From positions 1 to 64,000 of the forward strand of contig NZ_BBBG01000011.1 in the NCBI RefSeq assembly GCF_001315945.1: a stretch of 64,000 nt of DNA, given 5' to 3'. Both the position numbers and the translations under genes were made by a program. The stretch is from Methanogenium cariaci JCM 10550. Its GTDB lineage: Archaea; Halobacteriota; Methanomicrobia; Methanomicrobiales; Methanomicrobiaceae. Below the pieces are notes generated by a model. That model made no database searches and was not told the DNA's origin. It worked only from the letters and a program-made list of their open reading frames with translations. Shown piece after piece: positions 1-64,000 of the stretch; position 1 is the first letter of the stretch; each line of letters starts with the position of its first letter.

Positions 1-232
1 TAAATTGATGCGTCTGGCAGAAATGCCGTGCATTGAATAATAACCCCCCCTATTCATCTCAGAAACAGATTATGTCATGATGCCCCCCCATGATCTGATT
101 TCACGTCCGGATGTTCTGTTTTGCATTTAAATTTCAGAGGTTGTGAGTACGGGGAAAGAGTTCATTGGAGTGGATGGAGGCAAAAATATAGCGGTTGACC
201 CCCCCATCGTGGATAAAAACAATATCCTGAAA
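1..232. other. window edge and intergenic, only weak ORFs
   Basis: Nothing firm. A short plus-strand frame at 2-40 ends in a stop at 38-40 and could be the last residues of a gene that begins outside the window. A 38-residue GTG frame at 143-259 (GKEFIGVDGGKNIAV near its start) overlaps the end of the next gene and contains a C7 run. It matches no family I know and has only a weak ribosome binding site. Confidence 0.2.
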
Positions 233-1012
233 TTATCCATTCATAAGCCAGACAAATGATATGGTAACTGCACCAAGGATGATACAGAATATCCAGAACG
301 GAGTCCGTTTCGCTACCTTAAGCAGGACGTTCATCGATACATAACCGAAAAAAAGGGATGACACTGCTAAAATGACGGCGGTCTGAAGAGGTATCAGCCG
401 TATTGTACCAAAATCTATGATAAAAATTGAGAGTGCCGCAGGGACACTGATCAGAAAAGAAATGACCAGTGCGGTCTCCTGGTTTATCTTTTGTGCAAGA
501 AGGGTTGCCACCGTAATTCCAGACCGTGAAACCCCCGGAAGGATGGCAAAGCCCTGTGCAATTCCGGTGATCACCATATCCCTGTCACTCATTTGATCCA
601 TCTCTTTTTCGCCCGGTGTGCCGGATACTTTCATAATCACGCCGGTGAGGATCAGCAGGCATCCGATTAAGACCGTAAAGGTGGAGGCATTCTGTTCCAG
701 GGATACGGTTTTCAGCAGAAGATAGAGCGGCAGAGCAGTTATCGCCGTTGAAAGAGTTGCAATCAGGAGAATTCGTGTCAGTTTATAGTCCGGACGAAGA
801 TTTTTTAAGATCTCAACAAACTCTCCCCGGAACCGAATCATCACTGCTATCATCGTGCCGAAATGAAGGTAAAACGCATATGACAGAGCCGTCTGAGGGT
901 CCATATGGAGATAGTTGAGCAGATAAAGCATAGTCTGTGCTTCACTGCTTATCGGGAGCCATTCAACGGTTCCCTGAATTGCACCTGCAATAATTGCTTC
1001 CAGACCGTTCAT
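233..1012 (-). CDS. uppP: undecaprenyl-diphosphatase family (UppP/BacA-like) membrane phosphatase
   Basis: Integral membrane pyrophosphatase that recycles polyprenyl diphosphate carrier lipid left over from surface glycan transfer. The protein has 259 residues, close to the family norm. Two family signatures are visible: GTVEWLPISSEAQ near residues 14-26 (the ExxPISS motif) and PGVSRSGITVATLLA near residues 158-172 (the PGxSRSG phosphate-binding motif). About seven to eight hydrophobic segments are present. The usual first acidic residue of EGxTEfLP is Gln here (IQGTVEW), as in many archaeal members. It lies just downstream of, and on the same strand as, a secreted heparinase-like gene, which fits an envelope role. 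The frame is intact. The family is clear; the natural substrate (archaeal polyprenyl or dolichyl diphosphate) is inferred. Confidence 0.88.
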   Translation of the reverse strand: MNGLEAIIAGAIQGTVEWLPISSEAQTMLYLLNYLHMDPQTALSYAFYLHFGTMIAVMIRFRGEFVEILKNLRPDYKLTRILLIATLSTAITALPLYLLLKTVSLEQNASTFTVLIGCLLILTGVIMKVSGTPGEKEMDQMSDRDMVITGIAQGFAILPGVSRSGITVATLLAQKINQETALVISFLISVPAALSIFIIDFGTIRLIPLQTAVILAVSSLFFGYVSMNVLLKVAKRTPFWIFCIILGAVTISFVWLMNG

Positions 1013-1093
1013 ACAATAGCATGGAGTCGGTTCGCTATGACTAATAGTTTGTGCACCATTTTGTAAAAAATCGGTGAGATATCAGAGGACAGT

Positions 1094-3775
1094 TCATTCT
1101 CTCCTGACATACCAACCAGCGAGTATGATGATGCAGCCCGATATCAGGCTAAAGGTGAAACCTCCGGCGTTTTGATCTGCCGGGTATCTGTCCCGTATGA
1201 TTCCCGTCGGGGGGGTCACCGTCCGGGACGGGCCGGATAATCCGCCTTCATCTGAGACGATAATGTGAGCCGTCTGTTTTTTTGAATAAATCTCAAATGC
1301 AGCGTTTGTCTTATCTGAAATGATCTTTACTGCGGAACCCCCGTTGGTCTCTTTAAAATTGGTATATGGCATCCCATCTCGGGTTATCCGCTGTATCGTA
1401 TTTTTTGGCATATGAACCGTGATTTCCATCCCTGCATCCGTCTTAGAGATGCCGATCAGGTCATCCCCATTCTTTCTGAGATAAGTGCCGCCTGACAACA
1501 TACAGTAATAATCCGCTGAATTCTTTGGCTGGCGGAAAAATACCGTCCCTGCATCTGTCTTAAATATATCAAATGTGGCGTCTCCTGTTCCTGAATAGAT
1601 GGTGTCGGTATTGGCCGATGAACCGACCCGTATGGCATTTCCATTTCCGGTGACCGGTAACTCTTCCGTTTTTTTATCCATCTCATTCAGGTATCCTGAT
1701 GCGAGAACCGTAATGCGAAAGAGTTCTTCTGCCGGACGGTTTCTCAGATATAATACTGGCAAAAAAACTTCTGATGCAGCAGCATATCCTGCAATTCTCC
1801 CGACATGCTTTGTGATATATATCTCCGACGCCGGAACCGAAAAGAGGTTCAGCTGAACGGTTTACGGTATGGATTTGTTGTTTCCCATGTGACAGAGTTC
1901 GTTGTAATGCCCGTTTCGGTTTCACGTTTATAGGGTAAAGAAAGCCAGCCATATGAATCATCGTTTAGTGTAAGGCTGCCTTTGACATGCCCTATCTCAG
2001 ATTCTACGTATTTTTTATCCCCGTTTTTATCCTTTGTTGGTGAAATGGTGAGACTGGACGGACGGAAAACATTGCGGTATATCCATTCTTTATCGCTTTC
2101 CAGACGGTCAACGATCACAAAGTAATCATCTTTTGGGTACAGAACGGTCCGGGTGTAGTGAATGGGTGATGCGAGGGTATTCTTTGTTGACCAGTCATCG
2201 CCAATCAGGTCAGTAATTGTTTCTGACGCAGCAATCCCTTTTATCCACGGGGGGGTCTGAATCACCGTATCCACGGTAACCGACGTATCAATACCACCTG
2301 CATCCCCCCTTGTATACTCCTCTTGCCTGGCTGTCCGCCCAAAACGAGGTTGCAAACGGTGTCTGTGGGTCTTCGATCTGAATACTGTTGTGATGGACGC
2401 CGTACTGTCCGTAATAGGTGTCAAGGACATGCTTTGTTTCACCTGCGTCTGCAAGAAGGAGATCTCCTCTGCTATAGTATTCAATACTCAGCTGGTCATG
2501 GTGTGCACTGTCCCGGTTACTGTTTGACTCCACATCGAATGTGACAAGAGATAACCAGTCCGCGTCTTCTTCCCAGTCTCCCCCCCTGAACACCTGATAG
2601 ATGGCGTCTTCATCCAGATGACTGGTCCATTCCGGTGACTCCCGGCTGATACCGTTGTAGTTTTCATAGACAATGTAGAGAAGTTTTGTCGGTGCAAGGT
2701 CGTTTTCCCTTGAGTACGGGAGAAGCGTATCCCCCCCTTTGGTCTGGTCCAGGTATCTGAGCATTTCTCCTTTCTCCTGGTCATTCAGAAGACTGAGAAT
2801 ACCTCTTTGGTAGGTTTCGAGCGTGTTCCCTGATGTCACATAGTTGTTCATGTATCCGTTCGGGAGTGTCTCCCAGAGCTCTGAGGTGACGATCTTTTTT
2901 GCTACCGGGTAATCTTCGAGCATGTTTTTGTCATAGTGGACACTGTATACCTGGAACCACCAGAGGAGGTCATCGATGACATAGGTCTTATAGGATCCCA
3001 GCAGGTGCTTTCCTGATTCCTCATCAAATCCGTATGAGATGAGCGGTCTGTTGTAGGTGTGCAGTTCGTCGTTTACGAAGAGATAATCTGTGCCTGCTTT
3101 CGTCCAGTCCTCAGGGCCTGATGAGAGAGAAATTCTGTTTGGATTGGTATAATCCTCAAGTGCCAGTCCTGCGATTGCAACACTGGGATATGCCTGTCCG
3201 TGGTAGTCAGCAAACGAGACATAGGTCTTTTTGGTTCCGTCGCCGTTTAGATCCCGGTATGTGCGGTCTGCAAGACGGGCAAGTTTGTCCCGTATGGGGG
3301 TGTCGTCCGTTGAACTCAGACCTGGCTGTATCCAGTCATAGGCCAGTGCATACCCTCTCAGTGCCACTGCCCGATCCATGTCATACGGAGCGTCCCCCCC
3401 GACATCGAGGTTCAGGAGTGCCTGACGTCCTTTATCTAAGTATTTCTGTTCCTTTGTGATCTGGTAGGCAAGACCGAGATCACTTGCAAATCCGCTCCGG
3501 TAGGATATCCGGTTATATGATGCCCAGTTGGGGTTGGAGAAATCGCGTGAGAGCGAGGCATCTGCTGAGTTGATGATACCCATCTCCCAAGAGTTCCAGG
3601 GTGAAGATGAACGGTACTGGTATCCGGGAACTCCGGTAATGTCGGAGAATAAGAGGTTTGGATGCGATGCTGCCGATGCTGAGAATGAGGAAGATACGGT
3701 CAGTGCGATTATGATTCCGAAGAATAAATATTTTTTTGTAATAATGACTGATATTATATGATTCGTGCCCTTCAT
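1094..3775 (-). CDS. secreted heparinase II/III-like protein with C-terminal membrane tail (frameshifted)
   Basis: Probably an exported polysaccharide lyase-like protein. The start at 3775 gives a hydrophobic signal (YLFFGIIIALTVSSSFSASA) before ASHPNLLF; an in-frame ATG at 3847 would add 24 non-signal residues. The N-terminal half looks like an alpha-helical toroid (LGLAYQITKEQKYLDKGRQA, YALAYDWIQPGL). The second half carries a Hepar_II_III-like beta region with LLLADAGETKH and GVHHNSIQIED. The C-terminus ends in a glycine motif, one hydrophobic helix and basic YVRRE, like an anchoring or sorting tail. It is broken into three frames: near 2305-2310 in a C6 run (five bases would restore frame), and near 1862 where one base seems missing. 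An extra Pro at QTPPW relative to the paralogue at 8330-13408 fits an inflated C7 run. The family is fairly clear; the substrate is unknown. Confidence 0.7.
1870..3690 (-). repeat. direct repeat with 11500-13330 (heparinase-like domain duplication)
   Basis: The heparinase-like domain coding sequence here is nearly the same at DNA level over long stretches as that at 11500-13330, same orientation, about 9.6 kb apart. Examples are the blocks around 3361-3460 and 13006-13105, and around 2461-2630 and 12100-12270, where differences are few. The similarity fades at the signal peptides and after the first beta domain. Confidence 0.85.
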
Positions 3776-3984
3776 ACTCTCACACAGTCCCCCATCAATA
3801 TAATAATGTTTGTCTTTTTTTGACCTGAATGAAATTGTGTGGATCACATTAATATATTACAATAATAGATGAGGTATCAGGTTCTCGTGGTGTTGGGGAC
3901 TCATAAAAGATGAGCTGAATCCCATGTTTAAAAAAGAGACCGGCGGTTAATTTCTGAAACAAAATATCATAAAAATGGGAAATT
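3776..3984. promoter_or_regulatory. divergent intergenic region
   Basis: AT-rich spacer between the minus-strand heparinase-like gene and the plus-strand membrane gene. An AT-rich stretch (aatatattacaataatag) at about 3851-3868 could hold a TATA box for either direction. No further motif was recognised. Confidence 0.3.
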
Positions 3985-6900
3985 ATGGGATCAAAAAGCT
4001 TAAACCGGCTAAAAGATACGAGATGCTTTAAGCGAATTCATTCATATTATGCTGAAGACAGATCTTTCTTTATATTATTGCTTTTTCTTATTGCAGTCCT
4101 TTTAATCGGATATCTTATCCCTTCACTGTATTTCGGCCGTCCTTTTGGAACAGATACGTATACCCATATTTTTCACACACAGGGAATGTACGCAACGGAT
4201 TCACTGTTTGATTTTTATGAAGAAATGGGGGGGAAAAAGGTGTTGAACCCCCCATCTCGAGGACAATCTTTTTAATTATCCCTTTGGTTCATGGCTGTTT
4301 ATTGCCGTTCTCGCAAAAGTTACCAATCTTGAACCTGATATCACTGCCTATCTGTTTAGTGCATTGTTCCTGGGAATTGTCGCAATAATCTATTTTATCT
4401 TTGCAGGTCTTTTTCTTGAAACAAAATCTCAAAAACTGTTTGCCGTTTTGTTTCTGTTTTCTATGCCCAGCGTTGTGCTGACGGTAAACAATTTTCGGCC
4501 GTCAACATTTGTTCTCCCGTTTTTATTATTTGTAATATACATCTCATATTCTGAAGAAATCACCCTGAAAAATTTGTTTCTCATGCTCATGACGGTCTTT
4601 GTAATAGCGCTGACGCACACCGGCTCTCTCATTTATCTTATGATCTTTTCCATTGGTTTTTTCTGGATGTATTGCTTGTTCGGGAGAAAATTCTCTCGTC
4701 CACTGTTTATATTATCATCAAGCACGTTTCTTTTCTTCTGGATCGCGGTAAAATTTTTTCCTCACCTCTATCAACAGTATGCAGCAAAAGCAACCCTCTT
4801 TTTGACCCCCCCGGTAATTTCCTTTCAAACAAGTTTCACATCTTTTTTGCGGATGAATTAAGCAATGTGATATATAACAACCTCTTCATAAACCATGAAT
4901 TTGTATATGTGATCATCTGCTCAGCATTTATTTTTGCAGTCGGAAGTTTACTTGTCTTTCTGGGAAATGAATTTACCCGACATTATTCCCGATTTACCAA
5001 TGAAAAAAAATTTGCCCTCATCCCCCCCTCGACCGGGATGTCTCATTCCTTTTTGACAACGCCGTTCTGGATCGGACCGATTCATGTAATACTTGGCATC
5101 ATTGGATTTTTCCAGCTTGATCTGAAGGGTAAATGTTTGGCGGTAACCGTGGTTCTGACAACCGTTGCGCCAGCGATTATACAAGCTTCGGAAGGAATTT
5201 CTGGTACTACCGGTGCTCTCAGAGAGATTTCATATCTCTACATCATAGTCCCGGTTGTTGCGGTATTGGGCCTTTGGTATATTGTTCAGGTATTAAAAAC
5301 TAAACTTAAAGACAGCAAATTGGCGATCACAATTCTGTTTGCGTTTATTTTTTCGGTAATCATTATCACGCCGGTAATTGGCAATGGATATTATCTCCCC
5401 CTCCATTTCCGGTGATGATTATATCATTGAGGGAATGCAATGGCTGTCAGATACCGGAGATCCGAATGAGAAAGTCGCAGGATATGGATACCGCACCGTG
5501 CCTGTTTATACGGAAAAAATGGATGTATCATACGGACTTGCATCCGGTACGCAGACCCGTACTTTTATTGAACTGTTAAACGGCATCTATTTCTCTAAAA
5601 ACGGGAATCAGATGGTGGACCTATATTCACTATTTGGCACCAGATATGTATTAATGTCAGATAAATTGATCAACAATCTTAATAAAGAGGATAATGAGGT
5701 TGTTATTGATTCACAGAAAACCCTTGATAAAATATTTTCAAGCAGGGATTTTGGCATATACGCCTTTTTTAAGCAATCAAAAAGTCCTGATGATGGAAAT
5801 TACATCGACGAACAGGTATCAATCAATACCGTCGGATCAAACATTGAGATCAGATCAAAATCGTATAAAGTGATCCTTGATCAGCAAACGCCAACAATTA
5901 AATCTATTGGCGATATTTCCCGGAATTATCTCCAGGAAGGCGTGATGTATGAGATGGCCCGAATCTCATGGCTGGGAAATAGCGATGATCTGGAGTCATA
6001 TACGTTCTTTGATGAGACATTTACACGGGAGATCGTAGAAAACCAGATAATTTACCATACCGTTCTTAAAGATGAACGGAGAATCAACGACTGGTCATCC
6101 GTTAGCGTAATATATACATTCCTGCCTGAAATGATTAAACGAGAATTTACGATTTCAAATGACAGGCTTTCCACAAGTGACGCACCAGTAATGAAGGCAT
6201 ATTTATCCACAAATCTCTTCATGCCTGCATCCACTCTTGTACTGAAAAAATCCCTGAAAAGTTGAAAAGGAGATATATCCTTCAGAAGATACGGTGGATG
6301 TCGATGATATTTATGGAACGTTCTATCTTTCAGATGGTGATTCCGGATTATATATCAAATATGGGGGGGATACTGCCCCATATCCCAGATATACTTCATA
6401 CAAGGGATCTACCGCATATGATTATAGTTCACTCAGTATTGGTAATTTTGAAATGATTGGGCCGGGTTCGTCTCTTCATCTGACTCAGTACATCTCAGTT
6501 GGTAGCGAGGATATTGCTGAACAGCATATTGAAAATGAAAACCGGATTTCACTGCATCCATATCCTGATGCAATCACTCCGTTGATCCTTTGTGGATATG
6601 ACTCTGGTAGAAATACCATGAGGTACGGAAAAACGGATACCTTTGCAATAGGTAACAATAGTGTCGAATATACGGATGTCTCAGGGGGTTATGCGGCTTA
6701 GAAATTCCCTTAATTCTGTTTTGAATGACAAGGAGAGGAAGATTCCGTACACCATCTCTGTTGTGGTAAGCCCCCCCCGTATGATAATATTCTGTATTGT
6801 GAAGGATTACGCCACCCCCCCAGATGGCATACTATCATGGAGAACAAACGGGAACGGTAATTCTGCCGGAATCTGAGCCCCCCCGGACCGAGTTTTTGTC

Positions 6901-7669
6901 AAACCGTTATACCCGACAGGAATTCTTTTCGGACTGGAAAAATGTGATCCGAAGTGTCTCTGCAAATAATGATATGGCACTGTTTCTTATGCGGTCTGAA
7001 GATGTGGAAAATCCAATCTATTCCCAAAATTTTCAGGACATTTTTTCCTATGCAGAGGAATACGGCCTGACTGCCGTCGAACCGGGAGAAATTGCAGATC
7101 ATTTCAAAAATCTACAGCAGGTTTCCTTTGATTCTTCCGTTGAAATGGATGAAGCGGTGATTCGTGTTACGAATGAAAATGATGTACCGGTAGAAGGTGT
7201 AACGTTCGTCGTGCGCATGCCAATACTGGACGAGGGTGTTTACGTTGCTGACAATGGGAAAATCGAAAAGACAAATCTGTATTTTGATCAGGATATTCTC
7301 TGGATCTCTGTTGACCTTGAGGCACACCAGTCAAAAACGATTTCAGTCAGGCCTTCTCTTACAAAGAAGAAACTCTTTATCGATATTCCGGATTCCCTAA
7401 AAGAAGGAATGGTAAAAATAATTGTAAGGGATGATAAAGGACAACCGATGAAAAATGCACGTATCACCATTGATGATATGCCATATACCACGAGTGGATA
7501 TGGCAATGTCTCTTTGTATTTGAGGCGTGGTTCATATGAGTTAACGGTGGAAAAAGCGGGTTATCTTAAAGAAACACTGAATATTGACGTTAATAGTTAT
7601 TTTTCGGTTCTTGAGGAGATGATAAAATCTGTTTCCCTCCCCCCCCAAAATACATCAAAATCGGTATAA
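3985..7669 (+). CDS. very large multi-pass membrane protein, GT-C-like, with extracytoplasmic beta domains (frameshifted)
   Basis: One gene of about 1,220 codons broken into at least six frames. The first ~100 residues hold one transmembrane helix followed by FGTDTYTHIFHTQGM, an acidic loop after helix one as in GT-C glycosyltransferases. Some eight to ten more hydrophobic segments follow to about 5400. The rest (5400-7669) is soluble and beta-rich, ending in a carboxypeptidase-regulatory or PEGA-like fold (VRDDKGQPMKNARITIDD ... GSYELTVEKAGY). Frame breaks lie near 4210-4255 (G7 and C6 runs), 4806, 5398, 6246-6262 (short A runs), 6685 and 6770-6820 (C7-C8 runs). It sits between two secreted heparinase-like genes and may be a glycosyltransferase or oligosaccharyltransferase-like enzyme. 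The catalytic assignment is only structural resemblance. Confidence 0.55.
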
Positions 7670-7746
7670 CAGGTTCCTTCCTGAGACATGAGTACACTAT
7701 CGGGTAAACCAGTATATCTGGTGATTATAATGCCACTAAAAAAGAT

Positions 7747-8163
7747 TTAACTATTTTTATCAATCCAGAAATGGACTTCTTCTGTGTTTATTTCACTATT
7801 GAGAATTACCTGAATCTTTGCAGGATAGGTCACATTTTCTCTCAGCAACAATTCTTCATTTTTTTCATAGTATTCATTTTTGTTCAGCTGGAATTGTTCC
7901 GTATGGACTAATTCATTATTTAAAAATATTTTACTCTCATAATCAGTGACACCTTCTTCAGAAGAGATAACTCCATAGGTAAAAGAGATTCTATCATTCT
8001 GGGTCTGATTTTGGTATGATTCTGGTATAATGTAGAGCGATGAATACTGTTCTTTGGTGAAAATAAACAGATATCCTGTTATGATAATTGCAATAATTAT
8101 TGCAACGATTGCTGCAATTTTAAACATTGAATAAAATTCATTGCCTTCACACCTGTCATTCAT
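7747..8163 (-). CDS. small membrane-anchored protein, extracytoplasmic beta domain
   Basis: 138 residues. Residues 13-34 form one strong membrane helix (MFKIAAIVAIIIAIIITGYLF). The remainder is a polar domain with alternating beta pattern, including SLYIIPESYQNQTQNDRISF and YESKIFLNNELVHTEQF. This resembles the C-terminal beta-sandwich of archaeal DUF1616 proteins, which are common in surface-glycan loci, but the match is by eye and weak. The frame is intact and lacks long G or C runs. A TATA-like box lies about 35 bases upstream. Function unknown; an envelope role is inferred from its place between the GT-C-like and PKD genes. Confidence 0.6.
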   Translation of the reverse strand: MNDRCEGNEFYSMFKIAAIVAIIIAIIITGYLFIFTKEQYSSLYIIPESYQNQTQNDRISFTYGVISSEEGVTDYESKIFLNNELVHTEQFQLNKNEYYEKNEELLLRENVTYPAKIQVILNSEINTEEVHFWIDKNS

Positions 8164-8191
8164 ATGTACTCAGGGATATGATAGCACAATA

Positions 8192-8212
8192 TTGTTTAAA
8201 TATATATTTGGT
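8192..8212 (-). promoter_or_regulatory. TATA-box promoter of the 7747-8163 gene
   Basis: On the minus strand the AT-only stretch aaatatatatttaaac lies about 30-45 bases before the start codon at 8163. That is where an archaeal TATA box with a short leader would be expected. Confidence 0.5.
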
Positions 8213-8329
8213 GGGATCAAGAAAAAATGCTGAAAAAATGTTTGGTAGAATACCCCCCCCATCAGCATTGGCCTGATGACCAATGATTTCTGTAAAGCTA
8301 AAAAATAATGTAGGTTCGGATTATACTCA

Positions 8330-10860
8330 TCAAATAATCTGTATATATCCTGTTTTAGATTCGAAGTCTATTCCCTCTGCATTGATCACCCTCTGGGTTA
8401 CCGAGTAGGTGCCGGGTTCTGTATAGGTGTGTGTCGGGTTCTGTTCGTATGAGCTTGCTCCGTCTCCAAAGTACCATGTCCATGAAGTGGGAATGCCCTG
8501 GCTCTGATCGGTAAAGGTCACCTGCATTGGTGCAGGCCCTGTTACACTGTCAGCACTGAACGCTGCCACGGGTTTTGTGGTTTCTGTCGGTTCCTCTGCA
8601 GCAGTTACGGATATGTAGCCTGTTTTTGTTTCGGTATCTGCTCCATCTGTATTCGTGACTTCCAGGGTGACCGCGTATGTGCCCGGTTCTGTGTAGACAT
8701 GCAGGGGATTTTCTTCCTCTGCAGTTGTTCCATCACCAAAGTTCCATGACCATGCATCCGGACTGTCACTACTGTCATCCGTGAAGGTAACTTCCAGTGG
8801 CACAGTGCCTGATACGACATCTGCACTGAACGCTGCTACCGGCGGGTTTGTAACAGGAGCGGTGGTGTCTTCATCGGTTACCGTGATGTATCCTGTTTTA
8901 TACTCAAAGTCGATTCCCTCTGCATTGATCACCCTCAGGGTTACCGAGTATGTACGGTTCTGTGTAGGTATGTGTCGGGTTCTGTTCGTATGAGCTTGCC
9001 CCCCCGCCTCCGAAGTACCATGTCCATGAAGTTGGAATGCCCTGGCTCTGATCGGTAAAGGTCACCTGCATTGGTGCAGGCCCGGTTACGCTGTCAGCAC
9101 TGAATGCTGCCACTGGTTTTGTGGTTTCTTCCGGTTCCGGTGTCTCAGTTGGTGTCGGTTCCGGTGTTTCAGTTGGTGTCGGTTTCTCTGCAGCGATTAC
9201 GGATATGTAACCGATCTTTGTCTCGACATCTGCTCCATCAGCATTTGTGACTTCCAGGGTGACCGCGTATGTGCCCGGTTGTGTGTAGGTGTGTTCGGGG
9301 GTTTTCTTCCTCTGCTGTTGTTCCATCACCAAAGTTCCACGACCAGGAATCCGGACTGTTACTACTTTCATCGGTGAAGGTAACTTCCAGTGGCACGGTG
9401 CCGGATACGACATCTGCACTGAACGCTGCCACCGGTGGGTTCGTAACCGGAGCGGTGGTGTCTTCATCAGTTACTGTGATGTATCCTGTTTTATACTCAA
9501 AGTCGATTCCCTCTGCATTGATCACCCTCAGGGTTACCGAGTATGTGCCCGGTTCTGTGTAGGTGTGTGTCGGGTTCTGTTCGTATGAGCTTGCCCCCCC
9601 GCCTCCAAAGTACCATGTCCACGAAGTGGGAACGCCCTGGCTCTGGTCGGTAAATGTCACCTGCATGGGTGCAGGTCCTGTTACGCTGTCAGCACTGAAC
9701 GCTGCCACGGGTTTTGTGGTTTCTTCCGGTTCCGGTGTCTCAGTCGGTGTCGGTTCTGGTGTTTCAGTTGGTGTCGGTTTCTCTGCAGCGATTACGGATA
9801 TGTAACCGGTCTTTGTCTCGACATCTGCTCCATCATCATTCGTGACTTCCAGGGTAACGGCGTAAATGCCGGGTTGTGTGTAGGTGTGTGACGGGTTCTG
9901 TACATTTGCCTGCCATCCATCCCCCCCGAAATTCCACGACCATGAATCCGGACTGTTTGAACTGTCATCCGTGAAGGTAACTTCCAGTGGGACAGTGCCT
10001 GATACGACATCTGCACTGAACGCTGCTACCGGCGGGTTTGTAACCGGAGCGGTGGTGTCTTCATCGGTTACCGTGATGTATCCTGATTTGGACTCAAAGT
10101 CGATTCCTTCTGCATTGATCACCCTCAGGGTTACCGAGTATGTGCCGGGTTCTGTGTAGGTATGTGTCGGGTTCTGTTCGTATGAGCTTGCTCCGCCTCC
10201 AAAGTACCATGTCCATGAAGTTGGAATGCCCTGGCTCTGATCGGTAAAGGTCACCTGCATTGGTGCAGGCCCGGTTACGCTGTCAGCACTGAACGCCGCT
10301 ACCGGTTTTGTGGTTTCGGACGGTTCTTCTATATCAGTTACGGATATGTAACCGGTCTTTGTCTCAGTATCCGTTCCGTCTGCATTCGTGACTTTGAGGG
10401 TAACGGTGTATGTGCCGGGTTGTGTGTAGATATGTGCAGGATTTACTTCTTCTGCAGTTGTTCCGTCACCAAAGTTCCATGAGTATGAGTCAGGACTGTT
10501 GGTGCTGGTGTCAGTGAACTGCACGGTAAGGGGGGGTGCCTGACCGGACGTTACATCTGCCTTAAAGGCTGCAACCGGCGCTGCCGGATTCGTTGCAGCC
10601 CCAGGTGTTACGGTGATGTAATTGGTTTTCTCTTCGGTATCTGAACCGTCTTCACCCGTTGCCGTCAGAATCACGCTATAGGTTCCCGGCTCTGCATAGG
10701 TGTGCGACGGATTCTTTACTACGGATTTCGTTCCGTCTCCAAAGGTCCATGACCAGGAGACTGCATTTGTACTGGTGTCAGTAAACTGAACGGACAGTGG
10801 CGCCTGGCCCTCTGTTGGAATTGCATTGAATCCCGCCACAGGAATGATTGGTGTAGGCAT
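8330..10860 (-). repeat. tandem PKD repeat array, nine units
   Basis: Nine PKD units of about 260-270 bases in two alternating sequence types. Units near 8880-9460, 9460-10040 and 10060-10310 are nearly identical in DNA. For example the stretch coding for PMQVTFTDQSQG recurs at about 8495, 9040, 9640 and 10240. Such identity suggests recent unit duplication and makes the copy number doubtful in a short-read assembly. Confidence 0.9.
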
Positions 10861-13408
10861 CACTTCTCCGGAAGTGAGGAATGTGTATTCATGGCTTCCG
10901 GCTGCTGTGGTGATGATAATGGCTGTTTTATCTGCCGACAGCTTCCATCCGGTGTATGGCACGCCGTCCTTTAGTACCTGTCCAATATCGGTGTTTAACT
11001 GGGATAGTGAGACCTGACCTGTTGAAGTTCCGTCAACCACAATGGCGACTGAATTCCCTTCTTTGTTCAGTGAAATACTCTCTGTTCCGCTACTCTTGAT
11101 GAGGGGGGGTGCGCCATTTTTGTTCAGATACGTCCCTTTGGTGAGTGTGTAGCTGTAATCCTGAACTGATGCAGGAGTTCTGATGAATGCCGTCTCAGCA
11201 TCTGTTGAGAATGCTCCAAAGCTACTGCTTCCGGCTCCCGAATAGATGACATCGGTATTGCCTGTTCCGCTGACCCGTATTGCATTTCCGTTTCCGCTGA
11301 CCGGTATTTCCTCAGTAGTTTTCTTTTCTTCGCTCAGATAGTTCGATGTGAGCACGGTAATCCGATACAGATCTTTTTCCGGGCCCTCTTTCAGATAAAC
11401 AACAGGTGAATACACTTCGGACTCAGTGCCATAGCCGGCGATTCTCCCCCCCGCATGTTTCGTTACGATTACTTCCGATTCCGGGGGGGCTGAATAGATG
11501 TTTAAACTAACCTTGTCACCATATGGATTTGTCGTGTCCCATGTGAGAGAGTTTGTGGTAATGCCGGTCTTGGTTTCGCTCTTATAGGGGGGGAGTGATA
11601 ACCAGTTGTATGCGGTTCCGTCAATCCTGAGGTCTCCCTGGACATGACCAACCGTGCCTGAGAGGTTGGTGCAATGCTGAGACTGGTCGGACGGAAAACG
11701 TTCCGGTATGTCCATTCCTCAGTTCCGTCAAACCGGTCGAAGATTACGAAGTAGTCATCCTCAGGATACATAATCGTCCGGCTGTAGTCTATCGGTGATG
11801 AGAGACTGTCGGAATCCGACCATGAACTGCCGATTACATCCGTTATTTTTTCTGATGCGACAATACTGTCCATCCATGGAGTCTGAATGGTGGTGTCCAC
11901 AGTAACTGGTGTATCAAGGCCGGTTGCATCTCCTTTGTATACTCCTCTTGCCTGGCTGTCCGCCCAAAACGAGGTTGCAAATGGTGTCTGTGGATCTTCG
12001 ATTTGAATACTGTTGTGGTGGGCGGCGTATTGTCCGTAATAGGTGTCAAGAATATGCTTTGTTTCACCTGCATCTGCAAGAAGAAGATCTCCTCTGCTGT
12101 AGTATTCAATACTCAGCTGGTCATGGTGTGCACTGTCCCGGTTACTGTTTGACTCCACATCGAATGTGACAAGAGATAACCAGTCGCTGTCTTCTTCCCA
12201 GTCTCCCCCCCTGAACACCTGATAGATGGCGTCTTCATCCAGATGACTGGTCCATTCAGGTGACTCGCGGCTGACACCGTTGTAATTTCCATAGACGGTG
12301 TAGAGAAGTTTTGTCGGTGCGAGATCATTTTCCCTAGAGTACGGGAGAAGCGAATCTCCTTTGGTCTGGTCCAGGTATCTGAGTACTTCCCCCCCCTTCT
12401 CCTGGTCATTCAGAAGACTGATAATGCCCCCCCTCTGGTAGGTTTCGAGCGTGTTCCCTGATGTCACATAGTTGTTCATGTATCCGTTCGGGAGTGTCTC
12501 CCAGAGTTCTGAGGTGACGATCTTTTTTGCTGCTGGATAGTCTTCGAGGATATTCCTGTCATAGTGGACACTATATACTTGGAACCACCAGAGGAGATCA
12601 TCGATGACATAGGTCTTGTATGAGCCAGCAGGTGCTTTCCGGATTCCTCATCGAATCCATATGAAATGAGCGGTCTGTTGTAGGTGTGCAGTTCGTCGTT
12701 TACGAAGAGATAATCCGTGCCCGCTTTTGTCCAGTCATCAGGGCCTGATGAAAGAGTTATTCTGTTTGGATTGGTATAATCCTCAAGTGCCAGTCCTGCG
12801 ATTGCAACACTGGGGTATGCCTGTCCGTGATAGTCAGCAAACGAGACATAGGTCTTTTTGGTTCCGTCGCCGTTCAGGTCCCGATACGTATGGTCTGCAA
12901 GACGGGCAAGTTTGTCCCGTATGGTGGTGTCGTCCGTTGAACTCAGACCTGGCTGTATCCAGTCATAGGCCAGTGCATACCCTCTCAGTGCCACTGCCCG
13001 ATCCATGTCATACGGAGCGTCCCCCCCGACATCGAGGTTCAGGAGTGCCTGACGTCCTTTATCTAAGTATTTCTGTTCCTTTGTGATCTGGTAGGCAAGA
13101 CCGAGATCACTTGCAAATCCACTCCGGTAGGATATCCGGTTATATGATGCCCAGTTGGGGGGGTTGGAGAAATCGCGTGAGAGCGAGGCATCTGCCGAAT
13201 TGATGATGACTGCTTCCCAGGAGTTCCAGGGTGAAGATGAATGGTACTGGTATCCGGGAGCCTCGGTAATGTCGGAGAATAAGAGGTTTGGATGCGATGC
13301 TGCTGATGCCATTGCCGGCAATGCTAAGCTAATTATTATTACACTGATAATTAACCTGAATAATGGAAGTTTAACGTTCGCTGCTGGTTTAATGCGTCTG
13401 TCAATCAT
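8330..13408 (-). CDS. secreted heparinase II/III-like protein with nine PKD domains (frameshifted)
   Basis: About 1,690 codons, the largest gene in the window. It starts with a signal peptide (LIISVIIISLALPAMASA), then the same heparinase-like toroid and beta region as the protein at 1094-3775 (ADAGETKHILDTYYG, AAHHNSIQIED). A second beta region follows, then nine PKD domains from about 10860 down to 8330. The PKD units alternate between a type with GPAPMQVTFTDQSQG and a type with SGTVPLEVTFTD, and carry typical WxWxFGDG and HTYTEPGTYSV motifs. TPTETPEP linkers occur twice. There is no C-terminal membrane helix; it ends after the last PKD unit. Frame breaks lie near 12632 (a GGG apparently read as GG), about 11690, 9297, and 8966. 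Surface adhesion or polysaccharide binding and cleavage is inferred. Confidence 0.72.
11500..13330 (-). repeat. direct repeat with 1870-3690
   Basis: Second copy of the heparinase-like domain coding segment described at 1870-3690, same strand, with high DNA identity. It joins a different downstream architecture (PKD array instead of a membrane tail). Confidence 0.85.
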
Positions 13409-13954
13409 TGTCCTGTCCTCATCAGGAATGACACCAAAGTGGTTCCTGTTTGATTTTTGGGATGTTCACCTGAGAATAACCGTTCACTGCAATTTCCCCC
13501 CCCTAAAAAGTGGTAGGAGAATTTCCCGAATGTGTGTTTTGTATAACACCATGTTGGTACTGTGCTCCTCTGTGTTCAGAGACCCATTCCATCCACCACT
13601 ATTTAAAGATATTTGATATTGATTGACAATAGGCAATATCAAATTGCACTATCGTTATGGACAATCATTGATTTAAAGCGAAATTCATCGTTTTTTCTGA
13701 AATATAGGATTTTACCCCTCAGATTTCAGATAATAATCCTCTAAAAAATAGGTACGAAATTATTTCTATATGGACTAATTTACTCCCTTTCCGGCAGGTT
13801 ACTCTCTAAAAATAGTATGCGTGGTCAAATTGGAAATTAATGGAATATTTTTAATGATATTACGGATTTCTGCGAATACTTTTTTCCGGGGGGGATTCCG
13901 GGTGCCGCAGATGACCGATACTGTATTATTACATTATGTCGAGAAGGAGATAAA
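13409..13954. other. AT-rich intergenic region before the glycan cluster
   Basis: About 545 bases without a convincing gene, between the minus-strand PKD gene and the plus-strand glycan cluster. It holds the inverted repeat at 13611-13644 and must contain the promoters for both directions. An AT-rich stretch at about 13840-13860 could be a TATA region for the cluster. No other feature was recognised. Confidence 0.5.
13611..13644. promoter_or_regulatory. 11-bp perfect inverted repeat
   Basis: ATTTGATATTG at 13611-13621 is the exact reverse complement of CAATATCAAAT at 13634-13644, with a 12-base spacer. It may be an operator for a dimeric regulator or an RNA hairpin. It lies about 200 bases upstream of the PKD gene start and 310 upstream of the glycan cluster. 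Confidence 0.5.
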
Positions 13955-14898
13955 ATGACAATTGTGAATTTGATCAGCTCTTTAAACCTGATGGTTTCTG
14001 TTTTTTTATTGTACCGTTTATCTGCACAATTGTGGTGATGCCCTATCTCATTCAGAAACTCAAAGAGAATAATATTGTTGCAAAAGATATGTACAAAGCA
14101 AACCGTCCTGAAATTGCAGTAAATGGTGGTCTCATCATTCTTTTGATATCCTTACTGTCCCTCTCCGTTATTTCACTTTTTTATTGCAGCTACATTCTTC
14201 CGGCGAATTATGTCATAATTATGGTTGTCACTCTTTTTGCTCTGTTTGGCATTCTTGACGATATGGTAAATATCGGACGACCAGCGAAGCTTATTCTTCT
14301 CTATTACTGTTCATATTCCCTGATCTCGTGCGCAACGGTGACTCTTGTATATGTCCCGTTTATTGGAACCGTTGATTTAGGCATCTTTTACCTGCAGTTG
14401 ATCCTTCCTCTCTACGTCCCGGTAGTAGCCAACCTGGTAAATATGCATTCAGGCTTTAATGGTCTGGCACCAGGTCTTTCTTTGATGGTGCTTATCACAT
14501 TAATTATAAAGACCATGGCAAATGCCGGAGTAATGGATATTCTGTTTATTGTCTGTCTGACCGGGTCTCTTGCGGCCTACTGGTTATTTGAGAAGTACCC
14601 TGCCCGTATTTTCTGGGGGGGAAACATCGGAGCGCTATCCGTTGGTGCGGCTATCGGTGCAACGATCGTGATAGAGGGATTTATTTTCAGTGGTTTTGTC
14701 ATGCTCATCCCTCACGTTATAAATTTTTTGCTGTATGTCTACTGGCGGCTTCGTCCCGAAAAATATCCTGTCGCCAAGTTTGGAAAAATCCGGGAAGACG
14801 GAACGCTTGAAGTCCCGAATCCTCTTACTCTGAAGTGGGTATTGCCCTATTATTTCCCAATGACAGAACGTCAGGGAGTAAACGTGATGTATGCCTGA
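13955..14898 (+). CDS. glycosyltransferase family 4, WecA/MraY-like sugar-1-phosphate transferase (frameshifted)
   Basis: Likely transfers a HexNAc-1-phosphate from UDP-sugar to polyprenyl phosphate, the first step of a lipid-linked glycan. Family marks are KDMYKANRPEIAVNGGL after the first helix, GILDDMVNIGR (the acidic DDxxD-like loop), and NMHSGFNGLAPGLS (the N-x-x-x-G-x-NGL motif). There are about nine to ten membrane helices. The start was chosen at ATG 13955 because AAGGAG lies directly upstream. That frame runs into the conserved helix only if one T is added to the T7 run near 14007, so the open frame from 14032 is truncated at its N-terminus. An extra Gly at 14617 (WGGN) reflects a G7 run. 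First gene of a co-directional cluster. The sugar specificity cannot be read. Confidence 0.82.
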
Positions 14899-14993
14899 CC
14901 GGGATATTCTGCATCATTGGATTTATGATTCCGGGGGGGTAGTGGGGGGGAAACCTTTAAATTTAAACAGCTTCTCTCCTGTTATGTTGTTGG

Positions 14994-15458
14994 GTGGGTT
15001 GCATTATTGAATTTGTTGCGATACTGTTAGGTTTGATTCAGGCATTGTTTGGGGGGGTTATTCTCGTTCTGTTTATCCCCCCCGGCTATGCCGTAACACT
15101 GGTGTTTTACCCGGAAAAAAATGAAATATCTGATGTCAAACGAATCGGACTTTCCATAGTCTTTAGCATAATCTCGGTGATCCTGCTTGTTCTTTTTATT
15201 GATGTGGTACTGGCGGTAAACACCACTCCAATAAACATTGTCGGTGCAATTCTCATCTTTTCTCTTGTTGCGGTGTGCATATGGAAAGCAGAACTGCTCT
15301 TTCATGAAAGAATCCAAAAACTGATTTCAAAAGAAAGTACTACGGGCCAACATGCCAGACCCGTTAATCTGTCTGCACTTAAATTCTGGTCCGTGTCCAA
15401 AAATAATGATCTGATGAAGAACAAATCGCAAAAGGAAGAAAAAGATGATGACCTCTGA
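14994..15458 (+). CDS. DUF1616-like membrane protein
   Basis: 154 residues. The N-terminal 90 residues contain three to four hydrophobic helices with FIPPGYAVTLVFYPEKNEI after the first pair, matching the LPGYxLxxxLFP pattern of the archaeal DUF1616 N-terminal region, followed by RIGLSIVFSIISVILL. The C-terminal part is charged and cytoplasmic-looking. The runs LFGGVIL and IPPGYA each seem to carry one extra residue from a G7 and a C7 run. The GTG start at 14994 follows no strong ribosome site; an ATG at 14984 is out of frame, so the true start is uncertain. The 3' end overlaps the next gene by 14 bases. DUF1616 genes commonly sit with archaeal surface-glycan genes; no biochemical role is known to me. 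Confidence 0.6.
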   Translation: MGCIIEFVAILLGLIQALFGGVILVLFIPPGYAVTLVFYPEKNEISDVKRIGLSIVFSIISVILLVLFIDVVLAVNTTPINIVGAILIFSLVAVCIWKAELLFHERIQKLISKESTTGQHARPVNLSALKFWSVSKNNDLMKNKSQKEEKDDDL

Positions 15459-16985
15459 CCTGGCTCAAATGATTCCAAAGCATTGCGGGCTGCGGTTCGA
15501 TCAGCAGATGAATATATCATCTCTTTTGGATATATCCCTGTCATTTGCCCGTGATGCTGGGTTTGAGTATGGCAGTATCCCTTCGGTTCAGGAGGATACC
15601 GTCATACTTGAGTCCGGTCATCAACCAAATTTTTTCCCCCCCTATTCGGGCGTCTGGAAAAAAGTATTTTTGTTACATCAGTTTCGGGAGATGCTTGCTG
15701 AAAATGGGACTCACGGAATTGCATTGTTTGGATTTGCGGATCAGAATGCAACGACCGCTTCATTTCTCTATAAAAATCAGGTGCCTGCACTGAATAAGAA
15801 AGGCACGCAAAAAATCGGGTTCACGGTAAAGGGTTTGGATAAATGGAAGTGCTTTGACAGAATTGAAAAACCCCCCCGTCCTGAAATATGGGAAGAGGAG
15901 ATGCTGCGGCTTGAACATGTGTATTCGGGCACTCCATCGGAAAATCTAGAAATTATTGAGATGATGTGGAGAAGTTATGAACGTGCGGATTCGTTTTCTG
16001 ATCTGAACGCATACATATTTTCCCGGATTTCAAGGGAAATTCTTGGACTCGACGTATTCTTTTTCCGGTACTCCGATATTCAGCAGAACCGGTTGTTTTC
16101 CGGTGAATGCACACACATTCTCAAAAATCTGGACTCCTACAATGCGGTTTATAATACCATACTCAGAAATGCCGATCTCGATTTAAGGCCGGTTGTCACC
16201 GGCGAGATTCCATTCTGGTATCATTGCGATTGTGGCGGCAAAGCATCTCTGGTGATGGATCCTTTCGGGGTTTGCAGGGCTACATGCCCCCCGTCTGCAA
16301 AAAAGAACATGAATTGGATTTTGGTACCGATTTCCGTCTGTTTGATACGTTTTCTGAAAACATGAGTCTCTCTGCGGTGAGCAGAAACCTGATATTCGCT
16401 GAGGGACTGGGTACGCATTTTTTTATCTCAGGATCGGGAGGAGGACTTCGATACGGCAGAATATCAGATGCCATCTCATCAGCTATTGGTTTTAACCAGC
16501 CTCTGACATTTGCATGGTCTTCAAAGGATTATTACCTGGGAACGGTGCACAAAAATGCCGTGAAAGAGCTGCAGCATACGTTCTCCCTCACCAGAGAAGA
16601 TCTGCTGGACGCAACCCTGAACGAGCGGATTGGTGAATTCCGGGACAGACTGGCAGCAAAGATTACCGAAATGGAGGCCGAGGGTGCTGATAAAAAGAGC
16701 CTCCGATTGTATACAGGGAGATTCCTTGGTTCAGCGAAAACCGCTGACATGGTCTCCCGGGTATTTTCCTCCGTCCCGTCTCTGTTTGATCTCTGCATGA
16801 ATCTTGACAAAGAGGATATCGTGAAGAGCTGGGGGGAGGTTCTCCGTCATTCTGTTCCCGAACAGTATGACTCGTCATGTATCCTTGCACAGGATGTCGT
16901 GTATGCAGGAGAGAGTTTGACATTCTCTTCGGATGAAATTCCGGTGTTGTACCGGAATCTGTGTGCTATCGGGGTGAAAAAATAA
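15445..16985 (+). CDS. BshC-like / WbqC-like protein with an internal zinc-ribbon (frameshifted)
   Basis: About 510 residues, near the length of BshC (the enzyme that adds cysteine to the free amine of GlcN-malate in bacillithiol synthesis). Residues 54-66 read ILESGHQPNFFPP, which resembles the HQPxxFxG/P nucleotide-fold motif shared by BshC and WbqC proteins. ALFGFADQNATTAS follows at about 90-103. At residue ~258 there is HCDCGG and about 20 residues later CxxxCPxC, a likely zinc site. The frame breaks at 16287-16292, where a C6 run should be C4 (TGCCCCGTC restores CPVCKK). It is followed by a PIG-L deacetylase whose ATG comes right after its stop (TAA then ATG), so they are probably co-translated. 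The family call is by motif only; the substrate is unknown. Confidence 0.55.
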
Positions 16986-17618
16986 ATGACAAAACAGATA
17001 CTGATCATCAGTCCGCATACGGACGATGGTGAACTGGGGGGGTGCGGGGGGGGCCATTGCCCGATTTGTTCGTGAAGGCTATGATGTAAAATATGTGGCA
17101 CTGTCCTGTTGTGAACAGTCAGTCCCTGAGGAGTACCCGAAAGATATTCTTCGCAGAGAAGTCAAAGCTGCGACCAAAATTCTGGGGGATAGACGATCCC
17201 ATTCTGCTTGAATATGAAGTCCGGAAGTTTCCCCCCCAGTACCGCCAGCAGATCCTTGATACACTGATTGAATTACGAAACGAAATAAAGCCGGTTACGG
17301 TATTTACGCCATCTTCTTTTGATACGCATCAGGATCATAAAATAACCCGTGAAGAGACATTGCGTGCCTTCAAGCAATCTACGATTCTTGGATATGAACA
17401 GCCATGGAATAACATTACCTTCAATGCACTCGCGTTTGTCTCGTTAAAGGAAGAGTATCTTCAGATGAAAATTGATGCTCTGGGCTGTTATGAGACCCAG
17501 AATGACCGGTCGTACTTTGACTGTGATTTTATCCGGGGCCTTGCACTCACGAGGGGGCACCCAGATTGAAGAACGCTATGCGGAGGCTTTTGAGGTGATA
17601 AAATGGGTGTTACGATAG
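16986..17618 (+). CDS. PIG-L / LmbE family N-acetylglucosaminyl deacetylase (frameshifted)
   Basis: Zn-dependent deacetylase that removes the N-acetyl group from a GlcNAc-containing molecule. The zinc motif reads ISPHTDDGELGGGG near residues 8-21 (PHxDDxE, where HxDD gives His and Asp ligands), and the third ligand is in THQDHK at about 110-115. The frame breaks at about 17036-17051 and 17185-17190 in G6-G7 runs; removing bases restores CGGAIARFVREGYDV and KILGIDDPILLEYEV. A further break near 17556 restores LTRGTQIEERYAEAFEVIKWVLR to the stop at 17618. The gene follows the BshC-like gene with no gap. BshB (also PIG-L) and BshC act consecutively in bacillithiol synthesis, so this pair is suggestive, but the cluster context points to a glycan. 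Confidence 0.82.
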
Positions 17619-17753
17619 CAGATTTTCTTGCTGATACCGGATGGTGTTTGTTTCCCATATCGGATGCTGCACAGATGCCTGTCTGAAGGATATAGGCCTT
17701 TTTCCTTTTCAGAAATCTGAAAAAATAACGTATGGATGAAATGAGGGGGTTTT

Positions 17754-18856
17754 ATGAAAATATTAATTGATATCGGGCATCCAGCACATGTCCACTTCTT
17801 TAAGGGGACGGTTAAGGATCTGTCGGACAAGGGCCATGAGATTTTGATGGTAACCAGAAACAAAGAAATGACGGTTGACCTGCTGAAAAAATATGAGTTT
17901 AACTATATTACTGTCGGTGAACATCAGACGAGCATGACAGGCAAGGCCCTGGCTCTTTTACAGTTTGATTACCGGATATATCAGGTAGCAAAAAATTCAG
18001 ACCCGATCTCTTAGTGGCACTGGGCTCTCCCTATCTTGCCCATGTCTCCAGAGTAATACACAAACCATACATTTCATTCTGGGATACCGAAGATGCGAAT
18101 CTGATTATTAAGCTTACATCACCTTTCACGGACACGATATGTACCCCCCCTTCCTGTTTTCTCAGGGATTTTGGCGAACGTCAGGTGCGGTTTGAAGGAT
18201 ATAAGGAACTTGCATATCTGCATCCTGATGAGTTTCAGCCGGACAGTTCCGTTCTGGATGAACTGAACCTGACCGTGAATGACCGGTTCATCATTGTACG
18301 GTTTATCTCCTGGGCAGCATCTCACGATGTTGGGTTACAAGGGATTAAAGACCCGGTAGAAGTTGTCACCACGCTGGAAAAATACGGGAAGGTGTTCATC
18401 AGTTCTGAGAAACCTCCCGTACCTGAACTGGAGAAGTATCTCCTCCACATCTCTCCGGAGAAATTTCATTCTCTCTTAGCCTATGCCACTTTATACATCG
18501 GGGAAGGAGGGACAATTACTACGGAAGCAGCAGTTTTAGGGACTCCTGCGATTCATATCGAAGCGAATGCCAAAGGAGAGGCAACGGGGAACACCAGCGG
18601 AAATTTCCGGGAGATACGTGATACATACGGACTGATGTACTTTTTCCCCCCCGACCAGGATGCCGCTCTTAAAAAAGCGGTTCAGATTCTTGAGAACACC
18701 GATTCAAAACAGGAATGGCAGCAAAAAAGAGCACGTCTTCTGGCGGACAAAATCAATGTATCGGCCTGGATGACAGACTTTATCAGTGAATATCCAGAGA
18801 GCTGTCAAAAACATCTGACCGAAAGGGACACCAAAAATGATCTCATTTGCCTGTAA
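17754..18856 (+). CDS. DUF354 family, GT-B-like glycosyltransferase / epimerase fold (frameshifted)
   Basis: About 366 residues. The start MKILIDIGHPAHVHFFK is the hallmark of archaeal DUF354 proteins, which resemble UDP-GlcNAc 2-epimerases and GT-B glycosyltransferases. The C-terminal half holds the nucleotide-sugar site signature YIGEGGTITTEAAVLGTPAI. A frame break at about 17990-18005 (AAAAATTC region) splits it; adding one base gives AKKFRPDLLVALGSPY. Extra prolines at 18146 and 18649 coincide with C7 runs. The ATG start is preceded by GAGGGGG. The end overlaps the start of the polysaccharide deacetylase gene by 20 bases. Likely a sugar-transfer or sugar-modifying step of the lipid-linked glycan; the exact reaction is unknown. 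Confidence 0.75.
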
Positions 18857-20486
18857 TACGGATGACCCGGTATCCCGGTATGGTATGAATCATTTTATTA
18901 CTACAACCGGCTTGTCTGTTCAACCAGCTGGCAGACCGGATTCTGGTGTATGTACCGGATATGAAGCAGAGGGGGGGAGGGGGGGACAGTTTTCGGTTAC
19001 TCTTGTTCAGAATACTGCTCTTGAAGAACAGGCCGGAGAAATTACTCTCCGTAATCAAACACATCCCCTGTTTCAGGTTCCCGTCGATACCCATGATTCC
19101 GGTGATACGTGTATTGCCGAATTCCGGTCAGATGACCGGAACTATCCCTGTATATCCGGATCAAAATCAGGGATTGTCATCGGGTTTGATATCTTCCGAT
19201 TAACCGGCTCCCTTCTTTCCGGGTATCTGGATACAACAGAAATTCAATATAATAATGTTCAGAACAATTCTGGTTTTTCACCGCCTCTTGTTGATCTCTA
19301 TGAGGATATCCTGTTCCGGGCAATTCTGACGGGGGGGTGCCGTGAAATCGGGGGGGTGCCTCTAATCCGGAAGTCACACTGGCCTCGGGACAGGAGTTTG
19401 CGGTATGTCTCACGCATGATGTGGATGAATTTACCAAGACCTATCAATGGGTTACCCGGCCCCCTGAGATTTGTCAGAGGGAAGGATTTTCATGGACTCA
19501 AAAATCAGATGAAGTCCCTTTCCCAAAGATGCAGGGGGGGCATGAACCTACTGGACCTTTGAAGAAATGATGCGGAATGAACAGAAACTGGGCGTTTGTT
19601 CGACATACTTTTTTTTGAAAGAATCCGGAAAAAAAGTCTGTTCAGACCGGAATCCTGGCATTTATACGGACGGTGTCATTCTCTGCAGAAATCCCGTGTC
19701 ATCGAATTAATACAGAAGCTTTCCGAAGACGGGCATGAGATTGGTGTGCATGGATCCACATTTTCCCATGCCGACCCCCCCGGACTGCTCAATCGTGAGA
19801 AAACCGAACTGGAAGAACTGCTGGGTTACCATGTCACCGGTATCCGGCAGCATCGTCTGAACCTGACCATTCCTGAGACATGGGAATATCAGTCCGAAAC
19901 CGGATTTTTATACGATACCTCTCTGGGCTACAAAGCAGCTGATGGAAGAGGTTTCAGATGGGGGGGGACCTGTTTTCCCTTTCACCCGCAGGCTGCAACA
20001 GGCATGCTTCCGCTTCTTGAAATTCCCCTCTCACTGATGGATATTACTCTTCAGGATGAGGAGAACGGGTGGAATGTATGCAGGAGTGCTATTGAACAGG
20101 TCAGAAACAGGGGGGGTGGTGTCCTGACACTCCTTTGGCACCCGGCTGTCTTCAATGCTCTGGAATACCCAGAACTTGGTGACTGGTACTGGAAGATTAT
20201 TCGGGCATGTAAAGACGATGATGCATGGATCACAACGGGTCAGGGTATTGCTTCATGGTGGCAGGCACGTGAAGCGACTGCATTTGAATGGCAGTATATT
20301 GAAGATACCCTGTCGGTTACCGGCGATTTCAGTGGGGGGGGCTCTTTTGATCTGTACGTTCCGGAACATACCACTGCAGAAATTATTTCTGAAAATGCAA
20401 CCCTTGTTGAGGGTAAAGCCGATCACTATCTGTTGCGTCCCGATGGAGAAAGCGTGTCAAATGAAATTCTGGTGCGATTACGATGA
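18837..20486 (+). CDS. polysaccharide deacetylase-like (NodB fold) protein (frameshifted)
   Basis: About 545 residues. The central part carries LTHDVDEF near 19410-19435, the metal-binding acidic motif of NodB deacetylases, and later EIGVHGSTFSH near 19740-19770 (the HxxxH-like second motif). A beta-rich domain closes the protein (GGSFDLYVPEHTTAEIISEN). Frames break in G7 runs near 19331, 19351, C-rich 19460 and 19535, and again around 19620-19640. The first 200 residues are family-specific and unrecognised; they contain IVIGFDIFRLTGSLLSGYLD, typical of archaeal proteins annotated polysaccharide deacetylase. No signal peptide is visible, so it may act on a cytoplasmic sugar intermediate. Its last bases overlap the next gene (20483), indicating an operon. 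Confidence 0.72.
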
Positions 20487-21549
20487 ATGTGGAATTATAC
20501 CGTGTGGATAGAAAGAATGCCGGAGAGTGGGATGAAATTGTTCATGAATCTTCTCATGGGACGATTTTTCATACCTGGGACTGGCTGAACATTGCCGCTA
20601 CACACAGTGGGTTTGCACTGCATCCACTCATGGGATCGGTCAATGATGAGCCGATTGGCCTCTTGCCTCTGTTTCAGAAAAAACAATTCGGGATAAACCT
20701 TGTCGTATCCCCCCCTCCGCCTCACACGGCCCTCCTCTACCTGGGCCCTGTCCTTCGGTTTGATGCCGTTCAGCAGCAAAGCAAAAGAGAGCGTCTGTAT
20801 GTTTCCTTTCTGGATGCAATAAATGACTATATCAGACAGGAACTGAAAGCACAATATGTGCAGATATTTCTGCCTCCGGCATTATCTGATCCTCGTCCAT
20901 TTACCTGGTCCGGGTATACCGTTAAACCAGAATATAGTTATGTGACTGATTTGAGCCCCCCCGGTGCCGAACATCTCTTCCTGAGTCTTCCGAAAAAGAA
21001 GCGGCAGGATATTAACCGGGCACAAAAACGCGGACTCACCGTTGAAACGGGTGGAAAACATGAGCTTGAAGCAGTCTATAATCTGATGGTTGACCGCTAC
21101 CGGGAACAGGGACGGACAGTACGTGTTCCAAAGGAATATTTATGTGAAATATATGATGCATACCCCCCCGAGAACGTGAAGATATTTGTTGCCAGATCTG
21201 AAGGAGATATAGTGACCGGTTTAATCGATATTCTGTATGAAAATACTCTATTAAGCTGGATTGGGAACCCTAAACCACTAAAAAATATCTCCCCCCCGTC
21301 TCCCAATGATCTTCTGGTGTGGGAGGAAATTCAATATTGCTGCAAACAGGGTTTAACGTCATATGTTACCATGGGGGGACGGCCGGAAATGAACGGCTGC
21401 ATACCTATTACTCTTCGAAATTCAATCCGAATCTTGACATCCGGTTTTCAGCGAAAAAATGTTCCTCTTTTGTGGTATGTATGGAATCGGCATATACCAA
21501 TGTCTATAAACCGGTTACCTCATCATTAAAAAGACGGGAATTTTCCTGA
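20483..21549 (+). CDS. FemAB/GNAT-like acyl or aminoacyl transferase (frameshifted)
   Basis: About 355 residues with tandem GNAT-like halves, as in FemAB and related CelD proteins. Seen: GTIFHTWDWLNIAATHSGF near the N-terminus, EPIGLLPLF, the central LPKKKRQDINRAQKRGL (typical of the second GNAT domain start), and VRVPKEYLCEIYDAY. FemAB proteins transfer amino acids from tRNA to amines; CelD-like members transfer acyl groups. The frame breaks at about 21371-21377 in a G6 run; correcting it gives YVTMGTAGNERLHTYYSSKFNPN to the stop at 21549. Extra Pro residues at 20710, 20955 and 21290 mark C-run inflation. Overlaps the preceding gene by four bases. Donor and acceptor are unknown. Confidence 0.72.
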
Positions 21550-21621
21550 GAGTATATTTATATTGCGTATTGCCATAATTGACGTTGTTCCGAGTTACCG
21601 TGGTGGAGGGAGGAGGATAGT

Positions 21622-22779
21622 ATGAATGCATTTGTGCCAACGGGTGTCGAAGACCACATCGGTCTTGCAGTTGTACGCTCCCTCGGAAAGAATAAGGTAC
21701 CGGCAACTGCTGTTTCAAATGATAAGAGATCCCTGCCCTTTTATTCTCGATACTGCTTTAAAAAACGAATTACCGAGTATGATGATGCATTTCTTTCCGA
21801 ATTAACCGAAGATGATATGATCATGCCCAACGGGGAGGATGAAATGCTCTTTTTTGCAAAGAATGCCCCCCCTTGTATGACTATACGATTGCCTATCCAG
21901 AAATCTCAACACTTGAGACCATTGTTGATAAGTCCCGGATGATGCAATTTGCCGCCACCAACCGTATTCCTGTGCCAAAGACCGGTTTTATCAATCGTCC
22001 TGATGATCTTTATGATATTCAGCGGAATCTGAAATATCCGGTCATTATAAAACCAAATCAGGAAAAAGGAGGGAGAGGAATTGTACGGTTGATAGTCCTG
22101 ACCTGTTAGAGGAGAGGTATGCCTATAGCCTGCATCATTATGGTCCCTCAATTGTACAGGAATACATTCCTTTCAAAAAACGATACTCCTCTGCGGCGTT
22201 GATCGATAAAGACTATGAAATCCAAAGAATCTGTGTCATACAGGAGAACCGGACATACCCACTTCGTAACGGACCGGGCTGTTTTGTCGAGACGGTACAA
22301 AACCGGGAGATTATGGACCTGACGGCTGATATCCTGAAAGCGGTAAAAATCTGGGGGGTATCGCCGAACTGGATTTTGTCATTGACGAACGTGACGGAAA
22401 ACCGAAATTTCTGGAGATAAATCCCCGTTTCTGGGGGGGTTCGGTTCAGTGTGCGATTTCTGCAGGGGGGGTTGATTTTCCGTTTTTGCTGCATGAAATC
22501 GCGACAGACAATCGTATTTCCGATTCCTATGAATATAAAACCGGAATAAAGAGCAGAAATGTCATCAGTAATGATCTGCGTCATCTGCTGGCGGTACTCC
22601 GGAGCAGCAGTCCGTTTACCTACAAACTGAAGACGGTGACTGATTTTATGAAATTTTATCAGGATGATGCGTATTTTATCTTTTCGTTATCAGACATGAA
22701 ACCGTTTTTTTCATTATTTGAGTATTATCTGTTAAAAAAACCGGCCGGATTCATTCGCATCGGCCAAAGGATGTATTGA
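21622..22779 (+). CDS. ATP-grasp ligase (frameshifted)
   Basis: About 380 residues; forms an amide or similar bond through an acyl phosphate. N-terminal Rossmann-like start FVPTGVEDHIGLAVVRSLG. The ATP-grasp core has NLKYPVIIKPNQEKGGRGIV (the lysine and glycine-rich loop), PSIVQEYIPF, and AELDFVIDERDGKPKFLEIN with NPRFWG, giving the Mg-binding Glu and Asn. Frame breaks occur at C7 21868, at about 22085, at G6 22356, at G7 22434 and at G7 22466. The last two only add bases. The C-terminal tail (residues ~300-380) is hydrophobic and poorly conserved. Similar proteins sit in archaeal and bacterial polysaccharide loci. With a deacetylase that would free an amine nearby, a role in amide decoration of the glycan is plausible but inferred. 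Confidence 0.75.
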
Positions 22780-22866
22780 AATGATAGCTGCATTATCGTG
22801 CGACTCATTGCTACCGGATTTCAGTGCCGGAATGCATGGTTGATATGAGATAAAGGGGGGGGAGAA

Positions 22867-23436
22867 GTGTTGCAACATAGTGAGGGAATTTACAAGCGAA
22901 TTCGGTTCAGCCTTCTTGTGAAAGGATTTCTTCACATTCTTGCAATGAATGTCCCCCCCAATGACCGGTTACGGAATACCTTCTACCGGTGGCGGGGGAC
23001 AACAATTGGAGACCATGTTGGAATCGGACATGGGGTTTTCATTGAGGAATCACGACCCTATCTCATAGAAATTGAGGATGGAGTCAACATTGGCCCACGG
23101 GCGGTAATTGTTGCCCATGATTCGAGTTATCACTGCATTAACCCTGAATATCCTATTACTTTTGGACGGGTAACAATCCGGAAGAATGGCTACATCGGGG
23201 GGGCGAAGGCAGTCATCCTTCCGGGTATTACCATTGGGGGGGAGGGCTCCATTGTTGCAGCTGGTGCTGTGGTTACAAAGGATGTTGCACCAGGCGACAT
23301 TGTGGCTGGCGTTCCTGCGAAAGTAATAACCACTGTTGAAGAAGCAATGAATCGGTGTACTGACCTTGAGGCATTGCATAAAGAGATGGATGCAGTAAAA
23401 TCCTGTATTCCCGTTCCGGAAAAAGAGGACATATGA
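22867..23436 (+). CDS. left-handed beta-helix (hexapeptide) O-acyltransferase
   Basis: 189 residues with a GTG start at 22867 behind a G-rich ribosome site. Imperfect hexapeptide repeats run from about residue 48 to 150 (IGDHVGIGHGVFIEE, VNIGPRAVIVAHDSSYH, KNGYIGGAKAVILPGITIGG, IVAAGAVVTKDV, IVAGVPAKVI). The last motif, AGVPAKVI, is typical of maltose/galactoside O-acetyltransferase-like enzymes that use acetyl-CoA. The catalytic His is probably in AHDSSYH. The frame is intact; two G7 runs at 23199 and 23237 probably add a Gly each. It overlaps the flippase gene by four bases. Likely acetylates a sugar of the surface glycan. Confidence 0.85.
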   Translation: MLQHSEGIYKRIRFSLLVKGFLHILAMNVPPNDRLRNTFYRWRGTTIGDHVGIGHGVFIEESRPYLIEIEDGVNIGPRAVIVAHDSSYHCINPEYPITFGRVTIRKNGYIGGAKAVILPGITIGGEGSIVAAGAVVTKDVAPGDIVAGVPAKVITTVEEAMNRCTDLEALHKEMDAVKSCIPVPEKEDI

Positions 23437-24874
23437 TGGACCGGAATCTTTCATTTTATGCACTGTTTTATGTTGGTTCCCTTGTCCTCATGAGGCTGTG
23501 TGGGATCATTACAAAAATTATCCTTGCACGTGCGATAACCCCCTTTGAATATGGCATCATCATGCTGATTGTGATCACCCTTCCTGCAATCTTTCAACTG
23601 GGAACCAATTTTTGTTTTTTGATATTCTGGGTCATGCCGGTGAAGGACGAAAATATTTTGGTTTTTCACTGATTTACGGGATCGTTGCAACGGGTGTTGT
23701 CGGACTTGTTCTCTTTACCTTTCCGGTTCAAATCTGCACTTTTCTGAATTTACCGGTTGAGATATGGCCGTTTTTGTTTTCCGTATTAATTCTGGTATTA
23801 CTTTCGGTCACATTGAGTGTGGATATCATGGGATTATTGCGGGGAAAGAAAAATCATTCATTTGCAGCTGCGATTTCCACCGCACCAGGTGTTTTACGAC
23901 TGGCTTTGGTATTTTTGGTGGTCTTGGTTCTGGGAATCAGCCATTTTGATGAAATTTTTATTATCTTTGCTCTCCCCCCCCATTCCTTGTCCTTCTTGCC
24001 GTTCTTCTGAGGAAGGGGAAGACGATTATTGATTCCATTCACTCATTTCAGATACCGTCCCGGAAAATTCTGACCTTTGGTTTTTCCGTTTATATTATTG
24101 GCATCTGGATTACCTTATGCCAGAATCTGAATAAAATTGTGATCAGCCATGATCTTGGTATTGAGTTTCAGGCATTCTTCGATGTATCACTCACACTGGC
24201 AGCGGTAATCACGTTTTTTTCATCGGCATTATATTTGATATCAGTCCCCCCCGAATCAACAGGAACGGAGGATAAATCCCGCCTCCTGAATCGGCCGGGG
24301 GGACTGGGAGAAATTGGCAGACTTCTTTTTGCCATGACAATGTTTTGTGTGCTGATTCTCTTCTTTTATGCGAAAGATCTGATTGAGCTGTTATTTTCCG
24401 CTGATTATTCGCCTGCGGGGGGATTACATCCTTCTCATTGCAATTGGATATGTGTTCATCTTTATCCAGCAGTTTGTTGCCTATGTAAATGTTTCATTCT
24501 ATGAAAAATCTACGAGACCATTTGTTCTCATTACCGTGAGCAGTTTATTGGCATTTCCTCTTTTCAGTCATGTAATGATTCTGTCTTTTGGATTTCTGGG
24601 AGCTTATCTGGCCTTTATTATCGTGCTGGTTCTCTACTGTCTTGCATCAATTTACGTATCGCAGGACATCGAACCTCTCCGTGTCCTCTTCCACAAACTG
24701 GGGGGGTATCTGATGATTTCATTTGCGGTAGTGTTTCTTGTGCTGTTTATGGGTCATTTTTCCGTATTTCCGGGGGGGATCGTTCTGTCATCATTGCTGT
24801 ATGCAGGTTTAATGTTTGCAACCGGGTATCTGGATGTCTCCCTTGTTCGGGATTTCATTGGCAGAAAAGAATGA
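23433..24874 (+). CDS. polysaccharide biosynthesis flippase, Wzx/MOP family (frameshifted)
   Basis: About 475 residues with 12-14 predicted helices, the MOP superfamily size. The N-terminus LMRLCGIITKIILARAITPFEYG is the typical opening of O-antigen/polysaccharide exporters (RxxG ... ARxLxPxxYG). LGIEFQAFFDVSLTLA in the middle matches the family. Frame breaks lie near 23612-23640 (T-rich run), 23975 (C8 run), and 24417 (G7 run); the pieces join smoothly otherwise. It would flip the lipid-linked saccharide made by the upstream enzymes across the membrane. It is the last gene of the continuous 13955-24874 cluster. Confidence 0.82.
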
Positions 24875-25291
24875 ATGGAGATCCGGTTCTCTGAAGGATT
24901 GAAAAAATCGCATTGGACCCGGGTTGAAGAAATCGATTTAACAGATTAATGTGTCCGGCACTTGCGTCGGGCATATCCTCGCGTTGACGCAGGTGAACAG
25001 GCGTACCCGGATAACTTCTGTGCACTATCGTGATGGCACTATAGATATAGGTATTGTTGCCCCCCCTGAGTTCCCCCCCTGTTGTGCCGGATATCCGAAG
25101 AAACTCACAGAATATGCAGGATTTGCATATTTGTGCCGTGATATGTCGGCCAGAGTCAGCTGTGGATAGTAGAGAGACGCCCGGTAGTGATGGGACAGAT
25201 AACGAAAGAGAAGTGACCGGACAGGAGCAGATGTCCGGACGGATGAAACTGATATATATTGTGTGGGATATTGTAAAACTCAGGTTACATC
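24875..25291. other. intergenic region, no recognised gene
   Basis: About 415 bases between the flippase and archaeosortase genes. A 24-codon frame (24874-24948, ending VEEIDLTD) follows the flippase stop, and a 72-codon frame at 24951-25169 has no recognisable features. The region has C6-C7 runs near 25064-25078. It may carry the promoter of the archaeosortase gene; no clear TATA box seen. Confidence 0.4.
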
Positions 25292-26226
25292 ATGGTGATA
25301 CCGCCGGAGAAAAACAGCATGGATCTCAACCCTCCCAATACCATCACTCCGCAGAAGGCTGCGAAGATTTGGGTAATTCTTACCGTAAGTATTCTTGCAA
25401 TTTTTTTATTTCTACATCTCTTTCCTACTCAAAGGTTGATGCAATCAGTATCTGGATACTGACCTGCATCTCAATGATCTATTTTTCTCATAAAACCCAA
25501 AAACTGCTTGATAAAAGAGAACAGATTCTTGTGGTTTTGGCAGGAATCGGGATCTGTATATTCAGCTTTTTAAATATCCCCTTGGCCTTGGCAATCCTCC
25601 GTTTTCCATCGGTGAATTTTCCCTGCTCTTATCGGGAGTCAGTATTATAGCCTTTGGACTGCTTTCGTTTAAAACGCTGATTTTTCCGGCACTGTTTCCA
25701 ATCATTGCGGTTCTGGGATTTGAATTATACGAACTGTTTATCCGGCATGAGGACTGGTTAATTGCGCCCCCCCTTATTCCCCCCCCGACAATCACCCTAA
25801 CCACCGGTATCATCAGCCTGATGGGAATAGACCCTGAAGTGAATGGCAATATCATCTCGTTCTTATCCATTTCAGGTGAACAGATCAGACTTGCTGTTGT
25901 ATCAGACTGTACCGGCATCTGGTCGCTGGGGGGGACATTCACCGTTGCGTCCATCATTGTGCTGTCAACATTTCCTGAGGCGATATCAAAGCGGGGGGGG
26001 CCTGCTGATACTGGTTGGATACATCGGAACCTATGCATCAAATATCGGAAGAATTGCAATCATATCACTGAGCGGATATATCTACGGGCCGGAGGGAGTG
26101 ATTGAACAGGTGCATGTCCATACCGGCTGGATTTTATTTTCTCTCTGGATGGTGATATTCTGGTACTACTTCTTCACCCGTCATCTGGGATTTTCGCTGA
26201 TGGGTACGAAAAAACAACATGAATAA
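25292..26226 (+). CDS. archaeosortase / exosortase family protein (frameshifted)
   Basis: About 305 residues with seven to eight hydrophobic helices; a membrane transpeptidase-like enzyme that cleaves C-terminal sorting tails and couples the protein to a lipid or glycan. The proposed catalytic Cys is in SDCTGIWSL (codon at 25908-25910), followed by the conserved Arg in SNIGRIAII (codon at 26050-26052) and a late His in VHVHTGW. The spacing fits the family. Frames break near 25435, 25560-25600, 25765-25790 (C7 runs), 25927 (G6 run) and 25998 (G8 run). The start ATG 25292 was chosen over 25316, without a strong ribosome site for either. I do not assign a subtype. A candidate substrate is the heparinase-like protein at 1094-3775, which has a tail of the right layout. 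Confidence 0.8.
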
Positions 26227-26336
26227 CTGCCTGCACAGAATTATGCCTTTCCCCTTTATATCCATTCACAGAGAGACTATTCATATCATTGTCGGGCCTG
26301 CCTGACAATACAAATGAAAGAAATTGGAATATACAT

Positions 26337-27017
26337 ATGAAACTCGGCGTACTTTTTTCCGGCGGCAAAGACTCAGTATATGCCACATACCTGGCGATGC
26401 AGAAAGAAGAGGTCTCCTGTCTCATTTCCCTGGTATCTGAAAATGACGAAAGTTACATGTTCCATACACCGAACATTCATCTCACATCGCTACAGGCAGA
26501 GGCAATGGGCATTCCCATACTGGAATATACCACACAAGGGATTGAGGAAGAGGAACTGGAAGACCTGAAACAGGCGATCGCCCGTGCTGTGGAACAATAT
26601 GACATTGAGGGGATTGTGACGGGGGCCGTTCTCTCCGTATACCAGGCCACCCGTATTCAGAAAATTTGTGATGCCCTTGGTCTCTGGTGCTATAATCCCC
26701 CCCTCTGGCACATCGACCAGGACTGGTATATGCAGACTCTGATTGATGAGGGATTTGTTGTCATTGTCTCCGGAGTATTCTCCGCTCCCTTTGACGAAAC
26801 CTGGCTGGGACGGCGTATCGACCATGAAGCGCTCCGGTTGTTGCGGCTCTATGCGGTAAAATATGGTATCACCCTCACCGGCGAGGGGGGGGAACTTGAA
26901 ACCCTGGTGACGGACGCACCGTTTTCCGGAAAGATCGTGGCGCTCACATCAGAGTCGGTATATGCGAATTACAACGGCCGGTACTGCATACAGACAGCAG
27001 AGGTGAGAGATAAATGA
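26337..27017 (+). CDS. dph6: diphthine--ammonia ligase (Dph6)
   Basis: Catalyses the last step of diphthamide synthesis on elongation factor 2: ATP-dependent amidation of diphthine using ammonia. 226 residues from ATG 26337. The N-terminus LGVLFSGGKDSVYATYLA is the PP-loop (SGGKDS) that binds ATP. EGIVTGAVLSVYQATRIQ and GEGGELETLVTDAPFF-like GEGGELETLVTDAP near residue 185 are Dph6 signatures (the GE[GD]GE[YF]ET motif). The frame is intact; NPPLW at 26700 and the G7 run at 26886 may each hide an extra residue. The stop overlaps the next start (ATGA), implying translational coupling to a glutamine amidotransferase. Confidence 0.9.
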   Translation: MKLGVLFSGGKDSVYATYLAMQKEEVSCLISLVSENDESYMFHTPNIHLTSLQAEAMGIPILEYTTQGIEEEELEDLKQAIARAVEQYDIEGIVTGAVLSVYQATRIQKICDALGLWCYNPPLWHIDQDWYMQTLIDEGFVVIVSGVFSAPFDETWLGRRIDHEALRLLRLYAVKYGITLTGEGGELETLVTDAPFSGKIVALTSESVYANYNGRYCIQTAEVRDK

Positions 27018-27583
27018 TCCTTCTCATAGATCTCTGCCACCGTCTGCATTCTCTCGGTGAGGATGAATTCGTGCGCCCGATTGCAGATATCGTAGAGGCA
27101 TGCGGATATCAGTATAAAATTTGTCATTTTACCGAATGGGAGCGTGTAGCTGGGGAGAATATCGAGGCAGTGATTCTCTGCGGGACACCGCTTAAAGACA
27201 ACCGGTTTACCGAAATGACCGAGTGTTTTGCCTGGATTCAGGAATCGCCCGTGCCGGTTCTGGGAATCTGTGCCGGTATGCAGGCACTCATTCTTGCGTA
27301 TGGGGGCAGCATTGAAGAAAATCCTGAAATCGGCATGACTCCTGTCCGGTGCAGGGTATCGGATGACCCGGTATTCCGTGACAACGAATGGACTGCATAT
27401 GAACTGCACCGGTTCGGCACTGTTCCGGGGGGGAGTGAATTTATTGTTCTCGCAGAATCGGATGCCTGTATCCAGGCAGTGCGCCATCATACCGATCCGA
27501 TCTATGGGGGGGTTCAGTTTCATCCAGAAGTGCGTAACACCTGGGTAGTGGAGCGATTTTTGTCTACTCTTGTCAGCCATTGA
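27014..27583 (+). CDS. class I glutamine amidotransferase (GATase1) domain protein
   Basis: 189 residues, a free-standing amidotransferase that releases ammonia from glutamine. The nucleophile elbow reads VPVLGICAGMQALI (Cys near residue 82) and the His-Glu part is YGGVQFHPEVRNTW near residues 165-178. The layout is like the small subunit of archaeal two-part GMP synthetase and related enzymes, but no GuaA ATP-binding subunit lies next to it; instead it overlaps the dph6 gene by four bases and is followed at once by a DUF134 gene. The frame is intact, with G7 runs at 27427 and 27505. The acceptor of its ammonia is unknown; the overlap makes Dph6 a candidate. Confidence 0.82.
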   Translation: MILLIDLCHRLHSLGEDEFVRPIADIVEACGYQYKICHFTEWERVAGENIEAVILCGTPLKDNRFTEMTECFAWIQESPVPVLGICAGMQALILAYGGSIEENPEIGMTPVRCRVSDDPVFRDNEWTAYELHRFGTVPGGSEFIVLAESDACIQAVRHHTDPIYGGVQFHPEVRNTWVVERFLSTLVSH

Positions 27584-27651
27584 AATATCCGTTACAGAAA
27601 GAAGAAAATACCGTATGCATAAATAATCTGCCAATAGAGGAACCTGTACAA

Positions 27652-28059
27652 ATGAGAGGGTGTAATACCGGGGGGGGAGAAAAACCTACCAGACGTGGGA
27701 GACCCCGTAAAAGAAGATTTTTGAGTGCTGATTCCCAGTACCGCTGTTTTCAGCCATGCTGCCATCCCGATACCGAGGGAAGGGTGAATGTAGTTGAACC
27801 TGAAGAGCTTGAGGCCCTTCGGCTGGTTGATTTGCTGGATTATGATCAGGAAGTTGCGGCCGGACATATGGGCGTTTCCCGGAAAACCCTCTGGCGTGAT
27901 CTTCATGAAGGCCGCAGAAAGGTTGTTGAAGCCCTCGTTGAAGGCAAACGGCTTGAGATGGCAGGCTGTGCTGATTCAGAGACGAAAGACTGCTGCTGCA
28001 AAAACCGGGAGTGCAGCTATGCAGCAGATGCATCCCATGAACAGCAGACAGAACGGTAA
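27652..28059 (+). CDS. DUF134 / UPF0251 family helix-turn-helix protein
   Basis: 135 residues from ATG 27652, chosen because GAGGA lies about ten bases upstream and because family members start shortly before RPRKRR; an in-frame ATG at 27580 would add 24 residues. GRPRKRRFL is followed by a cysteine region (YRCFQPCCHP) and then the family core VEPEELEALRLVDLLDYDQ and AAGHMGVSRKTLWRDLHEGRRKVVEALVEGK, a sigma70-region-4-like helix-turn-helix. The C-terminal tail has clustered cysteines (CADSETKDCCCKNREC), probably a metal site. It is likely a DNA-binding regulator, target unknown. A G7 run at 27671 adds to a Gly stretch. Confidence 0.82.
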   Translation: MRGCNTGGGEKPTRRGRPRKRRFLSADSQYRCFQPCCHPDTEGRVNVVEPEELEALRLVDLLDYDQEVAAGHMGVSRKTLWRDLHEGRRKVVEALVEGKRLEMAGCADSETKDCCCKNRECSYAADASHEQQTER

Positions 28060-28097
28060 ATACCTGTTTTTCTGACAGGGTGGGTATCAGGCCCGTG

Positions 28098-29237
28098 TCA
28101 GGAATTGATCTGCATATTTTCGGCAGACCTTTCCTCCGAGCGTTGGCTTGAGTGACTCCAGCCAGAGGAAAATCCGGTCATCTGGGGGGTTCGTTTACTT
28201 TCAACACGGAAACCACCGGATTTCCGGACGACGACTTTCAGATATTCCTTTTTATTTCGGGACCGGAGGTATATGACCGGCTCAAATTCCGGAATATCCA
28301 GGGCAATAATTATTTTTGAAAAATCCTTTGTGATCTTTTCCTGATCATACGGTACTCCTTTTATGACCAGTTTTTTCCCTTTCCATATTTCCTGCGATCC
28401 GGATTCATGGAGGGCACCCAGAAGGAGTTTCTTGGCGAGAGGCGGGAGTTCATCCCTCTCATTAAACTCTTCTTTCGGTCTGCCGGCATTAATTTCCGAG
28501 AGGATCCTGTCCCTTCGGTAATCATGAATCTGTTTGTAGTCAAAGGGTCGCCGCGGCTGAAGATCGGCAACGTCAATGAGTTTTGCGTGCTTCAGTGGCT
28601 TGCGGGGAATACCTCTTGTTGCACTGCTGGTCAAAAGATGTTTCAGCGTCTCACATGACTTTGTTACAATCAGCACGCTCTCCGTTTCACGCATCAGTCT
28701 TTTTACGACAGAAGAACGGGATATGTCAACCGAGGAAAAAAGAACAAAAGGTACGGTAATCTGACCATAGAGATAACCAAGCAGTTTCTTTTTATAGTGA
28801 ACCTCTTCTCTGAGTTCTTTTAGCTCCGTTCCGGATGTGACAACCTCTGCAAACCCGACTTTGCCGTCCCCCCCTCCGACAAAGAGCATGTCCACTTCAG
28901 CGATGTCCTGTCCATTGCCACGGATGTTGATATCCCCCCCCGGTTGGAGAAATACAGGCCGTTCTGGCCAAATTTTGCAGGAATCGAAGGGAAGGGGGGC
29001 ATCGGCTCCTTTACGAACGATATGCTGAATATTGTTTGACCTGCGTGAGAATTCCAGCAGCATTTCGTACATCAGGGATTCATACCATCGTCCTTCCGCT
29101 GCACGCATGGTTGAAATGTCATCTGAAAACAGCTGTTTCTTTTCGATTTTTTTCAGATGCCTGATTGCCTGCCTTGCAATTACTTTATTTGGATTACAGG
29201 ATCTGAAGGAATCCTTTATCCACCTGAGAGTATTCAT
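28098..29237 (-). CDS. uncharacterised protein, possible PD-(D/E)XK-type nuclease
   Basis: 379 residues, no signal peptide or membrane helix. The middle shows AEVDMLFVGGGDGKVGFAEV around residues 113-132, an alternating hydrophobic stretch with D ... E-x-V spacing that resembles the PD-(D/E)XK core (acidic residue, loop, E-x-hydrophobic). This is followed by a helical region YKKKLLGYLYGQ and VPFVLFSSVDIS. The C-terminal third (IWKGKKLVIKGV, PVIYLRSRNKKEYLKVVV) is mixed. Start ATG 29237. No family recognised; the nuclease idea is a weak structural guess and could be wrong. Confidence 0.5.
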   Translation of the reverse strand: MNTLRWIKDSFRSCNPNKVIARQAIRHLKKIEKKQLFSDDISTMRAAEGRWYESLMYEMLLEFSRRSNNIQHIVRKGADAPLPFDSCKIWPERPVFLQPGGDINIRGNGQDIAEVDMLFVGGGDGKVGFAEVVTSGTELKELREEVHYKKKLLGYLYGQITVPFVLFSSVDISRSSVVKRLMRETESVLIVTKSCETLKHLLTSSATRGIPRKPLKHAKLIDVADLQPRRPFDYKQIHDYRRDRILSEINAGRPKEEFNERDELPPLAKKLLLGALHESGSQEIWKGKKLVIKGVPYDQEKITKDFSKIIIALDIPEFEPVIYLRSRNKKEYLKVVVRKSGGFRVESKRTPQMTGFSSGWSHSSQRSEERSAENMQINS

Positions 29238-29457
29238 GAGTTAACCTTTTTGCCCAGGCAATGCGGAATTCAGTATAATGATATTGATATTATTATCCGT
29301 GTTGCCTGCAGGTACTTTCAACCGGATACTATATTAGAGTGGCGAACGTTTTGTTTTTCATCACTGCCATCTCATGTAAACCAGATAACAAATTCAGAAG
29401 AAAAAATATGTTTGGTAGTATGGTTCCGGTATATCATACTCCGTCAGGGTGCCGGAA

Positions 29458-30417
29458 TTATTTTAATATTAAAATCTGTCGTGTCAGACTCTTGTGTATC
29501 CGCTGATAAAATTTCCTGACAACCGTAAATTCCTTTTCTGCAAGCGGTTGGACATCCACATGGGTTACAATGACGCATCGCCCGCCCGGTCTGACAATTC
29601 TGCGTATCTCATGCAGTGAATCTGCGTAGAGTTGATCCATTGATGATGCCATGATACATACGGAATGCCCATAGGGAAGATCTGTTACCACTGCATCAAC
29701 GGAGTTATCACCCAGAGGGAGAACCGTTGCATCTGCAAGGAAGAGATCGGTGCCCGGCAGGTTTTTGCGGCAGCCATCAATCATCATCGGATCCATATCA
29801 CTTCCGATAATCTTCATGCCGCAGAGTTTCGCCTCCAGAAGCACTCCGCCAGTTCCACAGAAGGGATCGCAGATGACGTCACCCATCTTTGCCTGCGAAA
29901 GGTTCACCAGCGTGCGGGCAGTGATGGGCATCATTACGCCGGGGGGGTGAAAGAACGGCCTGCGCATGGGATTTCGGTACTGGTAACTGCCCCCCCGGTC
30001 AATATGCAGAATGACCCGCCCGAAATAACAGGTGTTGCCGGTAATAATCGCCCGGTATTCTGTCTCCGGTGCATCCAGTGAGACCGGGCCGTCGATATTC
30101 GAGCCTATCAGCCTCTCAAGGGCCAGTTGGGACAGGGTTTCAGGGGCATCCTCCATCTTGCGTACGCGTGCGGCAAATGTCTGTTCGGTGGTAAGGGAGA
30201 GTGCCTGAAGCATGGCAATGATGCTGGCTTCATCCGCATCACATCTGCCCAGATATTCCATGACCGTATGGGTCATGGCGAGTTTGCCGCAGGCGTCAGG
30301 GTCGGGACATTCAACTACAGCCACCTGTGTTGCCCGTTCTTCAATGCAGGCGAAGGTCTCTACTTCTGCAAACGGAAGTTCGGGATGTTCTCCGGAAAGT
30401 TCAAGGATACATTTCAT
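29458..30417 (-). CDS. tRNA (guanine(10)-N2)-methyltransferase, archaeal Trm11-type
   Basis: 319 residues. N-terminal THUMP-containing region (about 1-150) followed by a Rossmann methyltransferase. PITARTLVNLSQAKMGD precedes motif I DPFCGTGGVLLEAKLCG; GSDMDPMMIDGCRKNL binds the SAM ribose; the catalytic motif IV is DAVVTDLPYGHS (D-L-P-Y, typical of N2-guanine methylation). The order and length match archaeal TrmG10, which mono- or dimethylates G10 of tRNA. Extra Gly/Pro at RGGSYQ and HPPGVM coincide with C6-C7 runs at 29940 and 29990. The frame is intact. Confidence 0.9.
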   Translation of the reverse strand: MKCILELSGEHPELPFAEVETFACIEERATQVAVVECPDPDACGKLAMTHTVMEYLGRCDADEASIIAMLQALSLTTEQTFAARVRKMEDAPETLSQLALERLIGSNIDGPVSLDAPETEYRAIITGNTCYFGRVILHIDRGGSYQYRNPMRRPFFHPPGVMMPITARTLVNLSQAKMGDVICDPFCGTGGVLLEAKLCGMKIIGSDMDPMMIDGCRKNLPGTDLFLADATVLPLGDNSVDAVVTDLPYGHSVCIMASSMDQLYADSLHEIRRIVRPGGRCVIVTHVDVQPLAEKEFTVVRKFYQRIHKSLTRQILILK

Positions 30418-30541
30418 ATGCGGGTACAGATCTACTCCAGCCAGAGGGATAACTGCTTTGGAATTGGTATGGACAGGTATCGGTGACCGTTTCTGACCAT
30501 GCCGTGATGGATGGACACAAAAAAGAAGGATTTGTTTCGGG

Positions 30542-31685
30542 TTATTTCATTTTGTCCTTGAGATCCTGGAAGAATCCCTTGGAACCCTGACCGGATTCTT
30601 TATTTCCTTCCAGTTCAAGGATTTTTTCGTAGAGTTCTTTCTCCTGTGCACCCGGATGTTTCGGTATGATAATCTTCATCCTGACGAGCAGATCTCCCGG
30701 CCTGCCGCGCCGGCGAACACCTTCTCCGGAAATCTTGAGTGCCGTATTATACTGGACACCGGCAGGCACTTTCAGATCAATCTTCCTGCCGTCGATCGTC
30801 TTAATCGTAATCGATGAACCCATCACTGCCTGGGCAGGAGTGATCTCTGCTTTGGTCTCAATATTATCCCCCCCGATTCGGGTGAATGACGAATTCGGGC
30901 TGACATGCATCTCAATATAGAGATCGCCGTTCGGAGCGCCTGCATCCCCCCCGGCTTCTCCGTAGCCTTCCATCCTCAGACGCATGCCGCTCTCAACACC
31001 CGCAGGGATATTGACCGTGATGGTCCTCTTTACCCGCGAGTGACCGCTGCCATTGCATGTTTTGCAGCGTTCTTCAGGAATCCGGCCCGACCCTCTGCAC
31101 TGGGAACAGGTTGCCATACTGACAAACTGGCCGAACGGAGTATTGTTGGCGCGACGTTCCTGCCCGCTTCCGCCACATCGGGGGGGCAGGTATTCGTCTT
31201 TTTTGTTGCACTCCCCGTTCCGTCACATGCACTACAGGGTTCATTGTGCATCACATCAACGTCCCTGTCTACGCCAAAGACCGCATCCTGCAGGGTGATT
31301 TGTATGCGCATTAAGAGGTCAGAACCGGCCTGCGGACCCCCCCGCGACCCGCGTGCACCGCCGCCGAAAAAGGAATCGAAGATATCTCCGAATCCCCCCC
31401 GAAGTCTGAGTTAAATCCGCCCGGCCCGGCACCGCCACCCTGGTATGAGCCTTTTGAAGCGCTGGTGAAGGTATCATGGCCCAGCTGATCATACTGAGCC
31501 CGTTTCTGGGAGTCAGAGAGGACACTGTAGGCCTCGTTGATCTCTTTGAACTTATCCTCTGCGCCCTCTTCTTTGTTGATGTCCGGGTGATACTTCTTTG
31601 TCAGACTCCGGTATGCACGTTTCAGCTCCTTTTCATCGGCATTACGCGGAACGTTAAGGATGTCATAGTAATTTTTCCCGGACAT
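30542..31685 (-). CDS. dnaJ: chaperone DnaJ (Hsp40) (frameshifted)
   Basis: Co-chaperone that delivers substrates to DnaK and stimulates its ATPase. J domain with YHPDI (HPD) near residue 30, then a Gly/Phe linker, a four-repeat zinc finger ([24 protein letters not shown] and one in a shifted frame), and the C-terminal peptide-binding domains. The second Cys repeat is frameshifted by the run at 31180-31186: five C on the coding strand restores [21 protein letters not shown]. Another break at 31320-31400 falls in the G/F region. The ATG at 31685 was preferred; a GTG at 31694 in the same frame overlaps the dnaK stop. Last gene of grpE-dnaK-dnaJ. Confidence 0.93.
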
Positions 31686-31690
31686 CCTGC

Positions 31691-33539
31691 TCACTCTTTC
31701 TTCTCATTCTGAACTTCATAATCTGCATCGACAACCGAATCGTCATCCTGTGCAGATGTCTGAGGTTCTCCGGTCTCACCGCTTGCCTGTGCTTCAGCTG
31801 CTGCTTCCTGGTACATCCGGACGGTTACGGCATATACTGCTTCCGTGAGTGCCTCGGTTGCGGTCTTGATGGCCTCGGTCTCATCACTTTCCAGTGCGGT
31901 TTTTACCTTTTCTGCAGCCTCTTCAATGGATTTTTTCTCATCCTCGGTGATCTTATCCTCAGAATCCTTCAGGAGTTTTTCAGCGGTGAAGATAGCCGTA
32001 TCCGCATTATTGCGAACTTCAATCTCTTCCCGCTTCTGTTTGTCCTCTTCCTCGTAATCCTTGGCTTTATTGACCATCTCATCAATCTCTTCATCAGAGA
32101 GATGCCGGTCACCGGAGATGGTAATGTTCTGTTCGTTTCCGCTTCCCAGATCTTTTGCCGAGACATTGATGATGCCGTTTGCATCGATATCAAAGGTCAC
32201 TTCAATCTGCGGGATGCCACGGGGTGCGGGTGGAATGCCGGTCAGCTGGAATTTGCCGAGGGTGAAGTTGTCTTTGGCCAGTGCCCGTTCTCCCTGCACC
32301 ACGTGAATTTCAACGCTGGTCTGATTGTCTGCTGCTGTGGTAAAGATCTGGCTCTTTCGCGTAGGGATGGTGGTATTGCGTTCAATGAGTTTGGTCGCGA
32401 TGCCACCCATCGTTTCAATGGAGAGGCTGAGCGGTGTGACATCGAGAAGGACCACATCTTTTGTCTCACCGGTCAGCACACCGCCCTGAATTGCTGCACC
32501 AAGTGCCACACATTCGTCCGGTTGAGACCTTTGTCAGCATCCTTTTTCAGGATATCTTTGACCTTTTCCTGTACCATCGGCACACGGTGGATCCACCGAC
32601 TAAAAGGACGTGATCAATGTCACCTGCCTTAAGACCGGCATCGTCGAGAGCCTGCCTGACCGGGCCGAGGGTCTTGTCGACCAGTGCGCCAATCAGCTGT
32701 TCAAACTTTGCACGGGTCAGGTCGATGTCGAGGAACTTCGGGCCTGATGCATCGGTGGTGATATACGGAAGGTTGACATTCGTCTTCTGGAGCGTTGAAA
32801 GCTCTTTTTTCGCATTCTCTGCTGCATCACGGAGACGCTGCGCTGCCATAGGGTCTTTGGTAAGGTCAATACCTTCCTTCTTTTTAAACTCTTCAACAAG
32901 GTATGACATGACACACTGGTCAAAGTCATCGCCGCCAAGGTGATTGTCTCCGGCTGTTGCCTGCACTTCAAAGACACCGTCACCCAAGGTCATCACCGAG
33001 ACATCGAATGTACCGCCGCCAAGGTCATAGACCAGAACGGTCGCCTCTTCTTCTTTGTCAATGCCGTATGCAAGGGCACTTGCTGTCGGTTCATTGATGA
33101 TACGCATGACTTCAAGACCTGCGATTTTGCCTGCGTCCTTGGTTGCCTGGCGCTGGGAATCGTTGAAGTATGCAGGGACCGTGATGACCGCTTTCGTAAT
33201 CTTTTCCCCCCCGAGGTATCCTTCAGCATCGGTCTTCAGTTTCTGAAGAATCATCGCGGAAATTTCCTGCGGAGTGAATTCCTTGTCGTCGATCGTTACT
33301 TTCCGGCTCGATCCCATGTCACGTTTAATGGAGATGATCGTCCGTCCGGGGTTGGTAACTGCCTGTCTCTTTGCGACATTTCCTACAAGGCGTTCTCCCT
33401 CTTTTGAGAATGCAACAACCGAGGGTGTCGTCCGTCCTCCTTCTGCATTTGGAATGACGATGGATTTTCCGCCTTCCATGATGGACATGCATGAGTTTGT
33501 TGTACCAAGATCAATTCCGAGAATCTTTTCTGATGCCAT
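31691..33539 (-). CDS. dnaK: molecular chaperone DnaK (Hsp70) (frameshifted)
   Basis: ATP-dependent protein-folding chaperone, about 615 residues. Starts [15 protein letters not shown] (phosphate 1 motif); also [35 protein letters not shown], and the interdomain [20 protein letters not shown]-type segment. The substrate-binding domain and an acidic tail ([17 protein letters not shown]) follow. Two frame breaks lie at about 32577-32583 and 32518-32522, each explained by one missing base in a CCC on the coding strand ([13 protein letters not shown] and [13 protein letters not shown] are then restored). YLGGEK at 33206 has one more Gly than usual, matching a G7 run. Bacterial-type Hsp70 operons in mesophilic archaea are known to be acquired. 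Confidence 0.95.
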
Positions 33540-33543
33540 ATTT

Positions 33544-34110
33544 TTATGCCTCTGTTGTTTTTCCCTGTGACACTGCGACTCTTGCGCAGCGAATTACTTT
33601 TCCCTTTCTGCAGTATCCCGTTTGGATTTCATCAATGACCGTGCCTTCATTACAGTCAGAAGGCACATATGCCACTGCTTCCTGTGTTTCCGGGTTAAAG
33701 GAAAGGTTCAGACATTCGATCCTAATGATTTCATGACGATTCAGGACTGATTCAAGGAGTTTATGAATCTGTTCGACCCCTTCACGAAGGGTGTTTTCAT
33801 CTGATGCCAGTGCCCGTTCGATATTGTCAGCAATAACCAGTACATCACATGCAAGTTGTTCCACAGCACGGTTTGAGCGTTCCTCAGTTTCCCGTGCGAC
33901 CCGCCGCTTATAGTTTTCAAAATCAGCAGCAAGCCTCAGGTAACGTTTGTTTTGCTCATCGCACTCTCTGTAGAGTTCAACCAGACGTTCAGCGTCTGTT
34001 AGTTCAGTCTGGTCATTATCTGCCATATCAGAGGACGTGGTGCCATCCGAAGGTGCAGATGTTTCATCTTTTTTCATGTCCGGATTATCTGTCATGATCT
34101 CCTCTGCCAT
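33544..34110 (-). CDS. grpE: nucleotide exchange factor GrpE
   Basis: 188 residues. A charged N-terminus leads into the long coiled helix [21 protein letters not shown], the GrpE hallmark, and the beta-domain [44 protein letters not shown] is recognisable from PETQEAV and [10 protein letters not shown]. Exchanges ADP for ATP on DnaK. Two starts are possible: ATG 34110, or ATG 34095 directly behind GAGGAG, which looks like the better ribosome site. It is four bases upstream of dnaK and heads the operon. Confidence 0.93.
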
Positions 34111-34154
34111 TTATAGCATCTTATGATCGATATACCTAATTTATGGCTAGTGGT

Positions 34155-34170
34155 TCTATATAATATTTTT
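34155..34170 (-). promoter_or_regulatory. TATA-like box of the grpE-dnaK-dnaJ operon
   Basis: The AT-only stretch aaaaatattatata (minus strand) lies 45-60 bases before the first grpE start, the expected place for an archaeal promoter. No heat-shock operator was recognised. Confidence 0.4.
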
Positions 34171-34227
34171 CATTGAGTCAATATCTAATCCTTACTAATC
34201 AGGTTGAATTCAAAAAAGGGGGGGGAT

Positions 34228-35672
34228 TTATCGTTTATTTTTAATTTTCATTGGTTTTTGTGTATTTACGGATCGTTTTGTGCTTATCTGAATGCCACGC
34301 TCTTTCATAAGTGAAACCATTTTCGGAGGCGGGCTCTTCCATCGCCACCACCCACATTTCATTGCTGCATCAGAAATATGCTCTTTTTTGGCATATCGGC
34401 CAATTATTTTCTCCCATTCTGAAATTTTCTCCGGGTGAAGTTCCCGGGTAACTTCATATTCGGATTCCAACATGGCAGGGCACATCCAGCACCCAACGCG
34501 CTCAAATCCCTGTTCATATAATGGGTTCAGCGGAAGCTCTCTCCACCAGATATACAGGAATACTTCCAGCGCCCTCCAACTCCGGATCGGGGACAGGTTC
34601 AGCTGCCCGGAATAGTAGGGATTCACTGCCACTCCGGGAAGTCCGGCCCGTGCAAACGATTCATACCAGCGGTTCCCCCTGAATCGTGGTGCACTCCCCC
34701 CCCGAGTCTCTCTCCACTGACGAACGGGTTCCAGTTTCAGGTATTCACAGCACCAACGGTCATCTTTTGTCGGGAGACCGTTCTTCCTGAGTCCTTCCTG
34801 AAAATCCGGCCCGTGAAGAATCAGCGGGATTCCAAGTGACTCAACAAATGCAGCGGTCTCCGGGAATTCCAGTCCGGTATCGACATAATAGCAGTCGGTG
34901 ACACCTGCCTTCCGGGCAAGTTCACGAACAACGGTGCTGTCCTTCCCCCCCCGGAGAATGCGACATTGCATTCCGGGCGCAGGTCTTTTTCCGTTTTGAT
35001 AAAGCGTATGGCGTGCCGTTCCAAGTTTTTGAGATGCGGTTTGTTGCAGCGAATCACCTGCTCTCTGTCGGGGGGGTCCGGCATCTCTATGGGGGGGCGG
35101 GGGGGCCTCCCCAGACTCTTTACCTTCACCACATTGTTTCGCAGCCACCCGGTTCCGTATCGCCCGTTTGCATGAACGATAACCGGTCCGTCAGTAACAT
35201 CTGTTGTGCAGGGAACATTTTTCCCGCCCATGTGACGGTTCCCCCCCTTTTCTGCAACTTCATCCGTGATGTCGACAATGCCTTTTGACACCTCTTCAAT
35301 GACAAACGGGAGGGCATCGGGAGTAAGTTCAATGGTATACTCCCGCAGAAGGGGGGGATCAAACGTCAGGCGGCTGAAGATAACACCATTGGCGATGATG
35401 GTGTCCGTGCGGTCAATGCCTCCCGATTTATTGAGCAGAAGGATTTTGGGAATGGTTTCAATACCGAATCGGTCGTTCAGGTATTTTTTGATGACATTTC
35501 TGTCATGCTCCAGTGCGGGACGTACATCGTAGGGTTTGGTGAGAGGGATCTCATATCCCGGTGTTTTGCACCCGCAGGTTGAGGCAACAAGCGGGACATT
35601 GCACTCCGGACACCAATACACACTCTCCCGAAAAGGTGGTTCCCGGACGGATTTTCTGCTACGTTCTCTCAT
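34228..35672 (-). CDS. PAPS-reductase-like PP-loop protein with N-terminal zinc ribbon and PUA-like domain (frameshifted)
   Basis: About 480 residues. YWCPECNVPLVASTCGC near the N-terminus is a zinc ribbon. A PUA-like region follows (VIVHANGRYGTGWLRNNVVKV). The PP-loop reads CNVAFSGG then, after a frame break in the C8 run at about 34945, KDSTVVRELARKAG; together SGGKDS binds ATP. LEFPETAAFVE and WCCEYLKLEP fit phosphoadenosine phosphosulfate reductase-like enzymes. A C-terminal CWMCPAMLESE adds a further cysteine motif, possibly an Fe-S site. This architecture is widespread in methanogens; it may act in sulfur transfer or RNA modification rather than PAPS reduction. Many C7/G7 runs inflate the sequence. 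Confidence 0.75.
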
Positions 35673-35764
35673 ACAGTGGTATAGTGTGTGTCGTTCTCAC
35701 GCAAAAATACGTGTTACCACTGCATAGTCTGTTCATTAGGTTATTATGATCTCACGCTGATAGT

Positions 35765-37266
35765 ATGCGCATGAAGACTGCACTTCTCTCTGTGTGGGAC
35801 AAGACAGGAATTGTTGAACTGGCCCGTTTCCTGTCCGAATCCAACATTGCAATCCTAAGTTCCGGAGGTACCAGAAAGGTTCTCGCGGAAGCAGGCATTC
35901 CGTTTACAGAAGTCTCTGAATATACCGGTTCTCCTGAGATGATGGACGGAAGAGTAAAGACTCTGCATCCAAAGATTCACGGCGGCCTTCTTGGCCGGAG
36001 GGGGGGAATAGACGAACAGGTGATGACTGAACAGGATATTGGGCCTATTGATCTTCTGGTAGTCAACCTCTACCCCCCCTTTGAAGAGATGGCAAAAAAA
36101 GACCTGTCTCTGCCTGAACTGATTGAATTCATCGATATTGGTGGTCCTGCAATGATCCGGTCTGCCGCCAAGAATTTCCGTGATGTTGCAGTAATTATTG
36201 ATCCGTCGGATTACTCCACGGTAATGGAAGAGATGAAAGACGGCGGCCTTTCAGAAGAAGACCGTCTGCATCTTGCACGCAAAGTCTTTGCACGGACGGC
36301 ATCCTACGATGCGGCCATATCCAATTATCTCTACGGTATTGATTGCGAATTCCCTGAGATGTATTCATTCCAGCTGAAAAACGGCCGCGAACTCCGCTAC
36401 GGTGAGAATCCACACCAGAAGGCGGCAGTATATGGCGACAGCGGCATTGCGGGACAGACACCGCTTCAGGGCAAACAGATGTCGTATAACAATTATCTTG
36501 ATGCAGATGCTGCAACCGGTCTTCTGCATGAATTTGATAAACCGGCAGCAGTGATTGTCAAACATAACAATCCCTGTGGTGTGGCAACGGGGGATGCACT
36601 CCTCTCTGCATATCTCAGTGCCCGTGATGTAGACCCTTCCTCTGCATACGGATCGGTTGTCGCATTAAACCGTATCGTTGAGGATGATGTCGCAGAAGAG
36701 CTTGCGTCAACGTTTGTCGAGGTTGTCATTGCGCCGGGATATACGGATTCCGCCCGGAACATTATGGCAAGAAAGGAGAACATGCGTGTCATGATTCTTC
36801 CGGAAAAAGAGACAGCACCTGCGGTGCGCACCATCAACGGAGGAGCCCTGATTCAGGTGTCTCCGGAATCAATAACTGACAACTGGCGTGTGGTGAGCGA
36901 ACGGGAACCAACCGCTACCGAATATGATGCAATGCGGATGGCACTCAAGGTTTGTCAGCACACAAAAAGCAATACGATTATCTTTGCAAACCCCACCGCC
37001 ACCGTCGGCATCGGGGGGGCAGGCCAGATGAGCCGTGTTGATGCGGCAAAGATTGCGGTGGATAAGGCATTGTCCTCCCTTGAAGGCACATCCGTTGCAT
37101 CCGATGCATTCCTGCCCTTCCCTGATACGCTGGAAGAAGCCGCCAAGCCGGTGCAACAGCACTGATTCAGCCGGGCGGTTCCATCCGTGATCAGGAAGTA
37201 ATTGATGCGGCAAACCGCCTGAATGTCGCGATGGTCTTTACCGGTATCCGTCATTTCAGACATTAA
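35765..37266 (+). CDS. purH: bifunctional AICAR formyltransferase / IMP cyclohydrolase (PurH) (frameshifted)
   Basis: Last two steps of IMP synthesis. The N-terminal MGS-like cyclohydrolase domain ([39 protein letters not shown]) is followed by the AICARFT domain ([56 protein letters not shown]). The frame breaks near 37147: one missing G (AAGGCCGG expected) ends the open frame at 37165, while restoring it gives [22 protein letters not shown] to the stop at 37264-37266. RRGGID, YPPFEE and GIGGAG each carry one residue more than usual at a 7-base run. No other purine gene is adjacent. Confidence 0.95.
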
Positions 37267-37340
37267 TCCCCCCCTTTTTCCCGCGGGCAAAGGATTATAT
37301 CATTTCCGGTCGCTGATCATGTACGGTGAATTACCTATGA

Positions 37341-38838
37341 GTGATTGCTTTATTTGTCCATAAACCACGTTTTTTAGACACCACCCTGAGGGATGGTGAA
37401 CAGACACCGGGTGTTACGCTTACTCCTGACCAGAAACTGGAGGTTGCCTGTGCCCTGTCTGATATTGGAATCGATGTTATCGAAGCTGGTTCTGCCGCTG
37501 CGTCAGAGGGAGAGCTTACGGCAATCGGATTGATTTCTGATGCCGGGCTGGGTACAGAATGCTGCACCTATGTGCGGGCACTGCCCTATGATATTGATCT
37601 TGCCGCAGACGCAGGTGCCGATTCTGTGCACCTTGTTGTTCCGGCAAGTGATCTGCATATTGTAGAGAAGATGCGAAAAACCCGTGATGAGGTATATGCG
37701 ATGGCCATGTCGGCTGTCGAGTATGCAAAGGAACGGGGACTTATCGTTGAACTTTCCGGTGAGGATGCGTCCCGTGCCGATCAGGCGTTTCTCTCCCATA
37801 TCTTTACTGACGGTGTCGCCCATGGTGCCGACCGGCTCTGTTTCTGCGATACCGTGGGTATTCTGACACCGGAACGGACGGCAGAGTTCATACCCCCGCT
37901 TACCCGTATTGCACCGGTCAGTATCCACTGCCATAACGACCTTGGGTTTGCACTCCCGAATACCATCGCCGCACTGAAATCGGGTGCCTCATGTGCGCAT
38001 GTGACCGTGAACGGTCTCGGTGAACGTGCGGGCAATACTCCCTTTGAAGAGGTGGTGATGTCGCTGGAAGTGCTATACGGAGTGGATACCGGCATTCATA
38101 CCGAACGGATATACCCCCCCCTCTCAACACTGGTGGCACGCCTGACCGGCATTGATCTTCCGGCGAACAAGGCCATCGTGGGGGGGTCCATGGCATTTAC
38201 CCATGAAAGTGGTATTCACGCTCACGGGGTGCTCAGGAATGCACGAACCTATGAACCAGTGCCGCCCGAGATGGTCGGCAGAACCCGGAGGATTGTTCTC
38301 GGGAAGCATTCCGGGAAAGCATCCGTTGAGGCGTCGCTGAATGAGCTGGGGGGGTATACGGTCACCGCTGAACAACTCTCCGCCATTCTTTCGAGAGTAA
38401 AAACGCTGGGAGAGGAAGGCAAGCGGGTCACCGATGCTGACCTGATGGCGATTGCAGATACGGTGCTGCAGCTGGTATGTACTCCTGCACTCAGTCTGCG
38501 CCAGTTTACGGTGGTCTCCGGAAACAAGTCAACTCCGACGCGTCGGTGACAATGGCCGTGAACGGGGCGGAAACAACCAGCGCTGCCACCGGAAACGGGC
38601 CGGTTGACGCGGCGATTCGTGCTCTGCAGGATTCGGTCTCCGATGTTGCGATATCAGCCTTGAGGATTATCATGTGGATGCCATCACTGGTGGTGCGGAT
38701 GCACTGGTAGATGTAACGGTTAAATTAAGGAAGGACGGAAAAATAATAACATCCCGCGGCGCGCGAACTGACATTATCACCGCGAGTGTTGAAGCAGTCA
38801 TTGCCGGGATGAACAGACTACTGAGGGAAGATACATGA
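37341..38838 (+). CDS. leuA: 2-isopropylmalate synthase-type (LeuA / citramalate synthase) (frameshifted)
   Basis: Condenses acetyl-CoA with a 2-oxoacid; the neighbours ilvB and ilvN point to leucine/isoleucine synthesis. The catalytic TIM barrel opens with [15 protein letters not shown] (metal and substrate site); [15 protein letters not shown] and [15 protein letters not shown] give the HxH and GxGERxGN motifs. [13 protein letters not shown] and [10 protein letters not shown] follow. The C-terminal regulatory domain (38540-38838) is out of frame after about 38525 and again near 38655, ending with [14 protein letters not shown]. The stop overlaps the ilvB start (ATGA). GTG 37341 is the only start that keeps the barrel intact. 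LeuA and CimA cannot be separated by eye. Confidence 0.88.
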
Positions 38839-40524
38839 AAAACGGGGCTAAAATACTGATTGAGAGCCTGGTGCACGAAGGGGGGGTGGATACCATTTTT
38901 GGATACCCCGGCGGCACCGTTCTGCCGATATATGATGAATTATATGACTCTTCACTCCGGCATATCCTTGTTCGCCACGAACAGGCAGCGGTGCACGCCG
39001 CAGATGGATATGCACGGGCAAGCGGCAGAGTGGGGGTGTGCCTCGCCACCTCCGGGCCCGGAGCCTGTAACCTCGTGACGGGTATTGCCACCGCTACATG
39101 GATTCGGTCCCGCTCGTGGCAATTACCGGGCAGGTTCCGACCACCCTTCTGGGAAATGATGCATTTCAGGAATCAGACATCACCGGGATTACGCTTCCCA
39201 TCACCAAGCACAGTTATCTCGTGAATAATGCGGGTGAACTGGGGAAGATTGTGCATGAAGCCTTCTACATCGCCGGTAGCGGACGCATGGGGCCGGTCTT
39301 AATCGATATTCCCAAGGATGTGCAGACCGACGTTGTCGCGGAACCTGAAACCGTCCCGGAGAAGGTTTCGATACGGGGGGGTATCAGCCGACCGTGCGGG
39401 GACACCCGAGACAGATTGCAAAGGCCGCCAGCATGATTGCCGGTGCTGCCCGTCCGGTCATCTATGCAGGCGGCGGGGGGGTGATTGCATCCGGTGGTGA
39501 TGCAGAACTCATGCAGCTCGCAGAGACCCTGATGATCCCGGTCACCACCACCCTGATGGGGGGGCTTGGTGCGATACCGTCCCGTCACCCCCCTGAACCT
39601 GGGAATGCTGGGGGGGATGCATGGAACCGAGAGCGCCAACTATGCCATCACCGAATGTGACCTCCTCATCGCCATTGGTGCACGGTTTGATGACCGGGTG
39701 ACTGGAAAACTCGAGTCGTTTGCCCCCAATGCACAGGTGATTCATATCGACATTGACCTGCTGAGATTGGGAAAAATAAGGCTGTGGACCTTCCGATTGT
39801 GGGAGATGTCTGGTATGTCCTTAAAGAGATCAACGAAAAGCTGACGGAACATAGGGTTCAGGGACCGTGGAATGGTCGACTTGCTGAATGGAAGAAAACA
39901 GAGCGGGCAACTGCGGATACCGACATTCTGACCCCCCGCAGTATGTCGTCCAGACACTCTCTGACATCCTCAACGGTGCGGGGATTATTGTGACCGAGGT
40001 GGGCCAGAATCAGATGTGGGCTGCGCAGCATTTTTCATTTACGCGTCCGCGTCAGTGGATCACGTCCGGCGGTCTGGGCACCATGGGCTACGGGTTTCCG
40101 GCAGCCATTGGTGCCAGTATTGCCTGCCTGATGAACCGGTGATTGACATTGCCGGGGACGGGAGTATCCAGATGAATATTCAGGAACTTGCAACGGTTGT
40201 CCAGTATGATATCCCGGTAAAGATCATGATCCTGAATAACCAGTATCTCGGCATGGTTCGCCAGTGGCAGGAACTGTTCTATGACAAACGCTACTCCTAT
40301 ACTGATATGCCTTCGGTGGATTTTGTCGGTATTGCAAAGGCATACGGGTGCCGGGAATCTGCGTGACGGACTCCTCTAATGTGAAAGACGCGATAGAGAC
40401 GTCACTTGCACATGACGGGCCGTTTTTGCTGGACTTCAGAATTGAGCGTGAAGAGAATGTCATGCCGATGGTTCCCGCGGGCGCTGCCATCAATGAGATG
40501 ATACTGGGGGGGGAGAAGAGATGA
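38835..40524 (+). CDS. ilvB: acetolactate synthase large subunit (frameshifted)
   Basis: Thiamine-diphosphate enzyme of branched-chain amino acid synthesis. [15 protein letters not shown] and [18 protein letters not shown] (catalytic Glu) open the PYR domain; [14 protein letters not shown] follows. The ThDP/Mg motif is [19 protein letters not shown] with [16 protein letters not shown]. The gene is among the most broken in the window: frames change near 39095, 39375-39400, 39545-39600, 39770, 39933, 40138 and 40350, some at G6-G7 runs and several at apparent single-base losses in short runs. The product would be about 560 residues, normal for the family. The stop TGA at 40522 overlaps the ilvN ATG at 40521. 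Confidence 0.93.
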
Positions 40525-41030
40525 GACCGCATACGATTTCGGTTCTGGTTGAAAACCGTCCGGGTGTGCTTTCACGGGTGGCAGGACTCTTTACCCGCCG
40601 CGGGTTTAATATTGAAAGTCTCGCCGTCGGTACCTGCGAAGAGCCGGGGGGGATGAGCAGAATCACTGCTGTCGTGATTGCAGACGATGAGATCATCGAG
40701 CAGGTGAAAAAACAGCTGAACAAGCTCATCAATGTCATCAAGGTGAGCGACATCACCTACACGAGTCATGTCGCACGGGAGATTGCACTGGTCAAGGTCG
40801 CTGCGGAAGCCGGGCAGACGCGTGCGGAGGTGATGCAGCTTGCAGACAATTTCCGGGCCCGGATTATTGATGTCGGAACACGCACGGTTGTTCTTGAGGT
40901 GACCGGGGGGGACACCGGTAAGATTGACGCACTGGTGAGTCTTCTCCGGCAGTACGGTATCAAGGAACTGGTGCGAACCGGAAAGATTGCGATGCCGCGC
41001 GGTTCGAAGACCGTTTCCCCCAAAAAATAA
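40521..41030 (+). CDS. ilvN: acetolactate synthase small (regulatory) subunit
   Basis: 169 residues. N-terminal ACT domain HTISVLVENRPGVLSRVAGL and RRGFNIESLAVGTCEEPGG, followed by the C-terminal domain with ELALVKV-type REIALVKVAAEAG and FRARIIDVG. Binds valine-type effectors and activates IlvB. EEPGGMSRI has one Gly more than the usual EEPGMSRI, at the G7 run 40646-40652. The frame is otherwise intact. Ends 41030 and is followed by a T-rich tract. Confidence 0.95.
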   Translation: MRPHTISVLVENRPGVLSRVAGLFTRRGFNIESLAVGTCEEPGGMSRITAVVIADDEIIEQVKKQLNKLINVIKVSDITYTSHVAREIALVKVAAEAGQTRAEVMQLADNFRARIIDVGTRTVVLEVTGGDTGKIDALVSLLRQYGIKELVRTGKIAMPRGSKTVSPKK

Positions 41031-41046
41031 TTTTTCTCTCTTTTTT
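41030..41046 (+). terminator. T-rich terminator after ilvN
   Basis: Two T-runs (TTTTT and TTTTTT) directly after the ilvN stop, a typical archaeal intrinsic termination signal without a required hairpin. It closes the leuA-ilvB-ilvN operon. Confidence 0.55.
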
Positions 41047-41119
41047 CCGGAATCTGCACGGTGGTCCGAAAAAATGCAATCATGTTATATGTTAACATGC
41101 CACACATTACCCTAGTTAC

Positions 41120-41233
41120 ATGTTTGGATTACCCGATATAACGTTCGTGTCTGTGGCCTGTGCGCTTGCAGTCTGTTTTGGCCTTCTCATCTGGTGGGGC
41201 CTGCATTTCAGAGGTGACGATCCCGATGTCTGA
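41120..41233 (+). CDS. small membrane partner protein of the sodium symporter
   Basis: 37 residues, ATG 41120 to TGA 41231-41233. One hydrophobic helix (FVSVACALAVCFGLLIWW) followed by a short polar tail GLHFRGDDPDV. Its last eight bases overlap the ATG of the symporter at 41226, so the two are almost certainly co-translated. Tiny proteins of this layout encoded just before SSS-type symporters in methanogens are annotated as symporter small accessory proteins. Too short for automatic ORF calling. Confidence 0.72.
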   Translation: MFGLPDITFVSVACALAVCFGLLIWWGLHFRGDDPDV

Positions 41234-42754
41234 TCTCATCACGATTGGCATCATCGCACTCTACGGTATCATGCTCATCGGTATCGGGGGGGCTGGGCCT
41301 CAAAGAAAATACACAATACCGAAGACTATATTCTTGCGGGCCGCTCCCTTGGATTCTGGGTATTCACCATCCTGATGGTGGCCTCGGTCTGTTCCGGCAT
41401 GACTCTGGTCGGTGTCAGCGGATTTGGCTATGCATCCGGGTGGCCGGGTATATGGGAACAGCTCTTCGTTCCACTGGCGGCGTCCTTTGCCATCATTGTC
41501 TTTGGGGGGGCAAAGCTCCATGCGGTCTCGAAAAAGACCGGGTATATGACCGTCGAGGATTACCTCGCACACCGCTACGAAAGCCCAAAGACAGTGCGGG
41601 GGGGACTTGCTGCGGTGTCAGGGATTGTCGTCTCTTTGATCTATCTCGTTGGCCAGTACACTGCCATCAGTCTCGTTCTGGTCTGGCTCTTCAATATTCC
41701 GCATACCACAGCACTGATCATATCGGCTGTCATTATCACGGTCTACACGGTGATCGGTGGTATGTATGCGGTCTCGTGGACCACACTGATACAGGGAATG
41801 ATTCTCATCGTGGGAGTGATCATCATGGCACCCCCCCTGGTCATCATCTCCGCGGGCGGTCTGACCCATATCAACGAAGTGCTGGCATCGATTGACCCGA
41901 ATATGGTGCAGCCGTTCTATCCCACACCCGTCTACGCGTCATACGCCTTCTGTACACCGGAGTTCCTCTTCTCATTTGGGATTCTGTTGATCGTCGGTCT
42001 TGCCTGTGCTCCGCATGTGGTAAACAACATTCTTGCCGCAAAGGATACGAAATTCTTTAAGTGGTCTCCTCTGATCGCGTTCGGGATTTATGCCGTGGTG
42101 ATGTTCCTGGTGAAGTTTACCGGGTTTGCCGTGCGAACACTGGTTGAGGAAGGAAAACTGGTATTGCCTGCGACCGTGAACACTCAGGACTTTGCGTTCA
42201 TGTACGGGATAGAGTATGCCATGCCCAACATGATGATCTGGGCAATCTTTGCGGTGATCGTGCTGGCAGCCGTGATGTCGACAACAGACCGGCTGATGCT
42301 CACCATCGGCACGCTCTTCTCCTGGGATGTCTACCGGAATCTGCTGAAGCCGACCGCTCCCGACCGGGAGGTACTGTTGGTCAGTCAGGTATGCGTCGTC
42401 ATTGCCGCGGCCGTGTCACTGTTCCTTGCAATCAATCCGCCGGAGATGCTGGCGTGGCTGATATGGATGGGCATCGGCGTCATGCTCGCGACCTTTGCCG
42501 TGCCCCTCTTAGCGGCGCTCTACTGGCGGCGGGCGAACGGCGCCGGTGCCATTGCCAGTATGATTGCCGGTCTCATCGGTTCGGGTATCTTTGGATACTA
42601 CCACAAGTTTGTCGCACCGCTGCCGGTGCATTTCAGTCTCATTGCCCTGACACTCGCAGCCCTTGCGATGATTGTCTTCAGCCTGATGACACCGAAGAAC
42701 AGCGAAGATGTGCTGGATGCCACCCTGACCGGCCCGTACATTCAGCCCAAATAA
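41226..42754 (+). CDS. sodium:solute symporter, SSS family (frameshifted)
   Basis: About 510 residues and 13 hydrophobic segments, the SSF layout. N-terminal LGFWVFTILMVASVCSGMTLVGVSGFGYASG contains the first conserved sodium-site helix; TVEDYLAHRYESPKTVR is the classical SSF loop; YTVIGGMYAVSWTTLIQG is the best family motif (GGMxAVxWTDxxQ), and VLAAVMSTTDRLMLTIGTL fits helix 8. The start ATG 41226 overlaps the small gene before it. A frame break in the G7 run at 41286 separates the first 22 residues; correcting it gives WASKKIHNTEDYILAGRSLG. The substrate cannot be told (acetate, proline, pantothenate and others are possible). Confidence 0.9.
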
Positions 42755-42772
42755 TTTTTCCCCGCCTTTTTT
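42754..42772 (+). terminator. T-rich terminator after the symporter
   Basis: TTTTT then TTTTTT interrupted by a short C/G stretch, directly after the stop codon. The next gene starts 30 bases later. Confidence 0.5.
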
Positions 42773-42800
42773 ATGCCCCGGCGGCATAATATTCTAGATT

Positions 42801-44134
42801 GTGACGACAGCAATTATCGGTGGCGGACTTACCGGTGTCACGCTTGCCAGACTCCTTACCCAACAGGGTGAAGAAGTAGTCATTCTGGAGCGTGACGAGA
42901 CATACGGGGGGGGATTGTGCCGTTCCCATACAACAGATGGATTTACGTTTGACGACGGGGGGTTCCCATATCATATTCTCGCGTGATGCCACGGTTCAGT
43001 CGTTTATGCGTGACGTGCTCGGGGGAGAACAAGGCGGAGCGGAACCGGAATACCAAGATCTTTTTTAAGGGAGCGTATGTCAAGTATCCGTTTGAAAACG
43101 GTCTTGCCGAACTTCCTGCAGAAGACCGGTTTTACTGCATCAATGAATATATCAAGACACTCATCGCACTTGAAAAAGGGGGGGAACTGCAGCCTCCGGA
43201 AAACTTCCGGGAGTGGATTCTGTATACATTCGGCACCGGGATTGCCGACCTCTATATGATCCCGTATAATGAGAAGATCTGGAATTATCCCGCAGAGAAG
43301 ATGTCCCTGCACTGGGTGGATGGCCGTATCCCCCCCCGTCCTCCGGTGGAAGATATCATCAAATCAGCGATTGGCATTGAGACCGAAGGCTATACGCACC
43401 AGTCGGTCTTTACCTATCCGGTGACCGGCGGCATCGAAGCACTGGTGCGTGCGATTGCCGCACCTGTTGAAGATACCATCCGATGTAATTTTTCGGTGTC
43501 TTCTATTGAGAAGACGGAGGATGGATTTTTGATCAGCAACGGCACGGAAACGATTACGGCTGACCGCTGTATCTCGACAATTCCTCCGCAGGAATTGCTG
43601 CCCTGCCTGTTGGATGTGCCGCTGGAGATTCGTGAGGCGGTCGCTGCCCTCTGTTATAATTCCCTGTTCTCCGTCTGTCTGGGGGTATCTCACCCAGTGA
43701 ATGATTATTCCTGGCTGTATGTGCCCCCCCAGAAGGAGCTGGGTATGTTCAACCGTATCTCATTCCCGTCGAATTATTCGGATGCAGTCGCCCCTGCCGG
43801 GCATTCGTCGGTGCTGGCCGAAATTACCTTTAATGAGGGTGATGCTGTCTCCCGGATGACGGATGATGAGATCATCTCCCACACGGTAGAAGGACTGACA
43901 AAGATGGATATTCTTGGGTCGCCTGAAGATGTGGTGTATGCTGCAGTCAAACGGCAGGAGTATGCGTATGTCGTCTATGACCTTGCCTACCGGGAGAATA
44001 TCGGAATTGTTCTTTCCTATCTGAAAGATGTCGGAATCGAACCTCTGGGGAGGTTTGGTGAGTTTGAGTACCTGAATATGGACGGCTGCATCCGGCGTGT
44101 TCTTGACTTCCTTGATTTGAACAATCCGGCGTGA
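42801..44134 (+). CDS. FAD-dependent oxidoreductase, protoporphyrinogen-oxidase / UGM-like (frameshifted)
   Basis: About 442 residues with a GTG start. The N-terminus AIIGGGLTGVTLARLL is the FAD-binding GxGxxG fold, followed by VVILERDETYGGGLCRS. FEYPYFENG-type KYPFENGLAELP and FGTGIADLYMIPYNEKIWNYP resemble UDP-galactopyranose mutase-like and PPO-like amine oxidases that occur in glycan or carotenoid loci. The C-terminal LGRFGEFEYLNMDGCIRR matches the FAD-binding end motif. The frame breaks at about 42957-42963 and 42985 around a G6 run and restores GFPYHILARDATVQSFM. The role is unknown; UGM-like sugar isomerisation and polyprenyl redox chemistry are both possible. Confidence 0.72.
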
Positions 44135-44315
44135 ACTTCATCGGGTCTCATTTCTGGAAAAATATCTTTTTTCAGGCGGTGGTATTCATCGAAGCAGATT
44201 GGTGAGACCGGACAGGGGGGGATCACATCCTCCGCACGTATAATCACTCCGCTGGACAAATAGAAATATACCATTCGATTATTTTTTTGGATACCACCAT
44301 AAAATGGGAGTGAAC

Positions 44316-45247
44316 TATGGAGAACGTTGTTTCGGTACACAATCTGAAAAAGACCTTCGATAAAAATCCGGTGATATCCGGCATCACCTTTGACGTATTC
44401 AGAGGGGGGAGATATTTGGTTTTCTGGGGGGGCCCAACGGTTCCGGCAAAACCACCACGATGAGGCTCATACTGGGACTGTTACGGCCGGACTCAGGAAG
44501 CGCCCTTGTTTTTGATCAGCCCCCCCTTGATACCAGTGACAAGACCCGTGCACGGTCGGGGTGTTACTGGAGAATAACGGTCTGTTTGACAAACTCACCG
44601 CGTATGAAAATCTGAAATACTACGGGGAACTCTACGGCATTCCGGATATTGAAGAACGGATTGTTGAGCTGCTGGAGTTTACCGACTTAACTGAAAGAAA
44701 GGGCGTGCTTGTCGGGACGTTTTCCACCGGAATGAAGCGGAAGCTGGGTATTGCACGGGCTATTCTGCACCGCCCGGAGGTGTTGTTTCTGGATGAACCC
44801 ACCTCAACGCTGGACCCGGAGGCCCAGAAGATGGTTCGCGACCTGATCGTTCATCTCTCAGGGGATGAATCGATGACGGTGTTCCTGAGTTCGCATAACC
44901 TTGATGAGGTGCAGAAAATATGCAGCCGTGTGGCCATTCTTCACGGAGGCAAAATAAAAGCCCTGGACTCGGTGGAGAATCTCCGGAAAAACCGCGGTGT
45001 TACGAAGGTGAGATTCACGCTTTCCGATTCTGCTCAGGTAACAGAGGCACGTTCTGTTGTTTCCGCAGTAGCGGATGTGTCTGATTTTCAGGAGAACGAA
45101 ACCGGATTTACCATCACTCTGTCCGGTTCATCCGCATCACCGGTCATATCCCGTCTCTGCAATGCCGGGATTGGTATTGAAGAGGTGGGAAAAGATCAGC
45201 GTTCGCTTGAAGATATTTATATTGAAGTGATGCGGGAGGAGGCGTAA
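44316..45247 (+). CDS. ABC transporter ATP-binding protein (frameshifted)
   Basis: About 305 residues, ATG 44316. [19 protein letters not shown], then a broken Walker A region: the G6 runs at 44404 and 44425 shift the frame, and correction gives [17 protein letters not shown]. The second break at about 44555 restores [22 protein letters not shown] (Q-loop region). The signature is [15 protein letters not shown], Walker [18 protein letters not shown]-loop SSHNLDEV. The C-terminal ~90 residues are typical of type-2 exporters. One gene pair with the following permease; substrate unknown. Confidence 0.88.
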
Positions 45248-45250
45248 CCG

Positions 45251-45981
45251 ATGCATCCAATCCTTGTGGTCGCAAAAAAAGAGATGAGACAGATTGCAAA
45301 GAACCGGTCTCTTATCGTGGGCATCGTGCTTTTCATGGGTGTATTCGGGGGGCATGACCTCCTTGGTGCGATAATGGCGGTTGTCGATGGAGACGCGAAA
45401 AGTATTGTATCCACACTTGATTCCCTGATGATGTATCTGGTTCTGGTGCTGGGTGTCTTTAGCGGATATTTCTTTTCTTCACAGGCATTTCTGGGGGGGA
45501 AAAGACTGAAGGGACCATTGAAACGCTGCTCTGTTCCCCCCCTCTGCCGCTGCGGGACATCTGGCTGGGAAAAGTGATCGGCGTGATGGTTCCCGCCTAT
45601 GCCGTTGCCCTCCTGATTGCCGGGATACTGGTGGCCCTTTCCAATACGGCAGCAGACTTTCTGGTTTTGCCTTCGGTTGTCATGATGCTGTTTGTCGTTC
45701 TGGTCGTCCCGGTCTACATCGCCTGTGCCATCGGCATGTTGGGGTTAGTCCAGCTGCTTTTGGGGATGAAGGAGAACCAGATTCTCAATATCGTGCTGAT
45801 TATCGGATTTATTGCGGTGATCTCCGTTTTTGACGGTCTGGTGACGGAAGGAGTGGTGGTGATGTCCGCTCCGGTCGTGGGAGCGATGTTTATTGTGGGC
45901 ATGCTTCTGCTGGGTGTTATCGGGTTTATGACCCGGATATTAAACCGGGAGAAGATTGTGACGACCCTTCCTGAGGGTTGA
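45251..45981 (+). CDS. ABC-2 type transporter permease (frameshifted)
   Basis: About 243 residues with six hydrophobic helices. N-terminus ILVVAKKEMRQIAKNRSLI is the usual amphipathic start of ABC-2 permeases; a middle KTEGTIETLLCSPLP motif (after correcting the G6 run at 45493 and C7 run at 45536) is the conserved E-T-LL loop found between helices two and three. It starts three bases after the ATPase stop, so both form one operon. Probably an exporter. Confidence 0.85.
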
Positions 45982-46000
45982 TATTCTTTTTTTATTTTTT
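45964..46000 (+). terminator. hairpin plus T-tract terminator
   Basis: ACCCT at 45964-45968 and AGGGT at 45974-45978 form a 5-bp hairpin with a 5-base loop, overlapping the stop codon. T-rich sequence follows at 45985-46000. Confidence 0.5.
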
Positions 46001-46418
46001 ACTCAGGTTGAGAACGTCTGAAGCCAGAGCGTCACATGAACCTGTTTCATGTTGTACGTTCTGCATATCCTGCCATGTCTTTGCAATCCCGGATTGCAAC
46101 AATTCATTCGACCATACGGGCATGAATGGACAATTTGCTGCTGTAACGTTGAATTAGGAATTGTTATTGCAATGTTACATGAGTCATAGACAAGACCACA
46201 CATGAGAGTAGTGTCATCCGGGGTGCTGTATGTTCCTGGTAAAGTACGCAAAGTACCTGTACTATCTGTACACTTCTCTCTATTATCTTCTTATTTTATA
46301 CAATACAAGGCATATTGGTCTGCGTTCTTCTTTGCAATATTCCCGTTTTTTTTATGCAAAGACGTTGCAAAGTTGCAAACATGGGGGGGTTCATTTTCAG
46401 TTATGTAATGGCGTTTCG
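46001..46418. other. intergenic region with possible degraded reading frame
   Basis: No intact gene. On the minus strand a 43-codon open stretch at about 46009-46155 (NELLQSGIAKTWQDM and SCDALASDVLNLSKK) reads like the end of a protein with no beginning, so it may be a decayed gene; I could not name it. Base use changes to AT-rich here, marking the start of the accessory region. Confidence 0.3.
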
Positions 46419-46586
46419 TTAATGCCATCTTCTGTTACCAGCCGTTGTCTGAATGCGGTCAGTTATATCACAGATAAACATCAGATTCGTAATCTGCTCA
46501 ATAACGTCCAGAGGGTTGGTCAGACCTCCCGTCCAGAACATTTCCCACAGAATATCGACCTTATTCTTCAGTTCACCGGTAATCAT
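46419..46586 (-). pseudogene. hsdM: N-terminal remnant of type I restriction-modification methyltransferase HsdM
   Basis: A 55-codon minus-strand frame reads [18 protein letters not shown], then [20 protein letters not shown], and stops at TAA 46419. The pattern [33 protein letters not shown] is the well-known start of the HsdM N-terminal helical domain. Family similarity ends after FICDIT, and no methyltransferase core, HsdS or HsdR follows. This is a genuine relic rather than a homopolymer casualty, because the rest of the gene is missing in every frame. Overlapping plus-strand frames are shadows. Confidence 0.75.
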
Positions 46587-46919
46587 TGTATGAATGGTGT
46601 GCTTGGGGGGGCAGGAATCCCTTCATTGGGTTAAGCAATGCTTAAATGCCCTTAAACAGGCCTTTTACCCGAAAAAACACGTCCACACAGAAGCCGGTGT
46701 GGCTCCATCTCAGTTGAGACAGTCCAGACCTCCTCTCAGAATATGTGCCAATACAGGCCCCTTAATAGCCTGTAATACTCCGGTTTTTCCGCAAATAACC
46801 GGTATTCCGACCTTCATTTTCCGGCAGAAATTCCGTGCAGATAATACCTCTATTCCATCCTTTGATTCCCCCAATGCCGGAAGGCAAAAAGGGTGGATAA
46901 AGTCGAATAAGGGGGGGAG
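46587..46919. other. accessory intergenic region with a dispersed repeat
   Basis: No gene found. Contains the copy of a dispersed repeat at about 46780-46905 and a G-rich run at 46911. The segment 46660-46780 matches nothing I recognise. Confidence 0.4.
46780..46905. repeat. dispersed repeat, copy 1
   Basis: The core from CCGGCAGAAATTCCGTGCAG at about 46822 onward through TCCTTTGATTCCCC and GGAAGGCAAAA is shared with about 56508-56585, same orientation. Weaker similarity (CTCCGGTTTT) extends about 40 bases upstream. It may be a small mobile element or a leftover of a larger duplication. Confidence 0.7.
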
Positions 46920-47012
46920 AGGTGGTGAATTATCAGTCAGGCGGTTTGTATGCTGAATAATCCGCACAGAGCAGGCGGCCGCCAGAGATATGACAATGAT
47001 TTGTCCGGACAT
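46920..47012 (-). pseudogene. truncated exported PepSY-like gene (signal region only)
   Basis: The reading MSGQIIVISLAAACSVRII and HTNRLTDNS matches the signal-peptide region of the gene at 52982-54034 (MSRKIIIIFLAAIILVAAG, HTDSLTENS). The sequence between its start and the preceding gene also matches 54035-54073. After about 30 codons the similarity stops and unrelated sequence, including the dispersed repeat, follows. It is the truncated second gene of duplicated segment copy A. Confidence 0.75.
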
Positions 47013-47051
47013 TTTTCCACTCATCTTTTATCAGGATCTTATATCCATAAA

Positions 47052-48095
47052 TCAATCAATCTCTTTTTCACGAAACTGTTTCCTCGCATCTATTGAAATA
47101 TCTTTATAATATAACCGAATAATCTCACCTGAATGTGCGTCAACGACGGTCAAATAATGTATTCTGTGGTTATCTTGTTCCTCTTCAGGATTCTCATTTA
47201 ATTCGACTTGAAAATAAAACGGCCATACAAGGCGGATAGGCATTTCTTTCTCATAATATAACAGTTCAGAATCATCATTCCAACATAGATTTATGGTATC
47301 TGAACCCACTTGGGCTGACTTAAATGTGAAACTTTTCACTGTTCCGGGGTATTTTTCATTGACAGTTGTCTCAGCAATTTCTTTAGCTTCATCCAATGTT
47401 ATATCAGGTTCTGAAGATGGGAATGTGATATTTTCAATATCCAGCCAGAATTTGGAATAACCGAAGACGTCACCATTCATGGGTCCATACCAAAATTGAT
47501 ACCACTCGCCATATACGGAATTCCATTCCGTATCCGAGTATACCTGACATCAGCAGTCGTATTTTGAAAATATGACGACGTGATCACTGAATTATTTGTG
47601 TAATAATCTGCTTTATTCCCAGTTATATTTCTTAATAGTTCCTGAGCGATTATTTCTGCATCTTCCAGTGATATTTCTAATTCTCCTTTTTTCTGGTGCA
47701 TCCCAAACAGGGGGGTTAAACTGTATTATTTCTCCGGAATCTGAATCAACTTTTATTCGGTATTTTTTTCCACTCTTTGTGATTGCATTCTCATACATCT
47801 GATATGTTTTTCCTTTTATAAATCGGTCCGGTTCAGCTCTGGGCTTTAATGATTCAGGATCCATATCCGGAAATAATTCAATAATTTTTTCTTTGATGGT
47901 TTTGGGAGTTTTGATATCGTTGGCATCACCATTAATTGATTCTGTTTCTGAAGGCTTTGCTGTTGGTTCCTGAAGATCGGGTTCAATATCTGTTGAATTT
48001 TCAGGATTGGCATGTGTATACGGTATAAACACTACAGAACAGAAGGCTACCAGAATTATGGCTGCCAGGGATATAACAATGATTTTTTTGGACAT
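47052..48095 (-). CDS. exported PepSY/YcdB-like protein, copy 1 (frameshifted)
   Basis: About 345 residues, near-identical to the intact copy at 54074-55123. N-terminal membrane anchor IIVISLAAIILVAFCSVVF, a proline/threonine-rich linker, then repeated alpha-beta units of PepSY/YcdB type: ISLEDAEIIAQELLRNITG and ITLDEAKEIAETTVNEKYPG, each followed by strands ending in YLTVVDAHSGEIIRLYY (the VDAxTGEI motif). Frame breaks near 47697-47715 (G6 run) and 47480-47495. ATG 48095 chosen for the RBS GGTGA nine bases upstream. PepSY proteins often inhibit peptidases or sense signals outside the membrane; the partner here is unknown, possibly the adjacent ABC system. Confidence 0.72.
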
Positions 48096-48214
48096 CTCAT
48101 CTTCACCTGTGTCTGATGTGCACAATATATCCCCCCCTGTCTGCATCTTTCAGAGATACAGGGTAAATCAGGATTGTGTACATCCATTTCACATTATATT
48201 ATTTACGTTCTTAA

Positions 48215-48240
48215 ATACGATTTGTGGCAGAACTCTCTAC
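48215..48240 (-). promoter_or_regulatory. shared upstream motif, site 1
   Basis: On the plus strand: atacgatttgtggcagaa followed by ctctctac. The same 26-base motif, with few changes, occurs at 51350-51375 and 55240-55265, always upstream of minus-strand genes of this locus and next to a TATA-like stretch (CGTATTTAAG on the minus strand). Confidence 0.6.
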
Positions 48241-48341
48241 CCGTCGGATATCTCTGCTGCTCATTCAGAGCTTTAAAAAAATATCCGGAAAAAGATGTCT
48301 GATAAAAAAATAATCTGGATTTCTACTGCTGAATGGATTAT

Positions 48342-49372
48342 TCACCTGAGGTCCATCCTCATGAATCTCACATATGAAATTCCAAAGAAGACTGCCGGGT
48401 AAATAAACATCATCAGAATGTTGGATCCAACCTTTCCCATAAAATCTTCAAAGGATATTCCCATCTCAGCATAATCCAGACGATACCCATTCTTAACACC
48501 TCTGTTCCATAAAAAAATGGATTTGTAATAGCACTGCCAATCTGTCCGTAATTGTGCTTGATTGAGAGATGGTTGATTATGTTCGTGATCTCCCATTCAT
48601 TCATGTAATAGCCTTTCGTCTCCTCAACCAGCAATTCGTAGTCCTCATATGAGATGTCATCACGCATATCTGCCATTGGGTCCGGCCCAAGGATGTATCC
48701 ACTTACTGATGGTGCAATTGCAGGTGCGAGATATGCGAAGGCAAAGAAGATGATCAGGGCGTATACCAATGACATGCCACTTGTTCTGGCAAATACTGAT
48801 GTCATGATTGCATGGCAAAACAACTTACCAGAAACAGAACTGATACAAACCATAACAAGAAGATTCCGGGCCACTCATCCAGACCCGGAACAATACTGTT
48901 GATCAGAAGTATTGCAACGGTAATCACAAAAACGGTTGTTACCGCAAGTGCGAGTGCAAGAATTCCGCCAATAGCTTTCCCGTTTATCACTTCGTCCCGG
49001 TATACCGGATGTGAAAACAGTGATTTGATTGATCCTGATTCACGTTCTTTTGTGATGGCATCAAACCCTATTGCTATTGCAATAAGCGCTCCAAAAACAG
49101 ATGATGCCAGTCCTCTCATAATTCCACCGAACAGATTAATCGGGGCAGGCCGGTATTCAGCAAGACCCGTATTGATATTGCCATCTTCATCCATTGCAGT
49201 GCTTCCGGAGATTGAATAGTCTGCTAATTCCATGTTGTAGATATCAAATTCAGAACACACATCCCCCCCCGGTAATAATCAGGAGCAATACAAGGAGTGC
49301 AATATATCTCCTGCTTGTAATGTGATCATGAAATTCTTTTTTTGCAATGAGTATTACTCTGTCTGCCGTCAT
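48342..49372 (-). CDS. ABC-2 type permease, first (frameshifted)
   Basis: About 340 residues from ATG 49372. It opens with VILIAKKEFHDHITSRRYIALL, the amphipathic ABC-2 start, then helix one, a ~90-residue extracytoplasmic loop, and five further helices. TKERESGSIKSLFSHPVYRDEVINGKA is the conserved cytoplasmic motif. Frame breaks near 49265 (C8 run), 48820 and 48420-48520. It ends with FMRMDLR, as does the second permease, so the two are paralogues. Together with the ATPase at 50369-51283 they form a three-gene operon read right to left. Confidence 0.82.
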
Positions 49373-49383
49373 TTATCTCACCT

Positions 49384-50367
49384 CTACCTGAGATCCATCC
49401 TCATAAATTTCACATAGGCAATTCCAAAAAAGATCGAGGGATACAACAGGAAAAATAACAACTGTAACCAGGCCTGATTCATGACCTCTTCAAATGAGAG
49501 TATGGGTGTGCCGTCTATGCAGTCCCAGGACGGCTTTGCAAATACTCTGGTAAGATCAGAATAATTCCGTTGTATTGAGAATAATGACGAAATCTCATAG
49601 ATCGCAGAGTACTTCTGATTATAATCCTGTTGTTTCTCTTCTAATCTCTCTGAATATTCATAATCCTCATCAGAATCTGCGTAATATCTCACTATGGAGA
49701 GCTCGTCTCTCGGATTCTCTCCAAGCATTGTATAGACCGCAACCCTGGCGCTGAATACCGGGATGAAAAGTGACAGAACAAACAGAATAATCAGAGACAA
49801 TATCAGGGCATTACTGCTGGAGCCTGCAATTACAGATGCCATCAGTGCAAGGGCAAAGTTGGATGCCAGAAAAATAATTGTTATCAGCCAGACTATGAGC
49901 ATCAGGCCTAATTCATACAGGGTTGGTACAATTCCCTGAATAAGAAATAATGCAAAAACCAGCATAAATACCACGGTTATTGCAATCGTGAGTGCGGCAA
50001 TCCCGCCAATCGCTTTTCCATTTATAATTTCATCCCGGTATACCGGATGTGAGAGCAGGGATCTCAGTGACTTTGTCTCTTTTTCCCCCTGAAATGAGAT
50101 CAAAACCGAGTGCAATGGCAATAATTGCACCAAATCCGTAGTATCCGATGACCTCGGTTATAGAACTGATTATTGAGAGTGGTGAAGGGACACTGCTGCT
50201 GTCTCCAGATTTATATCTGTCCAGATTATTCTGATAATCATTTATACCGGTGATTGCTCCAATTCCCACGACTATGGAGAGCATTAAGAGAAGGAGCAGA
50301 AATTTTTTACTGGTGATATGATCGCAGGTCTCTTTTCGGGCAATTATGGCGAGCTTCGGATTTTCAT
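49384..50367 (-). CDS. ABC-2 type permease, second (frameshifted)
   Basis: About 327 residues. The start at ATG 50367 gives MKIRKLAIIARKETCDHITSKK after adding one base near 50357. Helix one is followed by the polar loop (NDYQNNLDRYKSGDSSS) and helix two; GEKETKSLRSLLSHPVYRDEIINGKA is the conserved motif, reached after a frame break near 50090. The remainder is intact with five helices and a C-terminal FMRMDLR like its neighbour. The start is two bases after the ATPase stop, so translation is coupled. Its N-terminal 90 residues are related to the N-terminal part of the chimeric regulator at 55539. Confidence 0.82.
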
Positions 50368-50368
50368 A

Positions 50369-51283
50369 TCATTCCCGCCTGTATACCTGTAAGAAGAGCT
50401 CTTCCAGTCCGGGTTTTTCGAGGTGCATCTCGATTATCCCGTCAGAGACTTCCCGTAACTGGCCGGAGAGTTCTCTTCTGATATCCCTGTTTACCGAGAT
50501 CTCAGCCCGGTTCTCTGTTTTATGAATTTCAAGAATGTCAGGATGCGAGAGTTCCGGCAGGGGGGGTTTTATGGACTCGATGATGATCTTCATTGGTATA
50601 TTGCTCTGCTCTCTGAGCTGCTCTTCCACCTCCTCTGTCGTTCCCTGAGCAACCATCTTTCCCTGTGATAATATGCCGAGTGTTCGGCAGACCTGTTTTA
50701 TCTCGGACAGAATGTGGGAACAGATGAGAATCGTCTTTCCTTCGTCTGATATCTCCCGGATTATTTTTCTGAACTGGGCGACGCCTTCCGGATCCAGGTT
50801 GGCAGTCGGTTCATCCAGAATAACCACCTTTGGATCATTGAGCAGTGCCTGTGCAAGGCCCAGGCGCTGGTTCATTCCACGGGAGTAGCCACCAACGGTT
50901 TGGGTGACGCCATTCAGCCTGACAAGCTCCAGGAGATAATCAGTCCTCTCTTCCCGGCCGTCCGGACTGATTCCATAAATTTGCAAATAGTCGAGATTCT
51001 GTTTACCGGTCATATTGCCGTAAAAACCCACATCCTCTGGCAGATACCCGATGACCTCTTTTGCCTTCAGGGGGTTTCGTGCAACATCAATCCCGTCAAT
51101 CAGACAGATTCCTGCTGTGGGTTCAATCATGCCTGTCAGCATCAGGATGGTTGTAGTCTTGCCTGCCCCCCCGTTTGGCCCCCCCAGAAATCCAAAGACC
51201 TCACCCTCTTTTATCTCCATATTGAGGTGATCCACAACGCAGTTCCCATTATATTCCTTTGTTAAATTCTCAGTCTTGATCAT
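50369..51283 (-). CDS. ABC transporter ATP-binding protein
   Basis: 304 residues, intact frame. ENLTKEYNGNCVVDHLNMEI, Walker [17 protein letters not shown], signature GGYSRGMNQRLGLAQA, Walker B VVILDEPTANLDPEG, H-loop CSHILSE. The Walker A has two extra glycines compared with GFLGPNGAGKTTT; both fall in 7-base C runs (51164-51188) and would break the P-loop spacing, so they are probably sequence errors. It energises the two ABC-2 permeases downstream. The substrate is unknown; association with exported PepSY proteins suggests export of, or resistance to, a peptide or lipid. Confidence 0.9.
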   Translation of the reverse strand: MIKTENLTKEYNGNCVVDHLNMEIKEGEVFGFLGGPNGGAGKTTTILMLTGMIEPTAGICLIDGIDVARNPLKAKEVIGYLPEDVGFYGNMTGKQNLDYLQIYGISPDGREERTDYLLELVRLNGVTQTVGGYSRGMNQRLGLAQALLNDPKVVILDEPTANLDPEGVAQFRKIIREISDEGKTILICSHILSEIKQVCRTLGILSQGKMVAQGTTEEVEEQLREQSNIPMKIIIESIKPPLPELSHPDILEIHKTENRAEISVNRDIRRELSGQLREVSDGIIEMHLEKPGLEELFLQVYRRE

Positions 51284-51470
51284 GGTCTGGTCTGCCTCTT
51301 TTTATGGGAGATAAATAATTTGAGTATAGATTTATTGGTGCCTTATATTATACGATTTATGGCAGAATCATCTACACGTTTGTTAAGTGAGATGTGGGGG
51401 GGTGGATCGGTATTTTCAATGATCTGGATTACAAAAAACGCTCATGATATTCTGATGAATAGCATGCACA
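51284..51470. other. upstream region of the ABC operon
   Basis: Carries the shared motif at 51350-51375, whose minus strand runs into ATCGTATAATATAAGG (probable TATA box about 60 bases from the ATPase start). No gene. Confidence 0.5.
51350..51375 (-). promoter_or_regulatory. shared upstream motif, site 2
   Basis: atacgatttatggcagaa followed by tcatctac on the plus strand, 67 bases from the ABC ATPase start. It is not part of the PepSY segmental duplication, so the match to sites 1 and 3 is an independent one. Confidence 0.62.
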
Positions 51471-51484
51471 ACCAATGAAAGTGG

Positions 51485-51665
51485 GACAACGTCCAACATT
51501 TAATTACATTTACCTCCCTTTTCAGCCGTCGGGCAGGAAGGTTGTACCCTCTTTGAGCTTTTAGCTCGGCAAAAAACTAACCAGTGAATTGCCATCGGAG
51601 GCACAAATGTGACTTGGATCACGGATGTAAAATTGCCCTCTTCAGGTCAATTCACTGCCCATTTT
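51485..51665 (+). ncRNA. candidate IS110 bridge RNA
   Basis: The left non-coding end of IS110 elements encodes a bridge RNA whose internal loops pair with target and donor DNA. Here GAGCT/AGCTC (51555-51567) forms a 5-bp hairpin, and CAGTGAATTG at 51582-51591 pairs perfectly with CAATTCACTG at 51648-51657 around a 56-base internal loop. In that loop GCACAA (51601-51606) recurs in the left flank at 51466-51471, and ATGTAAA (51625-51631) recurs in the right end at 52959-52965. These short matches are suggestive only. Confidence 0.5.
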
Positions 51666-51684
51666 AATTAATGGATGTGGTTCT

Positions 51685-52935
51685 ATGTCATCACAAATAC
51701 ACAATTCTTGTGGTCTTGATGTTCATAAGCAGTTCATCATTGCCACAACACTGACAGATACTGATTCGTTAAAGAAGCAAAAACGGTTTGAATGGAATGA
51801 AAATGGTCTTTCAGAGTTTAAATCATGGGTATTATCCGAGCAGTGTGATGTTATCGCCTGCGAGTCAACAAGTGACTATTGGGTTCCTATCTACGACTCT
51901 CTCAACGATCATATACCTGTTATTGTCGGGAATGCACGCGACATCAAAGCCTTTACCCACAAGAAAACTGACAATGTCGATTCTGAATTCATAGCAAAAC
52001 TGGCTCTGAACGGTATGATTCAGCCATCCCGTGTCTTCACCCAGGAAGTTCGCGGATTCAGGTCTCTAATCCGTCAAAGGCACATATTTGTTCGGAAACG
52101 CTCAGATATCAAAAATGAAGCGCACAGTGTGTTGTCCAATGAAGAATTTCATCTTGACAATGTACTTTCGGATATTTTCGGGAAGGGCGGCAGACGCATA
52201 CTTTCCGGTATCATTTCAGGAACACCTGTAAATGAAATCATTGAGAGTCTCCCGAAGAATCTCCGAAAGAAGCGGGATCAAATCCTTGAAGTGTTAAATG
52301 CGGAAATCTCAGAAAACACTGCTCTCCGTCTGAAGTCATGTCTCACTATGATTGACGCATTTGATGGTGAAATTGGATCTCTTGAAAACGAATTCTTTCA
52401 CTATGCGTATGCCCGTTATCCACGGGAGATGAAGATTCTCACTTCAGTACCGGGAATTGGGGAACTTGGTGCAGCGACCCTTTTGGCTGAAATCGGAGAT
52501 TTTCATGATTTTCCATCTGGTGACAAACTTGCATCATGGCTGGGTATTGTTCCTACCGTACACCAGTCTGCCGACAAGTACTACAACGGAAGGATTACGA
52601 AAAGGGGGGGTTCCAAGGTTGCACGCTGGATGCTGACACAAATCGCCCATGCAGCAGCCAGGACTAAGAAAAGCAAACTGAAGGAATTCTATCTTCGCAA
52701 GAAGGATTCCCTGGGATTTGGCAAGGCAATTATCGCACTTGCACGAAAGATTGTGACCATTACCTGGCACCTCATAACAAATGACGAATTGTACGAAGAT
52801 GAGACCGGTTACGAAAAGAACTATATCATCAAGAAAAAGGTGTTTGAGACGATTTCAATCCCAGTGGATGAAAGAATTAAAATTTTACATGAGATGAAAA
52901 TTGTAATGGACAGAATAGATCATAGGGTAGGGTAA
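51685..52935 (+). CDS. IS110-family transposase (DEDD recombinase)
   Basis: 416 residues, intact apart from one G7 run (KRGGSK). The N-terminal DEDD RuvC-like domain begins CGLDVHKQFIIATTL (first Asp), with CDVIACESTSDYWVP (Glu) and KKTDNVDSEFIAKLA (final Asp pair). The C-terminal Transposase_20 domain has LTSVPGIGELGAATLLAEIGD, LASWLGIVPTVHQSADK and KRGGSKVARWMLTQIAHAAAR, which includes the conserved serine of IS110 enzymes. It probably makes a covalent DNA link through that serine guided by the bridge RNA. It looks functional. Confidence 0.92.
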   Translation: MSSQIHNSCGLDVHKQFIIATTLTDTDSLKKQKRFEWNENGLSEFKSWVLSEQCDVIACESTSDYWVPIYDSLNDHIPVIVGNARDIKAFTHKKTDNVDSEFIAKLALNGMIQPSRVFTQEVRGFRSLIRQRHIFVRKRSDIKNEAHSVLSNEEFHLDNVLSDIFGKGGRRILSGIISGTPVNEIIESLPKNLRKKRDQILEVLNAEISENTALRLKSCLTMIDAFDGEIGSLENEFFHYAYARYPREMKILTSVPGIGELGAATLLAEIGDFHDFPSGDKLASWLGIVPTVHQSADKYYNGRITKRGGSKVARWMLTQIAHAAARTKKSKLKEFYLRKKDSLGFGKAIIALARKIVTITWHLITNDELYEDETGYEKNYIIKKKVFETISIPVDERIKILHEMKIVMDRIDHRVG

Positions 52936-52981
52936 GGATGATCTATCCTTACACTTTCATGTAAAGAGGATCATATTTATT

Positions 52982-54034
52982 TCAGGTTGCACTGCCCTCG
53001 GATGCTGACTCAATATACTCATTGGGTTTGTAGATCCGGAAATTCGGGGATGTCATGCTGAGTATCTCGCCAGAATGTGCATCAACAACAGCAGTATAGA
53101 GAGTAAAGTTATGTCCACTATCCTCTGTTTCTGTTTCATCTTTTGTATTGACCGTGAAGTCAATTCTCCATACAAGGCGGACGGGCATATCCTTTTCATA
53201 CCATAACAGAACATAGTTGCTGTACCAGTATGGTTCCATTGTCTCTGAATTCACAGAGTCATAGTAGTATTTTATGCATCCTCTGGTCTCTGAATCCTTT
53301 TCATTGATGGTTGTCTCAATGATCTGTTTTGCTTCATCAGGGGGGGTGATCTCTGGTTCTGGAGATGAGAATGTGCTGTTTTTAAAATCAGGCCATCTTT
53401 GATAGAATTCCGCCACCTCTCCGGTCTTTAAATCAATTATCAGATGAATGGATCCGATATAAAATTGAACATCATTGTGAAATCTCTTTAATCTGACGTC
53501 TGCATATGTATTCTCCCAGTCCTTTGTAATTATATGAGACTCTTCAATGACCTCATCATATCTGTCTCCTTTTAACTTTTTGAGAAACTCAAGTGCGATC
53601 TCTTCTGCCTCTTCAAGTGAGATCTCTGGTTCCTCAGATCTTGAAAGCTGTGGCTCTGTTGATCGATATGATCGTATCTCCCTGGTCTCATAGTCAACCT
53701 TTATGTCATATTTTTCCCCCCCTTTTTCTGTGAGGGCATTTTCATACAGGATATATCTTATTTCAGGAATCTGTGAGTCACAGTCCTGTGTCGGGGGGGT
53801 GAGGGAACTCAGAAGAATATTGGGAAATAATTCAACAATTCTTTCTTTGACGCTATCAAATTCTGTGTCATTCTTTACTATTTCAGGAGGGTTGTTGGTC
53901 GGCGTAACCGTTTCTGTTTCTGTAGGTGTTGTTGAATTCTCAGTCAGGCTGTCTGTGTGCTGAATGGCCAGCACAGAGCCGGCTGCCACCAGAATTATGG
54001 CCGCCAGGAATATGATGATTATTTTTCTGGACAT
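52982..54034 (-). CDS. exported PepSY/YcdB-like protein, copy 2
   Basis: 350 residues, open frame. Signal or anchor IIIIFLAAIILVAAGSVLAI followed by a Thr/Pro linker (TPTETETVTPTNNPPE). Two PepSY-like units: ISLEEAEEIALEFLKKLKG and ITPPDEAKQIIETTINEKDS, and VVDAHSGEILSM near the end. More divergent from the other copies, which suggests an older duplication. The C-terminus (EYIESASEGSAT) ends just at the IS110 right flank and may have been altered by the insertion. It lies 39 bases downstream of the copy at 54074-55123. Confidence 0.72.
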   Translation of the reverse strand: MSRKIIIIFLAAIILVAAGSVLAIQHTDSLTENSTTPTETETVTPTNNPPEIVKNDTEFDSVKERIVELFPNILLSSLTPPTQDCDSQIPEIRYILYENALTEKGGEKYDIKVDYETREIRSYRSTEPQLSRSEEPEISLEEAEEIALEFLKKLKGDRYDEVIEESHIITKDWENTYADVRLKRFHNDVQFYIGSIHLIIDLKTGEVAEFYQRWPDFKNSTFSSPEPEITPPDEAKQIIETTINEKDSETRGCIKYYYDSVNSETMEPYWYSNYVLLWYEKDMPVRLVWRIDFTVNTKDETETEDSGHNFTLYTAVVDAHSGEILSMTSPNFRIYKPNEYIESASEGSAT

Positions 54035-54073
54035 TTATCCACTCATCTTTTATCAGGATCAAATATCCATAAA

Positions 54074-55123
54074 TCAATCAATATCGTTTTCACGAAATTG
54101 TTTCCTCGCATCTATTGAAATATCTTCATAATATAACTCAAGAATCTCACCTGAATGTGCGTCAACGACGGTCAAATAATGTATTCTGTGGTTATCCGGT
54201 TCCTCTTCAGGATTCTCATTTAATTCTACTTGAAAAAAAAACGGCCATACAAGGCGGATAGGCATTTCTTTCTCATAATATAACAGTACAGGATCATCAT
54301 TCCAGCACAGATTTATGGTATCTAAACCTTCCTGGGATGACTTAAATGTGAAACTTTTCACCGTTCCGGGGGGGTATTTTTCATTGACGGTTGTCTCAAC
54401 AATTTTTTTAGCTTCATCCAATGTTATATCAGGTTCTGAAGATGGGAATGTGATATTTTCAATATCCAGCCAGAATTTGGAATAACCGAGGACGTCACCA
54501 TTCATGGGGGGGTCTATGCAAAATTTGATTCCATTCGTCAGATACGGAATTCCATTCCGTATCCGAGTATACCTGACATCAGCAGTCGTATTTTGAAAAT
54601 ATGACGACGTGATCACTGAATTATTTATGTAATAATCTGCTTTATCTCCGGTTATATTTCGTAATAGCTTCCGGGCGATTATTTCTGCATCTTCCAGTGA
54701 AATTTCTAATTCTCCTTTTTTCTGGTGCATCCCATACAGGGGGTAAAACTGTATTATTTCTTCGGAATCTGAATCAACTTTTATTCGGTATTTTTTTCCC
54801 TTCTTTGTGATTGCATTCTCATATATCTGATATGTTTTTCCTTTTATAAACCAGTCCGGTTCAGCTCTGGGCTTTAATGATTCAATATCCATATCCGGAA
54901 ATAATTCAACAATTTTTTCTTTGATGGTTTTGGGAGTTTTGATATTGTTGGCATCACCATTGATTGATTCTGTTTCTGAAAGTTTAACTGTTGGTTCCTG
55001 AATATCGGGTTTAATATCTGTTGAATCTTCAGGATTGGCATGTGTATACGATATAAACACTACAGAACAGAAGGCTACCAGAATTATGGCTGCCAGGGAT
55101 ATAACTATGATTTTTTTTGACAT
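54074..55123 (-). CDS. exported PepSY/YcdB-like protein, copy 3
   Basis: 349 residues from ATG 55123, chosen because GGTGA lies nine bases upstream and the membrane anchor IIVISLAAIILVAFCSVVF follows at once; an in-frame ATG at 55171 would add 16 residues. PepSY-like units ISLEDAEIIARKLLRNITG and ITLDEAKKIVETTVNEKYPP, with TVVDAHSGEILELYY. The frame is intact, with only two G6-G7 runs. Nearly identical to 47052-48095. The extracytoplasmic domain could sense or inhibit a ligand of the adjacent ABC system; no direct evidence. Confidence 0.75.
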   Translation of the reverse strand: MSKKIIVISLAAIILVAFCSVVFISYTHANPEDSTDIKPDIQEPTVKLSETESINGDANNIKTPKTIKEKIVELFPDMDIESLKPRAEPDWFIKGKTYQIYENAITKKGKKYRIKVDSDSEEIIQFYPLYGMHQKKGELEISLEDAEIIARKLLRNITGDKADYYINNSVITSSYFQNTTADVRYTRIRNGIPYLTNGIKFCIDPPMNGDVLGYSKFWLDIENITFPSSEPDITLDEAKKIVETTVNEKYPPGTVKSFTFKSSQEGLDTINLCWNDDPVLLYYEKEMPIRLVWPFFFQVELNENPEEEPDNHRIHYLTVVDAHSGEILELYYEDISIDARKQFRENDID

Positions 55124-55538
55124 TTCATCTTCACCGGTGTTTGATGTGCACAATATATCTCCTGTCTGCATCTTTCAGAGACATATGGTAAATCTGGATT
55201 GTGTACATCCACATCAGATTATAATATTCACGTTCTTAAATACGATTTGTGGCAGAACTCTCTACCCGTCGGATATCTCCGCTGCTCATTCAGAGCTCTA
55301 AATAAATATCTGGAAAATTTTAGGAATTTGAGTGAAGTAAAAAACTGAGGATATATTTTTGTCAGAACAGTGAAGGAGAAAAATAATTTCTTCATTTCGA
55401 CAGGATACAATGATCCGGTTCAATCCAAATCAGTTCGGGGGGGTTTGTCCCATAAACCGCATATGAATGGAGGAACAATAAAAAGATACGGGATTTTTGC
55501 AGATATGCTTTGCAGAACTAATACACGGGGGGGGACAA
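55124..55538. other. intergenic region with shared motif
   Basis: About 415 bases between divergent genes. It carries the shared motif at 55240-55265 and the end of duplication copy B (55310). The stretch 55320-55538 has G7-G8 runs and a GGGGACAA ribosome-site-like region before the next gene. No gene recognised. Confidence 0.5.
55240..55265 (-). promoter_or_regulatory. shared upstream motif, site 3
   Basis: Identical to site 1 over 26 bases (atacgatttgtggcagaa then ctctctac), 117 bases upstream of the copy 3 start, within the segmental duplication. Confidence 0.6.
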
Positions 55539-56294
55539 ATGATAATCACAGAAAACTTCACCAAACAATACAACGGGGGGGTGAACAAACGATTTTTCCT
55601 GATCCTTTTCATCATCTGTCTGGTGCCTGGGGGGGTTGCAGCCGCAACCGGGGGGGTGACGAACTATGATGACGCACTTGATAAGTATAAAAACGGAAAT
55701 GAGGGATACGTATTTTTTCCTTCTCTCCTTCTGGTATTCAATCAGATCACCAGTTCAATTGGCCTTGACGGACAGGGTGTACGGCAGATATTATTGGCAG
55801 TGAATTTTGTTCCGGTTCTACAATTTAAGTCTGTAAATAAAGATAATATCCTGTGTAACAGTAAAAGAAAAGAGATCTGGCGTGTTGTAAAAGAGCATCC
55901 CGGCATGAGTTATACTGAACTTAAGGGAGCGTCATCCCATACTGAGGGAGATTTCAGATATCATCTTGAGATGCTGGTACGATATAGATATCTTGAAAAA
56001 TATCAGATAAATGGATTTATCGGTTACTTTAATGCGGGCGGGTCTGTAACCGACTCTGAGAAAGGTATGATCATAGCTCTGAAAAGCAAAACCGGGAAGG
56101 AAATCTATTCAATCCTTCTGAAGAACAAAGAAATATCCCGAAAAGAACTCTCTGAACATTTGGATATTACCGGCCCTACTGTCACCTGGCACATGAAGAG
56201 ACTCATCTCACTCGGAATTGTCAGAGCAACATATTCAGGCAATTCTGTCTGTTATTGCCTCTCAGATGTTCGGAAACCACTACCTGAAATGTGA
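55539..56294 (+). CDS. chimeric transcriptional regulator: ABC-gene start, permease-like anchor, two winged HTH domains
   Basis: 251 residues from ATG 55539. Residues 1-13 (MIITENFTKQYNG) look like the start of an ABC ATPase (MIKTENLTKEYNG at 51283). The next ~75 residues (NKRFFLILFIICLV, NYDDALDKYKNGNEG, FNQITSSIG) parallel the N-terminal region of the permease at 49384-50367 (NDYQNNLDRYKSG, ISSITEVIG). From about residue 103 two winged helix-turn-helix domains follow: KRKEIWRVVKEHPGMSYTEL with GDFRYHLEMLVRYRYLE, and KTGKEIYSILLKNKEISRKELSEHL with TVTWHMKRLISLG. It could be a membrane-bound regulator of the ABC/PepSY genes created by a deletion. Several G7 runs in the first 60 codons make this part uncertain. 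Confidence 0.65.
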   Translation: MIITENFTKQYNGGVNKRFFLILFIICLVPGGVAAATGGVTNYDDALDKYKNGNEGYVFFPSLLLVFNQITSSIGLDGQGVRQILLAVNFVPVLQFKSVNKDNILCNSKRKEIWRVVKEHPGMSYTELKGASSHTEGDFRYHLEMLVRYRYLEKYQINGFIGYFNAGGSVTDSEKGMIIALKSKTGKEIYSILLKNKEISRKELSEHLDITGPTVTWHMKRLISLGIVRATYSGNSVCYCLSDVRKPLPEM

Positions 56295-56704
56295 TCCATA
56301 ATCCCAGTTATAGCTGGATGCGTGATATTCCCGGAGATCTGAAAACCCCTGCCAGATCTGAATCTGAGAATGTCGGCAATTTTTTTCATTTCCCGTGAGT
56401 ATTTTATCCCTTCAGGATCTGACATCTACCGTCAGCTCTATGATTATCTCCGGTTTTACCGCGTATATCCGCAAATTGTGCAGACGGTGTCGGCACAATA
56501 TTTTATTCCGGCAGAAATTCCGTGCAGAAAATATCTTCATTCCGTCCTTTGATTCCCCAATGCAGGAAGGCAAAACGGGTGGAAAAGGGATGACAACAGG
56601 GGGGGATGGTATCATCCCGTGGGAACCCGGTAGATGGGATTGGGCATATTGCGTGATATCCGTGGTGCGACACGAACGAGACGCAGACGCAACCCCCTGT
56701 CTCC
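56295..56704. other. intergenic region with a dispersed repeat
   Basis: No gene recognised between the regulator and the FetB-like gene (convergent). It contains copy 2 of the dispersed repeat and a G7 run at 56599. Confidence 0.45.
56445..56590. repeat. dispersed repeat, copy 2
   Basis: Core CCGGCAGAAATTCCGTGCAG at about 56508 continues through TCCTTTGATTCCCCAATG and GGAAGGCAAAA, as at 46822-46900. Flanks differ after about 80-100 bases. Confidence 0.7.
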
Positions 56705-57498
56705 TCATTTCCCGATAAATATCTCTTTCTTCAGCATACCGAATTCATCGAAGCTGACATACGACGTGAGAATAATCGCGATCGTGACACAGATTGTTCT
56801 TGATGTATATATCGCGAGCATCAGGGCAATCTGATAGGTAATGGCTATCATCGGGGAGAGACCTGCTATCAGCTGTCCGGTCATGAGCCCCCCCGGCAGA
56901 AACACAATGCCCATCACCGCGACATTTCCCAGCGAGGGCATGAGTGCGGACTTCAGTGCGGTTCGGAAATACGGGAGGAGGGCCTCGGTTCTCTGTGCAC
57001 CGAATGAAAGCCCCGAAACGTAGCGGTTCTCGTTTCTGCGCAGGTCATTATAGAAGAGGGCTACGGCAATGATAGTCCCTCCAAGGGAGTTGCCCAGCAG
57101 CATGCCGCCGATGGGTATCAGAAATCGGGCTTCCGACAACCCGCCATCCTGAAGAATCAGGGCCTCAAAATAGACGAGACAGAATACGGTGGTAATGACA
57201 AAGGCAACAACGGTCGCAGGTAGAGTTTTCGGATGTTTAATTCCTGCTTTCGGACGGACTCATACGCCGCAACCGTGATCATGATACACAACCAGAGGAC
57301 GTTCAGGAAAGCATTGTTATATTCAAAGAGCACCGTCAGAAAAATACCGGCAAGGCCCAGCTGTATGGACATCCGGAGAAACGACCAGACTGTCTCCCGG
57401 ATCATCGGCAGGCGGGTTTTGTGCATGACAAAAACGGGAATGGCAAGCAGAAGGAAGGCAAAGAAGATGCCCGATATGGGAATGGCAGGCGTGGCCAT
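56705..57498 (-). CDS. fetB: FetB-like (UPF0014) ABC permease, iron/metal transport (frameshifted)
   Basis: About 264 residues with six to seven helices, the size of FetB (YbbM). Start MATPAIPISGIFFAFLLLAIP; SIQLGLAGIFLTVLFEY, then IPIGGMLLGNSLGGTIIAVALF and LPYFRTALKSALMPSLGNVAVMGIVFLPGGLMTGQLIAG, which is the strongest family block (R-A-xPxxN). The frame breaks at about 57215-57235, with no long run at the break. It starts two bases after the fetA stop and would form the membrane part of an iron exporter-like system. Confidence 0.85.
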
Positions 57499-57500
57499 TT

Positions 57501-58140
57501 TCAGCTGTCTCCGACGGGAATGATGCGGACTCCTTCACGGTACCAGGTATCATCGTGTGATATGGCAAGAACCGTCCAGTCCTCGTGAGAGAGAAAGTAG
57601 TCTGCCACCTGCTGTTTCATCCGGTTGTCAAGGGCTGCTGTGATCTCATCCAGAAAAAATATTGTTCGTTCGAGCAGGAGCGTGATGACAATAACGATTC
57701 TCTGTTTTTCCCCCCCGGAAAGGGAACGGAAATCCTTGTCAAGGATGGTCTCGTCCAGAGCAAAAAGGGTGAGATATCCGTTCAGATTGTTTTGGTAAAG
57801 GATCGTTTTGTTTGCAGCGTATCCAAAGACACCGTCAATCAGTTCCCTGACGGTTCCCTCCCCCCCCGATGTCGGTATCCTGCGATACGTATGCAGTCTC
57901 CTGCCGGATGTGCCATGCGGTAGCTGCATCAATCTCATGCTTTCGGTAGGAAACCGTGCCGGTATACGGTCTGACATATCCCTGTGCCATCTTCAACAGG
58001 CTTGATTTGCCGGAGCCTGAGATACCCCCCCGGAGTATGACCTTCTCGCCTTTGCAGACGCCAAGGGAGAAGTGTTCGATAACGGTTTTTCTATCGAACA
58101 CCACGGATACCTCGTCATACCGGATGATCTCTTCTTCCAT
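57501..58140 (-). CDS. fetA: FetA-like ABC ATPase (frameshifted)
   Basis: About 212 residues, short as for FetA (YbbL). ATG 58140. Walker A reads LRGGISGSGKSSLLKM (one Gly more than usual, at the C7 run 58025-58031). A frame break at the C8 run near 57861 splits it; joined it reads AYVSQDTDIGGGTVRELIDGV. Signature SLSGGEKQRIVIV, Walker B TIFFLDEITAALD, H-loop AISHDDTW. Energises FetB; E. coli FetAB exports iron and aids peroxide resistance. The substrate here is inferred from homology. Confidence 0.85.
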
Positions 58141-58375
58141 GATGTACGGCCCTTTGATTATCAGGTTTGATCTGTTCACGGGTAAGTGTTTATCTGTTTC
58201 ACTCCCTCGCATCCACCGTATAATCTGCACCCCCCCAAACAATAATTCACCACATGACTCATCTGCCAAAATGAATGGTTCACCAACAGACGATCAGCAT
58301 GTTCATCGCGAAAGAAGACATGCAAAACGGCAGCATAACAATATGCATAAATAACGTCTGTGTGATGTATATTTT

Positions 58376-58558
58376 ATGAAGTATACTCCCCGAGAGCTTA
58401 TTATTTTCATCGGAAGTCTTGTTATCATTCTTGCAAATATCTATAATATCATAGCAGGTGCTACGACAACCGGATTCTATCTGTCCGTGTTTATTATCCT
58501 GATGTTTGGCATCGTTGTTGCCTGGACGCTGAAGAATGCATCAAAAACGGAAAATTAA
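58376..58558 (+). CDS. small two-helix membrane protein
   Basis: 60 residues. Two hydrophobic segments (IIFIGSLVIILANIYNIIAG and FYLSVFIILMFGIVVAWTL) separated by a short loop, with a charged C-terminus KNASKTEN. ATG 58376, no neighbours in an operon. Family unknown. Confidence 0.55.
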   Translation: MKYTPRELIIFIGSLVIILANIYNIIAGATTTGFYLSVFIILMFGIVVAWTLKNASKTEN

Positions 58559-59171
58559 CGGGTTCGTCCCTCACCCCCCCGGTTTTTTGTCACCCTTTCT
58601 CACCCTCTTTGATGCCCAGTACAGGGGAATCGGAGGGTAGAACATGCGTATTTTTTGTCATTTTTTATTGTCGGAAAACTAAGGTAGTAATGTCTGTTAT
58701 TTCCAAAAATGACTGCATATTGCAGACTAATAAGGGGTCGCTATTGATGGATGTTTTGAGAGGATGTATGGGTTATCTCTGGTTGAGAAAGGGCCGCTCC
58801 GGGCCTCTGTGTGGACACGTATTTCCGGGTCTCAGACTATTTTAAGGGTTATTTAAACGTTGCTTTACCAGGTGCCGTGATTCTTTCTTCAATGATCTCT
58901 CCGGAATCGGTATCCTGCTCTTCCGGCAGCATCACCAAAACGGATTCGGCCATTTCGACGATATGGTCTGAAGAGATATATATGATGATATTAATCTTCC
59001 GAGGATCTCATTCTTCCGGAACATCGGAGGGCCTGATGATGGTAATGGGGGGGTGACATGGCCCACCATCCGGTGCGTGATAGTTGGAATGAAGAGGCCC
59101 CCCCTCCAATACAACCGGGGGGGCAGTTATTTATACAACATCAGCCATAAGGGGGGGGCGAGGTAGAAGAG
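58559..59171. other. long intergenic region with a repeated segment
   Basis: About 610 bases with no convincing gene. A run of T at 58573-58577 after a C7 run may end the preceding gene. The segment 58937-59030 is repeated at 59673-59765. Many G7 runs near 59048-59157. Confidence 0.45.
58937..59030. repeat. short direct repeat, copy 1
   Basis: Matches 59673-59765: CGGCCATTTCGACGATATGG, TCTGAAGAG, TATGATGA and, after a gap, ATTCTTCC and GAACATCGG are shared. Both copies lie upstream of a gene for a small or secreted protein. Confidence 0.65.
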
Positions 59172-59429
59172 ATGTTATTTGTTATGTGGTATGAATTCGA
59201 TCCGGATCACACCACCCGGGTTATCGAATTATGGAAGAGCTTCAAATTTCCGTCTGAGGTGAAAGTCCTTCACCGGTATCTCCTGATCGGGAGGCATATG
59301 TCGGCTGCGATATTTGAGGCCCCCCCGAATGAGGAATCCCTCCTGAAGATCACACTGCCATTCAGTTCATTTGGAGTAGCGCACATCGTACCGGCCATGA
59401 CGATCGAGGATGCGATCAAACAGATGTGA
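59172..59429 (+). CDS. DUF3303-like small protein
   Basis: 85 residues, ATG 59172 behind GAGG/AGAAG. Starts MLFVMWYEFDPDHTTRVIEL, with VKVLHRYLLIGRHMSAAIFEA and VAHIVPAMTIEDAIKQM, which follows the ferredoxin-like alpha-beta pattern of DUF3303 (a MLFhhxwE start, VKVLGRWH-like centre, FExxPVLxxEEA-like end). Function unknown. A Pro-Pro at EAPPNEE coincides with a C6 run. Confidence 0.65.
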   Translation: MLFVMWYEFDPDHTTRVIELWKSFKFPSEVKVLHRYLLIGRHMSAAIFEAPPNEESLLKITLPFSSFGVAHIVPAMTIEDAIKQM

Positions 59430-59809
59430 TAGACCGCGAAGGCAAAGCAGGAAGATCTTTTTTTTATTTTTGGGCTCTGTTGAATCCCTCAAATATGACA
59501 ACGAAAGCAACATATTGAGCCGCTTTCGTAATGATATAGAGAATCACGTTGATTTTATTCTCTTTTACCTGAAATCGATCTCTTCGTGCCTTCAGATCTT
59601 CTCCAAATCTTCTTTTAATGACTGTGCCGTTTCGACATTATTTCTTTCACGATATCGTTCATCATCGAAACGGGTTCAGCCATTTCGACGATGTGGTCTG
59701 AAGAGGTATGTATGATGAAGTAAAACAGTCTTCAGAGGAGTTGATTCTTCCTGAACATCGGGGGGGGACTGGTCTGCCTGTGGCAAACATACTTGGAGAG
59801 GGGGGGAAA
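59430..59809. other. intergenic region with T-rich terminator and repeat
   Basis: T-run (CTTTTTTTTATTTTT) at 59456-59471 is a likely terminator of the preceding gene. The rest holds no recognised gene except the repeat copy at 59673-59765. An in-frame ATG at 59708 upstream of the next gene falls inside that repeat and is judged not to be the start. Confidence 0.5.
59673..59765. repeat. short direct repeat, copy 2
   Basis: See 58937-59030. The region upstream of the secreted protein gene at 59810 shares CAGCCATTTCGACGATGTGG and TCTGAAGAGGTATGTATGATGA. Confidence 0.65.
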
Positions 59810-60388
59810 ATGAAATTAAATACCGGTCTGCGGGCTCTGGGCCTGCTGATGGGAATGGTGCTTGTCGGGACGATTGTTTTACTGGTGGTAAGTGCCGATG
59901 AAAAGATGCTGGGTACGGATACCTCCGTTCATTCAGGAGCAATGTTTGAAATATCCGGTTCTACGCATGTGATGAAAACCGACGTATTAGCATTGGGTAG
60001 TACGTTGGAATCATTGGCAGACGAGTATGGACCATTAACCATCCCGTCAACGGTGAACAGATATGACATTGTGCAGTTCAGCCAGACACATCTGAACCCG
60101 GATCAAAACAATTCACTGAAGGTGACCGTCCATGGTCAGGCATATGATATGCATCTTGAAAGGATGAATTTCGAAGATATCGATGACGGTATTGATTCCT
60201 ATTCCGGAAGTATTGACGGACTCGATGATTCGGTGGCGATATTCACCTTTGACAGAAATCTTGTTCTGGGGGGGTCAGTTCAGCTTCGGGATGAATTCTT
60301 ATTTGTATCACCCGTCCAGAACAGAGAATATTCCCTGAACACCACAATGCCTTTGCACATCGTCTACTCGTCAAAAGATATGAAATAG
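59810..60388 (+). CDS. secreted protein resembling a metallopeptidase propeptide
   Basis: 192 residues from ATG 59810, preceded by GGAGAGG-like sequence. A signal helix GLRALGLLMGMVLVGTIVLLVVSA leads. The remainder (VNRYDIVQFSQTHLN, DDGIDSYSGSIDGLDDSVAIFTFDRNLVLGGSVQLRDE, FLFVSPVQN, LHIVYSSKDM) has the layout of the propeptide in archaeal secreted zinc metallopeptidases (Y-x-G-x-V/I-x-G ... I/LxGSVxLxDExFxIEP ... HxVYxSxD). There is no HExxH catalytic part after it; the frame ends at 60388. It may be a truncated gene or a stand-alone inhibitor-like domain. The G7 run at 60269 adds a Gly. Confidence 0.55.
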   Translation: MKLNTGLRALGLLMGMVLVGTIVLLVVSADEKMLGTDTSVHSGAMFEISGSTHVMKTDVLALGSTLESLADEYGPLTIPSTVNRYDIVQFSQTHLNPDQNNSLKVTVHGQAYDMHLERMNFEDIDDGIDSYSGSIDGLDDSVAIFTFDRNLVLGGSVQLRDEFLFVSPVQNREYSLNTTMPLHIVYSSKDMK

Positions 60389-60605
60389 TCGAAGTGACCG
60401 TTTCCCACCGATTCAGATGGATCAATACTCTCAGGATATCACAGGTGTCCCGTCAAAAAAAAGTATTTCCGAGGAGGGGGGACACAACGGCATCCACATT
60501 AAAAGATCCAATTGGGGGAATTATTCTTCATAACATCGATGTGCATATCTGAAATATTATACAATATGGGTCTCTTTGCTGGATTTGTGGTAAGTGTGGA
60601 TATAT

Positions 60606-61373
60606 TTATGTCTTCAAATTTGTTGGAATACTCAACTGGTTTGATTCTTTAACAATTTCATAAAAATAATCTGAATATTTGTTGAACAGAAACGAACCCC
60701 ATGCATTTCCTACGCTATTTGTTCCTCCCATATCATATCCCACAAGTTGAACGCCTTTCAACTTTTCAAATGAAATTTCCGCATCAGATTGAGTAAATGA
60801 TGGATTATCAAAATTATCCATCATGTCAGATATTCTGGCAAATGAACAATCATTATGTTTATAATTATCAGGATATTTCAGATAGTATTCGTAAACTCCA
60901 CAGAATATCTCAAGATCTTCATCAAACATTACTCTTAGCCCATTAATTACCAGATGATCTTTATATTCTACAGGTTTCTGTTCACTGAGTATTTTTCCGG
61001 CGTAATATCCAAGTATGGCACTGCATCTGAGGGATTTTGAATTTATCGCTGAATCAATAATTTCAGATATTAAGATACAATTTTTTGGATTTTCCAGATA
61101 TCCATACATCTTTTGCCTGTCGGATTCTTTGAATGTGGAATTAGAATACATAAATTTCAAAAATGCTTTGAATTTTAATTCATTCATTGAGGTCCATATT
61201 TTTTTACAGGAATTAAATAGAGGTGACATTTCAAATCCCATTTCAATAAATTCACCCGGACTATCAATTATTAATTCCATAAATGAATCTTTCATAATTT
61301 TCAATTCATCCATTATTTCGGGGGGGATCTCAAGAAAATCCATGCCACTATTATAATTGCCAAAAATATACAT
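60606..61373 (-). CDS. AT-rich uncharacterised protein
   Basis: 255 residues, intact frame, no signal or membrane helix. The base and codon use is strikingly AT-rich (many ATT, TTT, AAT codons) compared with the neighbours. Only one G6 run (61321-61326) occurs. The sequence is helical with IPPEIMDELKIMKDSFMELI at the start and a Gly/Asn-rich C-terminal part (VGYDMGGTNSVGNAWGS). I recognise no family. The composition suggests recent acquisition; phage-defence or phage-related origin is possible but unsupported. Confidence 0.55.
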   Translation of the reverse strand: MYIFGNYNSGMDFLEIPPEIMDELKIMKDSFMELIIDSPGEFIEMGFEMSPLFNSCKKIWTSMNELKFKAFLKFMYSNSTFKESDRQKMYGYLENPKNCILISEIIDSAINSKSLRCSAILGYYAGKILSEQKPVEYKDHLVINGLRVMFDEDLEIFCGVYEYYLKYPDNYKHNDCSFARISDMMDNFDNPSFTQSDAEISFEKLKGVQLVGYDMGGTNSVGNAWGSFLFNKYSDYFYEIVKESNQLSIPTNLKT

Positions 61374-61609
61374 ATTCCGATAAATTATAGTATCTAAATA
61401 GTTAGATAGCCTTGCAAGATGCAGAGATCATTTGCATACAATGGTTGCTTTCGTTATATTCAGACTCCTCAAGGAGTCGTGCCCGTAAAAATTACCCGTC
61501 ATAATGCCCCCCCCATCCCAACCCCCCCCGTTCCACACGTTCAAGTATTTTTACCGGCAATATGTACCCACGGTATTCTGCAGTATTGCAATATCACCGG
61601 TGGCTTATC

Positions 61610-62321
61610 ATGAAAGTTTCAGTAGTTATTCCGACATACAACGAAGAGAAAAATATCGGCAGGTGCTTGAGTCACTCTGTAACCAGACGATGAACCGAAC
61701 AGAATACGAACTCATTGTTGTGGACGGAAATTCAAAGGATACCACGCGTGATATTGCCCGGAAGTATGCAGACAAGGTCATCATTCAGACTCGTGCAAAG
61801 GTGGGCGGTGCCAGAAATGACGGTGCCGACCTTGCAACGGCAGATATTATTGCCACAACGGACGGGGGGGACTGCGTTTTGCCTCCGGAATGGGTTGAGA
61901 CCGTGTATGCCGAATTTGCTGCCCATCCCGAAGCGGCAGCCATTTACGGCACCGTCTACCCGCTTGAGGACGGCATAAAAAACCGCGTCAATCTCGGCCT
62001 TGCCAACACCTTCTCACGGATTGGGTATTACACGAAGCGCTCTACTATACCCTCGGATGTAATACGGCGTTTCGCAGAGCTGCCTTCATGAACATCGGCG
62101 GCTACAAGGTCTGTGACGCAGGGGGGGATGATCTGGAAATTGCCCGACGGGTTGTCCATGAGGGCACCGTCCGGTTCTGTCCCAAGATGCGGGTCGCGTT
62201 CTCCATGCGCCGGTATGATCAGTTCGGAACCCTGAAATCCCTCTATGAATGGGTACATATAGTCCGGAAAGGCGGGGGGGACTCGGACGACTGCCAGTAT
62301 TCAAAACGTGAATACCAGTAA
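61610..62321 (+). CDS. glycosyltransferase family 2 (frameshifted)
   Basis: About 236 residues. MKVSVVIPTYNEEKNIGR is the GT-A nucleotide-sugar start; ELIVVDGNSKDTTRDIARKY and ATADIIATTDGGDC contain the acidic DxD-like motif (TDGDC without the extra Gly from the G7 run at 61864). The frame breaks near 61656-61666 (one base lost) and near 62045-62090, where FYYTLGCNTAFRRAAFM is restored; GGYKVCDAGDDLEIARR then gives the family ED/DD motif. ATG 61610 follows no strong ribosome site. C-terminus lacks membrane helices. Acceptor unknown; it is far from the glycan cluster. Confidence 0.82.
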
Positions 62322-62477
62322 CGACCCGTTTTTTCCGCACACAAAAATACGGACTGATGCATTCAGAACTGCGTCTGTCCCCCACATCATCGTCCATTTT
62401 GTTTTTTCCATTATTCTTCCCTTATCCGCATCATTCGGATAGAAGGTTTTATAGGCAGTCTTCTGCTCATATCTGTT

Positions 62478-63035
62478 ATGAATCCTGAAACCCGTGCAGC
62501 AGGAATGGTCGCAGACCTGATGATCCTCTCTGCACGGACCGCCCCGAAAGGGAAGGCAACCGATTCCATCACAGCAGTCGTGAAAACAGGGGGGGATGAA
62601 CTAACCGTCCTCTCTGATGAAATGAAACGGATTGGAGAGCGTGACGAGATCGGATTTTTCATCCGTGATGCCGGAAATATCGCATCCGCTGATGCATGTG
62701 TGATCCTTGGATGTGCGGGGGGGGCAGCGTACTCGGCCTCAACTGCGGGGGGGATGCGGCTATGCCACCTGTAAAGAGATGGCTGAGGCATGGACCAAAA
62801 AGGATCAGAACCTGCCGTTCTCCGGCCCCCCCAACTGTGTCATCAAGATGGCAGATCTGGCATTGCCGTCGGTTCTGCGGTAAAGACGGCATCCATCCAT
62901 AACCTGGACAACAGGGTGATGTACTCCGCAGGTGTAGCGGCACTCAGCCTTGACTGGCTTCCGGAATGTTCGGTGGCATACGCGATACCCGTTCGGGCAG
63001 CAGGCAAGAATATTTTCTTTGACCGGAAGGTGTGA
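62478..63035 (+). CDS. DUF2148 ferredoxin-domain protein (frameshifted)
   Basis: About 185 residues. AGMVADLMILSARTAPKGKA and RDAGNIASADACVILGC are typical of DUF2148 (SARTAPKxxG, ADxVxLLG). The cysteine block NCGGCGYATCKEMAEAW is restored by one-base correction near 62748-62760, and FSGPNCVIKMADL follows after the C7 run at 62825; these Cys residues would hold an Fe-S cluster. Further breaks near 62720-62735 and 62900. Family function unknown; common in methanogens and anaerobes. It starts 156 bases after the GT2 gene and ends six bases before the next gene, so it may be co-transcribed with beta-RFAP synthase. Confidence 0.82.
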
Positions 63036-63041
63036 TGCAGC

Positions 63042-64000
63042 ATGGCAAAAATGACCATCCGGGGAGGAGACCTCGACCTTGTCGAGTATGAATTCTCTGC
63101 ATTCCCTCCGGGAGAGAACATCAATACCCTTGGCTATGAGAAGGACTACCTCCTTGAAATTTCAGAGAACCCCCCCGTTACCGTCCGGGTGCCTGCCCGT
63201 ATCCATCTGACCGTTCTTGATATGAACCGGTTTGCACCCAACCGGCCGGGCGGCGGGGGGATTTGGCTTTGCCTCCAGCTCTATTCCACCGCAACGGTGG
63301 AATGCATTCCGTCCGGCATTGAAATCAACTATACCCGCGTGCCGATGATCCTTCACCTGGTGGCGGTGCTGCAGAAGGTCACCGGCTATACCGGAGGATT
63401 TTGCATCACCGTGGTTGACCACGAACGCAAACATGTCGGCCTCGGGTCCACAGGATCTGTGCTGACCGCGGTCGCCCATGCCATGAACGCCGCCCTCGGT
63501 TCACCCTGACAACAGAACAGCTCCGGCTTCTTGTCGGGTATAACTATGTGGAAGAGACCGCGACCGGAGAGGTCGTACCGGGATTTGAGACCGGTGTCGG
63601 GCCTGCGGCAGTCACCTATGGCGGGATGCGGTGCTGGGAGACGAACTGACCCTCGTCTGCCGCCACACCTTTGCCAAAAACAAGAATGTATTCATCATCA
63701 TCCCCCCTGTGGAGGCTGATGCAGCAGGAGAGAGCGAGTTCAATGTGTTGATGAACCGGGCACGCAATCTGGATTACCGTGACCGTGAACTGAAGGCATA
63801 TATGGTGCTGATGGATCTCATCCCCCCCGCCCTGATTCATGACGACCTGCGCCGTGCCGGGGATGTCATCTGGGAAATAGAGTTCCGGGGGGGCTCAAAA
63901 CGTGCGGAAGTGGAACACAACAGTTTCATCATCTACCAGTACATGAGCCAGCTCAGGGAGGCAGGGTTTGAGTTTGTAGCTATGAGTTCCGTCGGTCCCA
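63042..64000 (+). CDS. beta-ribofuranosylaminobenzene 5'-phosphate synthase (partial, frameshifted)
   Basis: First committed enzyme of methanopterin synthesis, joining p-hydroxybenzoate or p-aminobenzoate with PRPP. GHMP-kinase fold: VRVPARIHLTVLDMNRFAPNRPGGGG (N-terminal substrate motif), KHVGLGSTGSVLTAVAHAMN (the GLGS phosphate loop). Frames break at about 63245-63262, 63507 and 63622; corrected text runs LTTEQLRLLVGYNYVEETATGEVVPG, GVGPAAVTYGGM and ENxFIIYQYMSQLREAGFEF. The gene runs off the window edge at 64000; about 20 residues would be expected to be missing. Strong marker of a methanogen or related archaeon. Confidence 0.88.

Follow-up and report, generated by a model that had tools for sequence, protein, structure and literature searches.

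Does the non-coding left end of an archaeal IS110 element encode a bridge RNA, and, if so, in which order do its guides face the two strands of target and donor? The question is raised by a 64,000-nucleotide stretch of the Methanogenium cariaci JCM 10550 genome (NZ_BBBG01000011.1, positions 1 to 64,000; hereafter, the window), in which positions 51439-52965 can be assigned with high confidence to an IS110-family insertion sequence encoding a two-loop bridge RNA of about 140 nt, upstream of a DEDD/Ser recombinase and on the same strand. The recombinase (51685-52935, plus strand; 416 amino acids) scores above the cut-off for both PF01548 and PF02371, the DEDD RuvC-like and Transposase_20 domains, and reaches 246.7 bits, against a cut-off of 140, with NF033542, the NCBIfam model for IS110 RNA-guided transposases; its length lies within the IS110 range given in the consulted parts of PMC11187229. 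IS621 is its best solved relative, and the catalytic positions assigned via the IS621 alignment and PMC11208158, namely D12, E60, D96 and D99 together with S295, are invariant in 11 relatives. In another genus of the phylum, relatives at 64-66% identity are present in many copies, and genome records place the same relatives in Methanosarcina. A scan of the genome collection with the single protein found nothing, and a scan with an alignment found 46 loci; the scan of viral contigs gave no match.

The limits of the element were drawn from multi-copy relatives and relic boundaries, together with an uninterrupted site and a tandem junction in relatives. Among copies at different sites, only the sequence from (A)AAACRCAYATGA to CTTTCATGnnAA is shared, and in relics from the host and related genomes the similarity to the window element starts at 51434-51436 (six loci) or 51447 (one diverged locus). 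Because of these multi-copy relatives and relic boundaries, the left end is placed at about 51434-51439, some 30 bp outside 51466, where a reading made from the window alone (hereafter, the sequence-only reading) had seen the word GCACAA recur in what it took for the left flank; the recurrence is genuine, but it lies inside the element. An early interpretation of GCACAA as the left target guide was dropped, since the multi-copy relatives put the true left end further out. The length of 1,527 bp corresponds to one register, the exact crossover being ambiguous within the A-runs 51433-51438 and 52963-52965.

From left to right on the plus strand, the left target flank TGATCTGGATTACAAAAAA (51420-51438) carries the A-run with the AA core and is followed by the left-end tip CATGA (51443-51447), which is kept in relatives and faces the right-end TCATG across the core. 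Inspection reveals a short palindrome, TATTC/GAATA (51448-51461), between the tip and the X site described below, constant in position and variable in sequence among relatives. Next comes ATGAAAGT (51475-51482), also kept in relatives, which forms an 8-bp inverted repeat with ACTTTCAT (52953-52960); the left copy of this repeat lies about 36 bp inside the element. The right end CATGTAAA with its AA core occupies 52958-52965, as indicated by multi-copy relatives and by the uninterrupted site and tandem junction in relatives, and the core together with the right target flank AAAGAGGATCATATTTAT occupies 52963-52980. One relative (L070) is inserted within tandem repeats, leaving one uninterrupted repeat copy for comparison, and in the tandem copies L066 and L075 (G382:C139) the right end and the left end are joined as CATGGTAAACGCC, the sequence predicted for a circle junction. 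As far as their sequences go, L070 and L066 are compatible with a three-A circle junction and no target duplication; the absence of target duplication and a short core common to both ends, as known for IS110 elements, are found in these two relatives, and the flanks of L150 have the same A count. No empty site for the window insertion was found in 28 genomes of the family, which yielded only element relics and ABC-transporter matches. The host genome (assembly 59% complete) holds one intact copy, together with the decayed left and right ends of related elements at G000:C3:74532-74600 (L175) and G000:C6:62018-62148 (L180). In a sister species, a further locus (L174, G104:C2, positions 560-997) retains the left end and the RNA and has lost most of the transposase; its interpretation as a non-autonomous copy was rejected in favor of a decayed deletion relic.

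On the plus strand at 51525-51668, ahead of the recombinase gene, lies a match (144 positions, 120 bits) to a covariance model made from the left ends of 33 relatives. A closing stem, GGGCAG (51531-51536) with CTGCCC (51655-51660), is followed by a target-binding loop (51540-51582), closed by GGTT (51540-51543) and AACC (51579-51582) and bearing an apical hairpin (51555-51567), and then by a donor-binding loop (51582-51657), closed by the stem of 51582-51593 with 51645-51657; all three are backed by covariation. A hairpin, GTGA/TCAC (51609-51622), separates the two donor-loop guides, with 99% paired cells and compensatory changes. The sequence-only reading had recognized the apical hairpin as GAGC/GCTC, as well as a perfect 10-bp stem, CAGTGAATTG/CAATTCACTG (51582-51591 with 51648-51657), enclosing 56 bases, and both are present. 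The 56-base loop, whose halves it had proposed to test against target and donor, is the donor loop only; the target guides sit in the separate 5′ loop. By inspection, a TATA-like TTTAATTA (51499-51506, plus strand), about 25 nt 5′ of the structured region, would fit a possible archaeal promoter of the RNA.

Folded alone, the window RNA is only moderately better than its shuffles (z = −1.77; 8 of 200 fold as well), so the comparative signal carries the case. A six-helix structure, written by hand after the sequences had been viewed and then tested with shuffles and slides, gives 85.7% paired cells over 33 distinct left ends and a covariation score of 0.232, compared with 0.127 ± 0.007 in shuffles (0 of 500 as high); slid controls do not exceed 0.115. 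Applied to the MAFFT alignment, RNAalifold recovered neither the target-loop helix nor most of the closing stems, an outcome attributed to small register shifts in that alignment. In a structure-fitted alignment of 51 distinct matches, the score rises to 0.516 against 0.196 in shuffles (0 of 500), and the predicted fold is conserved through compensatory changes, two-sided ones occurring in 28 of the 31 base pairs. The stem covariation that the sequence-only reading had proposed to seek with a covariance model of relatives is thus above that of all shuffles. Beyond the model-building set, the model matches upstream of the transposase in most of the distant relatives tested (33-44% amino acid identity, E from 1e-13 to 3e-3); L065 (44% identical) has no match and L024 only a marginal one. 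The RNA is present in 46 of 231 genomes of the taxonomic order, and Rfam holds no matching family. In Methanosarcina sp. KYL-1 (L061, G472), an otherwise standard bridge RNA carries an insert of about 80 nt in the apical hairpin of the target loop, which suggests that this hairpin tolerates insertions.

To locate the guides, an unbiased scan set each RNA 6-mer, read in either sense, against five DNA arms (left flank, right flank, right end, left-end tip and left-end subterminal region) across 67 distinct RNAs, 35 of which have right ends, with flanks taken from copies of known orientation. The best matches were RNA 51567-51576 for the left flank (same sense, z = 12.9), 51544-51554 for the right flank (antisense, z = 6.2), 51623-51631 for the right end (same sense, z = 9.9) and 51597-51608 for the subterminal left end (same sense, z = 10.8). 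These z values are inflated by relatedness; among RNAs less than 80% alike they are 7.2, 3.6, 7.5 and 8.9, respectively. The value of 3.6 for the right flank (n = 16 elements) is near background, another RNA segment reaching 3.4, and a guide-type permutation over 39 insertions other than that of the window gives p = 5e-5 for each target guide. Natural reprogramming is seen in several relatives, and the core itself is changed in L077 and L024. Not every copy follows the guide rule; at the right end, L061 and the first L078 element are among the exceptions.

The putative guides of the window element can accordingly be read from 5′ to 3′ as right target, left target, X and left donor, the first two in the first loop and the last two in the second. 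The right target guide ACCCTCTTT (51546-51554) is complementary at 8 of 9 positions to AAAGAGGAT in the top strand of the right flank, a match that is suggestive only for a single copy because three of the positions are the A-run common to all copies. The left target guide GGCAAAAAAC (51568-51577) has the same sense as the left flank, hence would pair with the bottom strand. In the donor loop, the 5′ guide, X (AGGCACAAAT, 51599-51608), matches the X site TGCACAACC in the left end (51465-51473), and the left donor guide GATGTAAAA (51624-51632) matches the right end. Both words whose recurrence had been noticed in the loop fall here: GCACAA (51601-51606) covaries with its copy at 51466 (z = 8.9 without similar RNAs), and ATGTAAA (51625-51631), found again at 52959, covaries with the element end (z = 7.5). 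Another early assignment, of the right target guide to CCTCTT (51637-51642) in the donor loop, was dropped, as the target guides lie in the 5′ loop.

Two side observations concern element ends. In the tandem pair L078 and L087 (G543:C2), the right end of the first element mismatches its own donor guide and matches that of its neighbor, which fits, judging from sequence, an exchange between the two by recombination. L018, L055 and L153 are inserted beside sequence resembling the right end of another IS110 copy (TTTTCATnnGAA), and one element's end may act as a target for another.

The structured region ends about 16-24 nt 5′ of the start codon on the same strand, a position that would also suit a cis-regulatory leader of the transposase mRNA that guides nothing. 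Covariation with chromosomal DNA flanking the element is not expected of such a leader, yet both target guides show it, and the two element ends covary with the RNA as well, which makes this explanation highly improbable. It is likewise very unlikely that the RNA is an ordinary IS621-like bridge RNA, with a left guide 5′ and a right guide 3′ in each loop, whose reversed order merely reflects misassigned strands or ends, even though the family, the upstream position and the placement of the target loop 5′ of the donor loop are all as in IS621. The flanks come from copies of known orientation, both senses were scanned at every position, the antisense right-flank match falls 5′ of the same-sense left-flank match, and G-U pairing within the helices agrees with an RNA of plus-strand sense. 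Moreover, IS621 read in the same way gives the other order: in the copy examined as a control, the left target guide read from the printed sequence lies 5′ of the hairpin, opposite to the window element.

Within the bridge RNA so defined, the X guide calls for separate comment. The site to which it corresponds lies some 28-38 nt into the left end, beside ATGAAAGT and beyond the short variable palindrome. Guide and left end run in the same sense, so that X would pair with the bottom strand, unlike the right donor guide of IS621, to which the candidate does not correspond. The scan of 67 RNAs, also when similar ones were removed, showed no consistent trace of a classical right donor guide, one that would be complementary to the left-end tip, and no coherent match of the tip arm in either sense; a tip guide of two to four conserved bases, or of the invariant core plus one or two bases, would be invisible to it. 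There is a sizable chance, although short of an even one, that X is not paired with the left end at all and that both words are protein-binding or regulatory copies co-evolving within the lineage. A same-sense match to the top strand of the left end, about 30 nt from the core and ill-suited to an IS621 right donor guide, would sit well with such copies, as would the imperfect X matches of many close relatives; yet X covariation is the strongest of all arms once similar RNAs are removed (z = 8.9), and L024, L064, L074 and L077 have exact X matches of 8-10 nt of wholly different sequence. If X is a pairing guide, its hold on the donor would lie some 30 nt into the left end and not beside the core.

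How this arrangement relates to known systems can be judged from the consulted parts of three reports. As in IS621 (PMC11208160, PMC11208158), the RNA lies in the left end upstream of a DEDD/Ser recombinase gene, the target loop precedes the donor loop, and the guides include a dinucleotide core. Of the features that define bridge RNAs, a conserved structured RNA in a long non-coding end is present, the target loop has guides for both target strands, as covariation indicates, and the donor loop has a guide for the right-end side, with the left-end match about 30 nt from the core and in an unexpected sense. In contrast to the window element, IS621 has the bottom-strand (left) target guide first (PMC11208158), a CT instead of an AA core, and a recombinase of 328 instead of 416 amino acids; the window donor loop covaries with the right end as well as with a left-end site some 30 nt from the core, and no guide was detected beside the core on the left-end side. 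In PMC11187229, the seekRNA of ISEc21, of the IS110 group, is likewise encoded upstream of the transposase gene and has two short target matches, but the bottom-strand match comes first, the order given there for the IS110 group, whereas the top-strand match is first in the window element. The seekRNAs of the IS1111 family (for example ISEc11, ISPa11 and ISKpn4) share with the window element this top-strand-first order. The IS1111 group has subterminal inverted repeats of 7-17 bp; the 8-bp repeat described above falls within this length range, but its left copy is about 36 bp inside the element. The IS1111 RNA, however, lies downstream of the gene, whereas that of the window (51525-51668) lies upstream of it.

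Since the target-guide order is the reverse of that in IS621 and equal to that in IS1111, guide order is not tied to the position of the RNA upstream or downstream of the gene. According to the consulted text of PMC11187229, guide order distinguishes IS1111 from IS110 RNAs and hints that their mechanisms differ. Either the two traits, order and position, evolved independently, or the cassette of recombinase and RNA has been inverted with respect to the element ends. A similar layout is found in bacterial IS110 elements of about 405-407 amino acids from Paenibacillus, Alicyclobacillus and Caballeronia plasmids (L184, L172, L191, L187), in which left-target, X and left-donor matches, inspected singly and without a control, occur upstream in the same order as in the window. 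Exact same-sense matches of 7-11 nt to the left flank and right end lie at equivalent RNA positions in these plasmid-borne relatives and, less clearly, in Streptomyces; the layout suggests that the target-guide order of these bacterial relatives is also that of the window element. The Roseburia element (L173) did not show this layout, and L172 has no match to the archaeal covariance model. It is tentatively proposed, at somewhat less than even confidence, that a broad IS110 lineage, archaeal and bacterial, with recombinases of about 400-416 amino acids, combines IS1111-type guide order with IS110-type position and has its left end read by a guide that pairs, some 30 nt into the element and beyond the palindrome, with the bottom strand; if true, its geometry of donor recognition would differ from that of the solved IS621 complex. 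The IS110 family being already known, what appears to be new, with due reserve, is, first, this guide order in an RNA at this position and, second, the X guide; neither is described in the consulted text of PMC11208160, PMC11208158 and PMC11187229, and other work may exist. For this archaeal lineage, programming rules derived from IS621 would be wrong. The locus supplies a definite archaeal example of a bridge RNA, its four guides mapped, with close relatives in genetically tractable Methanosarcina, along with a testable puzzle of how the left end is read.

By analogy with the solved IS621 system, the RNA would be transcribed and bound by the recombinase, and complex formation and a circular intermediate would be expected for the window element. 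The first loop would unwind the target, pairing with the top strand to the right and the bottom strand to the left of the AA core, and the second would hold the junction of right and left ends of the excised circle, predicted as CATGT-AAA-CGCTCATGA. Strand exchange at the AA core would then insert the element without target duplication.

The surroundings of the insertion deserve brief mention. Directly adjoining it, on the minus strand at 52982-55171, are two paralogous proteins in tandem that match DUF4901 (YcdB/YcdC), and DNA related to the first paralogue is also present at 47223-47447 and 54378-54472. On the other side, genes for ABC-2 type permeases (48802-50284, minus strand), beside an ABC ATPase (50369-51283), appear divided into overlapping frames, like frameshifted genes, possibly through an assembly error. 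Further along, an open reading frame at 55497-56294 resembles an ABC ATPase at its start (MIITENFTKQYNG) and the permease after that (NYDDALDKYKNGN), with two HTH domains at its end; it may be a fusion or a remnant of a third transporter operon.
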